Of a stretch of DNA of 64,000 nucleotides, positions 1-64,000 are shown piece after piece. Source of the DNA: Methanomicrobiaceae archaeon (GTDB lineage: Archaea; Halobacteriota; Methanomicrobia; Methanomicrobiales; Methanomicrobiaceae); the NCBI GenBank assembly GCA_016926855.1, contig JAFGNT010000004.1, positions 124,001 through 188,000 on the forward strand. Reading direction: 5' to 3'. Under the pieces are notes generated by a model. The model was not told where the DNA came from and searched no databases. It saw only the letters and a program-made list of their open reading frames with translations. The position numbers and the translations under genes are program-made. How positions within the stretch are numbered: position 1 is the first letter of the stretch; every line of letters begins with the position of its first letter.

Positions 1-1
1 G

Positions 2-367
2 GCCGTTCTGATTGAGGCGGGGTTATTCGAATGCCTCGCGGAGTCCCTGAGCGGGGTGTCCGGATTGTTCCCGGTTCCGGTGGAGGGTGTGGGCATCATT
101 GCAGCCCAGTTTGCACACTATGTCGCCGCTGCCGGTGTTGCCTCGCCTCTCTATGCGAGCGGTATCATGTCCACCCGCGATCTTGTGCTTACCATGCTTG
201 TCGGAAACGTTCTCTCGAGCGTCACCCGAACTGCCCGGTGGTTCGGGCCCGCATATGTCGGCATTTTCGGGCCCCGGATTGGCACGGAAGTGATGCTCTA
301 TTCCACACTTCTGAGAAACGGAATAATGCTCATCGTGATCTTCGCTCTCGCGCTGTTCTGGCTGTGA
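2..367 (+). CDS. C-terminal part of a membrane gate-domain (nucleoside-recognition-like) protein
   Basis: The reading frame is open from the left edge of the window to the TGA at 365-367, so only the last 121 residues are present and the true start lies upstream. The piece is hydrophobic and Gly/Ala-rich, with about three membrane segments, the last at the extreme C-terminus (IMLIVIFALALFWL). The stretch GPAYVGIFGPRIGTEVML with a polytopic layout resembles archaeal proteins annotated as nucleoside recognition (Gate domain) membrane proteins. That assignment rests on overall look, not on a catalytic motif, and the substrate is unknown. The GTG at 56 is an internal codon and not the start. Confidence 0.55.
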   Translation, partial: AVLIEAGLFECLAESLSGVSGLFPVPVEGVGIIAAQFAHYVAAAGVASPLYASGIMSTRDLVLTMLVGNVLSSVTRTARWFGPAYVGIFGPRIGTEVMLYSTLLRNGIMLIVIFALALFWL

Positions 368-617
368 CGTGCCGGAGACCTGCGCGGCATCATTTGTGAG
401 GCCTGACAGGATTGTATGAATTATTCACTTATTGCCGCCGGATTCATCATTTAAGAGGTTTGTGTCTCCGGTTCACGGGTGTGTGTCCTGTCGGGTGAAT
501 GCCCCATTAATACAATGAGGTAAAAATGCACATTGGCGGTAAATGCCAACAAAAACCAAAAATCTCTTCGAATCGGGTGTTTTGTGTTCAGGGAAGAGGA
601 TTTCCTCTACCAGAAAC

Positions 618-625
618 TATATAAA
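618..625 (+). promoter_or_regulatory. TATA box for the 59-residue ORF
   Basis: The sequence TATATAAA followed by AGG is a strong archaeal TATA element. Transcription would start about 25 bases downstream, near 648, leaving a leader of only a few bases before the ATG at 655. The rest of 368-617 shows no convincing gene. Confidence 0.6.
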
Positions 626-654
626 AGGTTCCCCGTAACCTCTGTGTACAGGCT

Positions 655-834
655 ATGAGTATACGCACAATTGGCTCAGGTTTATTGTTTAAACCCCTCG
701 ACGTGCCGGATCTTGAAGAGCGGGAAGAGATCTCACTCCTTATGGATTCACCGGGTGACGGGTTCAGTGACTGTATACGGATCGATGATCCGGACCTGCG
801 CATCTTTATCGCGGAACGCGACGAATTGGACTGA
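655..834 (+). CDS. Small acidic hypothetical protein (59 aa)
   Basis: ATG at 655 to TGA at 832-834. The product is acidic (many Asp/Glu, for example ISLLMDSPGDGFSD and the C-terminus RDELD), with no membrane segment, signal peptide or Cys cluster. Support for it being real is the strong TATA box at 618-625 at the right distance for a very short leader, and codon use like its neighbours. I do not recognise the family. The minus-strand frames over the same bases look like shadows. Confidence 0.55.
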   Translation: MSIRTIGSGLLFKPLDVPDLEEREEISLLMDSPGDGFSDCIRIDDPDLRIFIAERDELD

Positions 835-911
835 TATAACTCTAAAAACGGAAATTAAACCCTCCCGGTGGGTGGTTGCCTACGCCACGGACCCGGGGGC
901 AGGACATTTTT

Positions 912-1753
912 TCATCCCATCTCAAACGAGGTGATTCCATAGATCCTGTCAAGAGGCAGCTGTGGAATTTCCCTGGTGTACATTCTTGCGGTCTCGAATA
1001 CCGGTGTCATTCCGAACCCTTCCCCAAGGCGGAGTCCTTCCCTGTTGGGTTCGGGGACGTCTAAAAAGACCGGACTGTCCGGAGCGTTTGCGACAAGGGC
1101 CCGGAATAACCTGTCGGCCCCCTCGGGCGTATCTGCGAATATCGGGCCGATTTTATAGCCATTATCACACCGGCGGATGGCCCCGTACCCGGCAATGCCT
1201 CCGTCAGTGCCGGGATCGACGAGTGCGTGGCTGCCGGGACGGGACAACCAGCAATGCAGGAACGTTTCACGGGGTGCCGGGAAGTGCCGGCGGTCATAGA
1301 AGAGCGATCTCCGAAAAAGGTACGGAGGCTGCCGCCACCGGCCCGTCCGCCCCGGTTCCTCCTCCCCTCCTCTCGAAACGGACGCTCCGGAACGCAAACT
1401 GAAAGCCGCTCCTGTCCCGGTACTTCTGCTGCATGGCCGCCACCACGTCGATACCGATAATCCGGTCGCCGGCATGTTTGATCGCGGTGCCGATGATCCG
1501 GGCACCGATGCCGTGCCCCCGCAGATCCTCACGTACGATGAACAGCCCTCCGAATGCGAATCGCCCGTCATCGTTGACGACAGCTGCCGTAGCAACCGGC
1601 TCTCCGCCTGATTCGGCGAAAAAAACCCGGCGGGATCGATTGTATAGAAGCACCCGGCGTCGTGGACACCGGGATTCCAGCCTCTTTGCCTGCCCAGCGG
1701 AGTGCCACATCCACATCACTCCTCTCCATCGTCCGGATTGTCACGTCCGGCAT
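912..1753 (-). pseudogene. GNAT N-acetyltransferase with three frameshifts
   Basis: Read on the minus strand, three consecutive frames join into one GNAT protein of about 280 residues. The N-terminus MPDVTIRTMERSDVDVALRW is in one frame. The acetyl-CoA-binding core (VREDLRGHGIGARIIGTAI) is in the second. A C-terminal domain ending TARMYTREIPQLPLDRIYG, as in two-domain YitH-like acetyltransferases, is in the third. The frame changes lie near 1676-1684, in the A7 run at 1619-1625 (T7 on the coding strand), and near 1298-1306. Each would be cured by one extra base. Before the first break the protein runs RWAGKE; adding a base restores a typical GWNPG. No intact product can be made unless the sequence is wrong, and homopolymer sequencing error is a real alternative for at least one break. 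Confidence 0.75.
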
Positions 1754-1804
1754 ACTTTTCCCTCACGTTACTGAGGGCATTGCCTTTTTCCGGATATCAT
1801 ACTT

Positions 1805-2641
1805 TCATGTTATGACTGCTTGTGAAAAACGCCACCATGCAAGGGAAAACATGACGCCCGCAAATGCGATAAGCACGAGAAATGATGCCAGGATGTCACC
1901 CGGCGTGTGCGTAAAATGAATCCCGATCGCGGTAAAATTGTCACCGATTGCAAAGTACCGTATCCCGGTAATGAGGTGGGTGAGCGGGTTGACGACCGAG
2001 ATGTCGCGCAGGATTGCGGGGAAGGCATCAGTCGGATAGAGGGCGTTGCTCGCGAAGAAGATCGGCATTGTCAGGAGGGTGATGATTCCCTGCAGCCCCT
2101 CGGGGCTCTCCATGGATATGGAGATCGTTGCCGACAGGAAGAGGAAACCGAGGGAAAACATCCCGACAAAAACGAGGATACCTGCGACGGCGACGAGTAT
2201 CCCCGTGGGAGAGAGACCCCGGAAAAATTCCACTCCCAGCACGAGGCCGAAGACCATGATGATGATCGCCTGGATAAACGACTTTGTCATGCCGGAGAGG
2301 GCGATGCCGATGATGATATGGCTCCTCGGGAGCGGGCTTGCAAGGATTTCGCGCATGAGTCCCCAGTTTTTATCAAACAGGAGCACGATCCCCCCGAAAA
2401 GGCTGGTGAAAAGGGTCGTCATCGCAATGACGCCGGCAGCCATGAACGTCAGGTACCCGACGGCTTCCGCACCCGGAACGGCGGGGACGCCCATGCTGAA
2501 CCGGTCGAAACTGCTGGACATGGCGATGCCGAAGAATGCCATCCAGAGTGCGGGCTGGACAAGCGACGAGATCAGAAGTGTCCTGAACCTGAAGAACCGG
2601 AGCATGTCCCGCCAGTATATCGTCATAAAACCCGTATTCAT
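1805..2641 (-). CDS. ABC-2 type transporter permease (DrrB-like)
   Basis: 278 residues with six predicted membrane segments, for example LISSLVQPALWMAFFGIAM near the N-terminus and FLVLIAFAGVMFSLAWW near the C-terminus. The family is ABC-2 membrane components of drug, lipid or polysaccharide exporters. The protein sits in the cytoplasmic membrane and would pair with the ATPase encoded just upstream. Its ATG overlaps the ATPase stop by 4 bases (ATGA), so the two genes are translationally coupled. The conserved ABC-2 region around residues 150-180 (SPTGILVAVAGILVFVGMF) is present. The exported substrate cannot be read from the sequence. Confidence 0.9.
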   Translation of the reverse strand: MNTGFMTIYWRDMLRFFRFRTLLISSLVQPALWMAFFGIAMSSSFDRFSMGVPAVPGAEAVGYLTFMAAGVIAMTTLFTSLFGGIVLLFDKNWGLMREILASPLPRSHIIIGIALSGMTKSFIQAIIIMVFGLVLGVEFFRGLSPTGILVAVAGILVFVGMFSLGFLFLSATISISMESPEGLQGIITLLTMPIFFASNALYPTDAFPAILRDISVVNPLTHLITGIRYFAIGDNFTAIGIHFTHTPGDILASFLVLIAFAGVMFSLAWWRFSQAVIT

Positions 2642-3612
2642 GGGCGGCGCCCCCGGTATACCGTCCCGCCCCCGCCTTCCCGCAGCTCCCTGCCGGTGTA
2701 ATGGACAAATACATCGTCCATAGAGGGTTTTTTCAGGTTCACGGCAGTAATATGCAACCCGGCAGCGAGCAGTGTGTCCATGAGTGCCGGAAGCAGCCGG
2801 GTTCCGTCACCGTCCACCATAACGAGAATCCCCTTCTTCTTTCTCCGGAGTGATGTGACGCGGCTGTCGGTTGACAGCATCTCCTGCGCCGCATCGTCAT
2901 CCGAAGTCTCGATGTAGATACTGTCTTCGCCGAGCGCGTTTTTAAGCTGCCATGTCGTGCCGGTCACGATTATCTTTCCATGGTCGATGATACTGATCCT
3001 GTCGCTGAGCTGGTCGGCTTCATCCATGTAATGGGTTGTCAGAAAGATCGTCGTCCCCTCCCGGTTGACCTGGTTTAAGTACTCCCACATCCTGATGCGG
3101 GTCTGCGGATCGAGGCCAAGGGTCGGTTCGTCGAGAAACAGTACTCTGGGCCGGGTCATCAGGCCACGTGCAATTTCCAGCCTCCTTTTCATCCCGCCGG
3201 AGAGCTCCTTCGTGAGGGAGTCGCGTTTCTCTTCGAGCTCGACGAGGGACAGGAGTTCGTCGATACGGCGTCTCCGTTCCGTTTTCCCGAGATTGTACAG
3301 CCTGCCGTGGAATTCAAGGATCTCCCAGACCGTCATGTCGCGGTCGAGCGTCACCTCCTGAAAGACTATCCCTATTGATTCGCGGACTTTCTCCGGCTCG
3401 CGGGAGAGATCGTAGCCCGCGATGCTGACCTCACCTTCCTGCAGGGTGAGAAGCGTGATAAGGACGTTGATCACCGTGCTTTTTCCTGCGCCGTTCGGGC
3501 CAAGGAATGAAAAAATCTCCCCTTTGAAAACCTGGAATGAGATGGTGTCCACTGCTGTGAATGCGCCGTAGCGGTAAACAAGATTCCGGACATCAATCAT
3601 CGGGTCTGTCAC
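2638..3612 (-). CDS. ABC transporter ATP-binding protein (DrrA-like)
   Basis: 324 residues, the nucleotide-binding subunit for the adjoining permease. Walker A is GPNGAGKST (residues about 39-47), the signature is LSGGMKRRLEIARGL, Walker B is VLFLDEPTLGLDPQ, and the switch histidine is in TTHYMDEADQL. About 100 residues follow the ATPase core, as is usual in DrrA/NatA-type subunits of daunorubicin-like exporters. Translation may start at the GTG at 3612 or the ATG four codons later; GGTGAACC just upstream favours the GTG. ATP hydrolysis would drive export by the two-gene system; the substrate is unknown. Confidence 0.93.
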   Translation of the reverse strand: MTDPMIDVRNLVYRYGAFTAVDTISFQVFKGEIFSFLGPNGAGKSTVINVLITLLTLQEGEVSIAGYDLSREPEKVRESIGIVFQEVTLDRDMTVWEILEFHGRLYNLGKTERRRRIDELLSLVELEEKRDSLTKELSGGMKRRLEIARGLMTRPRVLFLDEPTLGLDPQTRIRMWEYLNQVNREGTTIFLTTHYMDEADQLSDRISIIDHGKIIVTGTTWQLKNALGEDSIYIETSDDDAAQEMLSTDSRVTSLRRKKKGILVMVDGDGTRLLPALMDTLLAAGLHITAVNLKKPSMDDVFVHYTGRELREGGGGTVYRGRRP

Positions 3613-3956
3613 GGTTCACCACGGTCTGGCCCCGGACTGTCACGGGCGGTAGCCGTCATCCCGATACTCCTTCTCAGGGGAGACACCGGCTCCTCTTCGT
3701 GCGTCGCCCGAAAATTTCCCCGCCTGCCGGCAGCACGGGGCCGCGGTGCCGGGATCGGATATTCTCCGTACAGGGCGGCAGATCTGTAGATTTCCGTTCC
3801 TGGGTCGAGGATACCCCCGAAAACCGTAGAAGGATGCCTGTGTGAAACAGGACGCAGCAATCATGACAGGGATGTCGCGGCATGATCAAAAATAGGTTTC
3901 TCAGGGGAACAGGTCATATATGTCTGCCGCCAACGTCTTTTTCCGGGGAATCAATC
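3613..3956. other. Intergenic region between the ABC operon and the SRAP gene
   Basis: This 344-base gap separates divergent genes. Short frames exist on both strands but have poor codon use and no ribosome-binding site, so I call no gene. A TATA-like TCATATATG near 3914-3921 could drive the SRAP gene with a leader of about 15 bases. Confidence 0.5.
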
Positions 3957-4625
3957 ATGTGCGGACGATATTCTCTCGTGGTGAACGGTGATTTCGGGAA
4001 AAGGTTCCGGGTGCATATCCCGGCAATGGGTCTCCGGTCACGGTTTAATGTAGCGCCGGGCCAGGTGATGCCGGTGATCTGCAGGGCAGACGAACGCCGG
4101 TGTGCCGCGATGACCTGGGGATTTGTTCCCGGCTATGCGCGGGACGTGGCTAAGCCGCGCCGCCTGATTAACGCCCGGGCAGAGACGGTTCCAAAACTGC
4201 CGTCATTTCACCATGCATTTATCGAAGGCCGCTGTATTGTCCCGGCAAGCGGTTTCTTCGAATGGAAAGCAGAGGGCCGTCGGCGCATTCCCTTCTACTA
4301 CAGGCTCAGAAACGAGGATCTGTTTGGATTTGCCGGTATTTACAGCACCCTGCCCGGGCCGGACGGCGCCGCCCGCCGAACCTACGCCATCATCACGACG
4401 CCTGCAAATTCACTCGTATCGGCCGTGCACGACCGGATGCCCGCAATCCTTCGGCCGGATGACGAAGAGCGCTGGCTTACCGGCCCGGCGGATATCCTGC
4501 CTCTGGATGAAATCCTCGGCCCCTTCCCGCCGGAGAGCATGGAGGGGTATCCTGTCTCTGAACGGATAAATAATCCCGGGCACGAGGGTGAGGACCTGAT
4601 CCGGCCCCTGTGCGGTTTGCTGTAA
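3957..4625 (+). CDS. SRAP domain protein (YedK/HMCES family), abasic-site DNA-protein crosslinker
   Basis: 222 residues. The start is fixed by chemistry: the family uses Cys2, exposed after Met removal, to form a thiazolidine crosslink with abasic sites in single-stranded DNA. The ATG at 3957 gives MCGRYSL, while the longer frame from 3882 would bury the Cys. The other active-site residues are present: Asn in INARAET, Glu in SGFFEWK and His in AVHDRMP. The length matches the YedK family. It would shield abasic sites during replication. It stands alone between the ABC exporter and an unknown small gene, so context adds nothing about its job. Confidence 0.95.
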   Translation: MCGRYSLVVNGDFGKRFRVHIPAMGLRSRFNVAPGQVMPVICRADERRCAAMTWGFVPGYARDVAKPRRLINARAETVPKLPSFHHAFIEGRCIVPASGFFEWKAEGRRRIPFYYRLRNEDLFGFAGIYSTLPGPDGAARRTYAIITTPANSLVSAVHDRMPAILRPDDEERWLTGPADILPLDEILGPFPPESMEGYPVSERINNPGHEGEDLIRPLCGLL

Positions 4626-4679
4626 CCGCGCCCCGGCGGGAGCATAATCTTCTTATGAATCCCGTGAAAATGTCTCACT

Positions 4680-4937
4680 ATGACGGTGAACAAGGATCTC
4701 CAGAATAAGATGAAAGACCGGATCGATGACCTTTTTGCACGTTACAAGAGCGACAATCCCGACCTGCTGACGGGAGAACTGGCATCGCTCGGTTTCATTC
4801 AAAAAGGAGGCAATATAGCGGCTAAAACCTTTGAGAATACGAACATCGAGCTTTTTCTGATTATCGGGTATGCACCCGACGGGAGTATAGCACACTATGA
4901 ACTTATTCCGTTCGATGAAATGAAACTCTCACGATAA
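4680..4937 (+). CDS. Hypothetical protein (85 aa)
   Basis: A compact small protein with a charged helical N-terminus (KMKDRIDDLFARYKSDN) and a beta-rich second half (NIELFLIIGYAPDGSIAHYE). There is no signal peptide, membrane span or metal motif. Codon use fits the genome. The ATG at 4680 lies 54 bases after the SRAP stop, so the two could be co-transcribed. I do not recognise the family; the AAGGAGGC at 4803-4810 is inside the gene and not a start signal. Confidence 0.6.
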   Translation: MTVNKDLQNKMKDRIDDLFARYKSDNPDLLTGELASLGFIQKGGNIAAKTFENTNIELFLIIGYAPDGSIAHYELIPFDEMKLSR

Positions 4938-5089
4938 AAGGCGAATCCTGCCGCGTTTACGGTTTCCCTGAAGGGAATGATGCAATAAGATATGTTTATG
5001 ATGCAGAAAACAAATTTTTCTTTTAATCAGTAGTATCTGCAATTCTGGCATCAGCGGAAAACAGAAGCGATCTGATATCGGGTGATGCG

Positions 5090-7063
5090 GTGGCAGGACC
5101 GGGCGAAAAAACAGGAAACACGGCAGTGGAAGGGAACCGTACCTTTACTCCCGGGGATACCTATCAGGAAATCTTCGAATCGACGGAGAACATCGCGTTC
5201 ATCCTTGATAAGAATGCGACGATTCTTTTTGCCAATTCCACTTTTTCGCAAATGATGGAATGCAGCCTGGACGAGATCGAGGGCGTCTCGACGATCACGC
5301 AATTCATCCACCCCGGTGATCGGAACCTTGTGATGCGCAACAACGTTCTCACGCAGAAGGATCCCGGCGCGATCCCTCGCGCCCATGAGGTCCGTTTCAT
5401 CGATAAAAAAGGGAACACTCATAACGTTCTCGTTACCGCAGCCCTGATTCCCGGAACAAAGCGTACTATTGTCTCAGGCAGAGACATAACACTTCACCGT
5501 GAGATCGGAGATGCGCTCATCCGGAGCGAGGCTCAATACCGCCGTTTTGTCGAAAATCACCCGGATCCGCTGTTAATCCATGCTGACTGGGTGATTGCCT
5601 ATCTCAACCCTGCCGCCGCAACACTCTTCGGGACCACGGGTCCGGAGGAGCTAATCGGGAGGCCTATCCTTGACTGCATCGCTCCCGAATGTCGGGAGAT
5701 CGTTCGCGGGCAGATACGGGAGGGGTATCGGGGAGTGAAGGGATCGGCTTCTGAGCAGAGGCTCATCTGTTGCGACGGGAAAATCATCGATGTTGAGATG
5801 ACGAACGTGCCCTCGGAATTCGACGGTGTGCCCGCGATACAGGTGATCATACGCGAAATTACGTTCAGGAAAAAGACGGAGGCGCAGATCCGTACATGGA
5901 ATAACCAGATGAGGGTGATCAATAAGATCATCCAGCTCGCAAATTCATCACTGAACCTTGACGAGATGCTCGAAATAATCCTGGACAACACCATTGAACT
6001 GCTTGATTTCGATGCGGGCAGCGTATACCTGAAAAATCGGAATGGAAATACTGCCGATCTCGTCGTGACGAACGGGCTTCCGGAAATGTTCTGTCGTGAA
6101 GAAAAATCCGTAAACATAAGGGACTGGCCCTACAATCTCGTCTTTTTTGCCGGGCAGCCGCGATATATTGAAAACCGCCCGGGTCTGTCTCCCGGCCTGA
6201 TCGAGTCGAGGATGCTGGAAGATATTGATGCGTACGCACTTGCCGGGATTCCCCTTATCACCGAGTCGGTGGTCGTGGGTGCCCTCTATATCGCCCGCCG
6301 GTCCGGGGACCATTTTACCGAGGACGAGAAGGCAACCCTTGAGTCTATCGGCAAGGAGATCGGCGGCACGATTCTCCGGGGTATGCTCCAGGACTCACTC
6401 GAACGGGCGTACGAAGAGACAAGCTCTTATCTGAATATCATCGAAAAAAGCATTCGCAAGTCAAACGATGCGCTGCTCGCCTATGTGCGTGCAGCACGCG
6501 ATATCGGATGCCCGACGGAGTCGCTTACGGAGATGATCGCGCAATCACTCCGGCAGAGCAGCGAGCTTATCAACAATATCGCCACTATACGGCGTATTAA
6601 TGAGCTTCCTGAAGATATTGGGGTCATTTCCCTGGATGACAGGATAGAGGGAGCAGTCGCTGCGTTTCCGGATGTGCGGATTACCTGGGAAAAAAACGGG
6701 CTTTTCGTCTACGCCGATGAATTCCTCTTCGAGCTCCTTTCTAACCTGATTACGAACAGCATCCAGTTCGGGGGTCCGGACGTGGATATCTGCATCAGGA
6801 CGGAAATGCAGGATGAAATGGTGTGGGTTTCTGTGGAGGACACAGGCCCCGGAATTCCTGACGCGGATAAGCGCCGTATCTTCACCTGCTTTGATCCGCT
6901 TGCCCGCAGTTCCAGCAAACGGGGGCTTGGCCTGCATATCTCCCAGATGCTCGTTTTGCGATACGGTGGAAATATCTGGGCGGAAGACCGCGTTTCAGGC
7001 GATCCCTCGCATGGTGTCGTAATACGGTTCACGCTTCCTGTCGCGACGGAGGAGAGCGAATGA
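5090..7063 (+). CDS. PAS-PAS-GAF sensor kinase-like protein lacking the acceptor histidine
   Basis: 657 residues, no membrane segment, so a cytoplasmic sensor. Order: PAS (about 25-140, IFESTENIAFILDKNATILF), second PAS (about 150-265), GAF (about 285-435, LDEMLEIILDNTIELLDFDA), dimerisation helices (about 445-520) and HATPase (about 540-650). The ATPase boxes look intact: N-box FELLSNLITNSIQ, G1 VEDTGPGIPD, G2 KRGLGLHIS. In the H-box, where the related kinase at 44098-46404 reads YLDIMAHDLNN, this protein reads YLNIIEKSIRK, so the acceptor His is Lys453. It probably cannot autophosphorylate in the normal way and may act in hetero-dimers or as a regulator. The start is GTG 5090 with GGTGAT upstream. 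No response regulator is adjacent. Confidence 0.88.
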   Translation: MAGPGEKTGNTAVEGNRTFTPGDTYQEIFESTENIAFILDKNATILFANSTFSQMMECSLDEIEGVSTITQFIHPGDRNLVMRNNVLTQKDPGAIPRAHEVRFIDKKGNTHNVLVTAALIPGTKRTIVSGRDITLHREIGDALIRSEAQYRRFVENHPDPLLIHADWVIAYLNPAAATLFGTTGPEELIGRPILDCIAPECREIVRGQIREGYRGVKGSASEQRLICCDGKIIDVEMTNVPSEFDGVPAIQVIIREITFRKKTEAQIRTWNNQMRVINKIIQLANSSLNLDEMLEIILDNTIELLDFDAGSVYLKNRNGNTADLVVTNGLPEMFCREEKSVNIRDWPYNLVFFAGQPRYIENRPGLSPGLIESRMLEDIDAYALAGIPLITESVVVGALYIARRSGDHFTEDEKATLESIGKEIGGTILRGMLQDSLERAYEETSSYLNIIEKSIRKSNDALLAYVRAARDIGCPTESLTEMIAQSLRQSSELINNIATIRRINELPEDIGVISLDDRIEGAVAAFPDVRITWEKNGLFVYADEFLFELLSNLITNSIQFGGPDVDICIRTEMQDEMVWVSVEDTGPGIPDADKRRIFTCFDPLARSSSKRGLGLHISQMLVLRYGGNIWAEDRVSGDPSHGVVIRFTLPVATEESE

Positions 7064-7203
7064 TGCCGTTCTTTTCCGCCCGGAAATCACCGATAATTAA
7101 CCCGGTTCCCCGCCCGCCGGGCATGAAAGTAATGTGTCCCCGGATGCCGATGTCCCGGGTTCACACAAGCTATTAATCCGCCTCTGGCAAATTGAATAAA
7201 GGC

Positions 7204-7371
7204 ATGGCAAAATTGCGGGAGCTTGTTTCTCTCACCCTGATATCGTGTACAGGTATCTTATGGTCGGCCTTTCTCTTTATCCAGGAGACCTGGCGGTTGA
7301 TGAGCTTTATGATCTTCGGGATTATCGCTCTCACAAATTTCATGGTGCTTGCCCTGCGGATATACCAGTAA
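7204..7371 (+). CDS. Small membrane protein (55 aa, two spans)
   Basis: ATG 7204 to TAA 7369-7371. After a short charged N-terminus (MAKLRELV) there are two hydrophobic segments, LTLISCTGILWSAFLFI and FMIFGIIALTNFMVLAL, joined by QETWRLMS, so a helical hairpin is likely. The codons are normal for the genome. A perfect AAAGAA-CTG-TTCTTT inverted repeat follows at 7379-7393 and may mark the transcript end. The family and function are unknown. Confidence 0.5.
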   Translation: MAKLRELVSLTLISCTGILWSAFLFIQETWRLMSFMIFGIIALTNFMVLALRIYQ

Positions 7372-7611
7372 CGCTAAAAAAGAACTGTTCTTTCTGGTTT
7401 AACACATAAAAAGTCGAATCAGCTGCAATTTTTCCTTCAGGATCAGGTGGACTGGTGTCCGGATGTGGCCCGGCAGTGCATGACGTGCATCCGGTCCGAA
7501 CACAGACGGCAGCCGGGCTCCCTGTTCTTTCTCTCTCAAAAATACGATGCCCCGATCTCCCGGCAGGTATAAACCGCCCGACACGGAAAGGAAAAGTCTG
7601 GTGGTTATTCT

Positions 7612-8187
7612 ATGAAGGTTATTGCATTCAACGGGAGCCCCCGACAGGACGGTAACACAGCACGGCTGCTTCGGTATGTTCTTGCCGAGCTTGAAAGCGA
7701 CGGGATAAAAACGGAACTCGTGCAGATTGGCGGAAAGCCGGTACATGGCTGCACGGCATGTGGGAAGTGTTTCGAAACCCGGGATATGCGCTGCGTGATT
7801 GATGCCGATTTCGTCAACGAGTGTATTGAAAAGATGGCAAAGGCGGACGGTATCCTCCTCGGCTCGCCGACATATTTCGCCGATGTCTCACCGGAGATCA
7901 AGGCTCTCATCGATCGCGCCGGTTTTGTCGCGATGGCAAATGACTCCCTCTTCGCCCGGAAGGCAGGTGCTGCAGTTGTCGCGGTCCGCCGTGCCGGAGG
8001 CATCCATGTTTTCGACACAATCAACCACTTCTTCGGGATTTCCAATATGATCACCGTTGGCTCGACCTACTGGAACATCGGCCTGGGGTTTGAACCCGGC
8101 GACGTCGACAGTGACGGGGAGGGCATCGAGACGATGCGCACGCTCGGCAGGAATATGGCGTGGCTGCTCGGGAAGATACGGGAATGA
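7612..8187 (+). CDS. Iron-sulfur flavoprotein (Isf family, NADPH-dependent FMN reductase fold)
   Basis: 191 residues with a flavodoxin-like fold. The N-terminal FMN phosphate loop is FNGSPRQDGNTARLL (residues 5-19). A compact cysteine motif GCTACGKCFETRDMRC (about 46-61, spacing CX2CX2CX7C) matches the 4Fe-4S ligand pattern of archaeal Isf. GSPTYFADVSPEIKALIDR is the second conserved flavin-side motif. Family members pass electrons between ferredoxin and oxygen species or other acceptors in methanogens; the acceptor here cannot be told. The ATG at 7612 begins MKVIAFNGSP directly, leaving no room for an N-terminal extension. It appears to be monocistronic. Confidence 0.92.
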   Translation: MKVIAFNGSPRQDGNTARLLRYVLAELESDGIKTELVQIGGKPVHGCTACGKCFETRDMRCVIDADFVNECIEKMAKADGILLGSPTYFADVSPEIKALIDRAGFVAMANDSLFARKAGAAVVAVRRAGGIHVFDTINHFFGISNMITVGSTYWNIGLGFEPGDVDSDGEGIETMRTLGRNMAWLLGKIRE

Positions 8188-8317
8188 AACAAAAAAATCA
8201 CTGGTTATTGCCGGTAATGAGGGAAAAAGATCACACCGGCAGGTATGACGATCCCGCGGGAAACAGCGGAGAATACAGGTAACTCTTACCTCTCCCCGCA
8301 CCTGATATGTGATAACG

Positions 8318-8830
8318 TCACCGGGGCTCACGCGGCTCGATGCACATCTCGCATGTGGAATCGCCGGTACACATGGTCTTTTCATGCCTGATACGATAGG
8401 CAGGATTCAGGCTCTTCACGGCTGCACTCGTGTATGTATAGCAATCCTTGCAGACCCGACCCATGTCGGCCTGAAATATTCTTCCGTTTTTTTCCATCGG
8501 GCAGCTCGTGGTGATCACCCGTGCCGTGTCCCCCTCTCCCTCCCCGACATACCCCTGCAGATCCGGACCGAGAATAACCGTTGAGAGGGTACTGAATGTA
8601 TATGCTACATTGGCGGCGTTATTCCGCGGGCACCCGAGCTCCCGTGCAATTACCGCCTGTTCTTCTCCTGCTTCCTTCCATATCCGGCGCTCAATCCTGT
8701 CGATTGCACCAGACATTTCATCTCCGGCAAGTTCACGGAATGCCTTGTCATAGGCGAACGGAAATGCTGTGGCCGCTCGGGTTGCGATCGCCCATCGTTT
8801 TCCTGCCGGAATTTCCTTCAAGTAATCCAT
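8318..8830 (-). CDS. L-2-amino-thiazoline-4-carboxylic acid hydrolase-like protein
   Basis: 170 residues from the ATG at 8830, which follows GAGGTGAAAC; the frame extends 29 codons further but without a better start signal. The helical N-terminal half (KAFRELAGDEMSGAIDRIER) is followed by a Cys/His-rich C-terminus with CPMEK, VCKDCYTY, TMCTGDSTCEMCIEP. This layout fits the ATC-hydrolase-like family (PF14196-type), named for an L-cysteine biosynthesis enzyme, but most archaeal members have no proven activity. The several C-terminal cysteines suggest a metal or redox site. It is convergent with the Isf gene. Confidence 0.6.
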   Translation of the reverse strand: MDYLKEIPAGKRWAIATRAATAFPFAYDKAFRELAGDEMSGAIDRIERRIWKEAGEEQAVIARELGCPRNNAANVAYTFSTLSTVILGPDLQGYVGEGEGDTARVITTSCPMEKNGRIFQADMGRVCKDCYTYTSAAVKSLNPAYRIRHEKTMCTGDSTCEMCIEPREPR

Positions 8831-9207
8831 ATGTTTCACCTCGTCGGTGTGAAGAAGGGTGAATGATTGCACCGCTCCCGAGAACTGCCGTGCCGGACCC
8901 GATTGCCTCCTCTCCACAGTAACTATGCGGCCAGCTATCCACTATTTTTGGATATTGGCCGCACCCCGCTATTATATAATCAAGAATATATTTCTTCCGG
9001 CACTCGTGATGACGTCGGAAATCCTCCCCGGCGCCCTTATTCAGGCCCAGAACGTTTCCCTCCCGGGCGGTGCATACGGGATTCTATTTTTTTATTCCCG
9101 ATAAAGGGAATCGGGGTTTCAGGAAAAAAAGTCTCTGCCATACAGCTGCAGGGAAAAGGTTCAGTTTTGGTAAACGTTCATCGGAAACGCCTGCGATCTC
9201 CTACCGA
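8831..9207. other. Intergenic region with a palindromic AT element
   Basis: 377 bases with no gene I can support. The perfect palindrome ATTATATAAT lies at 8971-8980 and could be the TATA box for the minus-strand gene starting at 8830, implying a leader of more than 100 bases. Frames on the plus strand here show atypical codons and no start signals. Confidence 0.4.
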
Positions 9208-9516
9208 TCATTCCGATGACAGCAAGTCGAGCGCATCCTTTCCGCTCATCCCCGGACGGATCCCGAGAGACCGGGATGCCTCGTTTAAATCCTTCACCTC
9301 TGCTGCAAGGAGATCTGCAACCGATTCGATCAGCGGCCCGCGGGTTGGCCGGACACGGGCTGCCGGGTACCGGTATTTCCCGAGTGCTTCGATATCGAAC
9401 GCTCCGCAGCCGACCATACCGTGTGCGGCGATAACTAAAACGAGATTCACCGGGCCTGCAGGAATGACAATGCCCGTGCCGTCAGAATATTTCAGGGGAA
9501 CAGATTCCGTATGCAC
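9208..9516 (-). CDS. DUF1805 domain protein (YunC-like)
   Basis: 102 residues. The pattern IVIPAGPVNLVLVIAAHGMV (approximately 17-36) followed by CGAFDIEALGKYRYPAARV is typical of DUF1805, a small alpha/beta family shared by archaea and Bacillus (YunC). The function is not established. The start is GTG 9516 with GGTGAT four bases upstream. The C-terminus (GIRPGMSGKDALDLLSSE) completes the domain, so the gene is full length. It runs in the same direction as the ATC-hydrolase-like gene 377 bases downstream. Confidence 0.8.
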   Translation of the reverse strand: MHTESVPLKYSDGTGIVIPAGPVNLVLVIAAHGMVGCGAFDIEALGKYRYPAARVRPTRGPLIESVADLLAAEVKDLNEASRSLGIRPGMSGKDALDLLSSE

Positions 9517-9621
9517 ACAATCACCGGCAGACTATTACCCACGGGAGTGATTAGTCTTCCCGGTGATGGGAATCTTTCTGCATCCTGTCCGGAGGTTTTC
9601 GGGTCTGGGAAGGCATCCGCA

Positions 9622-10542
9622 TTAGCCGAGCCGGTACCGGACGGTCCACTGGATTTTCCGTAAAAATTCGCTGTGGCGGAAGATCCTGAGCAATCCGAGT
9701 TTCGGTTCGTCGGAGTCGAAGTACGACCAGTCATCCATCAACCGGATCCCCGGATTCCAGCCTTCCGGCTCTCTGCTGTCGCAGATCCCGAACCTGAAGT
9801 CGGCGTCCGGCCCGAGATGGAGTTCCCGCTGCATCTTGAACCGCATCATCGCGTGCATCGGCTCCCGCAGCCACAGCGAATTGAAGACTTCGCAGACGAT
9901 TTCCGACCCGGGGAATTCCTCCGCAAGCCTCACGAAGAGCGCCTTGACGTCACCGGCGTCAAGGTACATGAATACTCCCTCCGCGACAAACAGGAACGGG
10001 CCGTCATGCGCCTTTACACGGTCGAACCAGCCGTTATCAAAGACCGACGACGCGATGAAGCGGTACCTGTCGGTCTCATCGAAGAATTCCTTTTTGAGTG
10101 CGATTACCTCAGGGAGATCAAGGTCGTAGAAGATCACCTGCCCGTTATCGATCCTCAGGAACCGGGAATCAAGTCCGCAGCCGATGTTGACGACGACGCC
10201 TGCAGGCGATTTCGCGAGAAATTCCCGAACAAAGTCATCGTACCGTTTCGCACGGATGCTGATGTGCACCACCAGCCGGGGGTCGAGCGAGCGGCCGACG
10301 AGATCCCGGTGCAGGCGTTCGTCCGACCCGGCGAGCCGCCTGTCCAGCTCACGGACGATGAAAACGGCTTTCGGGTCGGAAAGAATCGGGTTCTCAGACA
10401 GCGTCTCCACTGCATGGCAGTACAGAGTGACGAGCGACGTGGCGGCAACGTCACCGAGGTCTTGTGTTGACACGTCCTCCTCCCTATGCGGTATCACTCT
10501 CCGGAATCGTCCCGTGAGGGATTGTATGGTTATCCTTTTCAC
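9622..10542 (-). CDS. Class I SAM-dependent methyltransferase, leucine carboxyl methyltransferase/TcmP family
   Basis: About 306 residues. The SAM motif I is VVNIGCGLDSRFLRI, followed by an acidic loop FYDLDLPEVIALKKEFF and FVAEGVFMYLDAGDVKALF, the typical signature of the PPM1/LCM family that also contains TcmP-like O-methyltransferases. It would use SAM to methylate a carboxyl or hydroxyl group on an unknown target. I chose the GTG at 10542 because AAGGAGG lies eight bases upstream; the frame also offers an ATG at 10587 with a weak signal. The gene is complete; it runs in the same direction as the DUF1805 gene with a gap of 105 bases. Confidence 0.87.
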   Translation of the reverse strand: MKRITIQSLTGRFRRVIPHREEDVSTQDLGDVAATSLVTLYCHAVETLSENPILSDPKAVFIVRELDRRLAGSDERLHRDLVGRSLDPRLVVHISIRAKRYDDFVREFLAKSPAGVVVNIGCGLDSRFLRIDNGQVIFYDLDLPEVIALKKEFFDETDRYRFIASSVFDNGWFDRVKAHDGPFLFVAEGVFMYLDAGDVKALFVRLAEEFPGSEIVCEVFNSLWLREPMHAMMRFKMQRELHLGPDADFRFGICDSREPEGWNPGIRLMDDWSYFDSDEPKLGLLRIFRHSEFLRKIQWTVRYRLG

Positions 10543-10806
10543 TCCTTTTCCCTCCTTTTCGTCCCGGAACGGATGATCCTGTTTCATATGTTGATTTCAG
10601 GATTGGGGCATGATCCGTATTATTACAATCCGTCTTCGGGTGTGATTGCGAAAGATGTGATATGAGAGCACACCGGAGCATTTCCTGAAACCCGATAGTT
10701 CCCGATTTCTTCACCCGCCGCTGACCGTGTCAGCGGTGCATACCGGTGAAAGATATCTTAATCCGTTCTGGTTTCCTAGGGTTCACCGTATCAGGTCGGT
10801 TGCAGA

Positions 10807-11674
10807 ATGGTTCTTCAGCTTATTCGTGATTGGGGCACGATGTATCTCCTCGACCTCCCGGCACACGTCCGGTCAGACGATCTCATCGCCATCCTGATCG
10901 CACTGCTGCTGCTCTACGGCTGTACCGCCCTGCTCTCGAAAGTTACCCCTCTCATCCTTGAGATCGTTAAAAAACTCGTCATTCTCGCGATAATCGTCAT
11001 CTCCGCGCACATTTTACTGCTGGATTTTTTCGGAAAATTCTCGCGGCCGGATGCACCCCGACGGTTGCCATTGTCGGTGCACTGGGCCTTATGATTGCCA
11101 TTATAGCGGTTTCAATTGCGCTGTATCGGGCAGCAATGGCCATAGTGGCTCAGCGCAAACAGGACAGGTCCGCAACGGAGACTCCACCCGGCCCTCCCGG
11201 CAAGGACACGGCAGAAACGCCGACCGTCCGACGTGGAGAGACGGCAGATATAGTGCATGCCACCGGTGCCGGGATGGCACAGGCATCGTCCCTTGTTTCC
11301 GCCGCATACAGGCTGCATTATCTCACCCGGGAAACTTCCCTCGGCAGGGTGATCCTGTACCTGGTGATTGCGGAGTTCGGGATTTTTTGTCCAGGACAAT
11401 CGCAGCAGCTTCCGCGGGTGCGGAGTTGTCATTTCATCTGATCTTTCTCCTTGCCGCTCTCGTCTTTACAGAATCAGGTATGCCGATTATCGTACCGGAA
11501 TCCGGCACCTGACCGTCGTTTGTATCCTCGGCTTTCTCGTATCACTCATACCCGGGCATTTCTGGGGGCATACCCGGTGAAACGCTGTTGTCGGTGAATT
11601 ATATCCGTTCGGAGGAGCTCGTCGCACTGATAACGGAGATGTCACTCAGCCTGTTCATGGGCAACAAGGAGTGA
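10807..11674 (+). pseudogene. Membrane protein gene broken by about four frameshifts
   Basis: Plausible membrane-protein sequence moves from frame to frame. From 10807 it reads DLIAILIALLLLYGCTALL and VKKLVILAIIVISAHILLLD. After about 11049 it continues with TPTVAIVGALGLMIAIIAVS and RVILYLVIAEFGIF. After the T6 run near 11381-11386 it reads LSRTIAAASAGAELSFHLIF. Near 11465-11515 it shifts to LTVVCILGFLVSLIPGHF, and near 11560-11576 to NYIRSEELVALITEMSLSLF, ending at TGA 11672-11674. Together this is one polytopic protein of about 285 residues. I do not know the family. Either the gene is dead or the sequence has indel errors. Confidence 0.6.
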
Positions 11675-11745
11675 TAGGGAGATTCCTGTACCCTCTCGCA
11701 GGGAATGTTGAGAAAGAGGAAAAATAAGTGACCGGCCCGGCTCCG

Positions 11746-12678
11746 TCAACGGGCCTGCTCGAAGATGGTGCGGACGATGGCGGTGAGCTCGTCCGGATAC
11801 TGGTACATGTGCCTGTGGCCCGCTCCCCTCACCTGCACCACCCAGGCGGAGGGAATCCGCTCGCCGATGAAGAAGGAGTTTTCCGGCGGACTGAGGATGT
11901 CATGGTCCCCGACGACGAGGAGGGTGGGCCGCGTGACGGTACCGAGCCACGCAGAGATGCCAGCCCTCGCTCCCAACGCCGCTCCCTGCCGGCCGACATT
12001 CTCAGGGCTGCTGCTCTCGGTGACAGGGGGGAAGTACTCCCGCGGATCGGGATGCTCCGCCATCCGGTCTGCAGGGAAGAGGAGTGAGAGCAGGCGCATG
12101 CCCCGTTCACTCTCCGTCCCGGAGGTGTCGAGGAGCTTCTTTTGCACATCGGGATCCCGGAAAAAGCTCTCATTTCCTTTCGGATCGGCGGTTTAGAGCA
12201 CGATTTTCTCGACTTTTTCGGGACGGTCGTGGGCGAGCCCGAGTGCGATGTCGGCACCCATCGACCACCCGAGGACATGGGCTTTTTCGATACCGGGTGC
12301 ATCCATCAGGCCCGCGGTATCGTCTGCAAAGAGCGGGATGGTATATTCCTTCTCCGACGAGGTGGAGAGCCCCATCCCGCGATTATCGAAGACGATGACC
12401 CGGTAGAGGCGGGCAAGATCGGCGAGCACCCGGACATTCCACATGTCCAGCGTCCCCGCATAGCCCATAATGAGCACGAGCGGCGGGCCGTCGCCGAATT
12501 CCCGGTATGCGATTTCGATGTCGTCGACGGCAACCGTCTGCACGGTCACGTTCACGACACCGATCGGGCCCGGAGCGGTGACTGCCGGGCTCTGGGTGCC
12601 GGTACAGCCGCAGAGGAGGCTGGCTGCAGGGAGAAGCAGGATAATGGCGCCCTTCAGGAAAGGGGATGGTCGATGCAT
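11746..12678 (-). pseudogene. Lipoprotein alpha/beta hydrolase with an in-frame stop
   Basis: The frame is continuous from ATG 12678 to the stop at 11746 except for one TAA at codon 162 (12193-12195). The N-terminus has a lipoprotein signal (LLLPAASLLCGCTGTQS, lipobox Cys). The alpha/beta hydrolase core follows: YREFGDGPPLVLIMGYAG, the nucleophile elbow GWSMGAD, VVGDHDILSPPE with the acid, and GAGHRHMYQYP with the catalytic His. The stop sits after EKIVL where relatives commonly read VLYA, so a Tyr TAC to TAA change would explain it. The upstream piece keeps the Ser but loses the Asp and His. TAA is not the pyrrolysine codon, so simple recoding is unlikely. Confidence 0.75.
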
Positions 12679-12871
12679 CCGATTTTCTCTTTTTGTTATC
12701 GTGCACCGGAGGGATAAAATAGGTTCTCGAAGAAAGTACGCGGTTTTCCGGGATGAAGGTGTTTTCTCATCCATGTGTCATCAAAAGAGTGAATGAGAAT
12801 CTTTCCTTTAACGTTTGCATTTTTTGGAATCGATTGAATGCAGAAGAGATATGAACGTGGTGTGTATAGAA

Positions 12872-12956
12872 CGCCGAGAGGGAGATTTGAACTCCCGTGG
12901 TGCCAAGCACCAGAGGCTTTCGAGGCCCCCGCCTTCCCGGGCTAGACTATCTCGGC
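12872..12956 (-). tRNA. tRNA-Ser (anticodon CGA)
   Basis: 85 bases on the minus strand. The acceptor stem GCCGAGA pairs with TCTCGGC, with discriminator G at 12872. The T arm is GGGAG-TTCAAAT-CTCCC. The anticodon stem GGGGC/GCCTC closes the loop CTCGAAA, giving anticodon CGA at 12920-12922. A long variable arm (TGGTGCTTGGCACCA) confirms the serine type. No CCA is encoded and no intron is seen. It would read UCG codons. Confidence 0.96.
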
Positions 12957-13140
12957 ACGTGAAAAAGGTGCGGATTAATGTTGCCCTTCCGGTGGTATAA
13001 TAGTAACGAAGTGTCCACCGCCGTTTGTGGTCCCCGCATAATAAGAGCGGGCGAACAGGGTAAAATTTCGGACTGGTCAATAGTCATATTAACGATGGGG
13101 TCGTCACTTCCTCTCGTTAAGAAAGGGGGAAGGGAAAGCC

Positions 13141-14124
13141 ATGGTGAGGAAATTTATTACCCCGGTGGTGGTGGTGAGCAGGTGCATCGAATTCGATCCC
13201 TGCCGCTGGAACGGCGACATGATCACGAGCCATATCGTGGCCCGGTTGAAGGAGTTCGTCGACTTCATCCCGGTCTGCCCGGAGGTGGAGGTAGGACTCG
13301 GCGTGCCGCGGGATACCCTCCGCATTGTCCAGAGCGAAGGGGCAGAGCATTTGGTGCAGCCCGCAACCGGACGGGACATCTCGGACGAGATGGCCCGTTT
13401 TGCCGGGTCTTTTCTCGGCACGCTTTTTCATGTCGACGGGTTTATCCTCAAGAACAAGTCGCCATCCTGCGGGATGAAGGAGGTTCGTGTATATGCAGGA
13501 CCGGACAGGGGGGGCAGTATTGGCAAGACGGACGGTTTCTTTGCCCGTTCGGTGCTCGAAATGTTTCCCGGAATACCCGTCGAGGACGAAGGAAGGCTCC
13601 GGAACATGCGTATCCGGGATCATTTCCTCACGAGGCTCTACACCTTCTCGGAGTTCCGGACTGTGCGGGAGTCGGGGAGTACGGATGCCCTTATCAGGTT
13701 CCATTCGGAGAACAAACTCCTGCTCCTGGCCCATAACCAGAGACGGGAACAGGAGATGGGCAGAACGGTCGCAAACCACGACCGGATCGCACCCACTCTG
13801 CTGGTGAAGCGCTACGGAGAGCAGCTCGCCGGTGCCCTCGCAACGGCACCACGGTACACCGCGAATGTCAACGTGCTGCTCCATGCCAGCGGTTATTTCC
13901 GGGACCGGCTGACCCACGAGGAGAAGGCATTCTTCCTTGACGCCGTGGAGAAATACCGGGAAGGCAGGGTCTCCATCTGCGCACCGAAAAACATCCTCAA
14001 ATCATGGATCGTGCGGTTCGGCGAAGAACGCCTCGATCACCAGACGTTCTTCGCCCCGTACCCGGACCGGCTGATGGAGCTCGATCCTGCGGATCGGGAT
14101 CGCGGCCGGGATCTCTGGACCTGA
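13141..14124 (+). CDS. DUF523-DUF1722 protein (YbgA/TudS-like)
   Basis: 327 residues. The N-terminal DUF523 half (1-150) has the three conserved Cys positions of TudS-type 4Fe-4S desulfidases: VVVSRCIEFDPCRWNG, FIPVCPEVEVGLGVPR and LKNKSPSCGM. TudS removes sulfur from thiouracil; whether this archaeal fusion does so is inference. The C-terminal DUF1722 half (about 190-310, HSENKLLLLAHNQ) is of unknown role. ATG 13141 follows a purine-rich AAGGGGGAAGGGAAA. A small beta-grasp gene follows on the same strand after 168 bases, which hints at sulfur transfer. Confidence 0.88.
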   Translation: MVRKFITPVVVVSRCIEFDPCRWNGDMITSHIVARLKEFVDFIPVCPEVEVGLGVPRDTLRIVQSEGAEHLVQPATGRDISDEMARFAGSFLGTLFHVDGFILKNKSPSCGMKEVRVYAGPDRGGSIGKTDGFFARSVLEMFPGIPVEDEGRLRNMRIRDHFLTRLYTFSEFRTVRESGSTDALIRFHSENKLLLLAHNQRREQEMGRTVANHDRIAPTLLVKRYGEQLAGALATAPRYTANVNVLLHASGYFRDRLTHEEKAFFLDAVEKYREGRVSICAPKNILKSWIVRFGEERLDHQTFFAPYPDRLMELDPADRDRGRDLWT

Positions 14125-14292
14125 GGGCCGCCCTGCCAATCGTCCATGGCCCCATCATCAACGAACCCGACGGACAGCAGTCCTGACCGGAGGGATAGGA
14201 CTGTCCCGGCGCGGAGAAAAACGTGGATATAGTGCGGGGCACCTTTTCATAGACGGGAGCACAGCATCGATTCGGGAGACGGGTGAGGGTGT

Positions 14293-14571
14293 ATGAGAGA
14301 CGAGGGCAACAGGACGGGTTTCGGGACAGGGTCGGAAGGAGATGACGACTGCGGCGGGCATCCCCCGGCCCTCTGCAGGATGACCGTTCTCCCCGGCGGT
14401 GACATAATCGAGTGGGCGGTCCGGCCCGGCGATACCTATGAGAGAGCCCTGCTCGCACACTGCATCGTTCCCGACACGGTGCTCATCTTTTTTAAGGGAA
14501 CGAGCCTCCCGGAAGACAAGCCGATAACGGAAACGGACGTCGAAATCGTGCTCACCTGTTCCCGCGGGTGA
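14293..14571 (+). CDS. Small beta-grasp (MoaD/ThiS/SAMP-like) protein
   Basis: 92 residues. After a Gly/Asp-rich, probably unstructured N-terminus, residues 29-92 match the archaeal ubiquitin-like sulfur-carrier pattern: RMTVLPGGDIIEWAVRPGDT, then IVPDTVLIFFKGTSLPED and EIVLTCSRG. The PDTVLIFF-KG segment is typical of ThiS/SAMP proteins. The C-terminus is SRG rather than the double Gly used for adenylation and thiocarboxylate formation, so activity as a carrier is uncertain. ATG 14293 follows GGTGAGGGTGT. It lies directly after the TudS-like gene. Confidence 0.65.
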   Translation: MRDEGNRTGFGTGSEGDDDCGGHPPALCRMTVLPGGDIIEWAVRPGDTYERALLAHCIVPDTVLIFFKGTSLPEDKPITETDVEIVLTCSRG

Positions 14572-14676
14572 AATTCCGTTTTTCCGGGTGTGGTGGCATG
14601 TGAAAAACTGTAAAAACAGGAAAAATCCGGGTGCGGAGTCCCGGGGAAAAATGGGGGGTTGTATTGTTTTTTGTGA

Positions 14677-16266
14677 TCACATCGCCGCGGGGGCCCGCGA
14701 CTGGGTGATCATCATGTCGTCGACGCGGACGAGCATGGTTGCCGCCTCTGCGCCGCTCTGCACTGCCTGGCGCTTGACGCGGAGCGGTTCGATGACGCCT
14801 GCCTTGTACATATCAGTTACCTTGCCGGTGAACACGTCGATCCCGGCGTATTTCTTGCCGGCAGAGTGGGCCTTCTTGAGGTCGACGAGAACGTCGATCG
14901 GGTCAAGGCCGGAGTTCTCGGCAAGAGTCCGGGGAATTGCATCAAAAATTCTGCCGAATGCCTCGATCGCGAGCTGAGTCCTCCCGCCGACCGTCGACGC
15001 GTAGTCACGGATCTGCATCGAGAGTTCTGTGTCGATTGCACCGCCCCCGACGATGTACTTCCCGTCTTCGAGCGCGTCCTGCACAACACGCTGTGCATCG
15101 TAGACAGCGCGCTCGAGCTCGTCGATCAGCACCTGGCTTCCTCCCTTCAGGAGAATGCTCACGGTCTTCGGATTTACGCAGCCGGATACCTTCGTGATCT
15201 TGATATCCTTCATTTCCTCGATCATGCTGGCGGTGCCGAGGACGCCGTTATCGATGTCGTCGGGCTTGTTGACAATCGTGCCGCCGACAGCCTTTGCGAG
15301 CGCCTTCATATCCGCTTCGGGGACATCCTGGATTGCAAAGATGCCCTGCTTCGCGAGGTAATACTGGACGGCATCAGAGATACCCTTCTGGCAGAAGACT
15401 GCGTTGGCACCCGTTGCACGGATTTTATCGGCGAGGCCTTTCAGCGCCCCCTGCTCCTGCTCGGAGAATGCATGCATCTGCTCCGAGGAGGTGATCTTGA
15501 TCTTTGCCTTCACCTGTGTCTTGGAAATCTCAAGCGCCTGTGCAAGGAGGGCGATTTTTGCGTTCGCCACCTTTTTCGGCATTGCCTCATCGACACGGGT
15601 CTTGTCGATAATGAAGCCGGGGACAAGTTCCGCATCTTCGATGTTATCGCCGATCATCGTCTTGATGTTGATGTCGTCCTCATCGACAAGATACGTGCCG
15701 TCCGCTCTCTTCTCGGCAACAGTTATCACCGCGTTGACCACGATCTCGCTGATACTGTCACGGACGCCCTCGATGGACTTGCCGGTGACTGCTGTCCTCG
15801 CCACTTTGAGCAGCAGATCGCGGTCATCGCCCTTTGAAATAATTGCCTGTGCGTCAAGGATTGCAAGCGCTTTCTGCATACCGAGCTTGTAACCGTTTGC
15901 GATAACGGTCGGGTGAATTTTCATCTCGAGCAGGCGTTCCGCCTCCTCCATGAGTTCACCGACAAGGATGCAGGCGGTGGTTGTGCCGTCGCCGACTTCA
16001 TCGTCCTGCGTCTCTGCGACCTCAACGACCATCTTTGCGCCGGGATGGGATACAGAAAGTTCGTGCAGGATCGTCGCCCCGTCGTTCGTGATGACGACGT
16101 CTCCTGACGGTGCGACCAGCATCTTATCCATCCCCCGGGGGCCGAGCGTTGTTCTCACTGCGCTCGCAATGGCTTTTGCTGCCATGATGTTGGAACGCTG
16201 GGCCTCCTGCCCGCGGGTGCGCTCCACGTTATCGCGTAATATAATAATGGGCTGTTGTCCAACCAT
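14677..16266 (-). CDS. ths: Thermosome subunit (group II chaperonin)
   Basis: 529 residues, full length. Group II chaperonins form eight- or nine-fold double rings that fold proteins with ATP in the cytosol. The nucleotide-binding motifs are present: [41 protein letters not shown] and the C-terminal [18 protein letters not shown]. The C-terminus is SRAPAAM, without the GGM repeats many thermosomes carry. The start ATG 16266 is preceded by GGAGG (16274-16278) and a strong TATA box. It is transcribed alone; other subunits may be elsewhere. Confidence 0.98.
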
Positions 16267-16306
16267 AGAAAATCCTCCGTACTCTCATACAGATGGAATT
16301 AAACTT

Positions 16307-16314
16307 CTATATAA
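16307..16314 (-). promoter_or_regulatory. Thermosome promoter (TATA box)
   Basis: On the minus strand the element reads TTATATAG, with a predicted start of transcription near 16285 and a short leader holding the GGAGG ribosome-binding site. The divergent kinase gene at 16527 probably uses AAATATTTATTA near 16469-16480. Confidence 0.65.
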
Positions 16315-16526
16315 GCACTGTGATGCATCTCATCATAGAGCCGGATATACGCCCGTAATACTCCGGCAACCCCCGGTGCCTCCCACGGGGACGCGAGGGA
16401 GTGGAGTTCGGCTCCCGCACCGGGGTGTCCGTCGTGCCCCGCGGTTGAGCCGGCATGGCAGGGCCGATAGAAATATTTATTAGGGGTGAGGGTATCGAAT
16501 GATTCACAAGTCGGAGTTTTTTCGAT

Positions 16527-18785
16527 ATGATCCGTGTGCTTCTCCTGGAAGACGATCCTGTTTCTGCTGAAGTTCTGGTCCTATTTCTTGAAAAAACCGG
16601 CTCAATTCAGGTTGATACGGCGTTTTCTTCATTTGAGGCCCGCGAGCGGATTCAGGCAGTGCAGTACGATGCGGCCGTTCTCGACACGACCGTTCTCTCC
16701 GGTGATCTTATGCCGTTTATCCATGACGTACGGTCTCTTTCTTCTTCTATTGCACTCATTCTCCAGAGTGACTGGGGTGACGAACAGGCCGCACTCTCGG
16801 CATTGAACCTGGGGGCCGATTTCTGCCTGCCGAAGGGATGGGACTCCCACATCCGCTATATTAAGCTGCTCCACTTAATCCAGCAGGCAGTCCGGCAGCA
16901 TGCCTCCACGGAGGCGCTCAGGCGGAGCGAGGAGCGGCACCGGTCCTTCTTTGAAAATTTCAAGGGCATCGCATATGAAATGCAGACCGACGGGACCCTC
17001 GTTTTCCTCGAAGGAGCGGTACCACAGATCACCGGCTATTCGCAGGAGGATTTTCTTCAGGGGGTCGTCCGGCTCGACGACATCGTGAGTCCCGAGGACC
17101 ACGCCCTGCTCAGCCCGTCGGACGAGAAGGTTCGGGCATTTCCCTTTTATTCCACCGAGCGGGAATATCGTATCGTGCGGCGTAACGGGACGGTGGCCTG
17201 GGTACATGATCAGATCCAGAACATATCCGACGAGACCGGGACGCCTGTCTCCATTCAGGGTGTTATCTTTGATATCACGAAACGTAAAGAGGCGGAAGAA
17301 ATGGTCCGGCAGAACCAGGAACGGCTCCGGCGCCTCGCAAACAACGTTCACGACATTATTTTCCGGTATGAACTCACTCCTGCCCGGAGATTTACCTATA
17401 TGAGCCCGGCGGCGACGGTCATTACCGGCTATACACCCGAGGAATTCTATGCGGACCCGGATCTGGGAAAGGTTATTGTCCACCCCGACGATCAGGTGCT
17501 GTTCCGCTCGGTTTTCCAGGGCAAGATTCCCCTAACCCGGCCCGTGAATCTCCGGCGCATCAGGAAGAACGGGCGAATAATCTGGACAGAAGAGCTTGAT
17601 GTCCCGATTTATGACGAGGAAGGGAATCTTGTCGCCATAGAGGGCGTGGTCCGGGATATCACCGCCCGGAAACGATCCGAGGATCTGCACCGTGAGAATG
17701 AGGAACGTCTCAAGCTTGCCATAGAAGGGGCTGGCATCGGGATCTGGGACCGGAACATGGAAACGGGTGAAGAAGTGTTCAACCGGCAGTGGGCTGAGCA
17801 GCTCGGGTACAGCGAGGATGAATTCGCAGGTGAAAAGAATTTTCCCGAACAGCTCATCCATCCCGAGGATCGTGAACGGGTCCGGCAGACGACCGGGGAC
17901 TATCTTCTGGGAAAAACACCGTTTTTTTCCGTAGAGTACCGTGTCCGGTGTAAGGACGGGCGGTGGAAATGGGTACAGAGCCTTGGAAGGGCACAGTACC
18001 GAACCGGCCATAAACAGCCGTACCGCATGGCAGGCATCCTGATCGATATCACCGGGATGCACCAGGCACAGGCAGGCCTTGAAGAGGCGAATAAAAAACT
18101 CAATCTCCTCGCCAATATCACCCGCCACGACATCCTCAACAAACTGACGGGGATGTTCGGGTACCTCTACCTTATCGATGAAATTCTTCCGGATGACGAG
18201 CAGATGCGCCAGTATTTCCAGCGGATATGGGCACTTGCCGATACTATCCAGCGCCAGATATCCTTTACCCGTGATTACCAGGATATGGGGGTTAAAAGTC
18301 CGCTCTGGCAGAACGTGGCGGAGATTGTGCGCACGTCGGCGCTCTCCGTTCCGATGCTTGACATTAACCTCGAGATCACGACGGGAGGGCTGGAAATCTA
18401 CGCCGATCCGCTGCTCGAGAAGGTCTTTTTCAACCTTTTGGACAATGCCGTCCGGTACGGGGAGCATGTGACGGGGATTTATGTGAGCTGGGAGCGGCGC
18501 GATGACAGCGCTGTGATACTCTTTGAGGACAACGGAGTCGGTGTCCCGGAACCGGACAAACAGGCCATATTTGAAGAGGGTGTGGGCCGTAACACAGGAT
18601 TCGGCCTCTTTCTTGCCCGGGAGATCCTCGGTATAACGGGGATGACGATACGGGAAACCGGCACGGAAGGAAACGGGGCGTGTTTTGAGATTACCGTGCC
18701 CCCGGACGAGTTCAGGCTGGAAACCTCATACACGGAGGGGGATCAGTCCCCCTCAGGAAGGTCTAGTCAATCCGTGAAACTTTAA
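16527..18785 (+). CDS. Receiver-PAS-PAS-PAS hybrid histidine kinase
   Basis: 752 residues, cytoplasmic. An N-terminal receiver domain (1-125) has the acidic pocket LEDD, the phosphate-accepting Asp53 (AAVLDTTV) and the conserved Lys in CLPKG. Three PAS domains follow (about 140-255, 270-385, 390-515), each ending in a PAC-like DIT motif (for example [11 protein letters not shown]). The dimerisation region has a normal acceptor, His534 in TRHDILNKL, and the ATPase domain has [22 protein letters not shown] and [11 protein letters not shown]. It likely integrates phosphate input from another kinase with small-molecule or redox sensing. It overlaps the convergent gfcR gene by 23 bases. No separate output regulator is adjacent. 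Confidence 0.93.
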
Positions 18786-19380
18786 ACAGCGCACAGACGG
18801 GCACGCCATCCACGTCACGGAGGTTGCGTTTGTCGAAGATGACGGAGATACCGACCGGGTGGGCACCGTGGGTATGCAGGAAATCAACGATTTCCCGCAT
18901 CGTATTACCGCTCGTGATCACATCGTCGACAATGAGGCAGCGCTCCCCGGAAACCTTCGAAAAGTTATCGCTTACCGAACCGACCGGTTTATCCCCCAGG
19001 GCATGCTTTTTCGGGTAGTACATAGTGAACTTCAGGTCCATCTCCGCTGCGATGAGGGTGGCGAGGGGAATGCCGGACTGGGCCACACCGATGACGACGG
19101 TCGGTAATTCGGGTTCATCGACCCCTCCCGGCAGTGCCCGGCACGCGTGATACCACCGCGTGAACATCATCGCGGCGATGCCTTGAAGCATATCGGCGTG
19201 GGAACTGACGGCGGACCAGTCGATATGGATGTCTTTGGGCACTTCCGCACCTTTCTTCTGGGTCAGCAGCCAGGTGATCGTCTCCATCGAGAGCGAGAGT
19301 TCATCGGCGATCTGACTTGGGCTGTGGCCTTTTGCCTGGAGCGTTTTGGCTTTCGCGATCAACTCTTCGAGGGATGACAT
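18763..19380 (-). CDS. gfcR: GfcR-type transcriptional regulator (PyrE-like, HTH plus phosphoribosyltransferase fold)
   Basis: About 205 residues. An N-terminal helix-turn-helix ([20 protein letters not shown]) is followed by a phosphoribosyltransferase domain with the PRPP loop [15 protein letters not shown]. Such proteins were long annotated as orotate phosphoribosyltransferase-like and in haloarchaea act as the regulator GfcR of sugar metabolism. I chose ATG 19380 because a TATA box (19403-19409) lies 22 bases upstream, the distance for a leaderless mRNA; the GTG at 19398 would fall before the predicted start of transcription. It is the last gene of the prs-rtcA-nob1 run but has its own promoter inside the end of nob1. 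Confidence 0.88.
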
Positions 19381-19401
19381 GCGGAAGAGGTTTGCCACTA
19401 T

Positions 19402-19857
19402 CTATTTAAGCTTTCTTTTTATCTGTGCTCCGCAGAATTCGCATGTCCCCTCGTTTTTAAAATAGCGGCCGCACCCGCTGCAGCGGTACCGCCACCGCCG
19501 CGGTTTCGCCCGACGCTGCAGGATCGGCTGCACGGGCACCTTCATGCGCATCGCCACATTCTGGATTGCGAAATCGTCCGTGCAGACGGCGGCGCCGAGG
19601 TCATGGGCGAGCGCGATAACGCCGATATCGGTCTCCGAGAGTACGGATGCATCGCCTGTCTGCACCGCCTCAGCCCTCACCCGTGCAACCGTATCGGGGG
19701 CGGGCTCCCGGACCTGCAGGCCAGCAGCACACAGTGTATCGAACCGGCATTTTGAGGCGAGATCCTTCAGTTCGGCGGCGACATCAGGCGTGGTATACAA
19801 CGGCCCGTTGAGGGGGATGTCTGTAAAAAAAGCCGATGCATCGAGAACAATGCTCAT
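19402..19857 (-). CDS. nob1: Nob1 endonuclease (PIN domain plus zinc ribbon)
   Basis: 151 residues from ATG 19857, which overlaps the rtcA stop by four bases; the longer frame would lie inside rtcA. The PIN domain has acidic metal ligands in VLDASAFF, SETDIGVIALA and CTDDFAIQNVA. The C-terminal zinc ribbon is YRCSGCGRYF followed by CEFCGAQIKRKLK. Nob1 makes the 3' end of 16S rRNA in archaea. Its placement after rtcA and prs joins rRNA maturation with RNA-end modification and PRPP supply. Confidence 0.95.
   Translation of the reverse strand: MSIVLDASAFFTDIPLNGPLYTTPDVAAELKDLASKCRFDTLCAAGLQVREPAPDTVARVRAEAVQTGDASVLSETDIGVIALAHDLGAAVCTDDFAIQNVAMRMKVPVQPILQRRAKPRRWRYRCSGCGRYFKNEGTCEFCGAQIKRKLK
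19403..19409 (-). promoter_or_regulatory. TATA box for leaderless gfcR mRNA
   Basis: On the minus strand TTAAATA lies 22 bases before the ATG at 19380, so transcription would begin at or next to the start codon. It overlaps the last codons of nob1. Confidence 0.55.
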
Positions 19858-20831
19858 GCAGCCATCTCCCAGATGCTGCCCGGCCTCTCCCGGAGTGAAA
19901 TGTCGTGCCCGAAGGCTGCTGCAAGCCGGCACATGGTCTTCGTATGGTCGGTCGGCCGGGTGGTTGTGATCATCCCTCCGGCCGACGCGAGGATAATAAC
20001 AAGCTGATCCGCAAGGTGCCTGTCTGCCAAACCCGGCTCGGCATACGCCTCTAAAAACGCGTTCGCAGCGTCGGTTCCCACGGCTTCCGCGGGGTAACCG
20101 CGCCGACCAAGGGCGACGCCCCCTTTTCTCCCGGCGACAACCGTGCAGGAACTCCCCGCGGAGGGGCCTTCACGCGTATCGATGGTGCAGGTGGCCGGGG
20201 TTCCGGAGAGCCGGCGTGCCGCTGCAGCTGCCTGCCGCCGGGCAACATGGGCGGGGAGGCGCGAGGAGCAGGAGAAGATGCGGACGGGCTCGGATGAGGT
20301 TTCCGGTGACAGCGCCCGGAGTTCCTTTTTGTGGATATGGACTGTCACCCGCCCCCCGCCTCGCGGGTAATATCCCCGTTCGTGCACCTCGACGGAAATC
20401 TCCGCCCCCTGATTTCGGAGTGTCTCGCAGAATACGGCATCGAAGTACTCTATCGTGGGGCTCTTCTGTATTTCCGTTCCTCCGGTGACCGTGATTCGGC
20501 CTCCCACGGCAAGTGCGACAGGCAGCCATGCCTGCAGCACAAGGGGGATGCTGCCCGCCGTGCCGATATCGATGACGATATCCCGTACAGTGAGGTCATG
20601 CGGGGAAAAGACGATGTCCGTGCTTCCGGGAACGAGGTTCGTGCATTCGGCCCCGCAGATGCCGGCCACCGCCCGTACGGCTGCGATATGCTGGGGGGCA
20701 AGGCCGGGATTCGTACGGTTTTTCCTGATATTGGATATCTCGACGGGCACTCCCGCGAGGGCTGAGAACGCCACCGCTCCTCTGACGATCTGCCCGCCCC
20801 CTTCCAGGTATGACCCGTCTATCCTGATCAT
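19854..20831 (-). CDS. rtcA: RNA 3'-terminal phosphate cyclase
   Basis: 325 residues. RtcA uses ATP to turn RNA 3'-phosphate ends into 2',3'-cyclic phosphates. The start MIRIDGSYLEGGGQIVRGAV is the family hallmark and fixes ATG 20831; the 48 extra codons upstream lie within prs. Other motifs are GTAGSIPLVLQAWLPV, ERGYYPRGGG and the C-terminal RPTDHTKTMCRL, whose His is the position used for adenylation. It overlaps prs by four bases upstream and nob1 by four downstream, so the three genes form one translationally coupled unit. Confidence 0.96.
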   Translation of the reverse strand: MIRIDGSYLEGGGQIVRGAVAFSALAGVPVEISNIRKNRTNPGLAPQHIAAVRAVAGICGAECTNLVPGSTDIVFSPHDLTVRDIVIDIGTAGSIPLVLQAWLPVALAVGGRITVTGGTEIQKSPTIEYFDAVFCETLRNQGAEISVEVHERGYYPRGGGRVTVHIHKKELRALSPETSSEPVRIFSCSSRLPAHVARRQAAAAARRLSGTPATCTIDTREGPSAGSSCTVVAGRKGGVALGRRGYPAEAVGTDAANAFLEAYAEPGLADRHLADQLVIILASAGGMITTTRPTDHTKTMCRLAAAFGHDISLRERPGSIWEMAA

Positions 20832-21682
20832 GGTGTCCGGATGGCCGCGGCTATACGTCCCGCGGCAGAGAAACGGCTGGATGCGGATTCGATAGTATCG
20901 CTCGCCGCAACCGACCTGACTCCCGCATGGCAGAGGCGGGCATATGCTCCGCCTGCCAGCACGCCGTGGACGCACGCGGTATGGACAGCGGCTGCACCGG
21001 CCTCGTATAGCATGGCTGTTGCCGTCGCAAGAGTGCCGCCTGTCGAGATGATGTCGTCCACGATCACAACCTCACGTCCCGCCGCCGCGATCGTCTTTGG
21101 CTCGATACGGACATGATCACCGGAGAGCCGTGTCTTTTTAAGCTCGTCACAGTCCCAGCCGCCCGCTGCCGCGATTGCAGCCGCGAATGCCGCCGCACCG
21201 CCGTCCGGTGCCAGAATGAGCGGGTCCTTACAGCCCATTGTCCTGATAAACGCCCCGATGTCGGGAGCGAGGGAGACCGATGCGGCCGGCACGTCGAAAT
21301 GAGAGAGCACCGAATCCTCGTGGATATTCACGGTTATTACGTGGTCCACGCCCCGGCTGAGCGCCCGTGCGATCGCCCGGGCACTGACGGGCTCCCCGGG
21401 GTTGAACTGCCTGTCCTGCCGTGCGTAGCCCATGTACGGAATGACCAGTGTTGTCCCGGCATCAGCGCATGCATCGATGAGCAGCAGGAGCTCTACGAAT
21501 GAATCGCTGTCGACAATGCTTCCCACAACTACCATCTCGGTATCGAGCCCGCCGGCCCGGACATAGAGCTCTCCATCGGGGAAACGGGCAAAACGAGCGT
21601 CAGTGATGTCGGCTTCCAGGGCTTCGGCGAGGCGGCTTCCGAGAATCTGGGATTTTTCCGTGCATATTACCTTCATTTGCAT
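20828..21682 (-). CDS. prs: Ribose-phosphate pyrophosphokinase (PRPP synthetase)
   Basis: 284 residues, the short archaeal form. It makes PRPP from ribose 5-phosphate and ATP for nucleotide, His, Trp and methanopterin synthesis. Motifs: FPDGELYVRAGG, the ATP loop YMGYARQDRQFNPGEPVSAR, the conserved NIHEDSVLSHF, and the PRPP-binding VVIVDDIISTGGTLATA. Either of two in-frame Met codons (21682, 21676) may be used. A TATA-like GTTTAAGT lies at 21700-21707. It heads the prs-rtcA-nob1 unit. Confidence 0.96.
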   Translation of the reverse strand: MQMKVICTEKSQILGSRLAEALEADITDARFARFPDGELYVRAGGLDTEMVVVGSIVDSDSFVELLLLIDACADAGTTLVIPYMGYARQDRQFNPGEPVSARAIARALSRGVDHVITVNIHEDSVLSHFDVPAASVSLAPDIGAFIRTMGCKDPLILAPDGGAAAFAAAIAAAGGWDCDELKKTRLSGDHVRIEPKTIAAAGREVVIVDDIISTGGTLATATAMLYEAGAAAVHTACVHGVLAGGAYARLCHAGVRSVAASDTIESASSRFSAAGRIAAAIRTP

Positions 21683-21699
21683 TACCTTTTCTAGAAAGT

Positions 21700-21727
21700 A
21701 CTTAAACTATCAGGAATGATTTATTAA
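21700..21727. promoter_or_regulatory. Divergent promoter region prs / lonB
   Basis: The minus-strand element GTTTAAGT (21700-21707) faces prs and places its start of transcription near the first Met codons. The plus-strand element TTTATTAA (21719-21726) faces lonB, with a start expected near 21748 and GAGAGGT just before the ATG at 21760. Confidence 0.5.
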
Positions 21728-21759
21728 AGAACTATGCGTGAAGAGAGGTATATCCACTC

Positions 21760-23706
21760 ATGGAAAATTCAGATAATACGGTTCACGATACCATAATAAC
21801 GAATCAGGATGAGCCCGAATTTGAGGACCCCGTCCTTGAGGATCTGGAGATAGATACATCCTCCGATATCGATATCCCAACGAGTTTAATCGATCAGGTG
21901 ATAGGACAGGAGCATGCCGTCGAGGTAATCGAAAAGGCGGCGGTGCAGCGGCGGCACGTGATGATGATCGGGACGCCCGGCACCGGCAAATCGATGCTTG
22001 CAAAGGCAATGGCGGAGCTCCTCCCCAAAGAGGAGATGCAGGACATCCTGATCTACCCGAATTCCGAGGACTCCAATACGCCGATTGTAAGGACCGTCAA
22101 GGCGGGACGAGGGAAGGAGATCGTCGCGGCACATAAAGGTGAAGTCCGGAAGCGGATGCAGATGAGAAGCACCCTCATCATGCTCCTGATAATCGGCATT
22201 GTGGGCTACGCCTTCATCACGATGCAGTGGCTGATGGGCATTATTGCGGCGGCGTTTGTCTTCATGGCGCTGAAATATTCGACACCCCGTGAAGAGACGA
22301 TGATCCCCAAACTGCTCATATCCAACGACGGCAAGGCAACGGCACCGTTTATCGACGGGACGGGTTCGCATGCGGGTGCCCTGCTCGGGGACGTACGCCA
22401 CGATCCCTTCCAGAGCGGCGGTCTGGAAACACCCTCGCACGACCGCGTCGAGGCGGGAGCAATTCACAAGGCGCACAAAGGCGTGCTCTTTATCGACGAG
22501 ATCAACACCCTCACCGCTCACTCCCAGCAGAACCTCCTCACGGCACTGCAGGAAGGCGAATTTCCTATCACCGGGCAGAGCGAGCGTTCAAGTGGCGCCA
22601 TGGTCCGGACGGAGCCTGTCCCGTGCCGGTTCGTGATGATCGCGGCCGGGAATCTGGATGCGATGCAGGGCATGCATCCCGCACTCCGTTCCCGTATCCG
22701 AGGGTACGGGTATGAAGTCTATATGAAAGAGACGATGGAGGATACACCCGAAAACCGCAGGAAGTTCATCAGGTTCATTGCGCAGGAAGTCAAAAACGAC
22801 GGAAAAATCCCGCATTTCGACAGGAGTGCAATAGAGGAGATCATCCGCGAGGGGCTCAGGCGCAGTAACCGGAAAGGGCACCTGACCCTGAAACTTCGTG
22901 ACATGGGCGGGCTGATCCGTGTTGCGGGTGACCTGGCACGGCAGCAGGGTGCCGAGGTCACAACTGCGGAGCACGTGATCGGGGCTAAGGAGATGGCACG
23001 CTCCATCGAGGATCAGGTATCCGACGAGTACATCCGGCGAAGCCGCGAATACGAACTGACCGTGATTGAGGGCACGTCCATCGGGCGGGTAAACGGCCTT
23101 GCGGTCATGGGCAGCGATTCGGGCTCGGTTCTTCCGATCATGGCGGAAGTCACGCCCACGCAGGGTGCGACGGGCACTGTGATTGCGACCGGCATGCTCA
23201 AGGAGATCGCCCAGGAATCCATTAAAAACGTAAGCGCCATTATCAAGAAGTTCACGGGGAAGGATATCAAAAACCTCGACGTCCATATCCAGTTCATCGG
23301 CACCTACGGCGGTGTCGAGGGTGATTCGGCGTCCATCAGTGTAGCGACGGCGGTGATCAGCGCTGTCGAGGGCATTCCCGTGCGGCAGGATATCGCCATG
23401 ACCGGGTCGCTCTCCGTCCGCGGCAACGTTCTCCCTGTGGGCGGCGTTACCTACAAGATCGAGGCCGCTGCCAAGGCGGGGATTAAAAAAGTCATTATCC
23501 CGTATGCCAACCGTGACGATGTGCTCATCGAAGAGCGGTACCAGTCGCTCGTCGAAGTCGTCCCTGTTGAAACAATCGAGGAAGTACTTGAAATCGCGCT
23601 CGTCCCGGAGAACCGGGAAGGCTTCCTCGCAAAAATCAGGAAGATCGCAGAAAAGGCAAGCCCCGCGACGTTTGAGAAACCTCTCACAACCCCCTCGGGG
23701 GTCTAG
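21760..23706 (+). CDS. lonB: Archaeal membrane-bound Lon protease (LonB)
   Basis: 648 residues. LonB degrades damaged and regulatory proteins at the inner face of the membrane. Walker A is [10 protein letters not shown] (about 72-81). Two membrane spans ([17 protein letters not shown] and [14 protein letters not shown], about 140-175) are inserted within the AAA+ domain as in all LonB. Walker B is VLFIDEIN. The C-terminal protease domain has the catalytic Ser in [10 protein letters not shown] and the Lys in [14 protein letters not shown], a Ser-Lys dyad. The length fits the family. tldD starts only three bases after the stop, so lonB heads a proteolysis operon. Confidence 0.97.
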
Positions 23707-23709
23707 GGC

Positions 23710-25038
23710 ATGGAGGAGCCGCGGTACTGGGATATCCGGCATGTGGGGGGCGAAAGCACCCACATCGATATCGACAACGGCGTTGTGGAATCGGCCGGAA
23801 CCAGCTTTTTTGACACGGCAGTCCTGCGGGTTCTCGCGGGAAAAGGGTGGGGCATCCTCACCATCGACAACTATGCGTCCTGCAGCAAAGCGGATATCGA
23901 GGCATACATCGGGCGTGCGATAAAACTCGCCCGTGTCACCGAGGAAGAGGTCACGCTCGCCGATGCGCCGTCGGGAATCCTCCCGGTACCGGCGCCCCGC
24001 GAAGATCCCCGTGACGTCTCCCTTGAGGAGAAAAGGGATCTTCTCGCATCAATCGAGGCGGCGGCCCGTATCCCGGGTATTGCGAGCACCCGCGGCCACT
24101 ATACCGAAGGGATGAACCGGGTCGCATTCCTTGACAGCAGCGGTCAGGAATACCAGTACGAGATCTCCCGGTGTGGTTTTTCGGTCCTTGCAGTCGCCCG
24201 GAAAGGCGACCTGATGCAGATGGCTCGCGAGAGTGAACACACGATTACCGGGCTGAACCTTCGGCACCGCGAGGCGATGGGGCGGGAAGCTGCGGAGCGG
24301 GCGGTTGCCCTCCTCGATGCACAGCCCGCGGCAGGCGGGCGCATGCACGCTGTGCTTGATCCGGAACTTGCGGGTGTCTTCGCCCACGAAGCTATCGGCC
24401 ATGCAAGCGAGGGCGATCTCGTGAAAGAGGGAAGTTCCGTGATCCGGGGAAAAATCGGGGAAAAGATCGGGAATGAAATCCTCACCATCGTGGATGACCC
24501 GACAATCCCTGAATTCGGGTTCGAACCGGTCGATGCGGAGGGTGTGGCGGTCAGGCGGACGGAGATAATCAGGAGAGGAGTACTCTCCGCGTATCTCCAC
24601 AACCGCCAGACGCTCGCTGCCGTCGGCGACGGTGTGGCGGGACATGCCCGTGCAGTGGCGGGCGATTCGCCGATTGTGCGGATGAGCAACACCTTCATCG
24701 AGAACGGGGACGCAACGTTTGAGGAAGTTCTCGAAGGCTGCGGTACGGGAATTCTCCTGAAAGGCTCCCGTGGCGGACAGGTCGATCCCGGGCGGGGCAT
24801 ATTCCAGTTCAACGCAGAATACGGATACCTCGTTGAAAACGGGGAGCTGGGTGCGATGGTGCGGGACGTCTCACTCTCGGGTGAGATCCTGCGCACACTG
24901 CACGCAATCGTATTGTGCGCACAGGACAGGCAGATGCACCAGGGATTCTGCGGGAAAAGCGGGCAGAGCGTTCCGGTGAGCGACGGGTCACCCCATATCC
25001 TTCTTGAAGATGCCGTGGTGGGTGGTCCCGGTGCATAA
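23710..25038 (+). CDS. tldD: TldD metalloprotease subunit
   Basis: 442 residues. TldD and TldE form a heterodimer that cleaves unfolded peptides; TldD holds the active site. The zinc motif HEAIGHASEGD (about residues 223-233) matches the HExxxH type of TldD. GCGTGILLKGSRGGQVDPG is another conserved element. The start is ATG 23710, three bases after the lonB stop. The partner tldE overlaps its 3' end, which fits equal production of the two subunits. Confidence 0.95.
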   Translation: MEEPRYWDIRHVGGESTHIDIDNGVVESAGTSFFDTAVLRVLAGKGWGILTIDNYASCSKADIEAYIGRAIKLARVTEEEVTLADAPSGILPVPAPREDPRDVSLEEKRDLLASIEAAARIPGIASTRGHYTEGMNRVAFLDSSGQEYQYEISRCGFSVLAVARKGDLMQMARESEHTITGLNLRHREAMGREAAERAVALLDAQPAAGGRMHAVLDPELAGVFAHEAIGHASEGDLVKEGSSVIRGKIGEKIGNEILTIVDDPTIPEFGFEPVDAEGVAVRRTEIIRRGVLSAYLHNRQTLAAVGDGVAGHARAVAGDSPIVRMSNTFIENGDATFEEVLEGCGTGILLKGSRGGQVDPGRGIFQFNAEYGYLVENGELGAMVRDVSLSGEILRTLHAIVLCAQDRQMHQGFCGKSGQSVPVSDGSPHILLEDAVVGGPGA

Positions 25039-26332
25039 GGACCATGATGCCGGAAGTGTGATCGAGGCGATCCTCCGGGAGGGTGCCCGTCTCGCCGACG
25101 AGGTCGAAGTATTCTTCGGGGAAGGCTCATCCGTCTCCGCCGACCTGAAACAGACGATTGTGGGAGAAGCTCACCTCTCACGTTCGTGGGGGCTGGGTAT
25201 CCGGACAATCAGCGGCGGCCGCATCGGGATCTCGAGCACGAACGATCCGGAAAAATGGCGCGAATGCCTCGACGCCGCAATTGCGGGAGGCAGGCTCGCT
25301 ACGCCGCAGGAATGGCACGGTCTGCCGGCCCCGGCGCACTTCGAAGGCGACGTGCCGGTTTTCGATCCGACGGTCCGTGTTGAGATCGAACCGGCCCGTG
25401 AGATGCTCCGGGAGTTGCTTTCCGGCGCCGCCACCTACCCTGCGGATGTTGTCGGTGGATCCGCAGCCCTGTCACGAGCCTCTCTGATCCTTGCAAACAG
25501 CACAGGCGTTTGGTATTCGAAGGAAAAGACCGGTGTCGGCATATCGCTTGAGGCGATCTCAGGGACGTCGACGGGGTATGAATTCGACCGATCGTGTTTC
25601 CTCGACGTCGATCCCTTCGATGTCGGGAAGCAGGCAGCCTTTTATGCCGCGAAATCAGCGGGCGGCACCGACATTGCGACCGGCACCCATGATGTCATTC
25701 TCTCTCCCATTGCTCTCTCACAACTCCTCGGGCATGTTCTTGTCCCGGCACTCTCGGGCCGGAATGTCCATGCGGGCCGTTCTTTTCTCGCCGGCCGCAT
25801 CGGCGAGCAGGTGATCGGGGAAACTCTCTCCGTCTGTGACCACCCGCACACACGGGGACTCGGAAGCACGCTCTGGGATGCGGAAGGCGTCCCCACACGG
25901 CGTCTTGACTTTATCAAAGACGGGGTGCTGTCCTGCTTCGCCTACGACCTGAAAACGGCGTACCGCTACGGGGAAGAGACGACGGGCTCAGCCGTTCGCG
26001 GCGGTGCCGGAGGTTCGCCGACCATCGGGGTGCGGAACGTTCTGCTGGAAGGCCCGCGGGGTGATATTGCAGAAGACCGTGCGATCTTTGCGCACGATCT
26101 CGTTGGTGCCCACACCGCCAACCCGATCACCGGCGACTTCTCGGTTGAGCTCTCGAATGCCTTCTGGATGGAGGGCGGCGACTTCGACACGCCGATCCGG
26201 TCCGCCATGCTCGCAGGCAACGTCTTCGAAATGCTCGGCCGCGTCGACGGCCTCGGCCGCGAGAACCGGATCGTCGGTACGATGATCCTTCCCCCGGTAA
26301 GGTTCAAGAGCATGCAGGTCATTGGTAAGTAA
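25031..26332 (+). CDS. pmbA: TldE/PmbA metalloprotease partner subunit
   Basis: 433 residues from GTG 25031, which overlaps the last codons and stop of tldD (GTGCATAA). The frame is open back to 25004 and a GTG at 25019 is a possible alternative. Family features are AFYAAKSAGG, SQLLGHVLVPALSGRNV and RDHDLVGAHTAN-like motifs near the C-terminus (HDLVGAHTANPITGDFSVEL). TldE lacks the HExxxH site and serves as the non-catalytic or substrate-guiding half of the dimer. It is followed after one base by a small BofA-like membrane gene. Confidence 0.94.
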   Translation: MHKDHDAGSVIEAILREGARLADEVEVFFGEGSSVSADLKQTIVGEAHLSRSWGLGIRTISGGRIGISSTNDPEKWRECLDAAIAGGRLATPQEWHGLPAPAHFEGDVPVFDPTVRVEIEPAREMLRELLSGAATYPADVVGGSAALSRASLILANSTGVWYSKEKTGVGISLEAISGTSTGYEFDRSCFLDVDPFDVGKQAAFYAAKSAGGTDIATGTHDVILSPIALSQLLGHVLVPALSGRNVHAGRSFLAGRIGEQVIGETLSVCDHPHTRGLGSTLWDAEGVPTRRLDFIKDGVLSCFAYDLKTAYRYGEETTGSAVRGGAGGSPTIGVRNVLLEGPRGDIAEDRAIFAHDLVGAHTANPITGDFSVELSNAFWMEGGDFDTPIRSAMLAGNVFEMLGRVDGLGRENRIVGTMILPPVRFKSMQVIGK

Positions 26333-26333
26333 G

Positions 26334-26588
26334 ATGATAGAAGCAATCCTGACCATCATTGTGGCCATCGCGGTGGCGGCGGGGATTTATTATTTCCTGA
26401 AGAAGGCGTCCACGCTTATCATTAATTCGATTATCGGTCTTATCACCCTCTTCCTGCTCAACCAGTTCGATTTTCTGGGCATCGGGCAGATCCCGATCAC
26501 ATGGGCGACGGTCATCGTCTGTGCTCTCGGCGGGCTGCCGGGTGCCGTGCTGCTGGTCATCCTTCACCTTGTCGGAATATCGATATAA
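26334..26588 (+). CDS. BofA-like integral membrane protein
   Basis: 84 residues with three hydrophobic stretches (ILTIIVAIAVAAGIYYFL, IINSIIGLITLFLLNQF, TWATVIVCALGGLPGAVLLV). The segment NSIIGLITLFLLN and the terminal LPGAVLLVILHLVG resemble the archaeal family named after Bacillus BofA, which inhibits an intramembrane protease during sigma-K processing. In archaea the role is not known. ATG 26334 starts one base after the pmbA stop, so it belongs to the lonB-tldD-tldE operon. A role in controlling proteolysis at the membrane is inference. Confidence 0.75.
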   Translation: MIEAILTIIVAIAVAAGIYYFLKKASTLIINSIIGLITLFLLNQFDFLGIGQIPITWATVIVCALGGLPGAVLLVILHLVGISI

Positions 26589-26689
26589 GCGTCGGGTAAA
26601 TTTCGCAAGGAGTCGCGTCGAGTCCCCATTCCCTGCATGAGCGGACGGGATCTCTCAAATCCTGTGTGGAAATTCCGGATGAACAACAC

Positions 26690-26697
26690 CTATATAG
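26690..26697 (+). promoter_or_regulatory. TATA box for the zinc-ribbon gene
   Basis: CTATATAG at 26690-26697, with the start of transcription expected near 26718 and GGAGATGGTGAT in the leader before ATG 26732. The preceding 100 bases after the bofA-like gene contain no gene. Confidence 0.55.
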
Positions 26698-26731
26698 CAT
26701 GTGCGGCAAACAGAGGAGATGGTGATAAACC

Positions 26732-26908
26732 ATGTGTACGACCGGCGGCGCGTCCAACGTGGACTTTGAGAGTAATGACGAGGATATTGAAAGGGATCTA
26801 AAAGGGAAAGGCCCGAAGAAGTTTCGGTGCAGTGACTGTTCCACACCGTTTACCAGTAAATTTCCCGAATGTCCCGCGTGCGGATCTCGTGATGTTGTTC
26901 CGCTATGA
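26732..26908 (+). CDS. Small zinc-ribbon protein (58 aa)
   Basis: ATG 26732 to TGA 26906-26908. An acidic N-terminus (NVDFESNDEDIERD) precedes a two-CXXC zinc ribbon: FRCSDCSTPF and CPACGSRDVV. Such ribbons bind nucleic acid or proteins; the role is unknown. Its stop overlaps the ATG of the next gene (ATGA at 26905-26908), so the two are coupled. It has its own TATA box and a good ribosome-binding site. Confidence 0.75.
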   Translation: MCTTGGASNVDFESNDEDIERDLKGKGPKKFRCSDCSTPFTSKFPECPACGSRDVVPL

Positions 26909-27360
26909 ATATTCCCCTTTTTCGTGATCTGCTTCTTATTGAAAGCGGAAGCTCGTTTATTCTTGTCGGTAAAGTGAATGAGGGTTTTATCCTGCAACTG
27001 GAAACGTTCCGCGCCGAGATTGATCAGCCTCTCGCTCCCGACGACGTTGTTGTGGTCTCTGCACCGGAAGGCGGCCCTGTTCGTCTGGCGATCATGCTCC
27101 TCGAAATAGTCCGTACCTATCACATGCCCCTTGTCGTCCTCCCCCGTGATCACCCGGGGTCGCCCCATATCAGGATGGTCGTTTCGGCAGGGCCCGAAGT
27201 GGTCGGAACCTGTACAATAAGACGGGGGACTCACCCCGAACAGCACCTGATCTGCACGTCGGAAAAACTGGCAGGAATCCGCATCAGGGGGGTATCGGGA
27301 GGCGTTACGGTCAGAGGTTTTCCAGAGGAAACCTCGTTTTCGCATCTGGACGCAGACTGA
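26905..27360 (+). CDS. Hypothetical protein coupled to the zinc-ribbon gene (151 aa)
   Basis: A soluble, beta-rich protein: SSFILVGKVNEGFILQLETF, then VVVVSAPEGGPVRLAIMLLE and LVVLPRDHPGSPHIRMVV. The C-terminal part has alternating hydrophobic residues (GIRIRGVSGGVTVRGF). There is no membrane span or Cys cluster. I do not recognise the family. It overlaps the zinc-ribbon gene by four bases and ends 74 bases before ahaH, so it could share regulation with the ATP synthase, but a separate ahaH promoter is present. Confidence 0.7.
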   Translation: MNIPLFRDLLLIESGSSFILVGKVNEGFILQLETFRAEIDQPLAPDDVVVVSAPEGGPVRLAIMLLEIVRTYHMPLVVLPRDHPGSPHIRMVVSAGPEVVGTCTIRRGTHPEQHLICTSEKLAGIRIRGVSGGVTVRGFPEETSFSHLDAD

Positions 27361-27381
27361 GCGAGTATGAAAATAACAACA

Positions 27382-27390
27382 CATATTAAC
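27382..27390 (+). promoter_or_regulatory. Candidate A-ATPase operon promoter
   Basis: CATATTAAC at 27382-27390 sits about 25-30 bases before a likely start of transcription near 27412, ahead of the strong GAGGAGGG ribosome-binding site (27422-27429) and ATG 27435 of ahaH. Confidence 0.5.
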
Positions 27391-27434
27391 GATCCTTATC
27401 ATGAGTTATTGTATTGCCGTGAGAGGAGGGTTGG

Positions 27435-27758
27435 ATGAAGACTGAGGTCCTACAGAGTATCAAAAAGACAGAAGAAGAGTATAAATCAATGATTAGCGCT
27501 GCGGAAGAAGAGAAGAAACGCAGTATTGCCAGTGCGGAAGAGGAGGCGGATCGGATCGTGCAGAAAGCAGAGCTCGATTCGGGGGAATACCGAAAAGTTC
27601 GCCTTGCCGAAGCACGGAGCGTTGCAGCGCAGAAGTATGATGAAACCCTGAAACAGGGTGAGGAGGCTACAGCCGATATGAGGTCCGCCGCTTCTGGCAA
27701 CCTCAATAAAGCGGTTGAACTACTTGTGGAACGGTTTAAGGGGCAGATGAATGTTTAA
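27435..27758 (+). CDS. ahaH: A-type ATP synthase subunit H
   Basis: 107 residues, almost entirely helical and charged (SAAEEEKKRSIASAEEEADR), the coiled coil that pairs with subunit E in the peripheral stalks. It heads the operon in the order H-I-K-E-C-F-A-B-D, as in Methanosarcina. A strong GAGGAGGG precedes ATG 27435. Its 3' end overlaps ahaI by eight bases. Confidence 0.9.
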   Translation: MKTEVLQSIKKTEEEYKSMISAAEEEKKRSIASAEEEADRIVQKAELDSGEYRKVRLAEARSVAAQKYDETLKQGEEATADMRSAASGNLNKAVELLVERFKGQMNV

Positions 27759-29721
27759 GGCTCGACCTATGAGCCGGCTCCTTATCGCCGCCTCAAAGGA
27801 TCAGCTTGAGCCTGTGATCCGTGAACTCTACCGAAGCCACGTCTTTCATATCGAAGATTTCGTCGAACAGAAAGAGGAAGGTTACGAGGGATTCAGGATC
27901 GGTATGCCCCTTGCCGGCGCAGACTCTGTGTCGAGAGATGTGCTCCGTGTACGGTCGATGTCAAGCGCACTCGGGATAGATCCGGGTGCAGTTGAGGCTG
28001 GCGCGAAGACAAGCTCACAGACGCTCCGTTCCCGGATTGATAGTGAATTCTCCACTCTTGAAAAGGAGATAGGGGGACTCAATACAGACCGCAACAAACG
28101 GGAGACAACCGTCCGCGAATACGAGCAGCGGATATCGGAACTGAAACCTTTTGCTTCAGCACCGCTGGATATGGATCTCTATCGCGGATACGACCGCCTG
28201 TCCGTTTTTGCAGGCCACATCCCCGGGGATGTGACGTTCACCGTCCCGCATGAGAAGTTCTTTACCGACACGGTTCCGGGGAATTTCCTCGTGGTTGCTG
28301 TTCCGTCGGAAAACAGGGATGATGTGGAGCAGACTCTCCTCGAAGCCCGATTCCAGGCGGTTCCTATTCCTGAGGAAACCGGTTCTGCGACGGAGAGGGT
28401 GGCCTGGTACACCAGTGAGGTTACCCGGCTCAACGCCGAGATTGAGAGCATTTCCGCCCGTCTTATCGAAAAGAAAGACGCACATACTGCATTCCTGGTG
28501 GCATGCGACGAACTCCTCACGGCAGAGGTTGAGCGGTCGGAAGCTCCGCTCCGGTTCGCTACTACGGAAGAGACGTTTGTGGCGGAGGGCTGGGTGCTTT
28601 CAGAGCAGGTGGCTGAACTTTCCGACTCGCTTCGGAAGGCAACCGGCGGAAAGATCTTTATCAATGAGGTCGAAATCGACTATGACAGGGACGCAATCCC
28701 CGTCAAGTACGACAATCCCGCGTTCGCCCGCCCGACGGAACTGCTTATGGACGTATATTCCCGTCCCCGCTACCGCGAACTCGACCCGACACTGATGGTA
28801 TCTATAGTGTTTCCCATCTTTTTCGGCCTGATTCTCGGTGATGTGGGGTACGGCCTGATCCTGCTTCTGATGAGTTTCGGACTCGGGAAACTTCTGAAAG
28901 GTGAGGCGGTCGGGCAGCTGCTCGACACGCTCCGGAATGCAAGTGTTTCAAGCATTATTTTTGGTATCCTGTACAGCGAATTCATTGGCTATGCGCTCCC
29001 CTGGAAACCGTTCATTTTCAGCCGGCATTTAAACATCGGCGGCCATTCAACGGGGCACGGACCTCAGGTTATTGAACTGATGATCGTCTCCATCTGGATA
29101 GGTATTCTTCACGTCACACTCGGTCGCGTGCTTGGCATGGTCAATGCACGAAAGCTGTACCACGGCTCGCACGCAACGAAAGTCGTCATCGCAAATGCCG
29201 GCTGGATTGCCACGATGTGGGGTATCCTGGTCATGATATGGTCGATGTTTCCGATTCCCGTCATGCCCGATTTAACCGGGTTCCCGGTGGTGGCACTGGG
29301 CCTCAATGCGGCTGCCGCTCTTGGCGCCGTGTTCGTGATTGGGGGGATCGTAGCGATTGGCCAGGAAAATGCACTCGAACTGGTTGAGATCCCGACGATC
29401 CTCAGCCATGTTCTGTCTTATGCACGTCTGGTAGCTGTGGGGCTTTCCTCGGTGGCCATTGCGATGGTTGTGAATTTCATCGCAATCGGCATGCTGATTG
29501 AACCACAACTTGAACAATTCACCCCTTTCGGGGTAGTTATCATCATCGCCGGATTGGTGGTGTTCCTTCTCGGGCACCTGTTCAATACGGCACTCGGCCT
29601 GCTTGGGGGCGGACTGCACTCACTCAGGCTTCATTATGTTGAGTTCTTCACCAAATTCTACAAGGGTGGAGGGCAGAAATTTAATCCATTTGGCATGAAA
29701 AGAAGATTTACGGAGGACTAA
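27751..29721 (+). CDS. ahaI: A-type ATP synthase subunit I (a-subunit)
   Basis: 656 residues. The cytosolic N-terminal half has a coiled coil (residues about 85-135 and 220-255) that contacts the stalks. The membrane half begins near 350 (VSIVFPIFFGLILGDVGYGL) and has about seven to eight spans forming the ion half-channels next to the c-ring. The conserved Arg lies in SHVLSYARLVAVGLSS. The gene overlaps ahaH and is followed after three bases by ahaK. Confidence 0.96.
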   Translation: MFKARPMSRLLIAASKDQLEPVIRELYRSHVFHIEDFVEQKEEGYEGFRIGMPLAGADSVSRDVLRVRSMSSALGIDPGAVEAGAKTSSQTLRSRIDSEFSTLEKEIGGLNTDRNKRETTVREYEQRISELKPFASAPLDMDLYRGYDRLSVFAGHIPGDVTFTVPHEKFFTDTVPGNFLVVAVPSENRDDVEQTLLEARFQAVPIPEETGSATERVAWYTSEVTRLNAEIESISARLIEKKDAHTAFLVACDELLTAEVERSEAPLRFATTEETFVAEGWVLSEQVAELSDSLRKATGGKIFINEVEIDYDRDAIPVKYDNPAFARPTELLMDVYSRPRYRELDPTLMVSIVFPIFFGLILGDVGYGLILLLMSFGLGKLLKGEAVGQLLDTLRNASVSSIIFGILYSEFIGYALPWKPFIFSRHLNIGGHSTGHGPQVIELMIVSIWIGILHVTLGRVLGMVNARKLYHGSHATKVVIANAGWIATMWGILVMIWSMFPIPVMPDLTGFPVVALGLNAAAALGAVFVIGGIVAIGQENALELVEIPTILSHVLSYARLVAVGLSSVAIAMVVNFIAIGMLIEPQLEQFTPFGVVIIIAGLVVFLLGHLFNTALGLLGGGLHSLRLHYVEFFTKFYKGGGQKFNPFGMKRRFTED

Positions 29722-29724
29722 ACA

Positions 29725-29973
29725 ATGGCAGTTGAAACTATGACAGTTGAAGTAGCAACAGCATCGGCAATGGGACTTAAGGCACTTGGCGCAGGTCTTG
29801 CGGTCGGACTGACCGGTATTGCCACGGCGATCGCAGAAATGACAATCGGTCCGGCCGCAGTCGGCGCGACCGCCGAGAACAAGGATATGTTCGGTATGGC
29901 ACTGCTCTTTACGGTAATTCCGGAAACCATCGTCATCTTCGGTCTGGTCGTCGCACTCCTGCTGCTGTTCTAG
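29725..29973 (+). CDS. ahaK: A-type ATP synthase subunit K (c-ring proteolipid)
   Basis: 82 residues, one helical hairpin, the eight-kilodalton form of the ring subunit. The two membrane helices are GLKALGAGLAVGLTGIATAI and the C-terminal ALLFTVIPETIVIFGLVVAL, with the ion-carrying Glu67 in the PET motif. One carboxylate per hairpin is as expected for a synthase. Whether it carries H+ or Na+ cannot be decided by eye. The ATG is three bases after the ahaI stop. Confidence 0.96.
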   Translation: MAVETMTVEVATASAMGLKALGAGLAVGLTGIATAIAEMTIGPAAVGATAENKDMFGMALLFTVIPETIVIFGLVVALLLLF

Positions 29974-29983
29974 GGAGTCTACA

Positions 29984-30562
29984 ATGGCACTGGACGCTGT
30001 CGTCGGTGAGATCAGGGAAAAAGGGCAGAAGGAAGCAGCACGGATACGGAGCGAAGCTGATGCGGAAGTCAGGGCGATCCTCTCTTCCGCTCAGGAAAAG
30101 GCCGAATCGATAAAAATATCCGTGAACGAGGATGTTGAACGCCAGACTGCGCAGATTAGCGAACAGAAAGTGGCGGCAGGCAACCTCGTCGTAAAACGCA
30201 CCATACTGAATGCCCAGAAAGAACTCCTTGATCAGGTGTACAAGGCCACTGTCGCGACCATCGCCGATTTGCCGGAAGCTTTCCATAAAAAGGTGGTCCG
30301 GGAACTGTCCAAACGTGCAGCGAAGGAGCTCTCCGCGGGCGTCATTTACTGCAACGAACGGGACAAGCCCGCAGTGGAGGAAGCACTCTCAAGCCTGAAG
30401 GGTCTGTCCGGATTTACTCTGGGGGGCACCGTAGATATTGAGGGTGGAATTATCGCGGAGAGCATGGACGGGGAGCTGCAGCTCGACTACAGCTACCCGA
30501 CGTTCCTCTCCGAGGTGTGGGAATCAGGGCTGAAGGATGCGTCTGATATCCTGTTTACGTAA
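29984..30562 (+). CDS. ahaE: A-type ATP synthase subunit E (peripheral stalk)
   Basis: 192 residues. The N-terminal half is a long charged helix (REKGQKEAARIRSEADAEVR) that pairs with subunit H; the C-terminal half is the globular domain that binds subunit B (FTLGGTVDIEGGIIAESMDG). The sequence GGIIAES is typical of the family. It follows ahaK by ten bases with GGGAGT before ATG 29984. Confidence 0.95.
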   Translation: MALDAVVGEIREKGQKEAARIRSEADAEVRAILSSAQEKAESIKISVNEDVERQTAQISEQKVAAGNLVVKRTILNAQKELLDQVYKATVATIADLPEAFHKKVVRELSKRAAKELSAGVIYCNERDKPAVEEALSSLKGLSGFTLGGTVDIEGGIIAESMDGELQLDYSYPTFLSEVWESGLKDASDILFT

Positions 30563-30574
30563 GGAGGCGCTGCT

Positions 30575-31630
30575 ATGGCAGATGTAAGTACGCGGCTGGC
30601 CCCGTACGTTTATGTGTGCACACGGATGCGGGTTCGGAAAGCGAAGCTTCTGCCCCGCGAGGATTACCTCCGGATGCTGAACATGAGCCTCACCGAAATC
30701 ACCCGTTTCATTGAGGAGACTGAGTACAAATCCGAGATTGATGAGCTCGGCTCCTCATTTTCCGGGATTGATCTCGTGGAAGTCGCACTCAGCTGGAACC
30801 TTGCCAAAGAGTACCAGAAAATTCTGGAGATCACTCCCGGTGCCCTGCACCTGTTCACGCAGAGTTACCTGCGGAGATGGGACATCCAGAATTTCCTGAC
30901 AATTCTACGCGGGAAGCACCAGGGTGTTGCGGCAGGCAGGATCAAGGAGGTCCTTATCCCTGCCGGGAAGCTGGACCGGGAGTTTCTGGACCGTCTTCTC
31001 ACCGAAGACTCGGTGGAACGGATCACGGAAGCTATGAGAGGAAAAAGGCTCTACCCCGTCCTCGAACGGGAACTCCCGGGAGCGCTTGAGACCAAATCGT
31101 TTGCACGGCTCGAAAACGAGTTGTACAAGGGTTTCTACAGCGAACTCCTGAGCGACGTGAAATCGGGTGTGAAGGGAGGTTCGGTATTCCTCGCATACAT
31201 CCGGCTCGAGATAGATTTCATGAATGTCCGGAACCTGTTCCGCCTGAGATCCGGCGCCGTCGAAGGAGACATCCGGGACCTGATGATCCCGGACGGGTCG
31301 TTTTCGATCGATGAGTTGCAGCGTATTGCTGTTATCGAGAATGCCGGTGATTTTATCGACGAAATCCAGAAAAAGGCCGGACTCAAATCCATCACCGGAC
31401 TTCTGGAGGACCTCAGGAATCACCGCCCCATTCATGAGATCGAGATAGAGCTCACTCGCTTCATGCTCGCTGAAATGGAACGTCTCTCGAAGCGATATCC
31501 GGTTTCAATATGCCCGATTCTCGTGTATCTGGAGAAGAAGAAATACGAAGTACAGAATCTCAGGGCACTCGCACGCGGCAAGGAGTCAAACCTCCCGGCC
31601 GAGCGGATTAAGAGTTATCTGGTGGTGTAA
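30575..31630 (+). CDS. ahaC: A-type ATP synthase subunit C
   Basis: 351 residues, all-helical, the V-type d-like subunit that sits on the c-ring and links it to the central stalk. Typical family stretches are [20 protein letters not shown] near the N-terminus and [20 protein letters not shown] in the middle. GGAGG lies just before ATG 30575. The gene is complete and follows ahaE by 12 bases. Confidence 0.95.
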
Positions 31631-31632
31631 CC

Positions 31633-31935
31633 ATGGAGATTGCAGTTGTAGGAAACAGCGATTTCATCCTGGGCTTCAGGCTTGCGGGTATCAAACGAAC
31701 CTATGCCGCCAACCGGGACGAAAAGTTTGTCGAGCACATCACTACCATTCTTGGCAGCGATGATATCGGCATTCTTGTTCTGAAGGGAAGCGACATGGAG
31801 CGGCTTTCGCCACGGCTCCGCACCACTCTTGAGGAATCGGTACGGCCGACGGTGATAGCCATCGGCGGCGAGGAAGGCGGATTGTCGATGAGAGAGAGAA
31901 TTAAGAGATCAGTGGGTGTTGATCTGTGGAAGTGA
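31633..31935 (+). CDS. ahaF: A-type ATP synthase subunit F
   Basis: 100 residues with an alpha/beta (CheY-like) fold: [19 protein letters not shown] at the N-terminus and [20 protein letters not shown] near the C-terminus. It is part of the central rotor stalk with subunit D. ATG 31633 follows the ahaC stop after two bases, and the gene overlaps the start of ahaA by ten bases. Confidence 0.94.
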
Positions 31936-33674
31936 AAGGAAACAACAAAGGAACTCTCAAGCGAATTTCCGGGCCTGTTGTGACAGCAGTCGGCCTTAAC
32001 GCTCACATGTACGATGTGGTGAGGGTCGGAAACGAGCAGTTGATGGGAGAGGTCATTAAGATCCAGCGTGACAACACGATCATCCAGGTCTATGAGGATA
32101 CCTCCGGTATCCGGCCCGGTGAACCCGTGGAAAACACGGGGCTGTCGCTTGCAGTTGAGCTTGGTCCCGGGCTGCTGACCAGTATCTACGATGGGATTCA
32201 GCGTCCGCTTGAAGTGCTCATGGAGAAAATGGGCGACTTCATCGAGCGCGGTGTTACGGCACCCGGCCTGTCGCACGAGAAAAAATGGGACTTTGTGCCC
32301 ACGAAGCAGAGTGGGGACAGAGTTGGGCCCGGCACCATCATCGGTGAGGTACAGGAGACCAACATCATGCACCGGATTCTGGTGCCCCCGAACGTGAATC
32401 CCGGGACGATCAAAGAGATCAAAAAGGGCAGCTTCACGGTCGAGGAGACGGTCTGTGTCCTTGAAGACGGCACTGAACTGCAGATGATGCACAAGTGGCC
32501 CGTCCGGGTGCCCCGCCCCGTCACCGAGAAGAAGAATCCCGATATCCCCCTGATCACGGGCCAGCGTATTCTTGACGGTCTGTTCCCGATCGCGAAGGGA
32601 GGCACGGCAGCAATTCCGGGTCCCTTCGGGAGCGGTAAGACGGTGACGCAGCAGGCGCTTGCAAAATGGTCCGACGCAGAGATCGTGGTCTATATCGGCT
32701 GCGGTGAACGCGGTAATGAGATGACTGAAGTGCTGACCGAGTTTCCCGAGCTTGAGGACCCGAAGACCGGTAAACCGCTCATGGAGCGGACAGTACTGAT
32801 TGCCAACACCTCCAACATGCCGGTGGCGGCCCGTGAGGCGTCGGTGTACACCGGTATCACGATTGCCGAGTACTTCCGTGACATGGGTTACGATGTATCG
32901 CTCATGGCCGACTCCACCTCGCGGTGGGCAGAGGCAATGCGTGAGATCTCGTCCCGTCTTGAGGAGATGCCCGGCGAAGAGGGGTACCCCGCGTACCTTG
33001 CCGCTCGTCTCTCTGAGTTTTACGAGCGTGCGGGCCGTGTCGAGGCCCTGAATGGCAAATCGGGATCGGTTACGGTCATCGGAGCGGTCTCGCCGCCGGG
33101 TGGTGACTTCTCCGAGCCCGTTACGCAGAACACGCTGCGTATCGTGAAGGTCTTCTGGGCGCTTGACGCGAAGCTCTCGCAGCGGCGCCACTTCCCGGCC
33201 ATCAACTGGCTTGACTCGTATTCTCTCTATCTCGACACGCTCCACGACTGGTACGACGAAAACGTCTCACCCGACTGGAACATCGTCCGGTCATGGGCGA
33301 TGGAAGTGCTCCAGAAAGAGGCGGAACTACAGGAGATCGTGCAGCTTGTCGGTTCCGACGCACTGCCCGATGAGGAGCAGGTGACGATCGAGGTGGCACG
33401 CATGCTCCGTGAGATCTTCCTGCAGCAGAACGCCTTCGATCCGGTTGACACGTTCTGTGACATGCAGAAGCAGTACGACATCCTGAAGACGATCCGCATC
33501 TTTGCCGACCTCGCGTACGGCGCTCAGAAGGTTGGCGTACCGACGGCACAGGTCATCAGTATCAAGGCAAAGAACGACCTGCCGCAGATCAAGTTCACGA
33601 AGGACTACAAGGCTGACCTCGAAAAGATCGTCGCGAACATGGAAGCGGAATTCAAGGCATTGAGGGAGGCCTGA
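31926..33674 (+). CDS. ahaA: A-type ATP synthase catalytic subunit A
   Basis: 582 residues. It carries the catalytic nucleotide site: P-loop [11 protein letters not shown] (about 235-245), Walker B region [20 protein letters not shown], and the long non-homologous insert (about 110-200) that marks A-type catalytic subunits. The start may be GTG 31926 or GTG 31932, both inside the end of ahaF. Full length; no intein is present at the P-loop, where some archaea carry one. Confidence 0.97.
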
Positions 33675-33677
33675 AAC

Positions 33678-35069
33678 ATGAAAGAGTACAGAACGATTAC
33701 CCAGGTTGCAGGCCCCCTGCTCTTCGTCGAAAAGACGGAGCCGATCGGGTACGGCGAACTGGTCAACATCGTGCAGTCGGACGGGACGATGAAACGCGGC
33801 CAGGTGCTTGACACGAGCGACGAGGTCGTGGTTGTGCAGGTCTTTGAGGATACACGCGGTATCGGAAGGGACAGTGGTATCCGGTTCACCGGCGAGACGA
33901 TCAAGATGCCCGTTGGGCGCGACATGCTCGGGCGTATCCTCTCCGGCGGCGGTAAGCCGAAGGACGGGGGACCCGACATCGTGGCCGAAAAGCGCATCGA
34001 CGTCATCGGAGCAGCAATCAACCCCTATGCCCGGTCATCCCCCGACCAGTTTATTCAGACCGGCATCTCGACCATCGACGCAACGAACACGCTCGTCCGG
34101 GGACAGAAACTCCCGATCTTCTCGGGGTCAGGTCTTCCGCACAACGAGATCGCACTCCAGATTGCCCGCCAGGCGAAGGTTCCCGGCAGCGATGAGGAGT
34201 TCGCGGTGGTCTTCGCTGCGATGGGTATCACGAAAGAGGAGGAGAACCAGTTCATGGCCGACTTCGAGCGCACGGGAGCGCTTGAGCACGCGGTCGTCTT
34301 CCTCAATCTCGCCGACGATCCGGCGGTCGAGCGTATCATCACCCCGCGTCTCGCACTCACGACTGCCGAGTACCTTGCATTTGAACTCGGGTACCATGTG
34401 CTTGTCATCCTGACAGACATGACCAATTACTGCGAAGCGTTGCGGCAGATCGGTGCGGCACGTGAGGAAGTGCCGGGCCGTCGCGGGTATCCGGGATACA
34501 TGTACACCGACCTTGCGTCGATCTACGAGCGTGCCGGTATCATCAAGGGCAAGAAGGGGTCTGTCACACAGCTCTCGATCCTGACGATGCCCGGTGACGA
34601 TATCACCCACCCGATCCCCGATCTCTCCGGGTACATCACGGAAGGCCAGATCGTGGTCAACCGTGAACTGCACCGGAAGGGTATCTACCCTCCGATCAAC
34701 GTACTGCCGTCCCTCTCCCGGCTGATGAACCTCGGCATCGGGGAAGGGTATACCCGCGAAGACCACAAGAAGGTCTCCGACCAGCTCTATGCGGGCTACG
34801 CAGAAGGCAACGATCTCCGCGGCCTTGTGGCAATCGTCGGAAAGGACGCACTCTCCGAGCGCGACCGTCTCTTCCTCGAATTCGCCGACCTCTTCGAGAA
34901 CCGCTTTGTCCGGCAGGGGCACGACGAGGACCGGTCGATCCAGGAGTCTCTCGATCTCGGTTGGGAGCTCCTGTCGACACTACCCGAGGAGCAGCTGGTG
35001 CGTATCGACCGTGACCTGATCCACAAGTATCACCCGAAATACAGAAAGGCAGCCAAACAGGAGGCTTGA
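33678..35069 (+). CDS. ahaB: A-type ATP synthase regulatory subunit B
   Basis: 463 residues, alternating with A in the head. The P-loop is replaced by a non-catalytic sequence ([20 protein letters not shown]), as expected for [21 protein letters not shown] and the family's [20 protein letters not shown] are present. ATG 33678 starts three bases after the ahaA stop. Confidence 0.97.
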
Positions 35070-35076
35070 GGATCCG

Positions 35077-35715
35077 ATGGCGCTGAAAGATGTAAAACCG
35101 ACACGGTCCGAGCTGATTGGTCTCAAGAGGAAAATCAAGCTCTCGGAGCGCGGATACAACATTCTGAAAATGAAGCGCGACGGACTGATCCTTGAGTTCT
35201 TCAAGGTGCTGGAAGAGGCGAAAAACAGTCGCGGGTCCTTGCAGGAGCGGTATAACCGGGCTGTCGAGATGATCGCGATCGCGAACACATTCGAAGGCGC
35301 AATCGGGGTCAAAGCAGCCGCGATGTCGGTGAAGGAGACCCCGGAGATCACGCTGAAGCAGAAGAACATCATGGGCGTTGTGGTGCCGGAGATCGAATCG
35401 TCACGCGTAAGAAAGGGTCTGAGAGAACGCGGATACGGTCTTCTGGGCACATCGGCGGTCATCGACGAGACCGCGACAGCTTTTGAGGAGCTCGTGGAGG
35501 AGATCATCAAGGCGGCCGAGATCGAAACGACCATGAAGCGCCTGCTCAACGAGATCGAGCACACGAAGCGCCGTGTCAACGCGCTCGAGTTCAAGGTCAT
35601 CCCCGAACTCACGGAAGCCAGCACCTTCATCAAGATGCGGCTTGACGAGATGGAGCGGGAAGAGCTCTTCCGGCTCAAGAAGATCAAGGCGAAGTCTCAG
35701 AAGGCAGAGGCCTGA
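35077..35715 (+). CDS. ahaD: A-type ATP synthase subunit D (central rotor)
   Basis: 212 residues, two long helices forming the rotor shaft, with KPTRSELIGLKRKIKLSERG at the N-terminus and the C-terminal RRVNALEFKVIPEL hallmark. It is the last gene of the operon; no ahaG follows, unlike Methanosarcina. A T8 run right after the stop marks the transcript end. Confidence 0.96.
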   Translation: MALKDVKPTRSELIGLKRKIKLSERGYNILKMKRDGLILEFFKVLEEAKNSRGSLQERYNRAVEMIAIANTFEGAIGVKAAAMSVKETPEITLKQKNIMGVVVPEIESSRVRKGLRERGYGLLGTSAVIDETATAFEELVEEIIKAAEIETTMKRLLNEIEHTKRRVNALEFKVIPELTEASTFIKMRLDEMEREELFRLKKIKAKSQKAEA

Positions 35716-35719
35716 TCTA

Positions 35720-35727
35720 TTTTTTTT
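35720..35727 (+). terminator. Oligo-T terminator of the A-ATPase operon
   Basis: T8 begins five bases after the ahaD stop, with no strong hairpin, the usual archaeal form of intrinsic terminator. Confidence 0.6.
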
Positions 35728-35871
35728 ACCGTGAGATTTTCTTTTACTCCCCTTCTGTCCGGAAACACTATTTCATGCAGAATACAGTCCGATTTATCCT
35801 CGGGCATGCTTGTTGTGAAATTACCGGATCACCTTCTTTTTATTTTCCCCTCACAAAGCCGGGGACAGGCG

Positions 35872-36648
35872 TCAGCGTTTTTCAAACGCAATTCTCCACT
35901 TGATCCGATTGGCCCTGTCGGAAAATTTTCCGAAAATCAGGTGCTTGAGCGTCGCAAATTCCCAGAAAATAGTAAAAAATGCAAAGATGACAACAGTACA
36001 TCCGAGTGCATTGAATACGTTGTATTGCGAAAAGATGGCGAGCCCGTTTTGGAATGCAAAATACGCAAACGGAAACGAACACAGGGCGATAAATGCGACA
36101 AACGTGACGTACACGGCAACGAGAAAACCCCGGATACTGAGAAACACTGCGAGGTTCGACGTTTTCAGCAGCAGAAAATTTTTATTATACTCGTTCAAGT
36201 CACCGAGAATTGCCTGAATCAAGCTGTTGTCCTCCGGGCTATCGCGGGTGTGCTCCAGATACCGTACATTTTCCCGGAGAATGGTGAGCGCAGTTTCCCA
36301 TCCATGGAAATGGATCTCCTCCGAAAGGATTCTTCCGAGGAGTATGTCTTCGATCCAGAAATGGTATCCGACGATGCGTGAGATCGTTTTGGCCGTATCG
36401 AGAAATATCCAGAGAGACGGGATAAGGAACAGGAGGGGCACGAGGGAGATGAGGCATACTGCGTTGTTCTCGAGGTAGTGCAGATTCAGGTCGCTGCTAT
36501 TTTTGAAAATAAGGCCTAGAACAACAATCGTTGCCGTTATTGCGAAAGTGAAGAACTGGATTTCACACCATTTCAGCTGGTTCAGTTCCCGCCGGAGTGC
36601 CGTATGCTCCAGTTTGCAGAGCTCGATTATACCCTCGCCGGATGCCAT
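35872..36648 (-). CDS. Four-span membrane protein of unknown function
   Basis: 258 residues from ATG 36648. Two helical pairs are seen: FFTFAITATIVVLGLIF and AVCLISLVPLLFLIPSLWIF in the N-terminal half, then GFLVAVYVTFVAFIALCSF and FNALGCTVVIFAFFTIFWEF in the C-terminal half, separated by a soluble helical segment of about 85 residues. The C-terminus is basic and cytosolic (RANRIKWRIAFEKR). There are no catalytic motifs. It is convergent with the A-ATPase operon and transcribed toward it. I do not recognise the family; an upstream extension of 19 codons lacks a start signal. Confidence 0.7.
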   Translation of the reverse strand: MASGEGIIELCKLEHTALRRELNQLKWCEIQFFTFAITATIVVLGLIFKNSSDLNLHYLENNAVCLISLVPLLFLIPSLWIFLDTAKTISRIVGYHFWIEDILLGRILSEEIHFHGWETALTILRENVRYLEHTRDSPEDNSLIQAILGDLNEYNKNFLLLKTSNLAVFLSIRGFLVAVYVTFVAFIALCSFPFAYFAFQNGLAIFSQYNVFNALGCTVVIFAFFTIFWEFATLKHLIFGKFSDRANRIKWRIAFEKR

Positions 36649-36744
36649 GCTGCATTCGAGGTATAGGCACCCGTGGTATATTGTAGTGTCGGATGACCGG
36701 CACATTCACCCGCCGTACCTTCCCTCACCGAAAAAGGACAATTT

Positions 36745-37593
36745 TCAGGTCCCTTTCCGGATCGGGTACTGTATCTCGGTTAAGAGTTCCTCTTCCGGGG
36801 TTTTGGCCGGGTCGTTCAGGTACAGCTCTCGGGCGGGTCCTGCCCCCGTGAGGTTATTCTCCTGCAGATAGTCAAACATCTCCTTGTGCGCCATACCGAG
36901 GTTTTGGTAAGGGCCCCTGTATACCACTGTGACGGCAGTGACGGCGGGAAGGGTCCTCGTGGTGATGGCCGGGTTTGATATCGTCACGCTCCCGGAAACA
37001 GGCAGGGCGACCTCAACGAGCCCTCCCGTTTCGTCACAGTCCTCGCCGATATAGACCGAGGAAATGGGGCCGGTGGCTTTCACGTTGTTCCGCAGGTTTT
37101 CGGGACTGAAAATTTCCGCACAAATCTGCTCGATCAGCGATGTCAGCACCTCGCCATAAGGCCCTTCGCCCCGGATCGTCATCGCCCTGATGGGGGGAAT
37201 CTCCTTTATCGTCAGGTTTTCAAGTTCCACGGTAAACAACTCCTGAAACGGGTCATCGGATGAGAGGACCCTCTCGGCCATGACCAGACGCCTGATTTCG
37301 TTCCGGGTTTCACGCAACCGGGTCTTTAAGAGTGCCTGCACAGAAGCGCTGCTCCTGCCACGGGCATCGAGAATTGCGGCCGTATCATCCAGTGAAAACC
37401 CCATATTCGAGAGGCTGCCGATCCAGATGCCCCGTTCGATCTGCTGTGGGGTATAGTACCGGTACCCGGTGCAGAGGTCCCTTTCAACGGGCACAAGGAG
37501 CCCTTTTCTCTCGTAGCAGTACAGTGCCTTCTTCGAGAGCCGTGTCACTTCGGAGAATTTCCCGATCGGAATCCTGTCGACTGGCATGGTCAC
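36745..37593 (-). CDS. MerR-family regulator with GyrI-like effector domain
   Basis: 282 residues. The N-terminal winged helix is of MerR type (IGKFSEVTRLSKKALYCYER, then GYRYYTPQQIER), followed by a dimerisation helix and a C-terminal GyrI/BmrR-like ligand domain from about 125 (IKEIPPIRAMTIRGEGPYGE to ELYLNDPAKTPEEELLTEIQ). This layout is that of BmrR-type regulators, which sense lipophilic or cationic compounds and activate efflux genes. The start could be either Met at 37593 or 37587. No transporter is adjacent, so the target is unknown. Confidence 0.9.
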   Translation of the reverse strand: MTMPVDRIPIGKFSEVTRLSKKALYCYERKGLLVPVERDLCTGYRYYTPQQIERGIWIGSLSNMGFSLDDTAAILDARGRSSASVQALLKTRLRETRNEIRRLVMAERVLSSDDPFQELFTVELENLTIKEIPPIRAMTIRGEGPYGEVLTSLIEQICAEIFSPENLRNNVKATGPISSVYIGEDCDETGGLVEVALPVSGSVTISNPAITTRTLPAVTAVTVVYRGPYQNLGMAHKEMFDYLQENNLTGAGPARELYLNDPAKTPEEELLTEIQYPIRKGT

Positions 37594-37801
37594 CCATTAT
37601 GTATTGTTCCGGCGGGGATATTTGTGTGCAGTCTTCCCCGGGGAAGGGTTTTCGCGTGATGTGCCTGCCACCCGTCCACCCGGAACCATCCCGTTTTCCG
37701 GTAGTACCGCTAGCCGCCCGGCCGGTCCCGGATGGAGATAACCGGATAATTGTGGGAAACCCTTTTGCATCTGCAGTGAGAACGATGAACACGGTGAAAC
37801 C

Positions 37802-37960
37802 GTGAGCAGGATCCGGCTTGTGGACGCGGAGACCGGCGTGCAGCTACGCCATTATGTTCGAACACTCAGAGAGGCAAACCGTGAACGGGAGTGGTATGAG
37901 GTGGAGACAGGGAGACCGATCCGGATCGTGAAGGTCTTTGACACGAGTCCTGATGAGTAA
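37802..37960 (+). CDS. Small hypothetical protein (52 aa)
   Basis: GTG 37802 to TAA 37958-37960, with GGTGA five bases before the start. The product is charged, with SRIRLVDAETGVQLRHYVR and a C-terminal strand RPIRIVKVFDTSPDE, and looks like a tiny beta-rich domain. Codon use is typical. No family is recognised. It lies 151 bases upstream of pgk and could be in its leader region. Confidence 0.5.
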   Translation: MSRIRLVDAETGVQLRHYVRTLREANREREWYEVETGRPIRIVKVFDTSPDE

Positions 37961-38111
37961 TACCGCGAACAGGCCAACCTGCCCGGGTCCGGTCGGCACG
38001 GCGGGCTGTCCCCCGTCTCCTCCCTCTCCCGAGGAATGTAAACCCAATACTTCATCACATACACGGCATAACATACAAACAGGAACACTTTTTCCCCGGG
38101 GTGGTCATGGC

Positions 38112-39326
38112 ATGGCATTTTTAACACTGAATGATGTGGATCTTACCCGGAAGACGGCTCTCTTGCGGGTTGATTTCAACTCGCCGATAGACCCGCTATC
38201 CAGCACGATTCTTGATGATAAACGGTTCCGGGAGCATGTCCCGACCATTCAGGCGATGGAGGACGCGAAGTGCGTCATTCTCACGCACCAGAGCAGGCCC
38301 GGGAAGAAGGATTTTACGACGCTGGAGGCGCATGCGGAGATACTCGCGCGGCTTCTCGCCCGGCCGGTGGATTATGTGGACGATATCTTCGGGAAGTGCG
38401 CCCGCGACGCGGTGCGAAACATGGAGCCGGGTGACGTGCTGATGCTCGAAAACGTCCGGTTCAACGCCGAGGAGAACCTGAAACTCCCGCCTGAAGATGC
38501 AAAAAAAACCCTTTTTGTCCGTAAAATCGTGCAGATGGCGGACATCTTTGTCAACGACGCTTTCGGGACGGCACACCGGTCACAGCCGTCCATAGTCGGG
38601 ATCCCTCTTGTGATCCGATCGGTGGCAGGTCTCCTGATGCAGCGGGAAGTAGAGACGCTCTCCCGTGTTATGACGGGAGCACCGAAACCTGTTGTCTTTG
38701 TGCTGGGAGGGACAAAGGTGGATGATTCGGTAGACGTAGCCCGGAACGTGCTTGAAAACGGCATCGCGGACCGTGTGGTCGTGGTTGGTGTGGTTGCAAA
38801 TATCTTTCTCATCGCCGCCGGATATGATATCGGTGCTCCCTCTGCCCAGCTCGTCGAAAAGCTTGGATATACCGGGGAAATCGCAAAGGCACGTGACCTG
38901 CTTGACCGGTACCGCGACGCCATTCTCCTGCCTTCTCATGTGGCAGTCCGGGCCGGGAACGGACGGGCAGAGCACCCGGTGGATGCCATTCCGCCGGACA
39001 AACCTGTCATGGATCTTGGGATGGACGCCATTTTCTCGACCGTGGCCGCTCTCCGTGCTGCGGGAACCGTCGTATTCAACGGTCCGGCGGGAGTCTTTGA
39101 GGATGCACACTTTTCGATAGGCACACTTGAGCTGTTGCGGGCGGCGAGCGAGGCGGTTTTCTCCGTCGTGGGCGGCGGGCATACGGCTGCGGTCATCGAA
39201 AAGATAGGTCTTGAAGACCGTTTCACCCATATTTCAACCGGAGGGGGCGCCTGCATCGAATTTTTAACGGGAAAGCCCCTGCCGGCAGTCTCTGCACTGG
39301 AGGCTTCAAAACGCCTATTCTGGTAA
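38112..39326 (+). CDS. pgk: Phosphoglycerate kinase
   Basis: 404 residues from ATG 38112; the frame runs upstream to 37938 but that part is Pro/Thr-rich and unlike PGK. The enzyme transfers phosphate between 1,3-bisphosphoglycerate and ADP, here mainly for gluconeogenesis. Motifs are LLRVDFNSPID (substrate loop), VNDAFGTAHRSQPS, and the ATP side VVFNGPAGVFE, VVGGGHTAAVIEK and ISTGGGACIEFL. Full length. Confidence 0.96.
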   Translation: MAFLTLNDVDLTRKTALLRVDFNSPIDPLSSTILDDKRFREHVPTIQAMEDAKCVILTHQSRPGKKDFTTLEAHAEILARLLARPVDYVDDIFGKCARDAVRNMEPGDVLMLENVRFNAEENLKLPPEDAKKTLFVRKIVQMADIFVNDAFGTAHRSQPSIVGIPLVIRSVAGLLMQREVETLSRVMTGAPKPVVFVLGGTKVDDSVDVARNVLENGIADRVVVVGVVANIFLIAAGYDIGAPSAQLVEKLGYTGEIAKARDLLDRYRDAILLPSHVAVRAGNGRAEHPVDAIPPDKPVMDLGMDAIFSTVAALRAAGTVVFNGPAGVFEDAHFSIGTLELLRAASEAVFSVVGGGHTAAVIEKIGLEDRFTHISTGGGACIEFLTGKPLPAVSALEASKRLFW

Positions 39327-39632
39327 TGGAATGCGGATTAAATCAGATATATGGGTTAAATTGATAATTTAGTTTCCAAATACGTCTTTTTTATATAACA
39401 AGCCGAAAATCCGGGTAATTATGGATATCCCACGGCGAATATCATATGTGCATTGCATATCGTTATATGCCGTTTCACTATACATCTGGTATAAACGTGG
39501 AAATATCCGGCACGTTTTGTAAGGGATTAAAAACACGGATATACCGAGATACTGGCAAATTCCGGCTTTCAGGAAAAAAGATGACTTTTTCCACACCGCG
39601 TGAGGTGGCCGGGATCATGGGAGGGTGAACGC
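39327..39632. other. AT-rich intergenic region with an inverted repeat
   Basis: 306 bases, clearly richer in A and T than the surroundings. GCATAT-CGTT-ATATGC (39455-39470) is a perfect inverted repeat with a four-base spacer, next to a partial repeat ATCATATGTGCAT (39441-39453). TATA-like stretches occur at 39390-39400. It may hold a promoter and operator for the small gene at 39633. Frames in it look non-coding. Confidence 0.45.
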
Positions 39633-39809
39633 GTGAAATCGTCTCGGGAACATCGTCGTCAGGCATCACAGGCATTTGATTCGCTATTTCAGCAAGTTTT
39701 GTCCGCCGAAGTGACAGAGTACCTGCCGGAATGGAAAGAGTCCGATCCTGACGTTTTTAAGACCATTATAACGCTCGCAAAAAAGGAATTGCGGGTGGAT
39801 TATCTTTAA
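39633..39809 (+). CDS. Small hypothetical protein (58 aa)
   Basis: GTG 39633 follows GGGAGGGTGAAC, a strong ribosome-binding site; the frame upstream to 39600 is not needed. The product is helical (RRQASQAFDSLFQQVLSAEV and FKTIITLAKKELRVDY) with no membrane span. The family is unknown. It is convergent with the TPR gene, with 25 bases between the stops, and sits downstream of the AT-rich region. Confidence 0.55.
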   Translation: MKSSREHRRQASQAFDSLFQQVLSAEVTEYLPEWKESDPDVFKTIITLAKKELRVDYL

Positions 39810-39834
39810 AAGAACGAACGCTCCGGTCCGCACC

Positions 39835-42800
39835 TCAGACCTTCTCTTCTGTCGCCGTTTCCGCATGCCGTACGGCATTCTGCAGACAGACTGCGGCTTC
39901 GGAAAACCTTCCGAGATGGTGCAACGCCATTCCCTTATGATACCAGCCGAGCGAATGATCCGGCACAGCATCAAGCATCCGGTCGAAGAGCGTGCATGCC
40001 GGTTCGTACCGTCCCTGCCGTGCAAGAGCAAGCCCTTTCCGGTACAGCATATCGGGATCTTCGCCGCCACGCTCGATCGCCTGGTCGAATGATTTGACCG
40101 CGTCCGAATACCGCCCCATATCATCAAGAAGGACACCGCGGGCCACCCAGAGGAATGGATCGCTGTTTCGTGCCCTAAGCGCCCTGTCATAGGCACAAAG
40201 TGCATCCTCGAATTGTCCTGTCTTATGAAGCAGGCTGGCGAACAGGACCTGCGCCGCACTATGGTCGCCCTTCCGCGAGAGAATGCGTTTGATGATTTCA
40301 GTCGCTTCACGGTAATCCGCGTGACGGATCAATGTGAGGGCGAAGTCGAAGAGTGTGTCGGGATTTTCACCCTCCAGTTCGAGGAGAGCGCGATAGTGGG
40401 AGAACGCCTCGGCGGGCAATCCCTGGTGTTCGAGTAGGGAGATCAGGGCATGAAGTGCGGCCACGTTCCCCGGATCCGCCGCAAGCACAGCCTTGTAAGC
40501 ATCCGACGCTTCGGTGGACCTGCCCAGCCGTGCGAGTACATCGGCTTTTTTCACCAGCGCCTCCCGGTGGCCGGGATCCGACGCCAATATTTCCGAGAAC
40601 GCCTCCAGGGCCTCGTCATACCGGCCAAGAGTTGTGAGGGCCGTTCCGAGCATGATCCAGCTCCCGGGATCACTGCTGTCGGTTTCAAGCGCTTCCGCGA
40701 ACCTGGTGACTGCCTCGTCGGTCCGTCCTGCCCGGAGCAGTGCATGTGCCGCCTCCCTCCGGGCGCCGGTATCGTCGGGTGCCCGTGCAAGATAGGTATC
40801 GAATGATACTATAGCGTCCGTATATTTGCCGGAAGCCAGAAGAGCCTGTGCCTTAACGCGGAGTGCCCTGATATCCTCCGGATCAAGTGCCAGAGCCCGG
40901 TCTGCATGGGAAACGGCCTGTTTCTTCTTCCCGGCCGCATAGACGAGGTCGGCGAGAGAGGACCACCCGCCCGGGATCTCCGGATTTTCCCCGACTGCTT
41001 CGGTGAAGCACCGGATTGCCTCGTCACGATCGCCCATCTGCGAACGGATCATCCCGAGCGTCATCCAGCAATCCGCATCTCCCTGCCGACCGGCCGCTCC
41101 ACAGGAGAAGATCTCGGCCGCCTCTCTGTACTTCCCGAGTGCCAGTAAAGAATGGCCGAGTGTACTCCGGATCCCGGGCAGTGTGAGGCCGGCTGAGAGA
41201 AGACCCTGTGCTGCTGCTGCGGAAGGCTTCGGATCACCGATCTTTCCGGTGATCCGGTACCGGGCCAGAAGCGCCGCCCGGTCGTCCGGAGCCCGCGCAA
41301 GAATCCGGTCGAGTGCTGCGAGTGCATCCCGGTACGCACCGGTGCGTTCGCATGCCATGGCATACCGGAGCAGGGCCCCGGCATCATCCGGTTTTCGTTC
41401 GAGATACAGGTGAAAGCATGAACAGGCCTCCTCCTCCCTTCCGAGGTCGAGAAGCAGGTCCCCGAGCTCGTACAGCGTCTGTGTGTCTCCGGGCCACTGT
41501 TCCAGAACCACGGAAAATTCGCAGGCGGCGTCGCTCCCCTCTCCGGCATGTATGAGTGTACGGGCATACGCAAGGCGTGCAGCCGTATCAGTTGGATCGG
41601 CATCGAGGATTTGCCGGTATACTCCGGCAGCTCCGCTGATGTCGCCCTCATGGACCAGAGCTGAAGCAGCCCCGGAAAGTGCCTCACGGTCGCCCGGTAC
41701 CTGACGAAGGAGCGAAGAAAACGCTTCGGATGCAGCATGGTAATGGCCGAGGTGCAGGTGGGCGGACGCCCTCAGGCGGAGAAGCATGGTGTTTTCCGGG
41801 CCGTCTTCGGAAAGGCGGTTCAGCCGTTTCAGCGCCTCTTCGTACTTTCCCAGGTGATACTGCGCAAACGCCTCGAATCCCCTGATAGTCCGTTCGCTGA
41901 CGTCCGTATCCCCCGGTGCCGGTGCCCCACCGCGTTTCCCATCATCCCGGGAAAACAGGGTGAAATCCGTGTCCCCGCCTATCCAGCTCATGCCGGCCCG
42001 GCCCGTCCGCTGTTTCACGTGCTCAAAACTCCCGAGTGCCTGCTCGTACCTGCCCGCCAGGAAGAGCGACAGCCCCCGGTAGTACCATGCCGTCGTGTTG
42101 GTCTGGTCCTGCTTGAGCAGGTAATCGAAAGCATCGACACTCCTCTCAAGGTCTCCCGACAGCACTGCAGAAATGCCCACCATAAACCTGGCAACGGCAT
42201 TGTTGGGATCCGCCTTAATCACCGTCTCGAATGCGGCATCTGCGTTCGGATACTCTCCTTTCCAGAACAGGGCAAGGCCGCGCTCCAGCCGGGCGGCCGA
42301 CTGCTCGGGGTGGTGGACGGCAACGGCCTCGTAACAGCGTGCCGCATCGCCGAACTTGCCCGCCATCATGTAGATCTGCGCAAGCTGGTAATGCGTTCCG
42401 ATATCGTCGGGATTCCGGGCCACCGCTCCCTCAAAAGCCTCCGCGGCTTCGGCAAACGATCCCTGACGCTCCAGGATTCGTCCTTTTTCGGCAAGGAGGA
42501 CGGGATTGCCGGGGTGGTTTTTCAGGATCCGTGTGGTGTGCCGGATCGCATCCGCAGAGTGCCCCGCACGTGAGGAGAGTGACGCGAGGCGGTCCAGGAG
42601 AAGGGAATTATCGGGATCGTGCAGAAGAACACGTTCAAAGCACCCCGCTGCCTCCTCCCACAATCCGGCCTGATCGAGGCATTCTCCTTTCATTAACCCG
42701 GCAGTAACATCATCCGGCTCGGCAGTGAGAATGCGGTCCAGCACCGTGATCGCATCATTCGCCCGGCCGAGACGCATCTGCATGCGTGCGAGGGCACGGA

Positions 42801-43050
42801 GGATCGTGATATCGGGATTGAGTCCGGCCGCCCGGTCATACAGGAGGGCGGCGTCATCGTACAAAAAAAGGTTTTCCCGTGCTGTTCCCGCCAGATAATA
42901 CAGCCATCCATCCTCCGGACTAATTTCGAGTGCCTTATCGAAGTGTTTCACAGCATCGTCGTATCGCCCCTTTTCGAGAGAGGCGTTCCCTTTCTGAATC
43001 CAGGGATTCGGGTTTTTTCCCTGGCCGAGAATGTTACCGAGGATATCCAT
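39835..43050 (-). CDS. Large tetratricopeptide-repeat protein
   Basis: 1071 residues of tandem TPR units of 34 residues from about residue 20 to the end, roughly 28-30 copies (typical ones: NPDDIGTHYQLAQIYMMAGK and DPGHREALVKKADVLARLGR). A small break with charged insert occurs near residues 355-380 (TLFSRDDGKRGGAPAPGDT). There is no signal peptide, membrane span or enzyme domain, so it is a cytosolic scaffold. Translation likely starts at ATG 43050 with AAAAGGT upstream; the GTG at 43056 is an alternative. Binding partners cannot be read. Repeats are diverged, so this is not a recent DNA expansion. Confidence 0.92.
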   Translation of the reverse strand: MDILGNILGQGKNPNPWIQKGNASLEKGRYDDAVKHFDKALEISPEDGWLYYLAGTARENLFLYDDAALLYDRAAGLNPDITILRALARMQMRLGRANDAITVLDRILTAEPDDVTAGLMKGECLDQAGLWEEAAGCFERVLLHDPDNSLLLDRLASLSSRAGHSADAIRHTTRILKNHPGNPVLLAEKGRILERQGSFAEAAEAFEGAVARNPDDIGTHYQLAQIYMMAGKFGDAARCYEAVAVHHPEQSAARLERGLALFWKGEYPNADAAFETVIKADPNNAVARFMVGISAVLSGDLERSVDAFDYLLKQDQTNTTAWYYRGLSLFLAGRYEQALGSFEHVKQRTGRAGMSWIGGDTDFTLFSRDDGKRGGAPAPGDTDVSERTIRGFEAFAQYHLGKYEEALKRLNRLSEDGPENTMLLRLRASAHLHLGHYHAASEAFSSLLRQVPGDREALSGAASALVHEGDISGAAGVYRQILDADPTDTAARLAYARTLIHAGEGSDAACEFSVVLEQWPGDTQTLYELGDLLLDLGREEEACSCFHLYLERKPDDAGALLRYAMACERTGAYRDALAALDRILARAPDDRAALLARYRITGKIGDPKPSAAAAQGLLSAGLTLPGIRSTLGHSLLALGKYREAAEIFSCGAAGRQGDADCWMTLGMIRSQMGDRDEAIRCFTEAVGENPEIPGGWSSLADLVYAAGKKKQAVSHADRALALDPEDIRALRVKAQALLASGKYTDAIVSFDTYLARAPDDTGARREAAHALLRAGRTDEAVTRFAEALETDSSDPGSWIMLGTALTTLGRYDEALEAFSEILASDPGHREALVKKADVLARLGRSTEASDAYKAVLAADPGNVAALHALISLLEHQGLPAEAFSHYRALLELEGENPDTLFDFALTLIRHADYREATEIIKRILSRKGDHSAAQVLFASLLHKTGQFEDALCAYDRALRARNSDPFLWVARGVLLDDMGRYSDAVKSFDQAIERGGEDPDMLYRKGLALARQGRYEPACTLFDRMLDAVPDHSLGWYHKGMALHHLGRFSEAAVCLQNAVRHAETATEEKV

Positions 43051-43097
43051 TGCCACTACCTTTTCGAGGGTTCGTACTTACAGGTACGGTAATGAGA

Positions 43098-43107
43098 CTA
43101 TAAATAG
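43098..43107. promoter_or_regulatory. Near-palindromic TATA element between the TPR and rubredoxin genes
   Basis: CTATAAATAG reads as a TATA box on both strands (CTATTTATAG on the minus strand). On the minus strand it gives a start near 43075 and a short leader for the TPR gene. On the plus strand it would leave a leader of about 115 bases before the rubredoxin gene. Confidence 0.45.
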
Positions 43108-43245
43108 CAAGTCCGGTTCGCGGAGCTGCTTCTGTTCACTGGTACGAAGCATCATATACCCTGCTGTCCATCCCCTGAGTACTGGCACCACCCGGGTTCA
43201 TCCGAGAACAGACGGCCCGGAGTGGCGCCGGAGGAGTGATGAAAG

Positions 43246-43629
43246 ATGAAACAGATTAAGCGCTACAAATGCCGGTACTGTGAATACGTCTATTCACCCC
43301 TTGTCGGGGAGCCGCACCACGGCATTCCTGCGGGCACAGCTTTTGAAGATCTGCCGGAGGACTACGTATGCCCCGTTTGCGGGGCACAAGGCAAGGGTGC
43401 GGTTGGCACATGGGGATTTGAACTCTGGCTGCCGACGATGTTCCGGTGCAAAATATGCGGTTACGTCTACGACAAAAAGCGCGGTGAACCCCACCATGGC
43501 ATACAGCCCGGCACAGCATTTGAAGATCTTCCCGCCGATTACGCATGTCCGGTATGCGGCAGCGATCCGAAGATTTCCGGGGAATACGGGAAGGTGGGAA
43601 AAGAGCAGTTTGAGCCGCTCATGCGCTGA
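43246..43629 (+). CDS. Tandem rubredoxin (two FeS4 domains)
   Basis: 127 residues with two rubredoxin domains, each with two CXXC pairs: [10 protein letters not shown]...CPVCGAQGK (7-50) and [10 protein letters not shown]...CPVCGSDPK (66-110). Each has GEPHHGI in place of the usual DPxxGI and a shared GTAFEDLP. The iron is bound by four Cys in each domain, so the protein can hold two electrons. It would carry electrons to oxidoreductases, often for oxygen or peroxide detoxification in methanogens. GGAGGAGTGATGAAAG precedes ATG 43246. The linker ([15 protein letters not shown]) is unusual. Confidence 0.93.
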
Positions 43630-43767
43630 TCCACGACTCCGAAACGAGGAGGGAAGGCCCGATTCGCGATATTTATCGTCCCGGGAAATCGGAATCTTTT
43701 CATCCGATGGAGGCGCAGTTTTTTTTCTGAAGCAGAGGGGGAATCCCGCACGTCGACACCATGGGGC

Positions 43768-44031
43768 ATGAATCTGGAAACGATTATCGAAGGAACAGGA
43801 GAACTGGATCACCTCTTCGTTCTTGTTGAACGCCGGCGTCAGGCGGCCTGCAGTGAGGATGACGATACGGAACAGGACGCGGTGGTGATCGTGGAGCGGA
43901 TCATCAACCCGATCCTCTGCGATCTCGAAGCATTTTTAAAAGGACGAGTCACCGCATCAATGCCGCTGCCGGAAGTCAGGGAACTTGTATCAGGCTGGAT
44001 CGATGAGCAGATCGCCCGTGAGAACCGATAA
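43768..44031 (+). CDS. Small acidic hypothetical protein (87 aa)
   Basis: An acidic, mostly helical protein with ELDHLFVLVERRRQAACSED near the N-terminus and AVVIVERIINPILCDLEAFL in the middle; no motif is recognised. It follows the rubredoxin gene on the same strand by 138 bases. The ATG at 43768 is preceded by only a weak GGGGCATG signal. The good codon use supports a real gene. Confidence 0.55.
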   Translation: MNLETIIEGTGELDHLFVLVERRRQAACSEDDDTEQDAVVIVERIINPILCDLEAFLKGRVTASMPLPEVRELVSGWIDEQIARENR

Positions 44032-44097
44032 TGCTTGAGGTGCATCTCCTCACACAGCCAAAACCCCCGTCGCCCTGACCCTGCCGGCAGGTTTTCA

Positions 44098-46404
44098 TCA
44101 TCCCTTTCCGGAATGTGCCACGTCTGTCCGGCCGGAACCCACACCGTTTCTTTGGTACGTGTTCAGGGTAAAACATATTGTCATTCCCTCGCCAGGGTGC
44201 CCGGGAATCCGGTCCTCAGCCCAGATGCGGCCGCCGTAACTCTCGATCAGCATCCTGCAGATCGACAGGCCGAGCCCTTTGCCGCTCCTGCTGCTGTTGC
44301 CTGTTTCGAACCGGTTGAAGATCCGTGATTTGTCGGGCATGCCCGGCCCCGTGTCGGAGACGCTGACGATAACCTGTTTGTCCTTCTTTTCTACGCCGAT
44401 GGCAATCCTCACATCATCTCCGCCGAATTTTCTGCTGTTGGTGATGAGGTTCGTGAACACTTCTGAGAGGAGTTCGTTTGCGCATACGACTGCACCCGAA
44501 GGAGTAAAGTCGATATGCACATCAGAAAAGTTTTTGATGTCCGCCCTGATGATTTCATCGAGAGGCACCGGCTGGATTTTCTGCTTTATATCGCGTATTT
44601 TCCGTATCGTCGACACATTGTCGATAATTTTTGCACTCTGCTGTACACTCGAGAGGATCTTGTGAATATACTCCGACGGGGCGCCTTCCGGTATCAGTCC
44701 GGCAAGGATCTCAGCATATCCGAGGGATATAGTGTTGATATTATTAAGGTCATGGGCCATGATGTCGAGGTAGAGGTTTGCCTCTGTGTTGGACTGCTCC
44801 AGCTCTTTCCTGAGTGTGTTCTGGAGGATGGCACTGGCAAGTTCGCGGCCAAGGGTGATAATCATCGCCTTCTCTTCCTCCGAAAACAGTGAACGATGCC
44901 TGCTGGCGATGAACATCACCCCGACCGTCCGTTCCTCGGTTGAAAGCGGAATGGCTGCAAACACTTTCATGCCGATTTTCCGGGCGAATATCCTGAGTGA
45001 ACTTGCCGATGAAGATTCATCATCCGTTGTGGTCACCTCGGAAAAAGCGGGTTGCGACCGGATGAAGTACTCGTGGTAGGGTTCAATGCCGGTCTCCAGT
45101 TTTTGTAGGGAGCGGTCAAATTCGGCCTTTTCCACGTCGGTGAGTCCCTGGACCGTTATCAGGCCCGCTTCCTGTGTTCCGCTTTCGGTGAGATAGATTG
45201 CCCCGGCATCGAAATCCAGCATACCGAGAATCTGAGCGAGTGAGAAGGTTAAAAATGCATGGGTTTTGCATGACGACGTCGCTGCTTTAATTATTATATT
45301 GATGATGGAAAGCTGGCTGTTTCGAACAGCCAGAGCATTTTCAAAAGATTTTCGCTCAGAGATGTCTACGAAGATTCCCCGGAATCCGATTATCTCATCA
45401 TTTTTTAAAATCGGTGATAAATATATCATTGCCGGAAATGTGGTCCCGTCTTTTCGCAGTCCTGTATATTCGACGCCATTCGGACTTGCCTCACCGCGAG
45501 TGCGCCGTAATAAATTATCATGCATCCGCTGTCTCTCATGTTCTGGCATAATCTGGTCAGCATTGATGCCCTGTGCAACATCGGAGGCAGTATAGCCAAA
45601 CGTTTCGATACCGCTTTTGTTCGCGAATGTGATCTCTCTGTTCAGGTCGAGTTCGAAGACAGCCTGTGGCAGCAGGTCGGCGAGTTCGCGGAACCGGTGT
45701 TCGCTTTCGCGCAGGGTATCCTCCGCACGTTTCCGCGCGGTGATGTCGGTCAGGATGAGAATCACGGTGTCTCCCATGAGTGTACCGCCCGTGATAAGAC
45801 AGCTGACCTGGCGGCCGCCCGAATCCGTGAGTGTTATCTCCTGTTCGCACACGGTTCTCTCCTCCCGAAGCCTCCCGAAAAACGTTGCACGCTCGTCGAC
45901 ATCCGTCCAGTAGTCGAAGAAAGACTCTCCGGCCTCTTTCTTATTGAGGCCACCGAACAGCGGCTGGCACTGGCTGTTTGATTCGCGCACCATGCCGGTC
46001 TCCGCATCGATAAGGCAGATGCAGCTCCCGGAATTATCGAACACGTTGCGGTATTTCAGTTCGTTTATCCTGATTGTCGACGAGAGAGAGGATACCACGA
46101 GTCCGACGCTGACATACACATAGAATTGCATGGCAGCTGTCAGGAGCTCCATCGTGGGAGGATTGACATACCAGAAGACTCCGAGGTAGATGAAGCTGAT
46201 TATCGTCGCACTCATGACGCCCCTTCTTGGATAATGGAATGCGGCGAATACGACCGGAAAATAGAAGAAATGGGTGATGACAATGGTAAAATTGTCCGAG
46301 ATGACAAAGAGAATGATCTCTGCTATCACGAGCGTGAAGAGAACTATGCCGAGAATTACCTCCGTCACGATGTCTTTCCGGGTATATGTCCCTTTCCCGT
46401 TCAC
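44098..46404 (-). CDS. Membrane-bound PAS-PAS-GAF sensor histidine kinase
   Basis: 768 residues. Four membrane spans occupy about 15-125 (VILGIVLFTLVIAEIILFVI, THFFYFPVVFAAFHY, MSATIISFIYLGVFWYV, FYVYVSVGLVVSSLS). They are followed by PAS (about 130-245), a second PAS (about 245-365), GAF (about 385-530), dimerisation and ATPase domains. The acceptor is His551 in DIMAHDLNN. ATPase boxes are VFTNLITNSRKFG, VSDTGPGMPD and GKGLGLSIC. It is a full kinase closely related to the cytoplasmic one at 5090, which has lost the acceptor His. The start is GTG 46404 with GGTGAACTGAT upstream. No partner receiver is adjacent. Confidence 0.93.
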   Translation of the reverse strand: MNGKGTYTRKDIVTEVILGIVLFTLVIAEIILFVISDNFTIVITHFFYFPVVFAAFHYPRRGVMSATIISFIYLGVFWYVNPPTMELLTAAMQFYVYVSVGLVVSSLSSTIRINELKYRNVFDNSGSCICLIDAETGMVRESNSQCQPLFGGLNKKEAGESFFDYWTDVDERATFFGRLREERTVCEQEITLTDSGGRQVSCLITGGTLMGDTVILILTDITARKRAEDTLRESEHRFRELADLLPQAVFELDLNREITFANKSGIETFGYTASDVAQGINADQIMPEHERQRMHDNLLRRTRGEASPNGVEYTGLRKDGTTFPAMIYLSPILKNDEIIGFRGIFVDISERKSFENALAVRNSQLSIINIIIKAATSSCKTHAFLTFSLAQILGMLDFDAGAIYLTESGTQEAGLITVQGLTDVEKAEFDRSLQKLETGIEPYHEYFIRSQPAFSEVTTTDDESSSASSLRIFARKIGMKVFAAIPLSTEERTVGVMFIASRHRSLFSEEEKAMIITLGRELASAILQNTLRKELEQSNTEANLYLDIMAHDLNNINTISLGYAEILAGLIPEGAPSEYIHKILSSVQQSAKIIDNVSTIRKIRDIKQKIQPVPLDEIIRADIKNFSDVHIDFTPSGAVVCANELLSEVFTNLITNSRKFGGDDVRIAIGVEKKDKQVIVSVSDTGPGMPDKSRIFNRFETGNSSRSGKGLGLSICRMLIESYGGRIWAEDRIPGHPGEGMTICFTLNTYQRNGVGSGRTDVAHSGKG

Positions 46405-46650
46405 ATCAGTTCACCGGATACTAAAAAATTTACTCTCTACGTTATTGTATGCTCAGGTCGGTTTTGTTTGTTGTGGTCGTGTCCCGAAAGAGAGACGCGG
46501 TAGTGCCGGGATCGGTTGTGTCGGTACGGCCTCCGGGCCGGCTGTAATTATCTGCATGCCCGAAATGACAAAACGGTGCTCCCTCACGAGGGTCTCCCTG
46601 CGGTAATTTTATTGGGTGCCGGGAGTATTGTTCGATTGGTGATATCTGCG

Positions 46651-47055
46651 ATGGTTACACTGACTGAAGAGATGAAAAAGGCGATGGCGACAATCAAGGC
46701 GTTTCCGGTGGCAACTGCCTCGAAGGACGGGTGGCCCAACGTTGTGCCCATCGGATTTCTGGAACTTGTGGATGACGAAACAATATGGATTGCCGACAAT
46801 TTTATGCTGAAAACGCTTGCAAATGTCCGGGAAAATCCGAAGATTGCGATTTTTGTCTGGGGTCCCGAGACGAAGGGGTGCTACCAGATCAAGGGCGAGG
46901 TCTCACTCAAAACGAGCGGCCCTGACTTTGATAAGATGCAGGAGACCGTACGGGCAAAGATGGCGAAGGCTCCCGCGAAGGGGCTTCTCATCATGAAGAT
47001 TACCGCTGTCTTCGAGTGCGCACCCGGGGCGAATGCCGGGGCAAAGATCCTGTGA
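46651..47055 (+). CDS. Pyridoxamine 5'-phosphate oxidase-fold flavoprotein
   Basis: 134 residues from ATG 46651. The fold is the split barrel of the PNPOx-like FMN-binding family, as shown by FPVATASKDGWPNVVPIGFL and ETIWIADNFMLKTLANVREN, then KIAIFVWGPETKGCYQIKGE. In archaea these proteins often bind FMN or F420 and are reductases of unknown substrate. The length is typical of the single-domain type. The frame extends upstream to 46516 but has no start signal. Confidence 0.88.
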   Translation: MVTLTEEMKKAMATIKAFPVATASKDGWPNVVPIGFLELVDDETIWIADNFMLKTLANVRENPKIAIFVWGPETKGCYQIKGEVSLKTSGPDFDKMQETVRAKMAKAPAKGLLIMKITAVFECAPGANAGAKIL

Positions 47056-47142
47056 TATGGCAGCCAGGGAGAACAATTGGGTGTAAGCAAGGAGATCGGA
47101 TTTTCCCGGAAAATGACGGCGTGGAAAGGAGGATGTGAGAAT

Positions 47143-48141
47143 ATGCGGATCCTATCATCCGGTTTTTGCAGTGTCATAACGGTGTGTCTTGTACTGCTGA
47201 TTTTAGCGGCTCCTGCCGGTGCACGCGGCCCCGGTATAAATGACATCGGACCCGGAGATACGATTTTCCTCTATGAGGAGGGACTCAACCTGACGGGGCT
47301 CCGCGATTCAGTATCGAATATCCCCCTCACAGCACTCCGGCGATATTCAGGCGATGATCCGACATATACGCTTCTGTCGGAGCTCCCTATTGCGGATGAC
47401 ACGGATTTCGACGTCCTCTCGGAACTGGTCGATACAAACCCCGCCGTCTATTACGGCTATACGCCTGCTGACGGAGCGACGCAATCCGTCATCGTATGGA
47501 AACCCGAACTCACCCTGGGGGTGACTCTCGCGTCACCCTATCATGGGGATGTGGTGGAGGGACTCTCCCTTCCCGAAGGAACGGCAATTGCATTCAGGAT
47601 CACCTCCCCCTATGTCGGAAGCGCGTACAGGGTCGGCTCAACGAACTATGCGACTGTTGATGTCGTTTTTTCGACACCCGGTGGCGCCGAAACGACCCGG
47701 CTGAAAGCAGTGGATTTTACCGGGATTCCTCTGCAGGCAGCGGTTGTGTATACTGACGATCCCGGTATGCCGGGTGCGATTTCCCTGTCAAGGCTTGAAA
47801 CGGGTACCTACTCCGTTCAGGCACGCTGGAATAGTCCGCAGGCGTTTGCAGACTATGCGGACGATTCCAACTCCATTACGTTTTCTGTCGGAAAACCATC
47901 CGGTGTGGATATAACGGTGGTGCCGACACAGACCCCGACACTCCCCGCAACACACCTCCCTCTCACCACGGCAGTGCCTACCGAAACACCGCTTCCCGCG
48001 ACAGAGACTCCCGTGCCGGAAACGTCGCCTTCCGTCTCACCGTCCTCTCCAGGAGTCCCGGTACCCACGCAGGCCGCTCCTGTTCTCTGGACGGTGTGTG
48101 CCGCAGCCCTGATTGGAGTGCTCTTTTTCCGGAAACGATAA
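47143..48141 (+). CDS. DUF3821 surface protein with a membrane anchor
   Basis: 332 residues from ATG 47143 (GGAGG ten bases upstream). A signal peptide (CSVITVCLVLLILAAPAGA) is followed by a DUF3821 domain starting GDTIFLYEEGLNLTGLRDSV, a family found on surface proteins of Methanomicrobiales. The middle part is beta-rich. A Thr/Pro/Ser stalk (about 275-312) leads to a C-terminal membrane segment (VLWTVCAAALIGVLFF) and a basic end RKR, so it is likely cell-surface anchored and glycosylated on the stalk. The ligand is unknown. Confidence 0.85.
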   Translation: MRILSSGFCSVITVCLVLLILAAPAGARGPGINDIGPGDTIFLYEEGLNLTGLRDSVSNIPLTALRRYSGDDPTYTLLSELPIADDTDFDVLSELVDTNPAVYYGYTPADGATQSVIVWKPELTLGVTLASPYHGDVVEGLSLPEGTAIAFRITSPYVGSAYRVGSTNYATVDVVFSTPGGAETTRLKAVDFTGIPLQAAVVYTDDPGMPGAISLSRLETGTYSVQARWNSPQAFADYADDSNSITFSVGKPSGVDITVVPTQTPTLPATHLPLTTAVPTETPLPATETPVPETSPSVSPSSPGVPVPTQAAPVLWTVCAAALIGVLFFRKR

Positions 48142-48149
48142 TCCGGTTC

Positions 48150-48156
48150 TTTTTTT
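48150..48156 (+). terminator. Oligo-T after the DUF3821 gene
   Basis: T7 at 48150-48156, eight bases after the stop, reaching into the end of the convergent permease gene. Confidence 0.45.
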
Positions 48157-49396
48157 ACTCGTACCTGAGCGCTTCGATGGGACTGAGGGATGCGGCTTTC
48201 CATGCCGGGTAGAGACCCGCAATCATGCTCATCACGGCGCCGAAGACCATGCCGAAGATAATATAGGAAATCGCCGTCGCATCAAGCACTGTCGACTGAG
48301 TGCCGATACCGCCGAAGGATCCGAAGAGGGACTGGGTTACCGAGATGCTGATGACGTACCCGACGCCCGCACTTAACACCCCGCCGATGACACTCCCCAC
48401 GATACCGAGGATGAGCGCTTCAAACAGGAATATGAGCATCACCTCCCGGCGATGTGTGCCGATGCTCCGGATGATGCCGATTTCCCGTGTCCGTTCGGTG
48501 ACGGAAATGATCATCACGTTGAGGATGCTGACACTGGCGACGAAGAGAGATACGGCGCCAATGCCGAGGAGCATGATATTGATCGCATCCATGGTCTGGA
48601 AATATATCTCGAGAATCTCTTTTGAATCGGTAATATCGACGACGTCCTCCTTCCTGTTCATCTGGAAGTCAATGGCGCTTTTCACCTGCTCCAGTTCCCC
48701 GAGGTCACGCAGTTTTACCACGACCTGGCTGTAGTTCTCACCACCATAGATGCCGGAGTACCATTCCTGCGTTACGATGATGCCGAAATCAGGGTTTATA
48801 TCGATCGCCATTCCCCGTTCCGCGGCAATGCCCACAACCCGGAGGGTCTGATTTCCGAGCTCTATCCTGCTGCCTGCATTGATGTCGTATTCATCGGCGA
48901 GGAGGCGGCCTACCAGGCATCCCGCCGATGTTTCCCGGGGGTACAATCCTCTCTCCAGTTTGACCAGAAACGGGACGTCCTCGGCATTCAGGACATATAA
49001 CAGCGCAAATCCGCTTTTATCGCCGACCTGGATCTCCTCCGCAGTGCGGATCATCGGAATAACGCGGTTTGTGCCCGCTACTTTCCGGATCCTGCTGACG
49101 TCCCGGTCTGAAATCGATGAGGGGAGCATATTACGCGGATCGAAGGGATCTCCGCTTGACACGGCGAGGTGGGGGGTGACGAGGACCGTGTCGCTGACAT
49201 CGGAGACCAGGCCTGCATAGAGCATGGTGATGCTGTTGCCGAGAATGCCCAGCGAGGCGATTGCGATGACACCGATGATTATCCCGACCGTGGCAAGAAA
49301 CGACCGGACGGAGTGCCTTCTTAAGTTTCGTATGGCGAGAGAGAAAAACAGCTCCAGCCTCCGGATAATCTGGAGCGCCCGGGAACCTTCATTCAT
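48155..49396 (-). CDS. FtsX/MacB-type ABC permease (second of a pair)
   Basis: 413 residues. An N-terminal span (VRSFLATVGIIIGVIAIASL) is followed by a large outside domain (about 65-275) and three C-terminal spans (LLGIGAVSLFVASVSILNVM, FLFEALILGIVGSVIGGVLS, IIFGMVFGAVMSMIAGLYPA) ending WKAASLSPIEALRYE. This is the MacB/LolC permease layout; such proteins move lipids, peptides or signals across the membrane using mechanical force from an ATPase. The start overlaps the upstream paralogue by eight bases. The two proteins are related in sequence and arose by duplication. No MacB-type ATPase gene adjoins. Confidence 0.92.
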   Translation of the reverse strand: MNEGSRALQIIRRLELFFSLAIRNLRRHSVRSFLATVGIIIGVIAIASLGILGNSITMLYAGLVSDVSDTVLVTPHLAVSSGDPFDPRNMLPSSISDRDVSRIRKVAGTNRVIPMIRTAEEIQVGDKSGFALLYVLNAEDVPFLVKLERGLYPRETSAGCLVGRLLADEYDINAGSRIELGNQTLRVVGIAAERGMAIDINPDFGIIVTQEWYSGIYGGENYSQVVVKLRDLGELEQVKSAIDFQMNRKEDVVDITDSKEILEIYFQTMDAINIMLLGIGAVSLFVASVSILNVMIISVTERTREIGIIRSIGTHRREVMLIFLFEALILGIVGSVIGGVLSAGVGYVISISVTQSLFGSFGGIGTQSTVLDATAISYIIFGMVFGAVMSMIAGLYPAWKAASLSPIEALRYE

Positions 49397-50588
49397 GGCG
49401 CAACGCCTCGATTGGACTCAGCTGCGCCGCCTTCCACGCCGGATACAGTCCCGAAAGGGTGCTGATGACTATTCCGAATGCCATGGCGAAAATTACATAT
49501 GCCACAGCCGTCGAGTCGAAGATGGTGGCGTTTTCACCAAATGTAGTCCCGACGGTAAATACTTCGATTGCCGCTGCACTGATGATATAGCCGCCGATGG
49601 TGCTGAAGGCGCCGCCGATGATGCTGCCGATAATCCCGAGTATGATCGCCTCGAAGAGAAACATCTGCAGCACATCCCTGCGGTTCGTCCCGATGCTCCG
49701 CATGATGCCGATCTCGTGGATCCGCTCGGTGACGGAGATGTACATGACGTTGAGGATGTTTACCGCCGCGACAAGAAGAGAGATCGCTCCGATACCGATA
49801 AGAAACGTGGTCATCTGCTCATAGACTTCCTCGTACGTCTTGATGAGGTCGCGTGAATCGATTATATCGACCGTGTCGTCCCTGCGGTTGAGCTGATAGT
49901 CAATTGCATCCTTTACGGTATCGATCTCGTCAAGGCTGCGAATCTTGACGATGACCATCGAGTATTCGTCCCTGGTTCCAAAATGATCGTTATACCAAGG
50001 CTCTGCCACCACAACTGCATAATCGGGATTGATATCGGCGGCATAGCCGCGTTCCCGGAGGATGCCGACGACACGGATCTCCGCATCGCCGATGACAATC
50101 CGGTTTCCGGGCTCGAGCTCGAACTCATCTGCAAGGTATGTGCCGATGAGACAGCCGGGGAGGTTCTGCCGTACATACTGGCCCCTGTCGAGATCGAGCA
50201 GGAAGGGTATATCGTCGGTTGCAAGGCCGATGATCTGGGCATTCCCTTGTTTGTCGCCGAACCGGATGAGGTCGGCACCCTGAAGCACCGGTATCACCCG
50301 GTGTGACCCGGCAGCCTTCCGGATTTCGTTCACCTGAGTCTCACTGATCGTGGCATCGACCGCCGACCGCGGGTCTCCCACGAACGTGTCCGAGGCAGCG
50401 GTATGGGGACTGATCACGAGTGTGTCCCCCACGTCCGTGATGAGATTGGCGACAAGAAGGTTGATGCTGTTGCCGAGGATTGCGAGGGACGCAATGGCGA
50501 TCACGCCGATGATGATCCCGATGATGGAGAGGAGCGACCGGATCCAGTGTCGTCTCAGGTTCCTCAGCGCGAACTGCAGAAAGATCAT
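49389..50588 (-). CDS. FtsX/MacB-type ABC permease (first of a pair)
   Basis: 399 residues. It has the same layout as its downstream paralogue: IRSLLSIIGIIIGVIAIASL, a large extracellular domain with GRDP-like sensor region, then IGIGAISLLVAAVNILNVMY, FLFEAIILGIIGSIIGGAFS and SGLYPAWKAAQLSPIEALR. The C-terminal WKAA-LSPIEALR is the MacB signature. GGGAGTT precedes ATG 50588. A two-permease unit suggests a hetero-dimer that must borrow an ATPase made elsewhere. The gene lies 95 bases after the flavoprotein gene, in the same direction. Confidence 0.92.
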   Translation of the reverse strand: MIFLQFALRNLRRHWIRSLLSIIGIIIGVIAIASLAILGNSINLLVANLITDVGDTLVISPHTAASDTFVGDPRSAVDATISETQVNEIRKAAGSHRVIPVLQGADLIRFGDKQGNAQIIGLATDDIPFLLDLDRGQYVRQNLPGCLIGTYLADEFELEPGNRIVIGDAEIRVVGILRERGYAADINPDYAVVVAEPWYNDHFGTRDEYSMVIVKIRSLDEIDTVKDAIDYQLNRRDDTVDIIDSRDLIKTYEEVYEQMTTFLIGIGAISLLVAAVNILNVMYISVTERIHEIGIMRSIGTNRRDVLQMFLFEAIILGIIGSIIGGAFSTIGGYIISAAAIEVFTVGTTFGENATIFDSTAVAYVIFAMAFGIVISTLSGLYPAWKAAQLSPIEALRHE

Positions 50589-50683
50589 CGCAACTCCCTC
50601 CCGGCAGTGGCGTCACCGGCGGGTAACTCTAGTGTACGGGCGTCAGAATGGAAGATAAAGCCTTCCCTGAACAGCCGGAACCC

Positions 50684-52015
50684 CTATGGACGGTGATGCC
50701 TGATCCAGCCGGCGGTGTGCTGGAGTAGCCAGTAAATGCCATCGGCGGAGGGATGCACTTCACGCAGATCCCCGAAATCATGGATGGTGGCGCCCTGCCG
50801 CATCAGGAATGCAAGATATGTGGCGGAGAGCGACGCTCCCGGCGCCGCGGCGTATATGCCGGTGATACCTCCCCCGTCTGGCTGGAAACTGATCTTCGCC
50901 GTTCCCGTATGCCGTGCGGGCACCGACCAGAATGATCCGGGCCCGGCAGGTGCGGGAATGGAAAGCGACACGTCCGACTCCGCGGGCATCGACGAGAATG
51001 CATAGTCATACCCGAGGCTCATCGACTGGGGTATCCAGTCACGGTCTCTCGTTCGTTCCCGTCCGAGCATCGACTCCGCCGCAACAAGCCCTTCGTGCCG
51101 TGCAACCGGTGTCAGGTAGGGCGGCCCCGTTACATCCCCGGCCGCCCAGACACCGGGAACGCTCGTTCGCAAGGAGGCATCAACCCGGATTTCACCGAGC
51201 GGTCCCTTTTCCAGACCGGATACGGCCTCTGTCCGGGGCACGAGGCCTGCCGCGACAAAAACCGCGTCCACGTCGATCTCTTCACGGACGTCACCTGAGC
51301 GGATCTCTACCGTCTGCACTCTCCCATCGCCTGAGAACTCAGCGACGGCGGTATTCTCACGGATCGCCGAGAAAGAAAGGTCTTTTCGGGCGGTTTCGCG
51401 GAGTTTGGGGTCGATATGCGGTAAAAACCCGCTTCTGCAGATCATCTCGATCCTGCTTCCAAGCCCTCCGAATATATGGGCAAACTCGGCTGCCATAACC
51501 CCCCCGCCGATGATTGCGACCGATTCCGGCAGGTCCGTCATGGTGTGGAGGGTATGGGGATTGTAAATGCCCGGAAGCTCGATTCCCTTGATTTCAGGGA
51601 TATACGGCACTGATCCGGTTGCAATAAGGAGTGCTTCCGGCCTGAATGTTTCATGACCGGCGGTCACCGTCCGCCCGTCCACACGTGCCTCCCTCCCCGA
51701 CAGCACCGTCACGCCTGCCTGCCGGGTCTCTTCCCGGATCACCCCGTGAATCGTCGCCTGAATGGAGGCCATTTCCTTCAGAAGCGTCCCGAATGAAACG
51801 TCCGGGACAGTGTCGATAATGCCGAGCCCTGCGAGGGTTTCCGCCCGCCTGCGGTGGCGGGCCACGTCGTTGAGAGCACAGACTACCATGCAGCCGAAAT
51901 GGAGGCACTGGCCGCCGAGACCTCCGCTGTCAACAAGACACACCTCCTGCCCCTCTTCCGCGAGCCGCATCGCCGCAATACGTCCTGCGGGTCCGCCGCC
52001 GACCACCAGCATCAT
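50684..52015 (-). CDS. Pyridine nucleotide-disulfide oxidoreductase (lipoamide dehydrogenase-like)
   Basis: 443 residues from ATG 52015 (a GTG three codons upstream is possible). FAD site VVGGGPAGRIAAMRLAEEG, a redox-active pair in GGQCLHFGCM, the NAD(P) site VAIIGGGVMAAEFAHIFGGL, and the second FAD motif VPGVWAAGDVTGPPYLT are present. The C-terminal catalytic His-Pro is kept (REVHPSADGIYW), but the Glu of HPxxxE is Gly. The FAD and disulfide sites are complete, so it is likely active on an unidentified disulfide or thiol. No dehydrogenase-complex genes are nearby. Confidence 0.88.
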   Translation of the reverse strand: MMLVVGGGPAGRIAAMRLAEEGQEVCLVDSGGLGGQCLHFGCMVVCALNDVARHRRRAETLAGLGIIDTVPDVSFGTLLKEMASIQATIHGVIREETRQAGVTVLSGREARVDGRTVTAGHETFRPEALLIATGSVPYIPEIKGIELPGIYNPHTLHTMTDLPESVAIIGGGVMAAEFAHIFGGLGSRIEMICRSGFLPHIDPKLRETARKDLSFSAIRENTAVAEFSGDGRVQTVEIRSGDVREEIDVDAVFVAAGLVPRTEAVSGLEKGPLGEIRVDASLRTSVPGVWAAGDVTGPPYLTPVARHEGLVAAESMLGRERTRDRDWIPQSMSLGYDYAFSSMPAESDVSLSIPAPAGPGSFWSVPARHTGTAKISFQPDGGGITGIYAAAPGASLSATYLAFLMRQGATIHDFGDLREVHPSADGIYWLLQHTAGWIRHHRP

Positions 52016-52024
52016 AGTGCGCAC

Positions 52025-52981
52025 TCAGATGATTTCCACGCCATCATCCATTGGTTCGCACAGGATTTCGCCGTTGAAGGCATTGATCTCGACAATCTTC
52101 TTTCCCCGGATCTGCCAGACCGGTACATAGACCAGACGGAGATCGACGCTGATGTTGTTCCTGTCAGGACGGATAATCTTATTTTCGAGCGAGATGGTAT
52201 CACCGCTCTCCTGTTTTATACGCACGTTTTTTGTGAGTAAATCGATCACCTGCGGGATAATCTGCTCTTCGGCCTCCTTCCGCTGGATGGTCGGTGTCAG
52301 GATATCCGCCTCGGCATCGATGGACTCCTCGACAATATCCGCGATGTCGATGACGGATGGAAGACCGTTGATTGCATTGATGGCACCTGAGTCAGCGGCG
52401 TCAAAATTGACCATTCTGTCCCGGAATTCCTTTTCCCCGGAACTCTCCCAAGAGTAGAACCAGTGCGGGATGAAGCGGCAGGTTGCCTTTCCCTTCTGCC
52501 CGGAAATCCGAACGGCATAATCGTGGGTGACTTTCACCGGGAGGTGGGGGATTTCCGGGCCGGCTGCCCGGTTCTCCGGCTCTGGCTCCGGCTCGGGTTC
52601 TGACTCGGGCTGCAGTTCCTTCGGCTCCGATTTACGTCCGAAATCAATCCCGAGCTCCAGCCCGAGCATGCCGGCGACCGCGGCCATGCCCGCATATTCG
52701 GCAATTTCATCTTCGCCCCACCTGACGACATTTTCGGTTTCTGCCCGCTCGTTAAAGGACACGAGCAGTTTAATACACCCGATCTTTTCATCTCCGGCCC
52801 TGAACTGGTACCGGGTTTCATCAAACGCGGCGATCTCCTCCGCGTCGTCCGAACAGAGTACAACCACGCACTCATCATCCCTGATAGCAGAGAGGTCAAT
52901 GAGCCCGTCCCCTTCTTCGACATCGAATGATGCCGTCTCAAGAATTTGCCAGACCGCCTCCCGCGCCCGTCCCCGAATCAT
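52025..52981 (-). CDS. Hypothetical two-domain protein with acidic PE linker
   Basis: 318 residues. The N-terminal domain (1-115) is alpha/beta (VVVLCSDDAEEIAAFDETRY and GCIKLLVSFNERAETENVV). A linker of Glu/Pro repeats (about 125-140) joins it to a C-terminal domain with ATCRFIPHWFYSWESSGEK and VYVPVWQIRGKKIVEINAFN. The first part faintly recalls Mrr-like restriction folds, but I see no active-site pattern, so I give no function. It ends one base before the GTG of the flavoprotein gene, so these two are likely co-transcribed. Confidence 0.65.
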   Translation of the reverse strand: MIRGRAREAVWQILETASFDVEEGDGLIDLSAIRDDECVVVLCSDDAEEIAAFDETRYQFRAGDEKIGCIKLLVSFNERAETENVVRWGEDEIAEYAGMAAVAGMLGLELGIDFGRKSEPKELQPESEPEPEPEPENRAAGPEIPHLPVKVTHDYAVRISGQKGKATCRFIPHWFYSWESSGEKEFRDRMVNFDAADSGAINAINGLPSVIDIADIVEESIDAEADILTPTIQRKEAEEQIIPQVIDLLTKNVRIKQESGDTISLENKIIRPDRNNISVDLRLVYVPVWQIRGKKIVEINAFNGEILCEPMDDGVEII

Positions 52982-53043
52982 TCACATACGTTGTGAGCAA
53001 GCGTATAGAACAATTTTTCTATTGCGATGCATGAGGTGTAGTA

Positions 53044-53790
53044 ATGGACAACCCCCTGAAATTCGTGAACCATCGCATCGAAGAGTACGCCCTGAAGGTG
53101 ACGTACCGGCCGGAGGACGATGAGGGTTCCATCATCTACAACGCATCCCTGATTCGCCACGACGATCTCGATGATCTGCTTCGCGTACTCAAGGACGCGT
53201 GCAGGGCCGGTTTATGCGTAAGCAACCGGCTTAGCGTGGTATATCCCGGAGAATCGGTGGGGGACGTATCGGTTCCCGGGGATATGGCCGCCATCCTTAC
53301 CATGTGCAGCATCACACTCGATGCACTCCTGCTCCGGAAAGGAGTCCCGCTTAATCCGATCGGAGGCGGTATTGTAGAGATCCAGGACAGGATACCCCGG
53401 CGGTTTACGACGATCCTGAGGTATGAATCCACGACCATTGATCCGCTTCAGGTCCTCATCACCCAGGAAATGACCTCGGTCCGGGGTGTCATGAACCGCG
53501 GAAACGGCTCGATTCTTGCCAACCTCCGCGAATGCCACATGGAGACCGAGGCACTCGTGGGCGATGTCCTCGACAGCCTTCTGGATGGCGGTGTCACCGG
53601 TGTTCTTGATGTCGGCGTTCCAAATGCCGCTCTTCTCGGTGTACCCGTCACACCGGAATACTTCGGTATTGCCATGGTGGGAGGCACCAATCCCATCGCC
53701 GCGTTCCGCGAATCGGGGAAATGGGCGCAGACAATGGCGCTCAAGGGCCTTATAGACAGTGCGGAGATCGGGTATATCGACGACTACTGA
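53044..53790 (+). CDS. Single DUF128 (NrpR effector) domain protein
   Basis: 248 residues consisting of one DUF128 domain: IRHDDLDDLLRVLKDACRAG, then VSVPGDMAAILTMCSITLDA, LNPIGGGIVEI and the C-terminal FGIAMVGGTNPIAAFRESG. In NrpR, the nitrogen repressor of methanogens, one or two such domains follow a winged helix and bind 2-oxoglutarate. Here no DNA-binding domain is present, either in this gene or directly beside it. ATG 53044 follows GAGGTGTAG. It could be a sensor that acts with a separate DNA-binding partner. The last seven bases overlap the convergent TrmB gene. Confidence 0.9.
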   Translation: MDNPLKFVNHRIEEYALKVTYRPEDDEGSIIYNASLIRHDDLDDLLRVLKDACRAGLCVSNRLSVVYPGESVGDVSVPGDMAAILTMCSITLDALLLRKGVPLNPIGGGIVEIQDRIPRRFTTILRYESTTIDPLQVLITQEMTSVRGVMNRGNGSILANLRECHMETEALVGDVLDSLLDGGVTGVLDVGVPNAALLGVPVTPEYFGIAMVGGTNPIAAFRESGKWAQTMALKGLIDSAEIGYIDDY

Positions 53791-54560
53791 CTTTTTTTAC
53801 TAATTTTCTCGATGAAATCCCAGTATCGAATAAAAAAGTTCACAAAACCCTGTGATTCGGAGTAGAGTGCCGTTGGCGATATGAATTCACCACCCATCAG
53901 TACGAGGGCACTCGTCTGGTCGATAATAAAAACACCCGCTGTTTCCTCGAGTTTCCGGTGAACGGAATGTATGTGATCGAGGGGGGGGAGGAGATACAAT
54001 TCTGCGCCTTCGGGTAACTTTCCCTCCCAGTGGTCGGTGATAATCCGTAGCGTGACATTTTCCCGTATCTTTGGGAGTAGAGCAGGTAAAGTGTGCCCGA
54101 GAAAGGCATAGCTGCTCACGATATCCAGAGAATGTTCTGTGCCTGCGGTGATCTCCACGAGACGGCTCCGAATGGTTTCTTCTCCGTTTATCGTCCAGAT
54201 AAGTTCCTGCCTGCCGTGTTCCGGATGCGTGCGGTTCCGGTAGATCTCCGTCAGCGCCTCGCGCGCCCTTTGCGCATCGGCTTCGATGTACCGGAGCATA
54301 CGATCGATTCCTTCCCCGGGGGGTGCGGCGTTATAGCGACGTGGTGTCGAATGGGAAACCGAGACCAGATTCTTCTGGACAAGGCGGTCAAGGACCGGGT
54401 AAACGGATGCGCGGGGAACAGTGGATATCTCATGGATCTCGGACGCACTCGCTCCCTCTGCTTGCAGGAGCGCAATATAGACGAGGGCTTCGTATTTTGT
54501 GAGGCCGAGTGATTTCAGTGATTCGATAGTACTGGCAAGGGTTTCCGGGGATTCAACCAT
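53784..54560 (-). CDS. TrmB-family transcriptional regulator
   Basis: 258 residues. An N-terminal winged helix (LGLTKYEALVYIALLQAEGA, PRASVYPVLDRLVQKNLV) is followed by a helix and a C-terminal domain of TrmB type (GVFIIDQTSALVLMGGEFIS and TALYSESQGFVNFFIRYWDF). TrmB proteins repress or activate sugar and surface-protein genes in euryarchaea. ATG 54560 is preceded by a GTG that is a possible start. The gene diverges from a surface-protein and cupin PGI operon whose start region holds a good inverted repeat, so autoregulation and control of that operon are plausible. Confidence 0.9.
   Translation of the reverse strand: MVESPETLASTIESLKSLGLTKYEALVYIALLQAEGASASEIHEISTVPRASVYPVLDRLVQKNLVSVSHSTPRRYNAAPPGEGIDRMLRYIEADAQRAREALTEIYRNRTHPEHGRQELIWTINGEETIRSRLVEITAGTEHSLDIVSSYAFLGHTLPALLPKIRENVTLRIITDHWEGKLPEGAELYLLPPLDHIHSVHRKLEETAGVFIIDQTSALVLMGGEFISPTALYSESQGFVNFFIRYWDFIEKISKKSQ
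53792..53798 (+). terminator. Oligo-T immediately after the DUF128 gene
   Basis: T7 at 53792-53798 begins one base after the TGA, inside the last codons of the convergent TrmB gene, where it encodes Lys residues. Confidence 0.5.
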
Positions 54561-54569
54561 CACATACCA

Positions 54570-54612
54570 TTAAATACGGCGTGGCAATAAATGTTGTTAT
54601 AACAAAAACAAC
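54570..54612 (+). promoter_or_regulatory. Promoter and candidate operator of the surface-protein/PGI operon
   Basis: TTAAATAC (54570-54577) is the TATA box, placing transcription start near 54600. GTTGTTATAACAAAAACAAC (54593-54612) has 6-base inverted arms (GTTGTT at 54593-54598, AACAAC at 54607-54612) over that start. A repressor bound here would block initiation. The neighbouring TrmB-type regulator is the obvious candidate. AAGGGG (54613-54618) precedes ATG 54625. Confidence 0.55.
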
Positions 54613-54624
54613 AAGGGGCACTAT

Positions 54625-55911
54625 ATGCAATTCCGTCATTTTTTGGTACTGGCACTTGCTGTTGGGATGCTTGTCGTCCCGGCAATGGCCGGAGACAAAT
54701 ATCTTTATGGGTCTCCTGATCTTACCGCGTCGATATCGGGCACGAACGAATTTTCCCCCGGTGATGAAGTCGTCGTCACGGTAAAATTGGAAAACCAGGG
54801 ACTCAACGTAGTGAAGATCGCACAGTCGAGTATTATCGAGAGCGAGGATCAGCCCAATACGGCGAAACTTGTTGCAGTTACACTGAAAGAGGGCGTCGCA
54901 CCGATTACCATTAAAACCGACCGGCAGAAAGTGGGCGATATCGCCGGAGGAAGCAGCACCACGGTTTCCTTTACCGTCAAATTCGATGCAGATGCGTCAC
55001 CCGGCACATATATGGCTCCGCTGGTTATCGAATACATTTACCTTTCCAGTGCGGACCAGTTCGGTACCGATACCATAACCTACCGGTACCTCTCGAAGAC
55101 GGTGGAGATCCCTCTCAATCTTCGTGTGACGTCCGAGGTTTCCCTCGACATCTCGGATATCCGGACAAGGTACCTGAATGTGGGAACCGAAGGGTACCTG
55201 ACTCTTAACATAATGAACAAGGGCTTTGAAGATGCCCGGCATGCAGTCGTGAAAATCGCTCGAAACGGGAATTCCCCCCTTGTGCCGACGGACAGCAGCG
55301 TGTATGTCGGCGACTTTCCGTCGGGTGCGGTAACGGAGCCTACCTTCAAGATCGCGGTCTCGAGCGATGCGGAGGAGGAGGTCTATCCGCTCAACGTCTA
55401 CGTTGAATACGAGGATTCCGCGGGTGATGTGGTGACGTCTGATACGAAAACCATTGGTATCGGGGTTGGGGGAAAGATCGACTTTGAAGTGATATCCGCC
55501 CCCTCGGAGGTCTCGCCCGGGGAAAAGGCCGTTATCGAAGTGGTTTTTAGAAACAGCGGCGCTGCCACCGTCTACAAGGCGCAGGCACGCATCAGTGCAG
55601 TAGATCCCTTCTCGAGCAATGACGACACGGCGTTTCTCGGTGATATCGCTCCCGGCGAAACGGTGAAGGCACGGTTCGTATTGACCACCGATGCGGCAGC
55701 GACAATAAAATCATACGGTCTCGACTCTGAGATCCGGTACCGGGATGCGCTCGACAACAGCCAGATCTCGGAGACAATGAAAGTCGTAGTGAACGTCGTT
55801 TCTCCGAGCGGTGCGATGACAGCTCTCTCGAATCCGCTCGTGATCGGCATCATCATCGTCGGCATTATCGGTGCGGGGTATTATCTCGTTTCGCTGCGAA
55901 ATAAGAAGTAA
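54625..55911 (+). CDS. CARDB/COG1361-type surface protein with C-terminal anchor
   Basis: 428 residues. A signal peptide (HFLVLALAVGMLVVPAMA) leads into three or four Ig-like repeats of the COG1361/CARDB type, marked by VVVTVKLENQGLNVVK, LTLNIMNKGFEDARHA and AVIEVVFRNSGAATVY. The C-terminus is a membrane helix (PLVIGIIIVGIIGAGYYLV) with basic end RNKK. It probably is part of the cell envelope. It overlaps the cupin PGI start by one base (TAATG), so envelope protein and PGI are co-expressed, driven from the promoter at 54570. Confidence 0.85.
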   Translation: MQFRHFLVLALAVGMLVVPAMAGDKYLYGSPDLTASISGTNEFSPGDEVVVTVKLENQGLNVVKIAQSSIIESEDQPNTAKLVAVTLKEGVAPITIKTDRQKVGDIAGGSSTTVSFTVKFDADASPGTYMAPLVIEYIYLSSADQFGTDTITYRYLSKTVEIPLNLRVTSEVSLDISDIRTRYLNVGTEGYLTLNIMNKGFEDARHAVVKIARNGNSPLVPTDSSVYVGDFPSGAVTEPTFKIAVSSDAEEEVYPLNVYVEYEDSAGDVVTSDTKTIGIGVGGKIDFEVISAPSEVSPGEKAVIEVVFRNSGAATVYKAQARISAVDPFSSNDDTAFLGDIAPGETVKARFVLTTDAAATIKSYGLDSEIRYRDALDNSQISETMKVVVNVVSPSGAMTALSNPLVIGIIIVGIIGAGYYLVSLRNKK

Positions 55912-56603
55912 TGGACGCATACTGGGATGGTCCGCTGCCGAAACCGCGAGTGCGGACCATGGACGAGATTCGCGGGGTGCTTGCGGACCCGGGATGCCCG
56001 GAGGTCCGCACTTTGCTCTATCTCATGTTCCGTGCATGCGCCCGGACGGAGGAAGACGGAAACTGGCTTCTACGCCACGATCTGCGGTTTGACATCACCG
56101 TCATCCCTCCTGCCGTCATCTGTGGCGAGTACGTGAAAACAAAAGGGCATTACCACCCGGTAAGCCCTGACGGTGCAGAGTATCCCGAACTCTATGAAGT
56201 ACTCGGGGGACGCGGCATTTTTCTGCTCCAGACACGGGATCTTTCGGATATTGTCGCGGTGGAGGCGACAAAAGGCGACATCATCCTTGTGCCGCCCGGG
56301 TACGGCCATGTCACCATCAATCCCGCATGTCAGAATCTTATCATGGCAAATATCGTTTCCACTCGTTTTTCAAGCGATTACGGTCCGTACGAATCACACC
56401 GGGGCGCTGCGTATTATTACATGCAGAGCGGCTGGAAGAAAAATCCCGCATATTCAGACCTTCCCGCCCTCCGGTTTTGCACGGCACCTCCTTTATCGTC
56501 TGCTCTCTCTGCCGGCGGGATCTACGGACTTATCGGGCGTGAAGGGATCCTCGGCTGCCTCAATCACCCCGCACGCGGCTTTCCGGATTTCCCTGTAATC
56601 TGA
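55911..56603 (+). CDS. pgi: Cupin-type glucose-6-phosphate isomerase
   Basis: 230 residues, the archaeal metal-dependent PGI that interconverts glucose 6-phosphate and fructose 6-phosphate. The cupin metal ligands lie in KTKGHYHP and EYPELYEVLGG, with GDIILVPPGYGHVTINP as the second cupin motif. ATG 55911 shares the A of the preceding TAA, so translation is coupled to the surface-protein gene. Full length. Co-expression with a surface protein may hint at sugar supply for envelope glycans; this is inference. Confidence 0.93.
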   Translation: MDAYWDGPLPKPRVRTMDEIRGVLADPGCPEVRTLLYLMFRACARTEEDGNWLLRHDLRFDITVIPPAVICGEYVKTKGHYHPVSPDGAEYPELYEVLGGRGIFLLQTRDLSDIVAVEATKGDIILVPPGYGHVTINPACQNLIMANIVSTRFSSDYGPYESHRGAAYYYMQSGWKKNPAYSDLPALRFCTAPPLSSALSAGGIYGLIGREGILGCLNHPARGFPDFPVI

Positions 56604-56642
56604 AGAAGGGCCGGCAGGAGGCATCCCCACCCGGATTTCCCC

Positions 56643-56648
56643 TTTTTT
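56643..56648 (+). terminator. Weak oligo-T after pgi
   Basis: T6 at 56643-56648 in the 53-base gap between the convergent pgi and K+ channel genes. Confidence 0.35.
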
Positions 56649-56656
56649 ATCCTTTA

Positions 56657-58360
56657 TCACCCGGATAAAAGGCGGATAAACCGCCGGAGTGCCCCGATAT
56701 CCCCGACCGCGATGATCGAATCGCCTGCATTCACCGTCTCCCCTTGTGCAGGCCTGATGATCGATCGTCCACCGCCCTCAATCCCTATCACCCGGACACT
56801 GCTTTTCCGTTCAATCCATCCTGCGGTTGCGGGAGTGGTTTTCATGAAATGTTTCATGACGACCTTCTGGCCGTTCGGAAGATCGAGAAGGACCTGCACG
56901 ATGTCGGAGAGCACGATGCCCGCGACCACCTGCCCTCCGATGGTGGGGAGAAGAGCGACATAGTCGGCACCTGCCCGGTAGAGTTTGTCGATGGAGGACG
57001 TTTCGTTGGCACGGGCGAGGATGCGGAGCTGCGGGTTCTGATTCCGGGCGATGAGGGTGGCAAAGATATTCACGTCGTCGTCGTTCACCGCCACGATGAA
57101 GAATCGGGCGTCTTCGATATGCGCCTCACGCAGGACGGGCTCATCTTCCGCGTTTCCCTGCACGAATGGTATCTCCTGTTCGTTCCTGTCGATCACGATG
57201 CAGTTGATCCCGGACTGTGTAAGTTCCCGGTATGCCGCCTTTCCCACATCTCCGTACCCTGCGATGATCGCCAGTTCCTCACCCGGCATATCGGCACGAA
57301 ACTCCTTTTCAATCACCTCGTTAAGGGCGTTTGGGCGGCCGAGGAGGAACAGCATTGTCGAGGTGTCGATGATGTCGTCCCCGGAGGGGTGCATGACGAA
57401 AGACCCCGCCTTCCAGAAGAAGAGCACATCAATGCCGTGCCGCTCGAAAAGAGCGAGTTCTCGGAGACTTTTCCCGCTCGAACGGCACCCCTCCATTATA
57501 GGCACTTTGATCAGTTTAAGGGACGATGCGGGAGAATCCTCGGAAATCTTCATCCGGTCAAGGCTGATTGCTTCGTATATCGTGTCAACGTCCGGCCGGA
57601 GTACCGCGTGCCGCCCGAGGATCTTGCCGGTCGAGTTCTTTGGCGAGAGCACATACTCTGCTCCTGCGTACCGGAGATACCTGTCGAACCCGAGGTCGTC
57701 CACGACGGCGATGATGCGTCCCGTGGTCTTTTCCCGGATGCCGAGAATGATCATCGCGGTCGTGCGTTCGTTTTCACCGATGATGATGTTCGTCGCGTTT
57801 TTGACATATGCATTGCTCCATGTTGCGGGATCGCTGTAATCCCCCCAGATAACATAGAGCTGTTTCCGGTACCGTCGGTACACCTCGCGGGCCTTTTCCT
57901 GGTTCTCTTCAACGATCACGATCGGCATGTCGATGATCATCAGGCTCTCGATCAATGCACGGGTCAGTTCCCCGTACCCGATGATGACGACATGCCCCTC
58001 CACTTCATACGGCGTGCGGTGCGGCGGCGTAGCCCGGAGAAGTGCGGTGATATAGGGGGCGAGCATCACCGGGACGATCATCAGCACCGTAAACACTCCC
58101 GTCACCATGATGAAGATGACGATGCCATACATGATCTGGCTTGAAAACGGGAGAAGATCCCCGTATCCGACGGTCGTGATGGTCTCGACAACAAAAAAGA
58201 GTGCCTCCGCCCAGGTCAATTGGCGGTGTTCAAGCAGCGGAAACGTGTAGTGAATCAGGATCGTGTAGACGATGACCTGGACTGCCAGGAGTCCGAAATA
58301 CACCCTGAGCCGCCGGTCCGGCACCAGGATGGCAAGGAGTCCCCGGTTGTTATCCGGCAT
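56657..58360 (-). CDS. Potassium channel with two RCK (TrkA) units
   Basis: 567 residues. Two membrane helices (YFGLLAVQVIVYTILIHY and MYGIVIFIMVTGVFTVLMIV) flank a pore with selectivity filter TTVGYGD. The cytosolic part holds two TrkA-N (RCK) domains, HVVIIGYGELTRALIESL and LAIIAGYGDVGKAAYREL, each followed by a TrkA-C domain; the last ends GETVNAGDSIIAVGDIGALR. This resembles MthK but with a doubled RCK, so each subunit could supply half of the gating ring on its own. GAGGTGAGACAGG precedes ATG 58360, which is inside the end of the tRNA thiolase gene (11-base overlap). Confidence 0.95.
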   Translation of the reverse strand: MPDNNRGLLAILVPDRRLRVYFGLLAVQVIVYTILIHYTFPLLEHRQLTWAEALFFVVETITTVGYGDLLPFSSQIMYGIVIFIMVTGVFTVLMIVPVMLAPYITALLRATPPHRTPYEVEGHVVIIGYGELTRALIESLMIIDMPIVIVEENQEKAREVYRRYRKQLYVIWGDYSDPATWSNAYVKNATNIIIGENERTTAMIILGIREKTTGRIIAVVDDLGFDRYLRYAGAEYVLSPKNSTGKILGRHAVLRPDVDTIYEAISLDRMKISEDSPASSLKLIKVPIMEGCRSSGKSLRELALFERHGIDVLFFWKAGSFVMHPSGDDIIDTSTMLFLLGRPNALNEVIEKEFRADMPGEELAIIAGYGDVGKAAYRELTQSGINCIVIDRNEQEIPFVQGNAEDEPVLREAHIEDARFFIVAVNDDDVNIFATLIARNQNPQLRILARANETSSIDKLYRAGADYVALLPTIGGQVVAGIVLSDIVQVLLDLPNGQKVVMKHFMKTTPATAGWIERKSSVRVIGIEGGGRSIIRPAQGETVNAGDSIIAVGDIGALRRFIRLLSG

Positions 58361-59246
58361 CCTGTCTCACCTCTGCGAGGATCCGGCAGGTCTGGCATGT
58401 ACCCCGGCAGGGATCCCCGCATTCGGGGCAGATACCGGCTGCCTCCGGGCTGCCTGCGGCCCGCTTCGGCAGTTCGTCACCCAGGTTGACGAGGGCGAAT
58501 TTTGTGGCGGGATGGCGGTAGCTGTAGTTGTTGAGCATGGTTCTCACGTCTGCCCGGAGTGCGTTGTGCGAATAGGGGCACCCGCGTTCAAGGAATCCGT
58601 GTACGTGGAGATGGGCGTAGAGCGCCACTTCCCGCTCCGGAAGGTTCTGGAACGGGCGGATCCGGGGGATAAACCCTTCCGCCGGCCCTTCCTGATGCAC
58701 AAGCCGGCCGACGTCTCCCCGGAGCACGTTCATCAGCACGGACTGTGCATCATCATCGAGATTGAAGCCGAATGCAATCCGGGTGATCCCCTCGTTGCGG
58801 GCAATTCTGTTCATGAGCGACCGGCGGAGGACCCCGCAATACGAGCAGGAGAGGCGGTCTCCCTTCCGCCTGACGATCTCATCGAGGGTGATGCCGTATT
58901 CCCCGGAGAATGAGGCGGTGTGGCATGGAACACCCATGGATTCGGCAATCGATCGCACCATGCCGGGATCGCGGTAGCCGCCGATGCCCTCGTCAATGGT
59001 AATGGCGCTGATCTCCACGTCTGGTCGATCCCGAAAGAGGGTGGTGAGAAAATACAGGAGAGCACTGCTGTCTTTTCCGCCGCTGAGTGCAACGCCAATC
59101 CGATCGCCCCTCTCGATCCACCGGTTCTTCCGGATCACCTTTTTTGCCCGCCCCTCAAAATCGGCGATAAAATGCTGCCTGCAGAGGTGCATCCCGGAGT
59201 ACCGCTGGAAAATAATGGCATCCCGATGGCACTTGCTACATTTCAT
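58350..59246 (-). CDS. ncs6: tRNA 2-thiolation protein (Ncs6/TtuA family)
   Basis: 298 residues from ATG 59246. The PP-loop ALSGGKDSSALLYF adenylates the tRNA uridine. The N-terminal zinc finger is CSKCHRDAIIFQR...LCRQHF, and the C-terminal one is CPECGDPCRGTCQTC. SCSYCGVLRRS and RGCPYSHNAL supply the conserved Cys, which hold a 4Fe-4S cluster in TtuA-type enzymes. It thiolates U34 or U54 of tRNA using sulfur from a small carrier; a beta-grasp candidate is encoded at 14293. It overlaps the K+ channel gene by 11 bases and diverges from rio2. Confidence 0.94.
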   Translation of the reverse strand: MKCSKCHRDAIIFQRYSGMHLCRQHFIADFEGRAKKVIRKNRWIERGDRIGVALSGGKDSSALLYFLTTLFRDRPDVEISAITIDEGIGGYRDPGMVRSIAESMGVPCHTASFSGEYGITLDEIVRRKGDRLSCSYCGVLRRSLMNRIARNEGITRIAFGFNLDDDAQSVLMNVLRGDVGRLVHQEGPAEGFIPRIRPFQNLPEREVALYAHLHVHGFLERGCPYSHNALRADVRTMLNNYSYRHPATKFALVNLGDELPKRAAGSPEAAGICPECGDPCRGTCQTCRILAEVRQDAG

Positions 59247-59295
59247 GCTTCCCAATCAACTTATATCATCCCCCCTGATAAATGTGTAGAGTTTT

Positions 59296-60153
59296 ATGCC
59301 TGTTTCAGCGGATATGGTGCGTGAGCTCCAGAAGTATGACATCACGGTTCTCCATGCAGTGGAACGGCTTATGAAACGATACCAGTGGGTACCGTTTGAT
59401 ATTCTCAGGCAGAACACCGGCTTTTCCGAAACTGAACTGCAGTACCGGCTCGGCCGGCTGATGGCACAGGACCTTCTCAAGAGCAGTTCGGTGCCGTACC
59501 CCGGGTACCAGCTCGTCTTTTCCGGGTATGACACCCTTGCACTGCTCGCCCTCACCGGCAAGGGCACGGTCTCGATGCTCGGATCTATGATCGGGGAGGG
59601 CAAGGAGGCAGTTGTGTACGAGGGGCTGGGATTCGGACCTGTAGCGCTGAAATTTCACCGTGTCGGCCAGCGTTCGTTTCAGACCGCACGGAAAAACCGT
59701 GACTATATGCCCGAATCGGGGCATTGCCCGTGGATATTTGCGTCAAGCTACTCGGCCCGCAAGGAATTCGATGCACTCACGCGCCTGTATCCTGACGTAA
59801 ACGTCCCCGTTCCGGTCGATATAAACCGGAACGTCGTCGTCATGTCATTTATTGACGGATTTACCCTGAACCGTTGTATTCTGGAAGCTCCGGGGGATAT
59901 TCTGGAGAGCATCCTGGACCAGATCACCGTCGCATACCGGCACGGCATCGTCCATGGCGATCTTTCCGAGTACAATGTAATGGCGGATGCCCGTGACTGC
60001 TATATTATCGACTGGCCGCAGTGGATCCCTTCCGATCACCCCAACGCCGGTGAGATTCTCCGTCGTGATGTGGAGAATATCGTTATGTATTTTCACCGGA
60101 AATACGGGATACGCTATCCGGTCGAGGAGGTAATGTCCCGGGTGATCGGGTGA
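59296..60153 (+). CDS. rio2: Rio2 atypical protein kinase
   Basis: 285 residues. An N-terminal winged helix (VLHAVERLMKRYQWVPFDIL) is diagnostic of Rio2. The kinase core has the P-loop GEGKEAVVYEG, the Lys in VALKFHRVG, the catalytic loop HGIVHGDLSEYNVM and the metal site YIIDWPQW. Rio2 acts in maturation of the small ribosomal subunit. A TATA-like element (TTATAT near 59260) gives a short leader before ATG 59296. Its stop overlaps the GTG of the DUF460 gene by four bases. Confidence 0.96.
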   Translation: MPVSADMVRELQKYDITVLHAVERLMKRYQWVPFDILRQNTGFSETELQYRLGRLMAQDLLKSSSVPYPGYQLVFSGYDTLALLALTGKGTVSMLGSMIGEGKEAVVYEGLGFGPVALKFHRVGQRSFQTARKNRDYMPESGHCPWIFASSYSARKEFDALTRLYPDVNVPVPVDINRNVVVMSFIDGFTLNRCILEAPGDILESILDQITVAYRHGIVHGDLSEYNVMADARDCYIIDWPQWIPSDHPNAGEILRRDVENIVMYFHRKYGIRYPVEEVMSRVIG

Positions 60154-62108
60154 AAACGTTCGGAATTGACGTTATCAGGGGATCTGTGCGGTCACGGTCA
60201 CGCCGGCCCGCATATGCGCTTATCACGATGGAGGAGGGTACCGTAACATCCGAGTCCGAGGTCACTCTCTACCGGCTGCAGCGCAGGCTTGCCTCCGAGG
60301 AGCCTGACATCCTCGCGGTGGACAGCCTGCAGGAGGTTGCGGCTGACCAGTCCGAGCTCTTCGCTTTTATCCAGGCCCTTCCCCCGAGCACACGGCTCGT
60401 GCAGGTAACCGGCGGGGAGCGGAAGGAGACGCTCCAGAAGGTTGCTGCCCGGTATAACATCAGTGTCAGTAAAACCGACCCTTATGCCGAAGCCCGGGCG
60501 GCAGCATTGATCGCTTCCTCCGGCGGCGGTGCCGAGGTGATCGCATTTGAAAACAGCTGCGATATCACCGTGAGCCGGCACAGGTCTATAGGGAAGGGCG
60601 GATGGAGCCAGAACCGGTATATCAGGAAGATACACGGGTCAGTGCTCCGGAAGGGCCGCGAGATTGAATCGGCTCTCTCTGATGCAGGGCTCAAATTCGA
60701 AAAAAAGGAGTATACTGCATTCGGTGGCGCGTCACGCGTTCAGTTCCGGGTCTATGCTTCCCGTGACATGGTACCGGTCCGCACTTCCCGCGGCCCGGAT
60801 GTGCAGGTGCGGATCTCGGGCCGACGGCTTGACCGGATCCGGTTCAAGCCCCTCTCGGGAAAACCCCGGTATCTCATCGCCGGCATCGATCCCGGCACGA
60901 CGATCGGGATTGCCGCCATCGATCTCGATGGAAACCTGATGCATCTGATCAGCTCACGCCAGATGACGATGTCGGATGTGATCGAGGAACTGTACCGGAT
61001 TGGAAAACCACTCATTGTTGCGTCAGATGTGCACCAGATGCCGTTTTCGGTGGAGAAGATCCGGCGTGCGTTCAATGCGGTGGCGTATACACCACGGCAT
61101 GACCGCTCGATCGAGGAAAAGTGGGAGCTTACGAAGGCGTACGGCACTTCCAATGATCACGAACGGGACGCCCTTTCGGCGGCTCTCGATGCCTACCGGC
61201 AGTACAGGAACAAGTTCCAGAATATCAGCAAGCGCGTACCTCCCGGTATCGACCTCGACGAAGTCCGTGCGGGTGTCATCCGGGGGAAATCACTCGAGCA
61301 TATTCTCGGCAGCAGGGAGGAGACTGTGCCACCTGCGCCGCCTGCGGTTCAGGAAACAGAGGAGGCGCCGCCGTCTCCCGTAGACGAGCGGGTGATGGAG
61401 CTTGACGGTCTTGTCAAGCGGCTCCGGGGGTATATTGATGATCTGTCTTCCGACGTAAAAGAGAAGGATGCGGAAATCGAGCGATTGGGACGCCTCTGTA
61501 CCCGCCTGAGATCGGAGGACGGGGAGCGGATGCGGAGGGACGCGGAGATCGCACGGCGGGACGCAACCATCCGGAGCCAGAAAAACCTGCTCCGGAAGGC
61601 GGAAAAGCGGTCAAAAAAACTCAATCGGCAGGTCAGCAGGCTGAAGAGGTTTGCGGATTTGCAGATGAACGGAGACCATATTCCCGTCAAGGTGCTGGAT
61701 TCGCTGACCCGCGACGCCGTGCGGTCGCTCAATGAGGATCTCGGGATTAACGAGGGGGACATCATCGCAGCCGCAAAGACCGACGGGTGGGGCCGGAGCG
61801 TGCTGGAGTTCCTTCATACCGCTAAAATCCGGGTCATCATCGCCGGCACCGGGGAAAAAGCGGTGCATGACGGGCAGCTTCTTCTGGCATGCAGTGAACT
61901 TGAGCTCCCTTTCATCCCGGCATCCGGTCTCGATCTCAGGATCCGGGGGCGGACCGGCACCGTGCCGCGGGTGAAGCTCGATGAGGCCCTTGTCCTGTGG
62001 GAGAGGGACTTCGAGGCGTACCGCCAGGAAAAGAAGACAGAGCTGCTCGAATCGATATTCAGGGAATACCGGAGCGAACGGGAGCGGGAGGTACGCCGCC
62101 ATGGATGA
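60150..62108 (+). CDS. DUF460 protein with RNase H-like domain and coiled coil
   Basis: 652 residues. The N-terminal half holds the archaea-specific DUF460 region (residues about 1-225). It is followed by an RNase H-like segment with LIAGIDPGTTIGIAAIDLDG and KPLIVASDVHQMPFSVEKIR, and TSNDHERDALSAALDA with an acidic site. A coiled coil (about 410-520, DDLSSDVKEKDAEIERLGRL) leads to a C-terminal domain that is beta-rich. Members are predicted nucleases or Holliday-junction-resolvase-like; no activity is proven that I know of. GTG 60150 overlaps the rio2 stop, and the 3' end overlaps thiL. Confidence 0.88.
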   Translation: MKTFGIDVIRGSVRSRSRRPAYALITMEEGTVTSESEVTLYRLQRRLASEEPDILAVDSLQEVAADQSELFAFIQALPPSTRLVQVTGGERKETLQKVAARYNISVSKTDPYAEARAAALIASSGGGAEVIAFENSCDITVSRHRSIGKGGWSQNRYIRKIHGSVLRKGREIESALSDAGLKFEKKEYTAFGGASRVQFRVYASRDMVPVRTSRGPDVQVRISGRRLDRIRFKPLSGKPRYLIAGIDPGTTIGIAAIDLDGNLMHLISSRQMTMSDVIEELYRIGKPLIVASDVHQMPFSVEKIRRAFNAVAYTPRHDRSIEEKWELTKAYGTSNDHERDALSAALDAYRQYRNKFQNISKRVPPGIDLDEVRAGVIRGKSLEHILGSREETVPPAPPAVQETEEAPPSPVDERVMELDGLVKRLRGYIDDLSSDVKEKDAEIERLGRLCTRLRSEDGERMRRDAEIARRDATIRSQKNLLRKAEKRSKKLNRQVSRLKRFADLQMNGDHIPVKVLDSLTRDAVRSLNEDLGINEGDIIAAAKTDGWGRSVLEFLHTAKIRVIIAGTGEKAVHDGQLLLACSELELPFIPASGLDLRIRGRTGTVPRVKLDEALVLWERDFEAYRQEKKTELLESIFREYRSEREREVRRHG

Positions 62109-62961
62109 CCGGGAGCTGCTCGCCACGGTGACGGCAGTACTGGGTCCCGATGCGGTGGCGGATGACTGTGCGGTGATCGCCTGCGGCAGCGATGTGCTGG
62201 TCGTCAGCACAGATATGCTCCACGAAACCACCGATTTTCCCGCGGGCATGACCGACCCCCAGATCGGGTGGATGTCGGTTGCCGTGACACTCTCCGACAT
62301 CGCCGCCATGGGAGCGGCTCCCGAGGCGGTTCTTGTTGCGGCGGGTCTTGACCGCTGGCAGCGCCTCGCAGGTATCCTCGAGGGCGCACAGGCCTGCGCG
62401 GATGCGTATGGGTGCCGTATCGTCGGTGGTGACACCGATGCCCATGCGGAGCTGACGATCGTCACAACCGGCATCGGCCGCGTTTCCCCGGAGCACCTTG
62501 TACGGCGGTCGGGGGCACGGGCCGGCGACCTCGTCTGCCTCGTCGGAACGCCCGGCCGGGCGCAGGCGGGGCTGCTGGGATATACCTGCCACCGCACGGC
62601 CCTCATCGAGCCCCTGCCGCGTGTCAGGGAAGGAATAGCCCTCGGGCGTGCGGGGGTTTCTGCGATGATGGACGTTTCGGACGGCCTCGTCCTCTCTCTC
62701 CATGATCTTAACGAAGCGTGCGGGTGTGGTTTTTCCGTGACCTCCGGTGCCATCCCGCTGCCTGAGGGCGTGGAACCGGAACGTGGGCGGGAGATGGCGC
62801 TTTCCGGTGGGGGTGACTTCGGGCTCCTCTTCACCTGTGCGCCCGAACGGTTTCCCGTAAAGGGCGTGGAGGCCCGGGTTATCGGGCGTGTGACGGTGGA
62901 AAAAACGGTCACGATAGACGGCCGGCCTGCGCCGCACCGCGGTTACCATCACACCTGGTAG
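62101..62961 (+). CDS. thiL: Thiamine-monophosphate kinase
   Basis: 286 residues. It phosphorylates thiamine monophosphate to the diphosphate. Motifs are ADDCAVIACGSDVLVVSTDM, AVTLSDIAAMGAAPEAVLVA, CRIVGGDTDAHAELTIVTTG, MMDVSDGLVLSL and SGGGDFGLLFTC, as in PurM-fold ThiL. ATG 62101 lies within the end of the DUF460 gene (8-base overlap); the longer frame to 61981 is an overlap artefact. It is the last gene of the rio2-DUF460-thiL run. Confidence 0.94.
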   Translation: MDDRELLATVTAVLGPDAVADDCAVIACGSDVLVVSTDMLHETTDFPAGMTDPQIGWMSVAVTLSDIAAMGAAPEAVLVAAGLDRWQRLAGILEGAQACADAYGCRIVGGDTDAHAELTIVTTGIGRVSPEHLVRRSGARAGDLVCLVGTPGRAQAGLLGYTCHRTALIEPLPRVREGIALGRAGVSAMMDVSDGLVLSLHDLNEACGCGFSVTSGAIPLPEGVEPERGREMALSGGGDFGLLFTCAPERFPVKGVEARVIGRVTVEKTVTIDGRPAPHRGYHHTW

Positions 62962-63020
62962 GGTGCCCGGCAGGGTTTTTAAGGCGGACGGAGTAATCTC
63001 CCCCGTACCGGAGATGTGAT

Positions 63021-64000
63021 ATGGCATTACCATGGCACAGGGTATATCTGGCAGTCCTGATCATTGCACTCTGCATGATCCCCGCGGCGACGGCCCTGGA
63101 TGGAGACGGATACCGGACGCGATCGCCCGGCGGACAGATCAGTTCTGTTGCAATCACGAACGACGGCTCCCGGATCGTGTGCGGGAGCGATACGGGGAAA
63201 GTGGTCTGCTATAATGCGGAGGGAACCGTGCTGTGGTCCCATGCGGTATCGTCCCCCGTCACCGCGGTCTCAGCCGCGGGGCTGGGAAGCGCTTTTGCCG
63301 CCGGATATGCCGACGGAAATGTCTCTTTCTTTAAACGGGACGGCGGCATCCGCTGGGAGAAGTCCACCGGTTCTCCGGTGAGTTCCCTCGCGGTTTCCGG
63401 GTACGGCAGCGAGTGTGCCGTGGGAGGGGATCGTCTCGTTCTCTTTTCAGCTCTAGGTGATCGTATCTTTGATGCGAGAGCCGGCGACCGTGTGCTGTCG
63501 GTGGCGATCTCGGAGGACGGGGAATATATTGCCACAGGAAGCGATAACGGGGACATAAATCTCTTCGGGAGAAGGGGAAACGTGCTCTGGAGCGAGTTCA
63601 CGCACGGAACGGTGCGTTCGGTGTCGACGGCCGATGATGCATCGATCATCGCTGCCGGAAGTGCGGATGACAACCTCTATATCATGACCCGGAAGGGCTC
63701 GATCCGGTGGCTGAAGGTGACCGGTGCCCCGGTTATGTCAGTCGCACTCTCACGGAGCGGCGATGACGTGGTGATTGCAAACCGCGGCGGCACGGTGCGC
63801 TATTACGAGGTGGGCGAACGGGAACGCTGGTCGGCGACGACGAACGGCGAGATACGGGCGCTCGCGATTTCGGGAGACGGATCGCTTGCCGCTGCAGCGG
63901 ACACCGGCACAGGGATTCACCTCTACGACCGGACCGGAGCGGAAGTGTGGACGTTTGCGGCGGAAAGCACTGCAACGTCGCTTGCGCTTTCACAGAACGG
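63021..64000 (+). CDS. Secreted beta-propeller (WD40/PQQ-like) protein, 3' end outside window
   Basis: ATG 63021 follows GGAGATGTGAT, with TATA-like TTTTTAAG about 40 bases upstream. A signal peptide (VYLAVLIIALCMIPAATA) is followed by repeats of about 40 residues with SVAITNDGSRIVCGSDTGKV, SVAISEDGEYIATGSDNGDI and SVALSRSGDDVVIANRGGTV, each ending in an aromatic and a Trp (LWSH, IRWEK, VLWSE). At least seven repeats are visible before the window ends, with no stop codon. It is probably on the cell surface, a family common in Methanomicrobiales. The function is unknown. Confidence 0.85.
   Translation, partial: MALPWHRVYLAVLIIALCMIPAATALDGDGYRTRSPGGQISSVAITNDGSRIVCGSDTGKVVCYNAEGTVLWSHAVSSPVTAVSAAGLGSAFAAGYADGNVSFFKRDGGIRWEKSTGSPVSSLAVSGYGSECAVGGDRLVLFSALGDRIFDARAGDRVLSVAISEDGEYIATGSDNGDINLFGRRGNVLWSEFTHGTVRSVSTADDASIIAAGSADDNLYIMTRKGSIRWLKVTGAPVMSVALSRSGDDVVIANRGGTVRYYEVGERERWSATTNGEIRALAISGDGSLAAAADTGTGIHLYDRTGAEVWTFAAESTATSLALSQN

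Follow-up and report, generated by a model that had tools for sequence, protein, structure and literature searches.

Results

A 64,000-nucleotide stretch of DNA from a Methanomicrobiaceae archaeon (the window) carries, on the forward strand at positions 5090 to 7063, a gene with a GTG start codon that encodes a His-less sensor kinase of 657 amino acids with the layout PAS-PAS-GAF-DHp-CA. The genome encodes McrA, indicating that the organism is a methanogen. Pfam matches in the protein are PAS, PAS, GAF, and HATPase_c; HisKA gave no Pfam match. The two PAS domains span residues of about 30 to 260 (positions 5177 to 5869), and the GAF domain covers residues 288 to 427 (5951 to 6370). They are followed by the DHp helical hairpin (residues 431 to 505; 6380 to 6604), with helices predicted at residues 411 to 472 and 476 to 505, and by the HATPase_c (CA) domain (6719 to 7045; Pfam E value, 3.8e-21). 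An AlphaFold model of the protein contains a DHp hairpin and a CA fold (mean pLDDT, 84), but its domain arrangement is not trustworthy, since the pTM is just 0.47. Among the closest solved folds in a fold search were HK853, WalK/YycG, FixL chimeras, and NifL-NifA (9qq6). Shortly 3′ of the kinase gene, between it and an FMN reductase gene, is an open reading frame for a hydrophobic 55-amino-acid protein (7204 to 7368, forward strand), which is 65% identical to its copy in a sister species.

We aligned the protein with 25 relatives. In this 26-protein alignment, Lys453 (codon AAA, positions 6446 to 6448) occupies the column of the acceptor His, as a preliminary description of this DNA had proposed from a comparison with a His-containing kinase encoded on the reverse strand at 44098 to 46404. 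The sequence YLDIMAHDLNN of the latter corresponds to YLNIIEKSIRK here, and other relatives have YLDIMxHDIxN. The acidic residue after the acceptor site, Asp in relatives, is Ser454, and the +4 position, Asn in most relatives, is Lys457. Together, these three replacements mean that the entire H-box chemistry is lost. A substitute His in the dimerisation helices, which the preliminary description had named as grounds for abandoning its claim, does not occur within residues 431 to 520. In HisKA-type kinases the +4 Asn serves dephosphorylation, and a kinase of this type without the His is incapable of normal autophosphorylation. The former His site is occupied by a basic patch, Lys453-Arg456-Lys457.

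The ATPase core is preserved, again as originally described. The N box (6725 to 6775) retains Asn556, the G1 box (DTGPGI, 6839 to 6856) and the G2 box (GLGLH, 6923 to 6937) are unbroken, and the F box (F598) is also present. Residue 559, three positions after the N-box Asn, is Gln here and Lys in most relatives, including the sister species; hence, the core motif is intact, yet the ATPase domain is imperfect. Measured against a functional sensor histidine kinase, the protein thus has the N, G1, F, and G2 motifs, with Gln559 as a minor departure, and lacks the acceptor His in DHp helix 1. HATPase_c occurs in about 19 kinase-like proteins of the same genome, and among these no other lacks the His while having an intact CA domain. 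A further kinase-like protein of the genome, L054 (G000:C27:140158-140442), has Thr in place of the His (ITRTDLEN), and its CA domain is degraded.

Within the genus, the comparison was with one other genome, that of the sister species. Its ortholog (L002/L063) is 58% identical and syntenic, with the kinase gene, the 55-amino-acid open reading frame, and the FMN reductase gene in the same arrangement. It has R-S-I-R-R where the protein studied here has K-S-I-R-K: positions 453 and 457 are Arg (codons AAA/CGG and AAG/CGC, respectively), and Ser454 and Arg456 are unchanged. Charge is therefore preserved at both substituted sites, and loss of the acceptor is neither chance nor an assembly error. 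Because Lys/Arg exchange is frequent elsewhere in the pair (10 of 30 changed K/R sites), we regard the basic patch as suggestive only.

Synonymous divergence between the two orthologs is near saturation (dS, 2.4), and overall dN/dS is about 0.13 by the Nei-Gojobori method, a rough value at such divergence. Judged by these rates, both genes are under strong purifying selection. Identity between the orthologs is 77% in the GAF domain, 73% in the DHp hairpin, 58% in the CA domain, and 41 to 42%, the lowest of all parts, in the PAS domains. The ratio of CA dN to DHp dN is 1.53, compared with about 0.95, 0.97, 1.22, and 1.25 for four pairs of His-containing kinases from the same two genomes. These identities and ratios indicate that the dimerisation hairpin is strongly retained and the ATPase domain a little less strictly. 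The DHp surface thus appears to be guarded, although it is not phosphorylatable. Gln559 and the slightly faster evolution of the CA domain could reflect a weakening nucleotide site. According to the preliminary description, His at this position in relatives would mark a recently dead gene. Remoter orthologs do have His, but the sister species is His-less too and both genes are under purifying selection; this is not a recently dead gene.

To place the substitution among relatives, we scored 108 distinct DHp-CA proteins, a set picked by similarity to the kinase and hence not a census. The acceptor His is present in 94, of which 93 have all six scored CA residues. It is absent from the remaining 14, and among these the full six-residue motif is found only in the kinase and its ortholog. 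All 14 belong to one ortholog group of 27 sequences that is confined to the archaeal family of the window; the other 62 sequences in the kinase tree, which covers one order, all have His. Within the group, the acceptor site is Lys or Arg in the window's genus; His in genera g4, g5, and g6 and in one paralog of g8; Asn in a g8 paralog that bears an N-terminal receiver-like domain; Gln in another g8 paralog; and Asp, Glu, or Lys in g2, g3, g7, and g9, where the CA domain is erased. The CA domains of the His-less members form a graded series: intact in the window's genus, damaged at G2 in the g8 paralogs, and erased in g2, g3, g7, and g9. Open frames are kept even in the CA-erased branch, so decay of the whole gene is not seen. 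The best tree requires three acceptor changes, although a tree with all His-less proteins in one clade is not rejected (AU P value, 0.16); repeated loss of the His is therefore favoured, though unproven.

Some features of the relatives are recorded here for completeness. The Asn-site proteins of g8 (L065:13471-16152, L066:6205-8901, and L067:3880-6573) have the layout REC-PAS-GAF-DHp-CA and are encoded in clusters with a His kinase, a HisKA kinase, and a receiver-only protein. In two of the three species, Gly replaces the Asp of the receiver (ILLGLN), so both ends of these proteins look inactive. The third g8 paralog (L107, L108, and L109) has Gln at the His site (GQDM or EQHL) and a damaged G2 box. 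Apparent in-frame TGA codons were seen in many relatives; in the one examined, the alignment had overrun an ordinary stop codon. Scans with the kinase protein gave one weak bacterial match and nothing useful in genome contigs and no match in viral contigs.

Whether or not they have His, the kinases of g2, g3, g4, g5, g6, g7, and g8 have neighbours drawn from a HAD hydrolase, DUF2099, an HGSNAT-like acyltransferase, and adenine deaminase. On the basis of this shared set, these kinases are positional orthologs. A gene for the membrane protein TspO/MBR lies directly upstream of the kinase gene, on the same strand, in 9 of 13 His-keeping genomes (G004, G006, G008, G011, G017, G018, G019, G023, and G025; an example locus is L065:5840-6352). 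TspO was not found in G005 or G012; in G014 it is on a different contig, and the kinase gene there is truncated where its contig ends. G021 has a broken TspO remnant with three stops (C40:29197-29406) beside a His-containing kinase. TspO is next to the kinase in none of the His-less orthologs. In the His-less genera g2, g3, and g7, the kinase has kept its place next to the HAD gene, and TspO lies elsewhere. The reverse holds in the window's genus, where TspO remains at the HAD block (G000:C15:10496) and it is the kinase that lies elsewhere. In g8, the TspO-linked copy has His and the other two copies have lost it. The association of TspO with His amounts to about three independent contrasts, all in the same direction, and is suggestive but not significant by itself.

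The preliminary description had also put forward the kinase at 44098 to 46404 as a possible partner. That protein has a weak HisKA match and is 34% identical to the His-less kinase, with which it can be aligned through the DHp and CA domains. However, it belongs to a different branch of the tree, its gene is 37 kb away on the opposite strand, and nothing singles it out; it is neither a linked gene nor the closest paralog. Within the window, and likewise in the sister genome, no receiver or kinase gene adjoins the His-less kinase gene, and hence we name no partner. Elsewhere, the genome offers 16 receiver domains and its HDI-type kinases as candidates for binding.

Discussion

The most economical reading of these data is that the kinase is a sensory pseudokinase, able to bind nucleotide, whose DHp hairpin serves as a docking or regulatory surface for a receiver or a kinase, a mode of action resembling that of DivL or NifL. 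We put the probability of this reading at about 0.5. Selective loss of the His from a protein whose ATPase core is conserved, a pattern that has persisted through long divergence, agrees with the pseudokinase role originally suggested; the partner suggested with it is not supported. Nucleotide binding is predicted because the CA core is retained, and dimerisation and docking are predicted because the hairpin is retained. The PAS and GAF domains would sense a signal, and the CA domain would still bind ATP or ADP. The hairpin would be neither phosphorylated nor, without the Asp and the +4 Asn, capable of normal phosphatase action; with its basic patch, it may instead offer a protein-docking surface. 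The docked partner would most likely be a receiver domain, perhaps when phosphorylated, or else a kinase, whose activity would be altered according to signal and nucleotide. Binding of nucleotide, absence of autokinase activity, docking, and the existence of a partner are all inferred.

Loss of the His with retention of the CA motif would be best accounted for by the main rival explanation, which we nevertheless think unlikely: the protein pairs with a kinase that has the His, and within this heterodimer its intact CA domain either transfers phosphate to the partner's His or is restrained by the partner, so that only its own acceptor is dispensable. Heterodimers of a pseudokinase and a paralogous kinase are documented for ChrS/HrrS, although there it is the CA domain that is lost rather than the His (PMC9491836). 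Several His-containing relatives are encoded in the same genome, but no candidate stands out, the kinase at 44098 being in another branch and just 34% identical. A retained CA motif would also suit a kinase that uses ATP to phosphorylate Ser, Thr, or Tyr or a distinct substrate, the activity proposed for the MA_type 2 kinases; RdmS, which hydrolyses ATP but shows no autokinase activity, is proposed by its authors to act on an unknown substrate (PMC11784639). The same authors, however, withdrew an earlier claim of tyrosine autophosphorylation as unspecific, and the CA motif decays in all other His-less branches, the opposite of what a gained activity predicts. We consider this explanation rather improbable.

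The graded CA series, together with Gln559 and the faster evolution of the CA domain, might instead reflect slow decay of a kinase that is dispensable in the window's genus and is losing function, first the His and then the CA domain. We think this the least probable of the explanations, given the open frame, 58% identity at near-saturated dS, a dN/dS of about 0.13, a DHp hairpin that is 73% identical, and core motifs that are all retained in both species.

The sensory pseudokinase reading can be extended to the history of the ortholog group in a scenario that we consider doubtful but worth stating. The group may have turned repeatedly from kinase to pseudokinase, each time on uncoupling from the neighbouring TspO gene. 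In that case, TspO and the kinase would together form a genuine two-part sensor, and copies released from the pair would be phosphate-independent readers, here with a Lys/Arg patch that binds a phosphorylated receiver. The TspO linkage provides a concrete first guess at the purpose of the ancestral kinase. Few histidine-kinase pseudokinases have been studied so far. This one ortholog group spans working-type kinases, His-less proteins with an intact ATPase core, and forms in which the ATPase domain is damaged or erased, a graded series with which experiments can separate what phosphorylation, nucleotide binding, and docking each contribute. In the open-licence literature, we found no archaeal paper describing Lys or Arg at the acceptor site or linking TspO with a histidine kinase.

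Of the known systems, the HDI-type methanogen kinases, such as that at 44098, share superfamily and architecture with the His-less kinase but keep the His, Asp, and Asn. In NifL, PAS sensors, a kinase-like DHp domain, and a nucleotide-binding CA domain control a partner, the activator NifA, without phosphotransfer. The likeness to NifL lies in the PAS sensors and the kinase-like DHp and CA domains and includes the fold match to 9qq6; we do not take it as orthology. A census of archaeal kinases describes the converse class, with His present and the ATPase domain missing (PMC5847659). RdmS and MsmS of Methanosarcina acetivorans, the MA_type 2 kinases, are, like the protein described here, methanogen sensor kinases without an acceptor His; RdmS both binds ATP and hydrolyses it (PMC11784639). 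In those proteins, however, the H-box region is reportedly absent altogether, whereas the present kinase retains an H-box helix that can be aligned, carries point replacements, and derives from an HDI-type kinase. DivL of Caulobacter has Tyr at the acceptor site and reads DivK~P (PMC4211667). Like DivL, the kinase combines PAS sensors with a DHp-CA module of histidine kinase fold in which the acceptor His is replaced and the DHp domain is kept, and its gene is conserved and constrained. DivL is not an ortholog: it is bacterial, has Tyr550 rather than Lys or Arg, binds ATP weakly, and has known partners, CckA and DivK. His-less, ATP-hydrolysing methanogen kinases and DivL are thus already known, and the present kinase adds the Lys/Arg variant.

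Follow-up and report, generated by a model that had tools for sequence, protein, structure and literature searches.

The archaeal ubiquitin-like protein (Ubl) SAMP2 ends in Gly-Gly. Archaeal Ubls were sought by a Gly-Gly or Cys-Cys end, and urm1 homologues of Sulfolobales were described near a thermosome gene in opposite orientation (PMC2948915). In Saccharolobus islandicus the thermosome subunits are reported as the most urmylated proteins, carrying 31 and 35 sites (PMC12625751), and Cct2 of Haloferax is sampylated (PMC5587910); UFM1 ends in Val-Gly, yet is activated (PMC12355090). Among the desulfidases, RudS consists of a TudS domain fused to DUF1722 and takes the sulfur of 4-thiouridine (s4U) off tRNA, whereby DUF1722 helps to bind the tRNA, and the s4U writer ThiI is present in 637 of 884 genomes with RudS (PMC11417400). 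In the TudS chemistry set out in PMC10611767 the sulfur moves to the free iron of the cluster, an account from which a protein acceptor is absent.

Genes resembling both groups are neighbours in the draft genome of a Methanomicrobiaceae archaeon (G000; 1.98 Mb, 35 contigs, 89% complete), from which we analysed one stretch of 64,000 nucleotides, hereafter the window. The more interesting of the two is the Ubl gene, whose family with its Arg-Gly end is a new variant among SAMP2-type Ubls. The following features of the window are relevant here:

12871-12957, minus strand: tRNA-Ser(CGA), located by ARAGORN; in relatives it usually adjoins the Ubl gene in divergent orientation.
12996-13009, plus strand: 14-base motif TATAATNNTATCGA, with one mismatch here; in most of the relatives compared it lies at the Ubl coding match or shortly before it.
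13141-14124, plus strand: DUF523-DUF1722 protein with RudS architecture, a predicted [4Fe-4S] tRNA 4-thiouridine desulfidase, from Pfam, the TudS alignment and key residues.
14293-14571, plus strand: SAMP2/TtuB-like beta-grasp protein (the Ubl), from profile matches and an AlphaFold2 model.
14560-14568, plus strand: C-terminal Ser-Arg-Gly (SRG) codons of the Ubl, in place of Gly-Gly; SRG in 60 of 60 orthologues.
14677-16266, minus strand: subunit of the thermosome, a group II chaperonin; as a rule its gene lies next to the Ubl gene and convergent with it.
58350-59255, minus strand: NcsA/TtuA-type tRNA thiolase with TtuA_LIM_N and PP-loop domains.

The desulfidase gene encodes 327 aa and matches Pfam 2-thiour_desulf (DUF523; residues 10-150, E 6.6e-36), followed in the same chain by DUF1722 (residues 192-308, E 7e-34), both well over cut-off. 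The TudS structure PDB 6z92 aligns with it (E 2.7e-6), whereby Cys15, Cys46 and Cys110 fall on the cluster ligand positions of TudS/RudS and Glu48, Ser107, Ser109 and Arg57 on the catalytic positions, the roles of which are described in PMC11417400 and PMC10611767. The preliminary description of this DNA, which had recognised a DUF523-DUF1722 protein with the three Cys of TudS-type enzymes, is thereby borne out. Since the TudS domain and DUF1722 are joined in one chain, the protein is by its sequence of the RudS type rather than a stand-alone TudS, and as such a further member of an already known family. By homology, its three-Cys [4Fe-4S] domain together with DUF1722 would remove s4U sulfur from tRNA without a protein carrier.

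It is unlikely that the enzyme acts on free thiouracil or 4-thio-UMP, as stand-alone TudS does, rather than on tRNA. The catalytic domain is the same as in TudS, and a full-length ThiI was not found in the 89% complete G000, which yielded only weak PP-loop matches; against this stand DUF1722 itself, from which RudS derives its tRNA activity (PMC11417400), and the spread of ThiI in the order Methanomicrobiales, where 60 of 61 genomes give a match, weak only in G000 and G074 and strong in most. As assembled, G000 carries a RudS-type s4U eraser without a detected full-length ThiI, though ThiI is common in the order.

Two further observations concern the desulfidase family. Of the 31 DUF523-DUF1722 rows compared, two of which are the window (its own row and L032), sixteen carry SPTSG in place of SPSCG (L035, L039-L045, L047, L049-L051, L053, L059-L061), with Ser for the third cluster Cys and Thr for a catalytic Ser; they may represent a sub-family in which the cluster ligand or the role is a different one. 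Desulfidase matches were obtained in 35 genomes; in G012, G018 and G027, all of genus g6, only 38-80 residues were matched, which suggests a truncated gene, G018 being a one-contig genome.

The preliminary description had proposed that the two neighbours work as a pair, the desulfidase passing sulfur to the Ubl as carrier, and conservation of the pair gives a divided answer. Among 60 genomes, the own genome included and Ubl matches taken at E 1e-15 or better, 29 have both genes, 12 only the Ubl, 6 only the desulfidase and 13 neither (Fisher p 0.006), and without the three short matches of genus g6 the counts become 26, 15, 6 and 13 (p 0.03), kinship among the genomes inflating both p values. 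Co-occurrence is raised only moderately, and adjacency was seen in the window's genome alone. The two genes share one contig in 15 of the 29 genomes and lie on different contigs in 14, where the distance is unreadable. Start to start they are 1.15 kb apart in the window's genome and at least 10.2 kb apart in the other 14 genomes with a shared contig (for instance G018 10.2, G023 10.6, G006 14.4, G049 17.8 and G027 21.3 kb), which leaves a single genome with a distance below 10 kb. The 15-20 kb examined in G006, G018 and G023 gave no match to any further window ORF (at least 80 aa, bases 1-32000).

We also compared 31 named Ubl loci of 3.1-10.2 kb each, taken from genomes labelled mostly as Methanomicrobiales, Methanoregulaceae, Methanolinea, Methanoregula or Methanoculleus, and the desulfidase was not found in any of them. 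In all 31, the Ubl gene is flanked by a divergent tRNA-Ser(CGA), which lies within 85 bp upstream in 30 loci and at 1.8 kb in one, and by a convergent thermosome gene, which lies within 811 bp in 29 loci and at 1.8 kb in two. In the wider set, tRNA-Ser(CGA) was seen near the Ubl gene in 48 of 60 genomes and the thermosome gene in 46 of 60, mostly within short flanks; the counts are higher in the named set because it consists of closer relatives only, and the two sets overlap.

The window departs from this arrangement in the gap between tRNA-Ser and the Ubl gene. In 24 of the 31 named relatives the 14-base motif, with up to two mismatches, stands at the Ubl coding match or a short way before it, whereas in the window it is still found beside tRNA-Ser, 1.28 kb from the Ubl start, which places the break just after the motif. 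In G001, the one other genome of the genus available for comparison, the same gap is filled by an inverted gene (L127:333-1793, minus strand) that we take to encode a TrkH-like potassium transporter. The gap beside tRNA-Ser has thus received different genes in this genus, so that the adjacency of desulfidase and Ubl says nothing on function. The gap may be an insertion site. The desulfidase shares 79-81% identity with the protein of G006 and 52-53% with that of the congener, which suggests a separate history for this gene.

Taken together, the adjacency counts, the different insert of the congener and the motif left behind led us to reject a functional pair, and the two genes are most likely neighbours by accident. 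The sulfur relay built on the pair, in which sulfur taken by the desulfidase from thiolated bases would form a thiocarboxylate on the Ubl, to be supplied in turn to the NcsA/TtuA thiolase at 58350-59255, receives practically no credence from us. In its favour, both families are concerned with tRNA sulfur, Thermus has a TtuB-TtuA pair (5ztb and 5gha matches) and the two genes co-occur mildly; yet the adjacency is seen in this genome only, the congener has another insert, the Ubl is without a diglycine, 6 of 60 genomes have the desulfidase without the Ubl and 12 of 60 the reverse, and Methanococcus NcsA works with inorganic sulfide in vitro (PMC10067955). For direct passage to the thiolase, which had been placed at 58350-59246 and called Ncs6/TtuA, we found nothing in support; its gene lies 44 kb away on the minus strand.

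The Ubl gene itself encodes 92 aa and ends in Cys-Ser-Arg-Gly-stop, in accordance with the ThiS/SAMP-like gene ending in SRG that had been described. It stays below the Pfam and NCBIfam cut-offs for SAMP2 (PF21965: E 7.4e-5, 23.5 bits, cut-off 27), while the family profile matches the solved SAMP2 (4hrs) with E 1.6e-7, its best PDB relative by sequence profile, and TtuB (5ztb) weakly with E 0.015. The AlphaFold2 model has a mean pLDDT of 75.9, with blocks of 81-87 over residues 31-90, and shows the beta-beta-alpha-beta-beta order of a beta-grasp domain. It matches ubiquitin in Foldseek (E from 1.8e-4) and TtuB in VIA (Z 9.5, 1.5 A over 63 residues); the top VIA match is the Ras-binding domain of Raf (Z 9.6), tied with TtuB, and SAMP2 is not among the VIA matches listed. 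The anticipated beta-grasp fold is thus predicted for 14293-14571, but with the Raf domain level with TtuB such a match means beta-grasp and says nothing on function. The conserved core starts at about codon 27 (14371), preceded by an N-terminal extension of about 25 residues that is missing from most relatives, although the congener G001 also has one.

Strong matches to the Ubl (E 5.8e-17 or better) were obtained in 75 of 150 genomes of the order, and orthologues occur in six of its families. Over 224 non-independent pairs the median dN/dS is 0.19 and the highest 0.42, showing purifying selection, and with orthologues in six families the Ubl is therefore a real gene. That it is a decaying relic is highly improbable: broken or shortened copies do occur in a few genomes (L113, L145, L148, L215) and strong matches are absent from the other 75 genomes of the order, for example those of f6, but the purifying selection, the strong matches in half of the genomes and the fixed C-terminus oppose it. 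At the family level we rejected decay on the basis of dN/dS and codon variety, few copies being broken. A viral origin was likewise considered; a viral-contig scan with one orthologue, the reach of which is limited to close relatives, confirmed no relative. A literature search covering few subscription journals yielded no description of an SRG Ubl family.

Among the 75 strongly matching genomes, the C-terminus was read in 60, and every one of these 60 intact orthologues ends in SRG; the remainder consists of 14 genomes outside the count and of G138, in which the frame runs into N and the gene is broken or masked. The C-terminal Gly, the conservation of which had been in question, is hence kept in relatives. 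Across the 60, the Arg is encoded by all six of its codons and the Gly by all four, a variety that makes a constraint at the DNA level unlikely. SRG also ends 29 of the 31 Ubls of the named set, which has genomes in common with the first; L221 ends in SMG, and L215 is frameshifted or broken. The Arg-Gly end is therefore a family trait, almost without exception in Methanomicrobiales. Among the irregular copies, L145 is broken, L148 runs into N and L113 is a second copy in G013 without the N-terminal part.

Outside the order the picture is different. Twelve of 16 homologues from other families of the phylum (L129-L144, chosen among the best-scoring ones) end in GG (ten SGG, one LGG, one KGG), the exceptions being L140 (SRG), L136 (SSG), L139 (SGGRG) and L130 (SGGNFR). 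All six paralogues read within the order (L117-L120, L146, L147) end in HGG, and an E1 gene is found at up to about 4 kb from four of them and at about 8 kb from the other two. In a coarse tree of 82 short sequences and 68 columns, the SRG rows of the order form one side of a branch with support 100/98, and another branch groups the paralogues with support 100/96. The change from diglycine to Arg-Gly in this SAMP2-type family of Methanomicrobiales thus probably happened once. L140 (2044-2295, minus strand; G311, family f8) stands apart on a long branch and its placement is unsure; with it, the SRG label needs two changes across the tree, and its end is perhaps of a second origin. Near two of the 16 GG-ended and other homologues looked at, L137 and L138, both GG-ended SAMP2-like genes of two other families, tRNA-Ser(CGA) is found as well. 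The pairing of tRNA-Ser with the Ubl gene may thus predate the change to Arg-Gly, and these two loci hint at a possible descent of the SRG gene, at its present position, from a GG-ended one.

Whether a Ubl with such an end is activated was approached through the distribution of the activating enzyme, for which 74 of the 75 strongly Ubl-matching genomes were searched with PF00899. E1 lies over the cut-off in 64 of the 74 and was not found above it in ten (G003, G010, G016, G008, G012, G025, G050, G120, G129, G083). Six of these ten genomes are at least 94% complete, G003 being a single contig of 99% completeness, and E1 is absent from all three genomes of genus g3 searched; the other E1-less cases have some E1-bearing congeners, and assembly gaps are possible for individual genomes. 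Intact SRG ends were nonetheless read in E1-less G003, G016, G008, G012 and G050, so that, in some cells at least, activation by a known E1 is not a requirement for the SRG Ubl. G003, G008, G012 and G050, the four E1-less genomes searched for ThiS, gave no ThiS match either and have kept JAMM proteases, which occur in 60 of 61 genomes of the order. With one of the own-genome E1 matches as query, no E1 was found in any of 91 SRG Ubl loci (60 plus the 31 named ones, partly of the same genomes). The own genome has three PF00899 matches, each beside its own ThiS gene; one of them (G000:C27:146364-147035, plus strand) contains an in-frame TAA stop.

The main rival explanation is that the Arg-Gly Ubl is still activated, by the MoeB/ThiF of its own genome or an unrecognised E1, much as UBA5 activates UFM1, and becomes conjugated to proteins or thiocarboxylated. 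With E1 in 64 of 74 orthologue-bearing genomes and JAMM proteases throughout the order, conjugation would be possible in most genomes, which counts against a model of binding alone; the terminal Gly is retained, UFM1 provides a precedent (PMC12355090) and archaeal thermosomes are Ubl targets (PMC12625751, PMC5587910). We nevertheless consider this rival rather doubtful, as the intact SRG end is kept in E1-less genomes, each E1 gene of the own genome sits beside a ThiS gene, no E1 was found in the 91 SRG loci and the changed end has stayed changed across the order.

On balance we favour, as the more probable explanation, two unrelated genes: a RudS-type desulfidase and an Arg-Gly Ubl that most likely acts by non-covalent binding. 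The desulfidase has moved into the gap that separates tRNA-Ser(CGA) from the Ubl gene, as comparison with relatives shows. In the SAMP2-type family of the Ubl the diglycine end would have become Arg-Gly, an end that is conserved with hardly any exception. A penultimate Arg would be expected to suit E1 poorly, and since the Ubl is kept intact in genomes in which E1 and, in the four tested for it, ThiS were not found, non-covalent binding through the beta-grasp face and the fixed Ser-Arg-Gly tail appears likeliest. The earlier suggestion that the unusual single terminal Gly may mean a protein-binding rather than a thiocarboxylate role fits these data.

A candidate for the bound partner is offered by the neighbourhood. 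Because the convergent thermosome gene adjoins the Ubl gene, the thermosome is perhaps the first candidate, by analogy with the archaeal cases introduced above, and that such a vicinity recurs in two archaeal groups far removed from each other suggests a link to the chaperonin. We therefore put forward, tentatively and as possible rather than probable, an E1-independent, non-conjugated Ubl whose near-invariant SRG tail would itself serve as a binding signal and whose likely client or regulator would be the chaperonin of the adjacent gene. The archaeal thermosome-Ubl cases known, urmylation and sampylation, are however covalent, and the thermosome adjacency may be plain synteny. Fourteen of 60 genomes, including every one read from genera g3, g4, g6 and g7, showed no thermosome gene within the flanks examined, and E1-less G003 is one of those without it there.

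Some of these cells appear to have lost both E1 and ThiS-type Ubls and, on this reading, would have kept a Ubl that works by binding alone. An Arg-Gly family retained where E1 was not found offers a natural test by which Ubl functions dependent on activation could be told from those for which binding suffices, and the E1-less genomes make the question testable without a mutant, as any conjugate detected there would imply an unknown activating enzyme.

Compared with described systems, the desulfidase closely resembles RudS, sharing the order of the two domains, the three cluster Cys and the catalytic residues, Glu48, Ser107, Ser109 and Arg57 corresponding to Glu51, Ser111, Ser113 and Arg60 of RudS_KT. 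It differs in being archaeal, in carrying Trp at the equivalent of Tyr25 and in belonging to a genome (89% complete draft) in which a full-length s4U writer ThiI was not detected. The Ubl has in common with SAMP2 of Haloferax (PDB 4hrs, 2l32) the predicted beta-grasp fold, but ends in SRG instead of GG, and E1 was not found in some of its carriers. TtuB, the sulfur carrier of TtuA in Thermus (5ztb, 5gha), superposes closely on the Ubl model; TtuB is thiocarboxylated (PMC10067955), whereas the Ubl is known here from its sequence and predicted fold. The Sulfolobales Urm1 shares the position of its gene near an oppositely oriented thermosome gene (PMC2948915), but has two C-terminal Gly and is widely conjugated, to the thermosome among others (PMC12625751).

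Two eukaryotic proteins offer parallels to the end of the Ubl. UFM1 likewise has a single terminal Gly after a non-Gly residue (PMC12355090), but is eukaryotic, reads Val-Gly and has its own E1 and E2. The complex of ubiquitin G75R with KLHDC3 (9d1y), which is among the PDB matches of the Ubl model, presents the same change from GG to RG, and there the tail is read as a C-terminal binding signal (PMC11568203); G75R ubiquitin is an engineered human protein and thus an analogy only, but it illustrates how an Arg-Gly tail could be used for binding.
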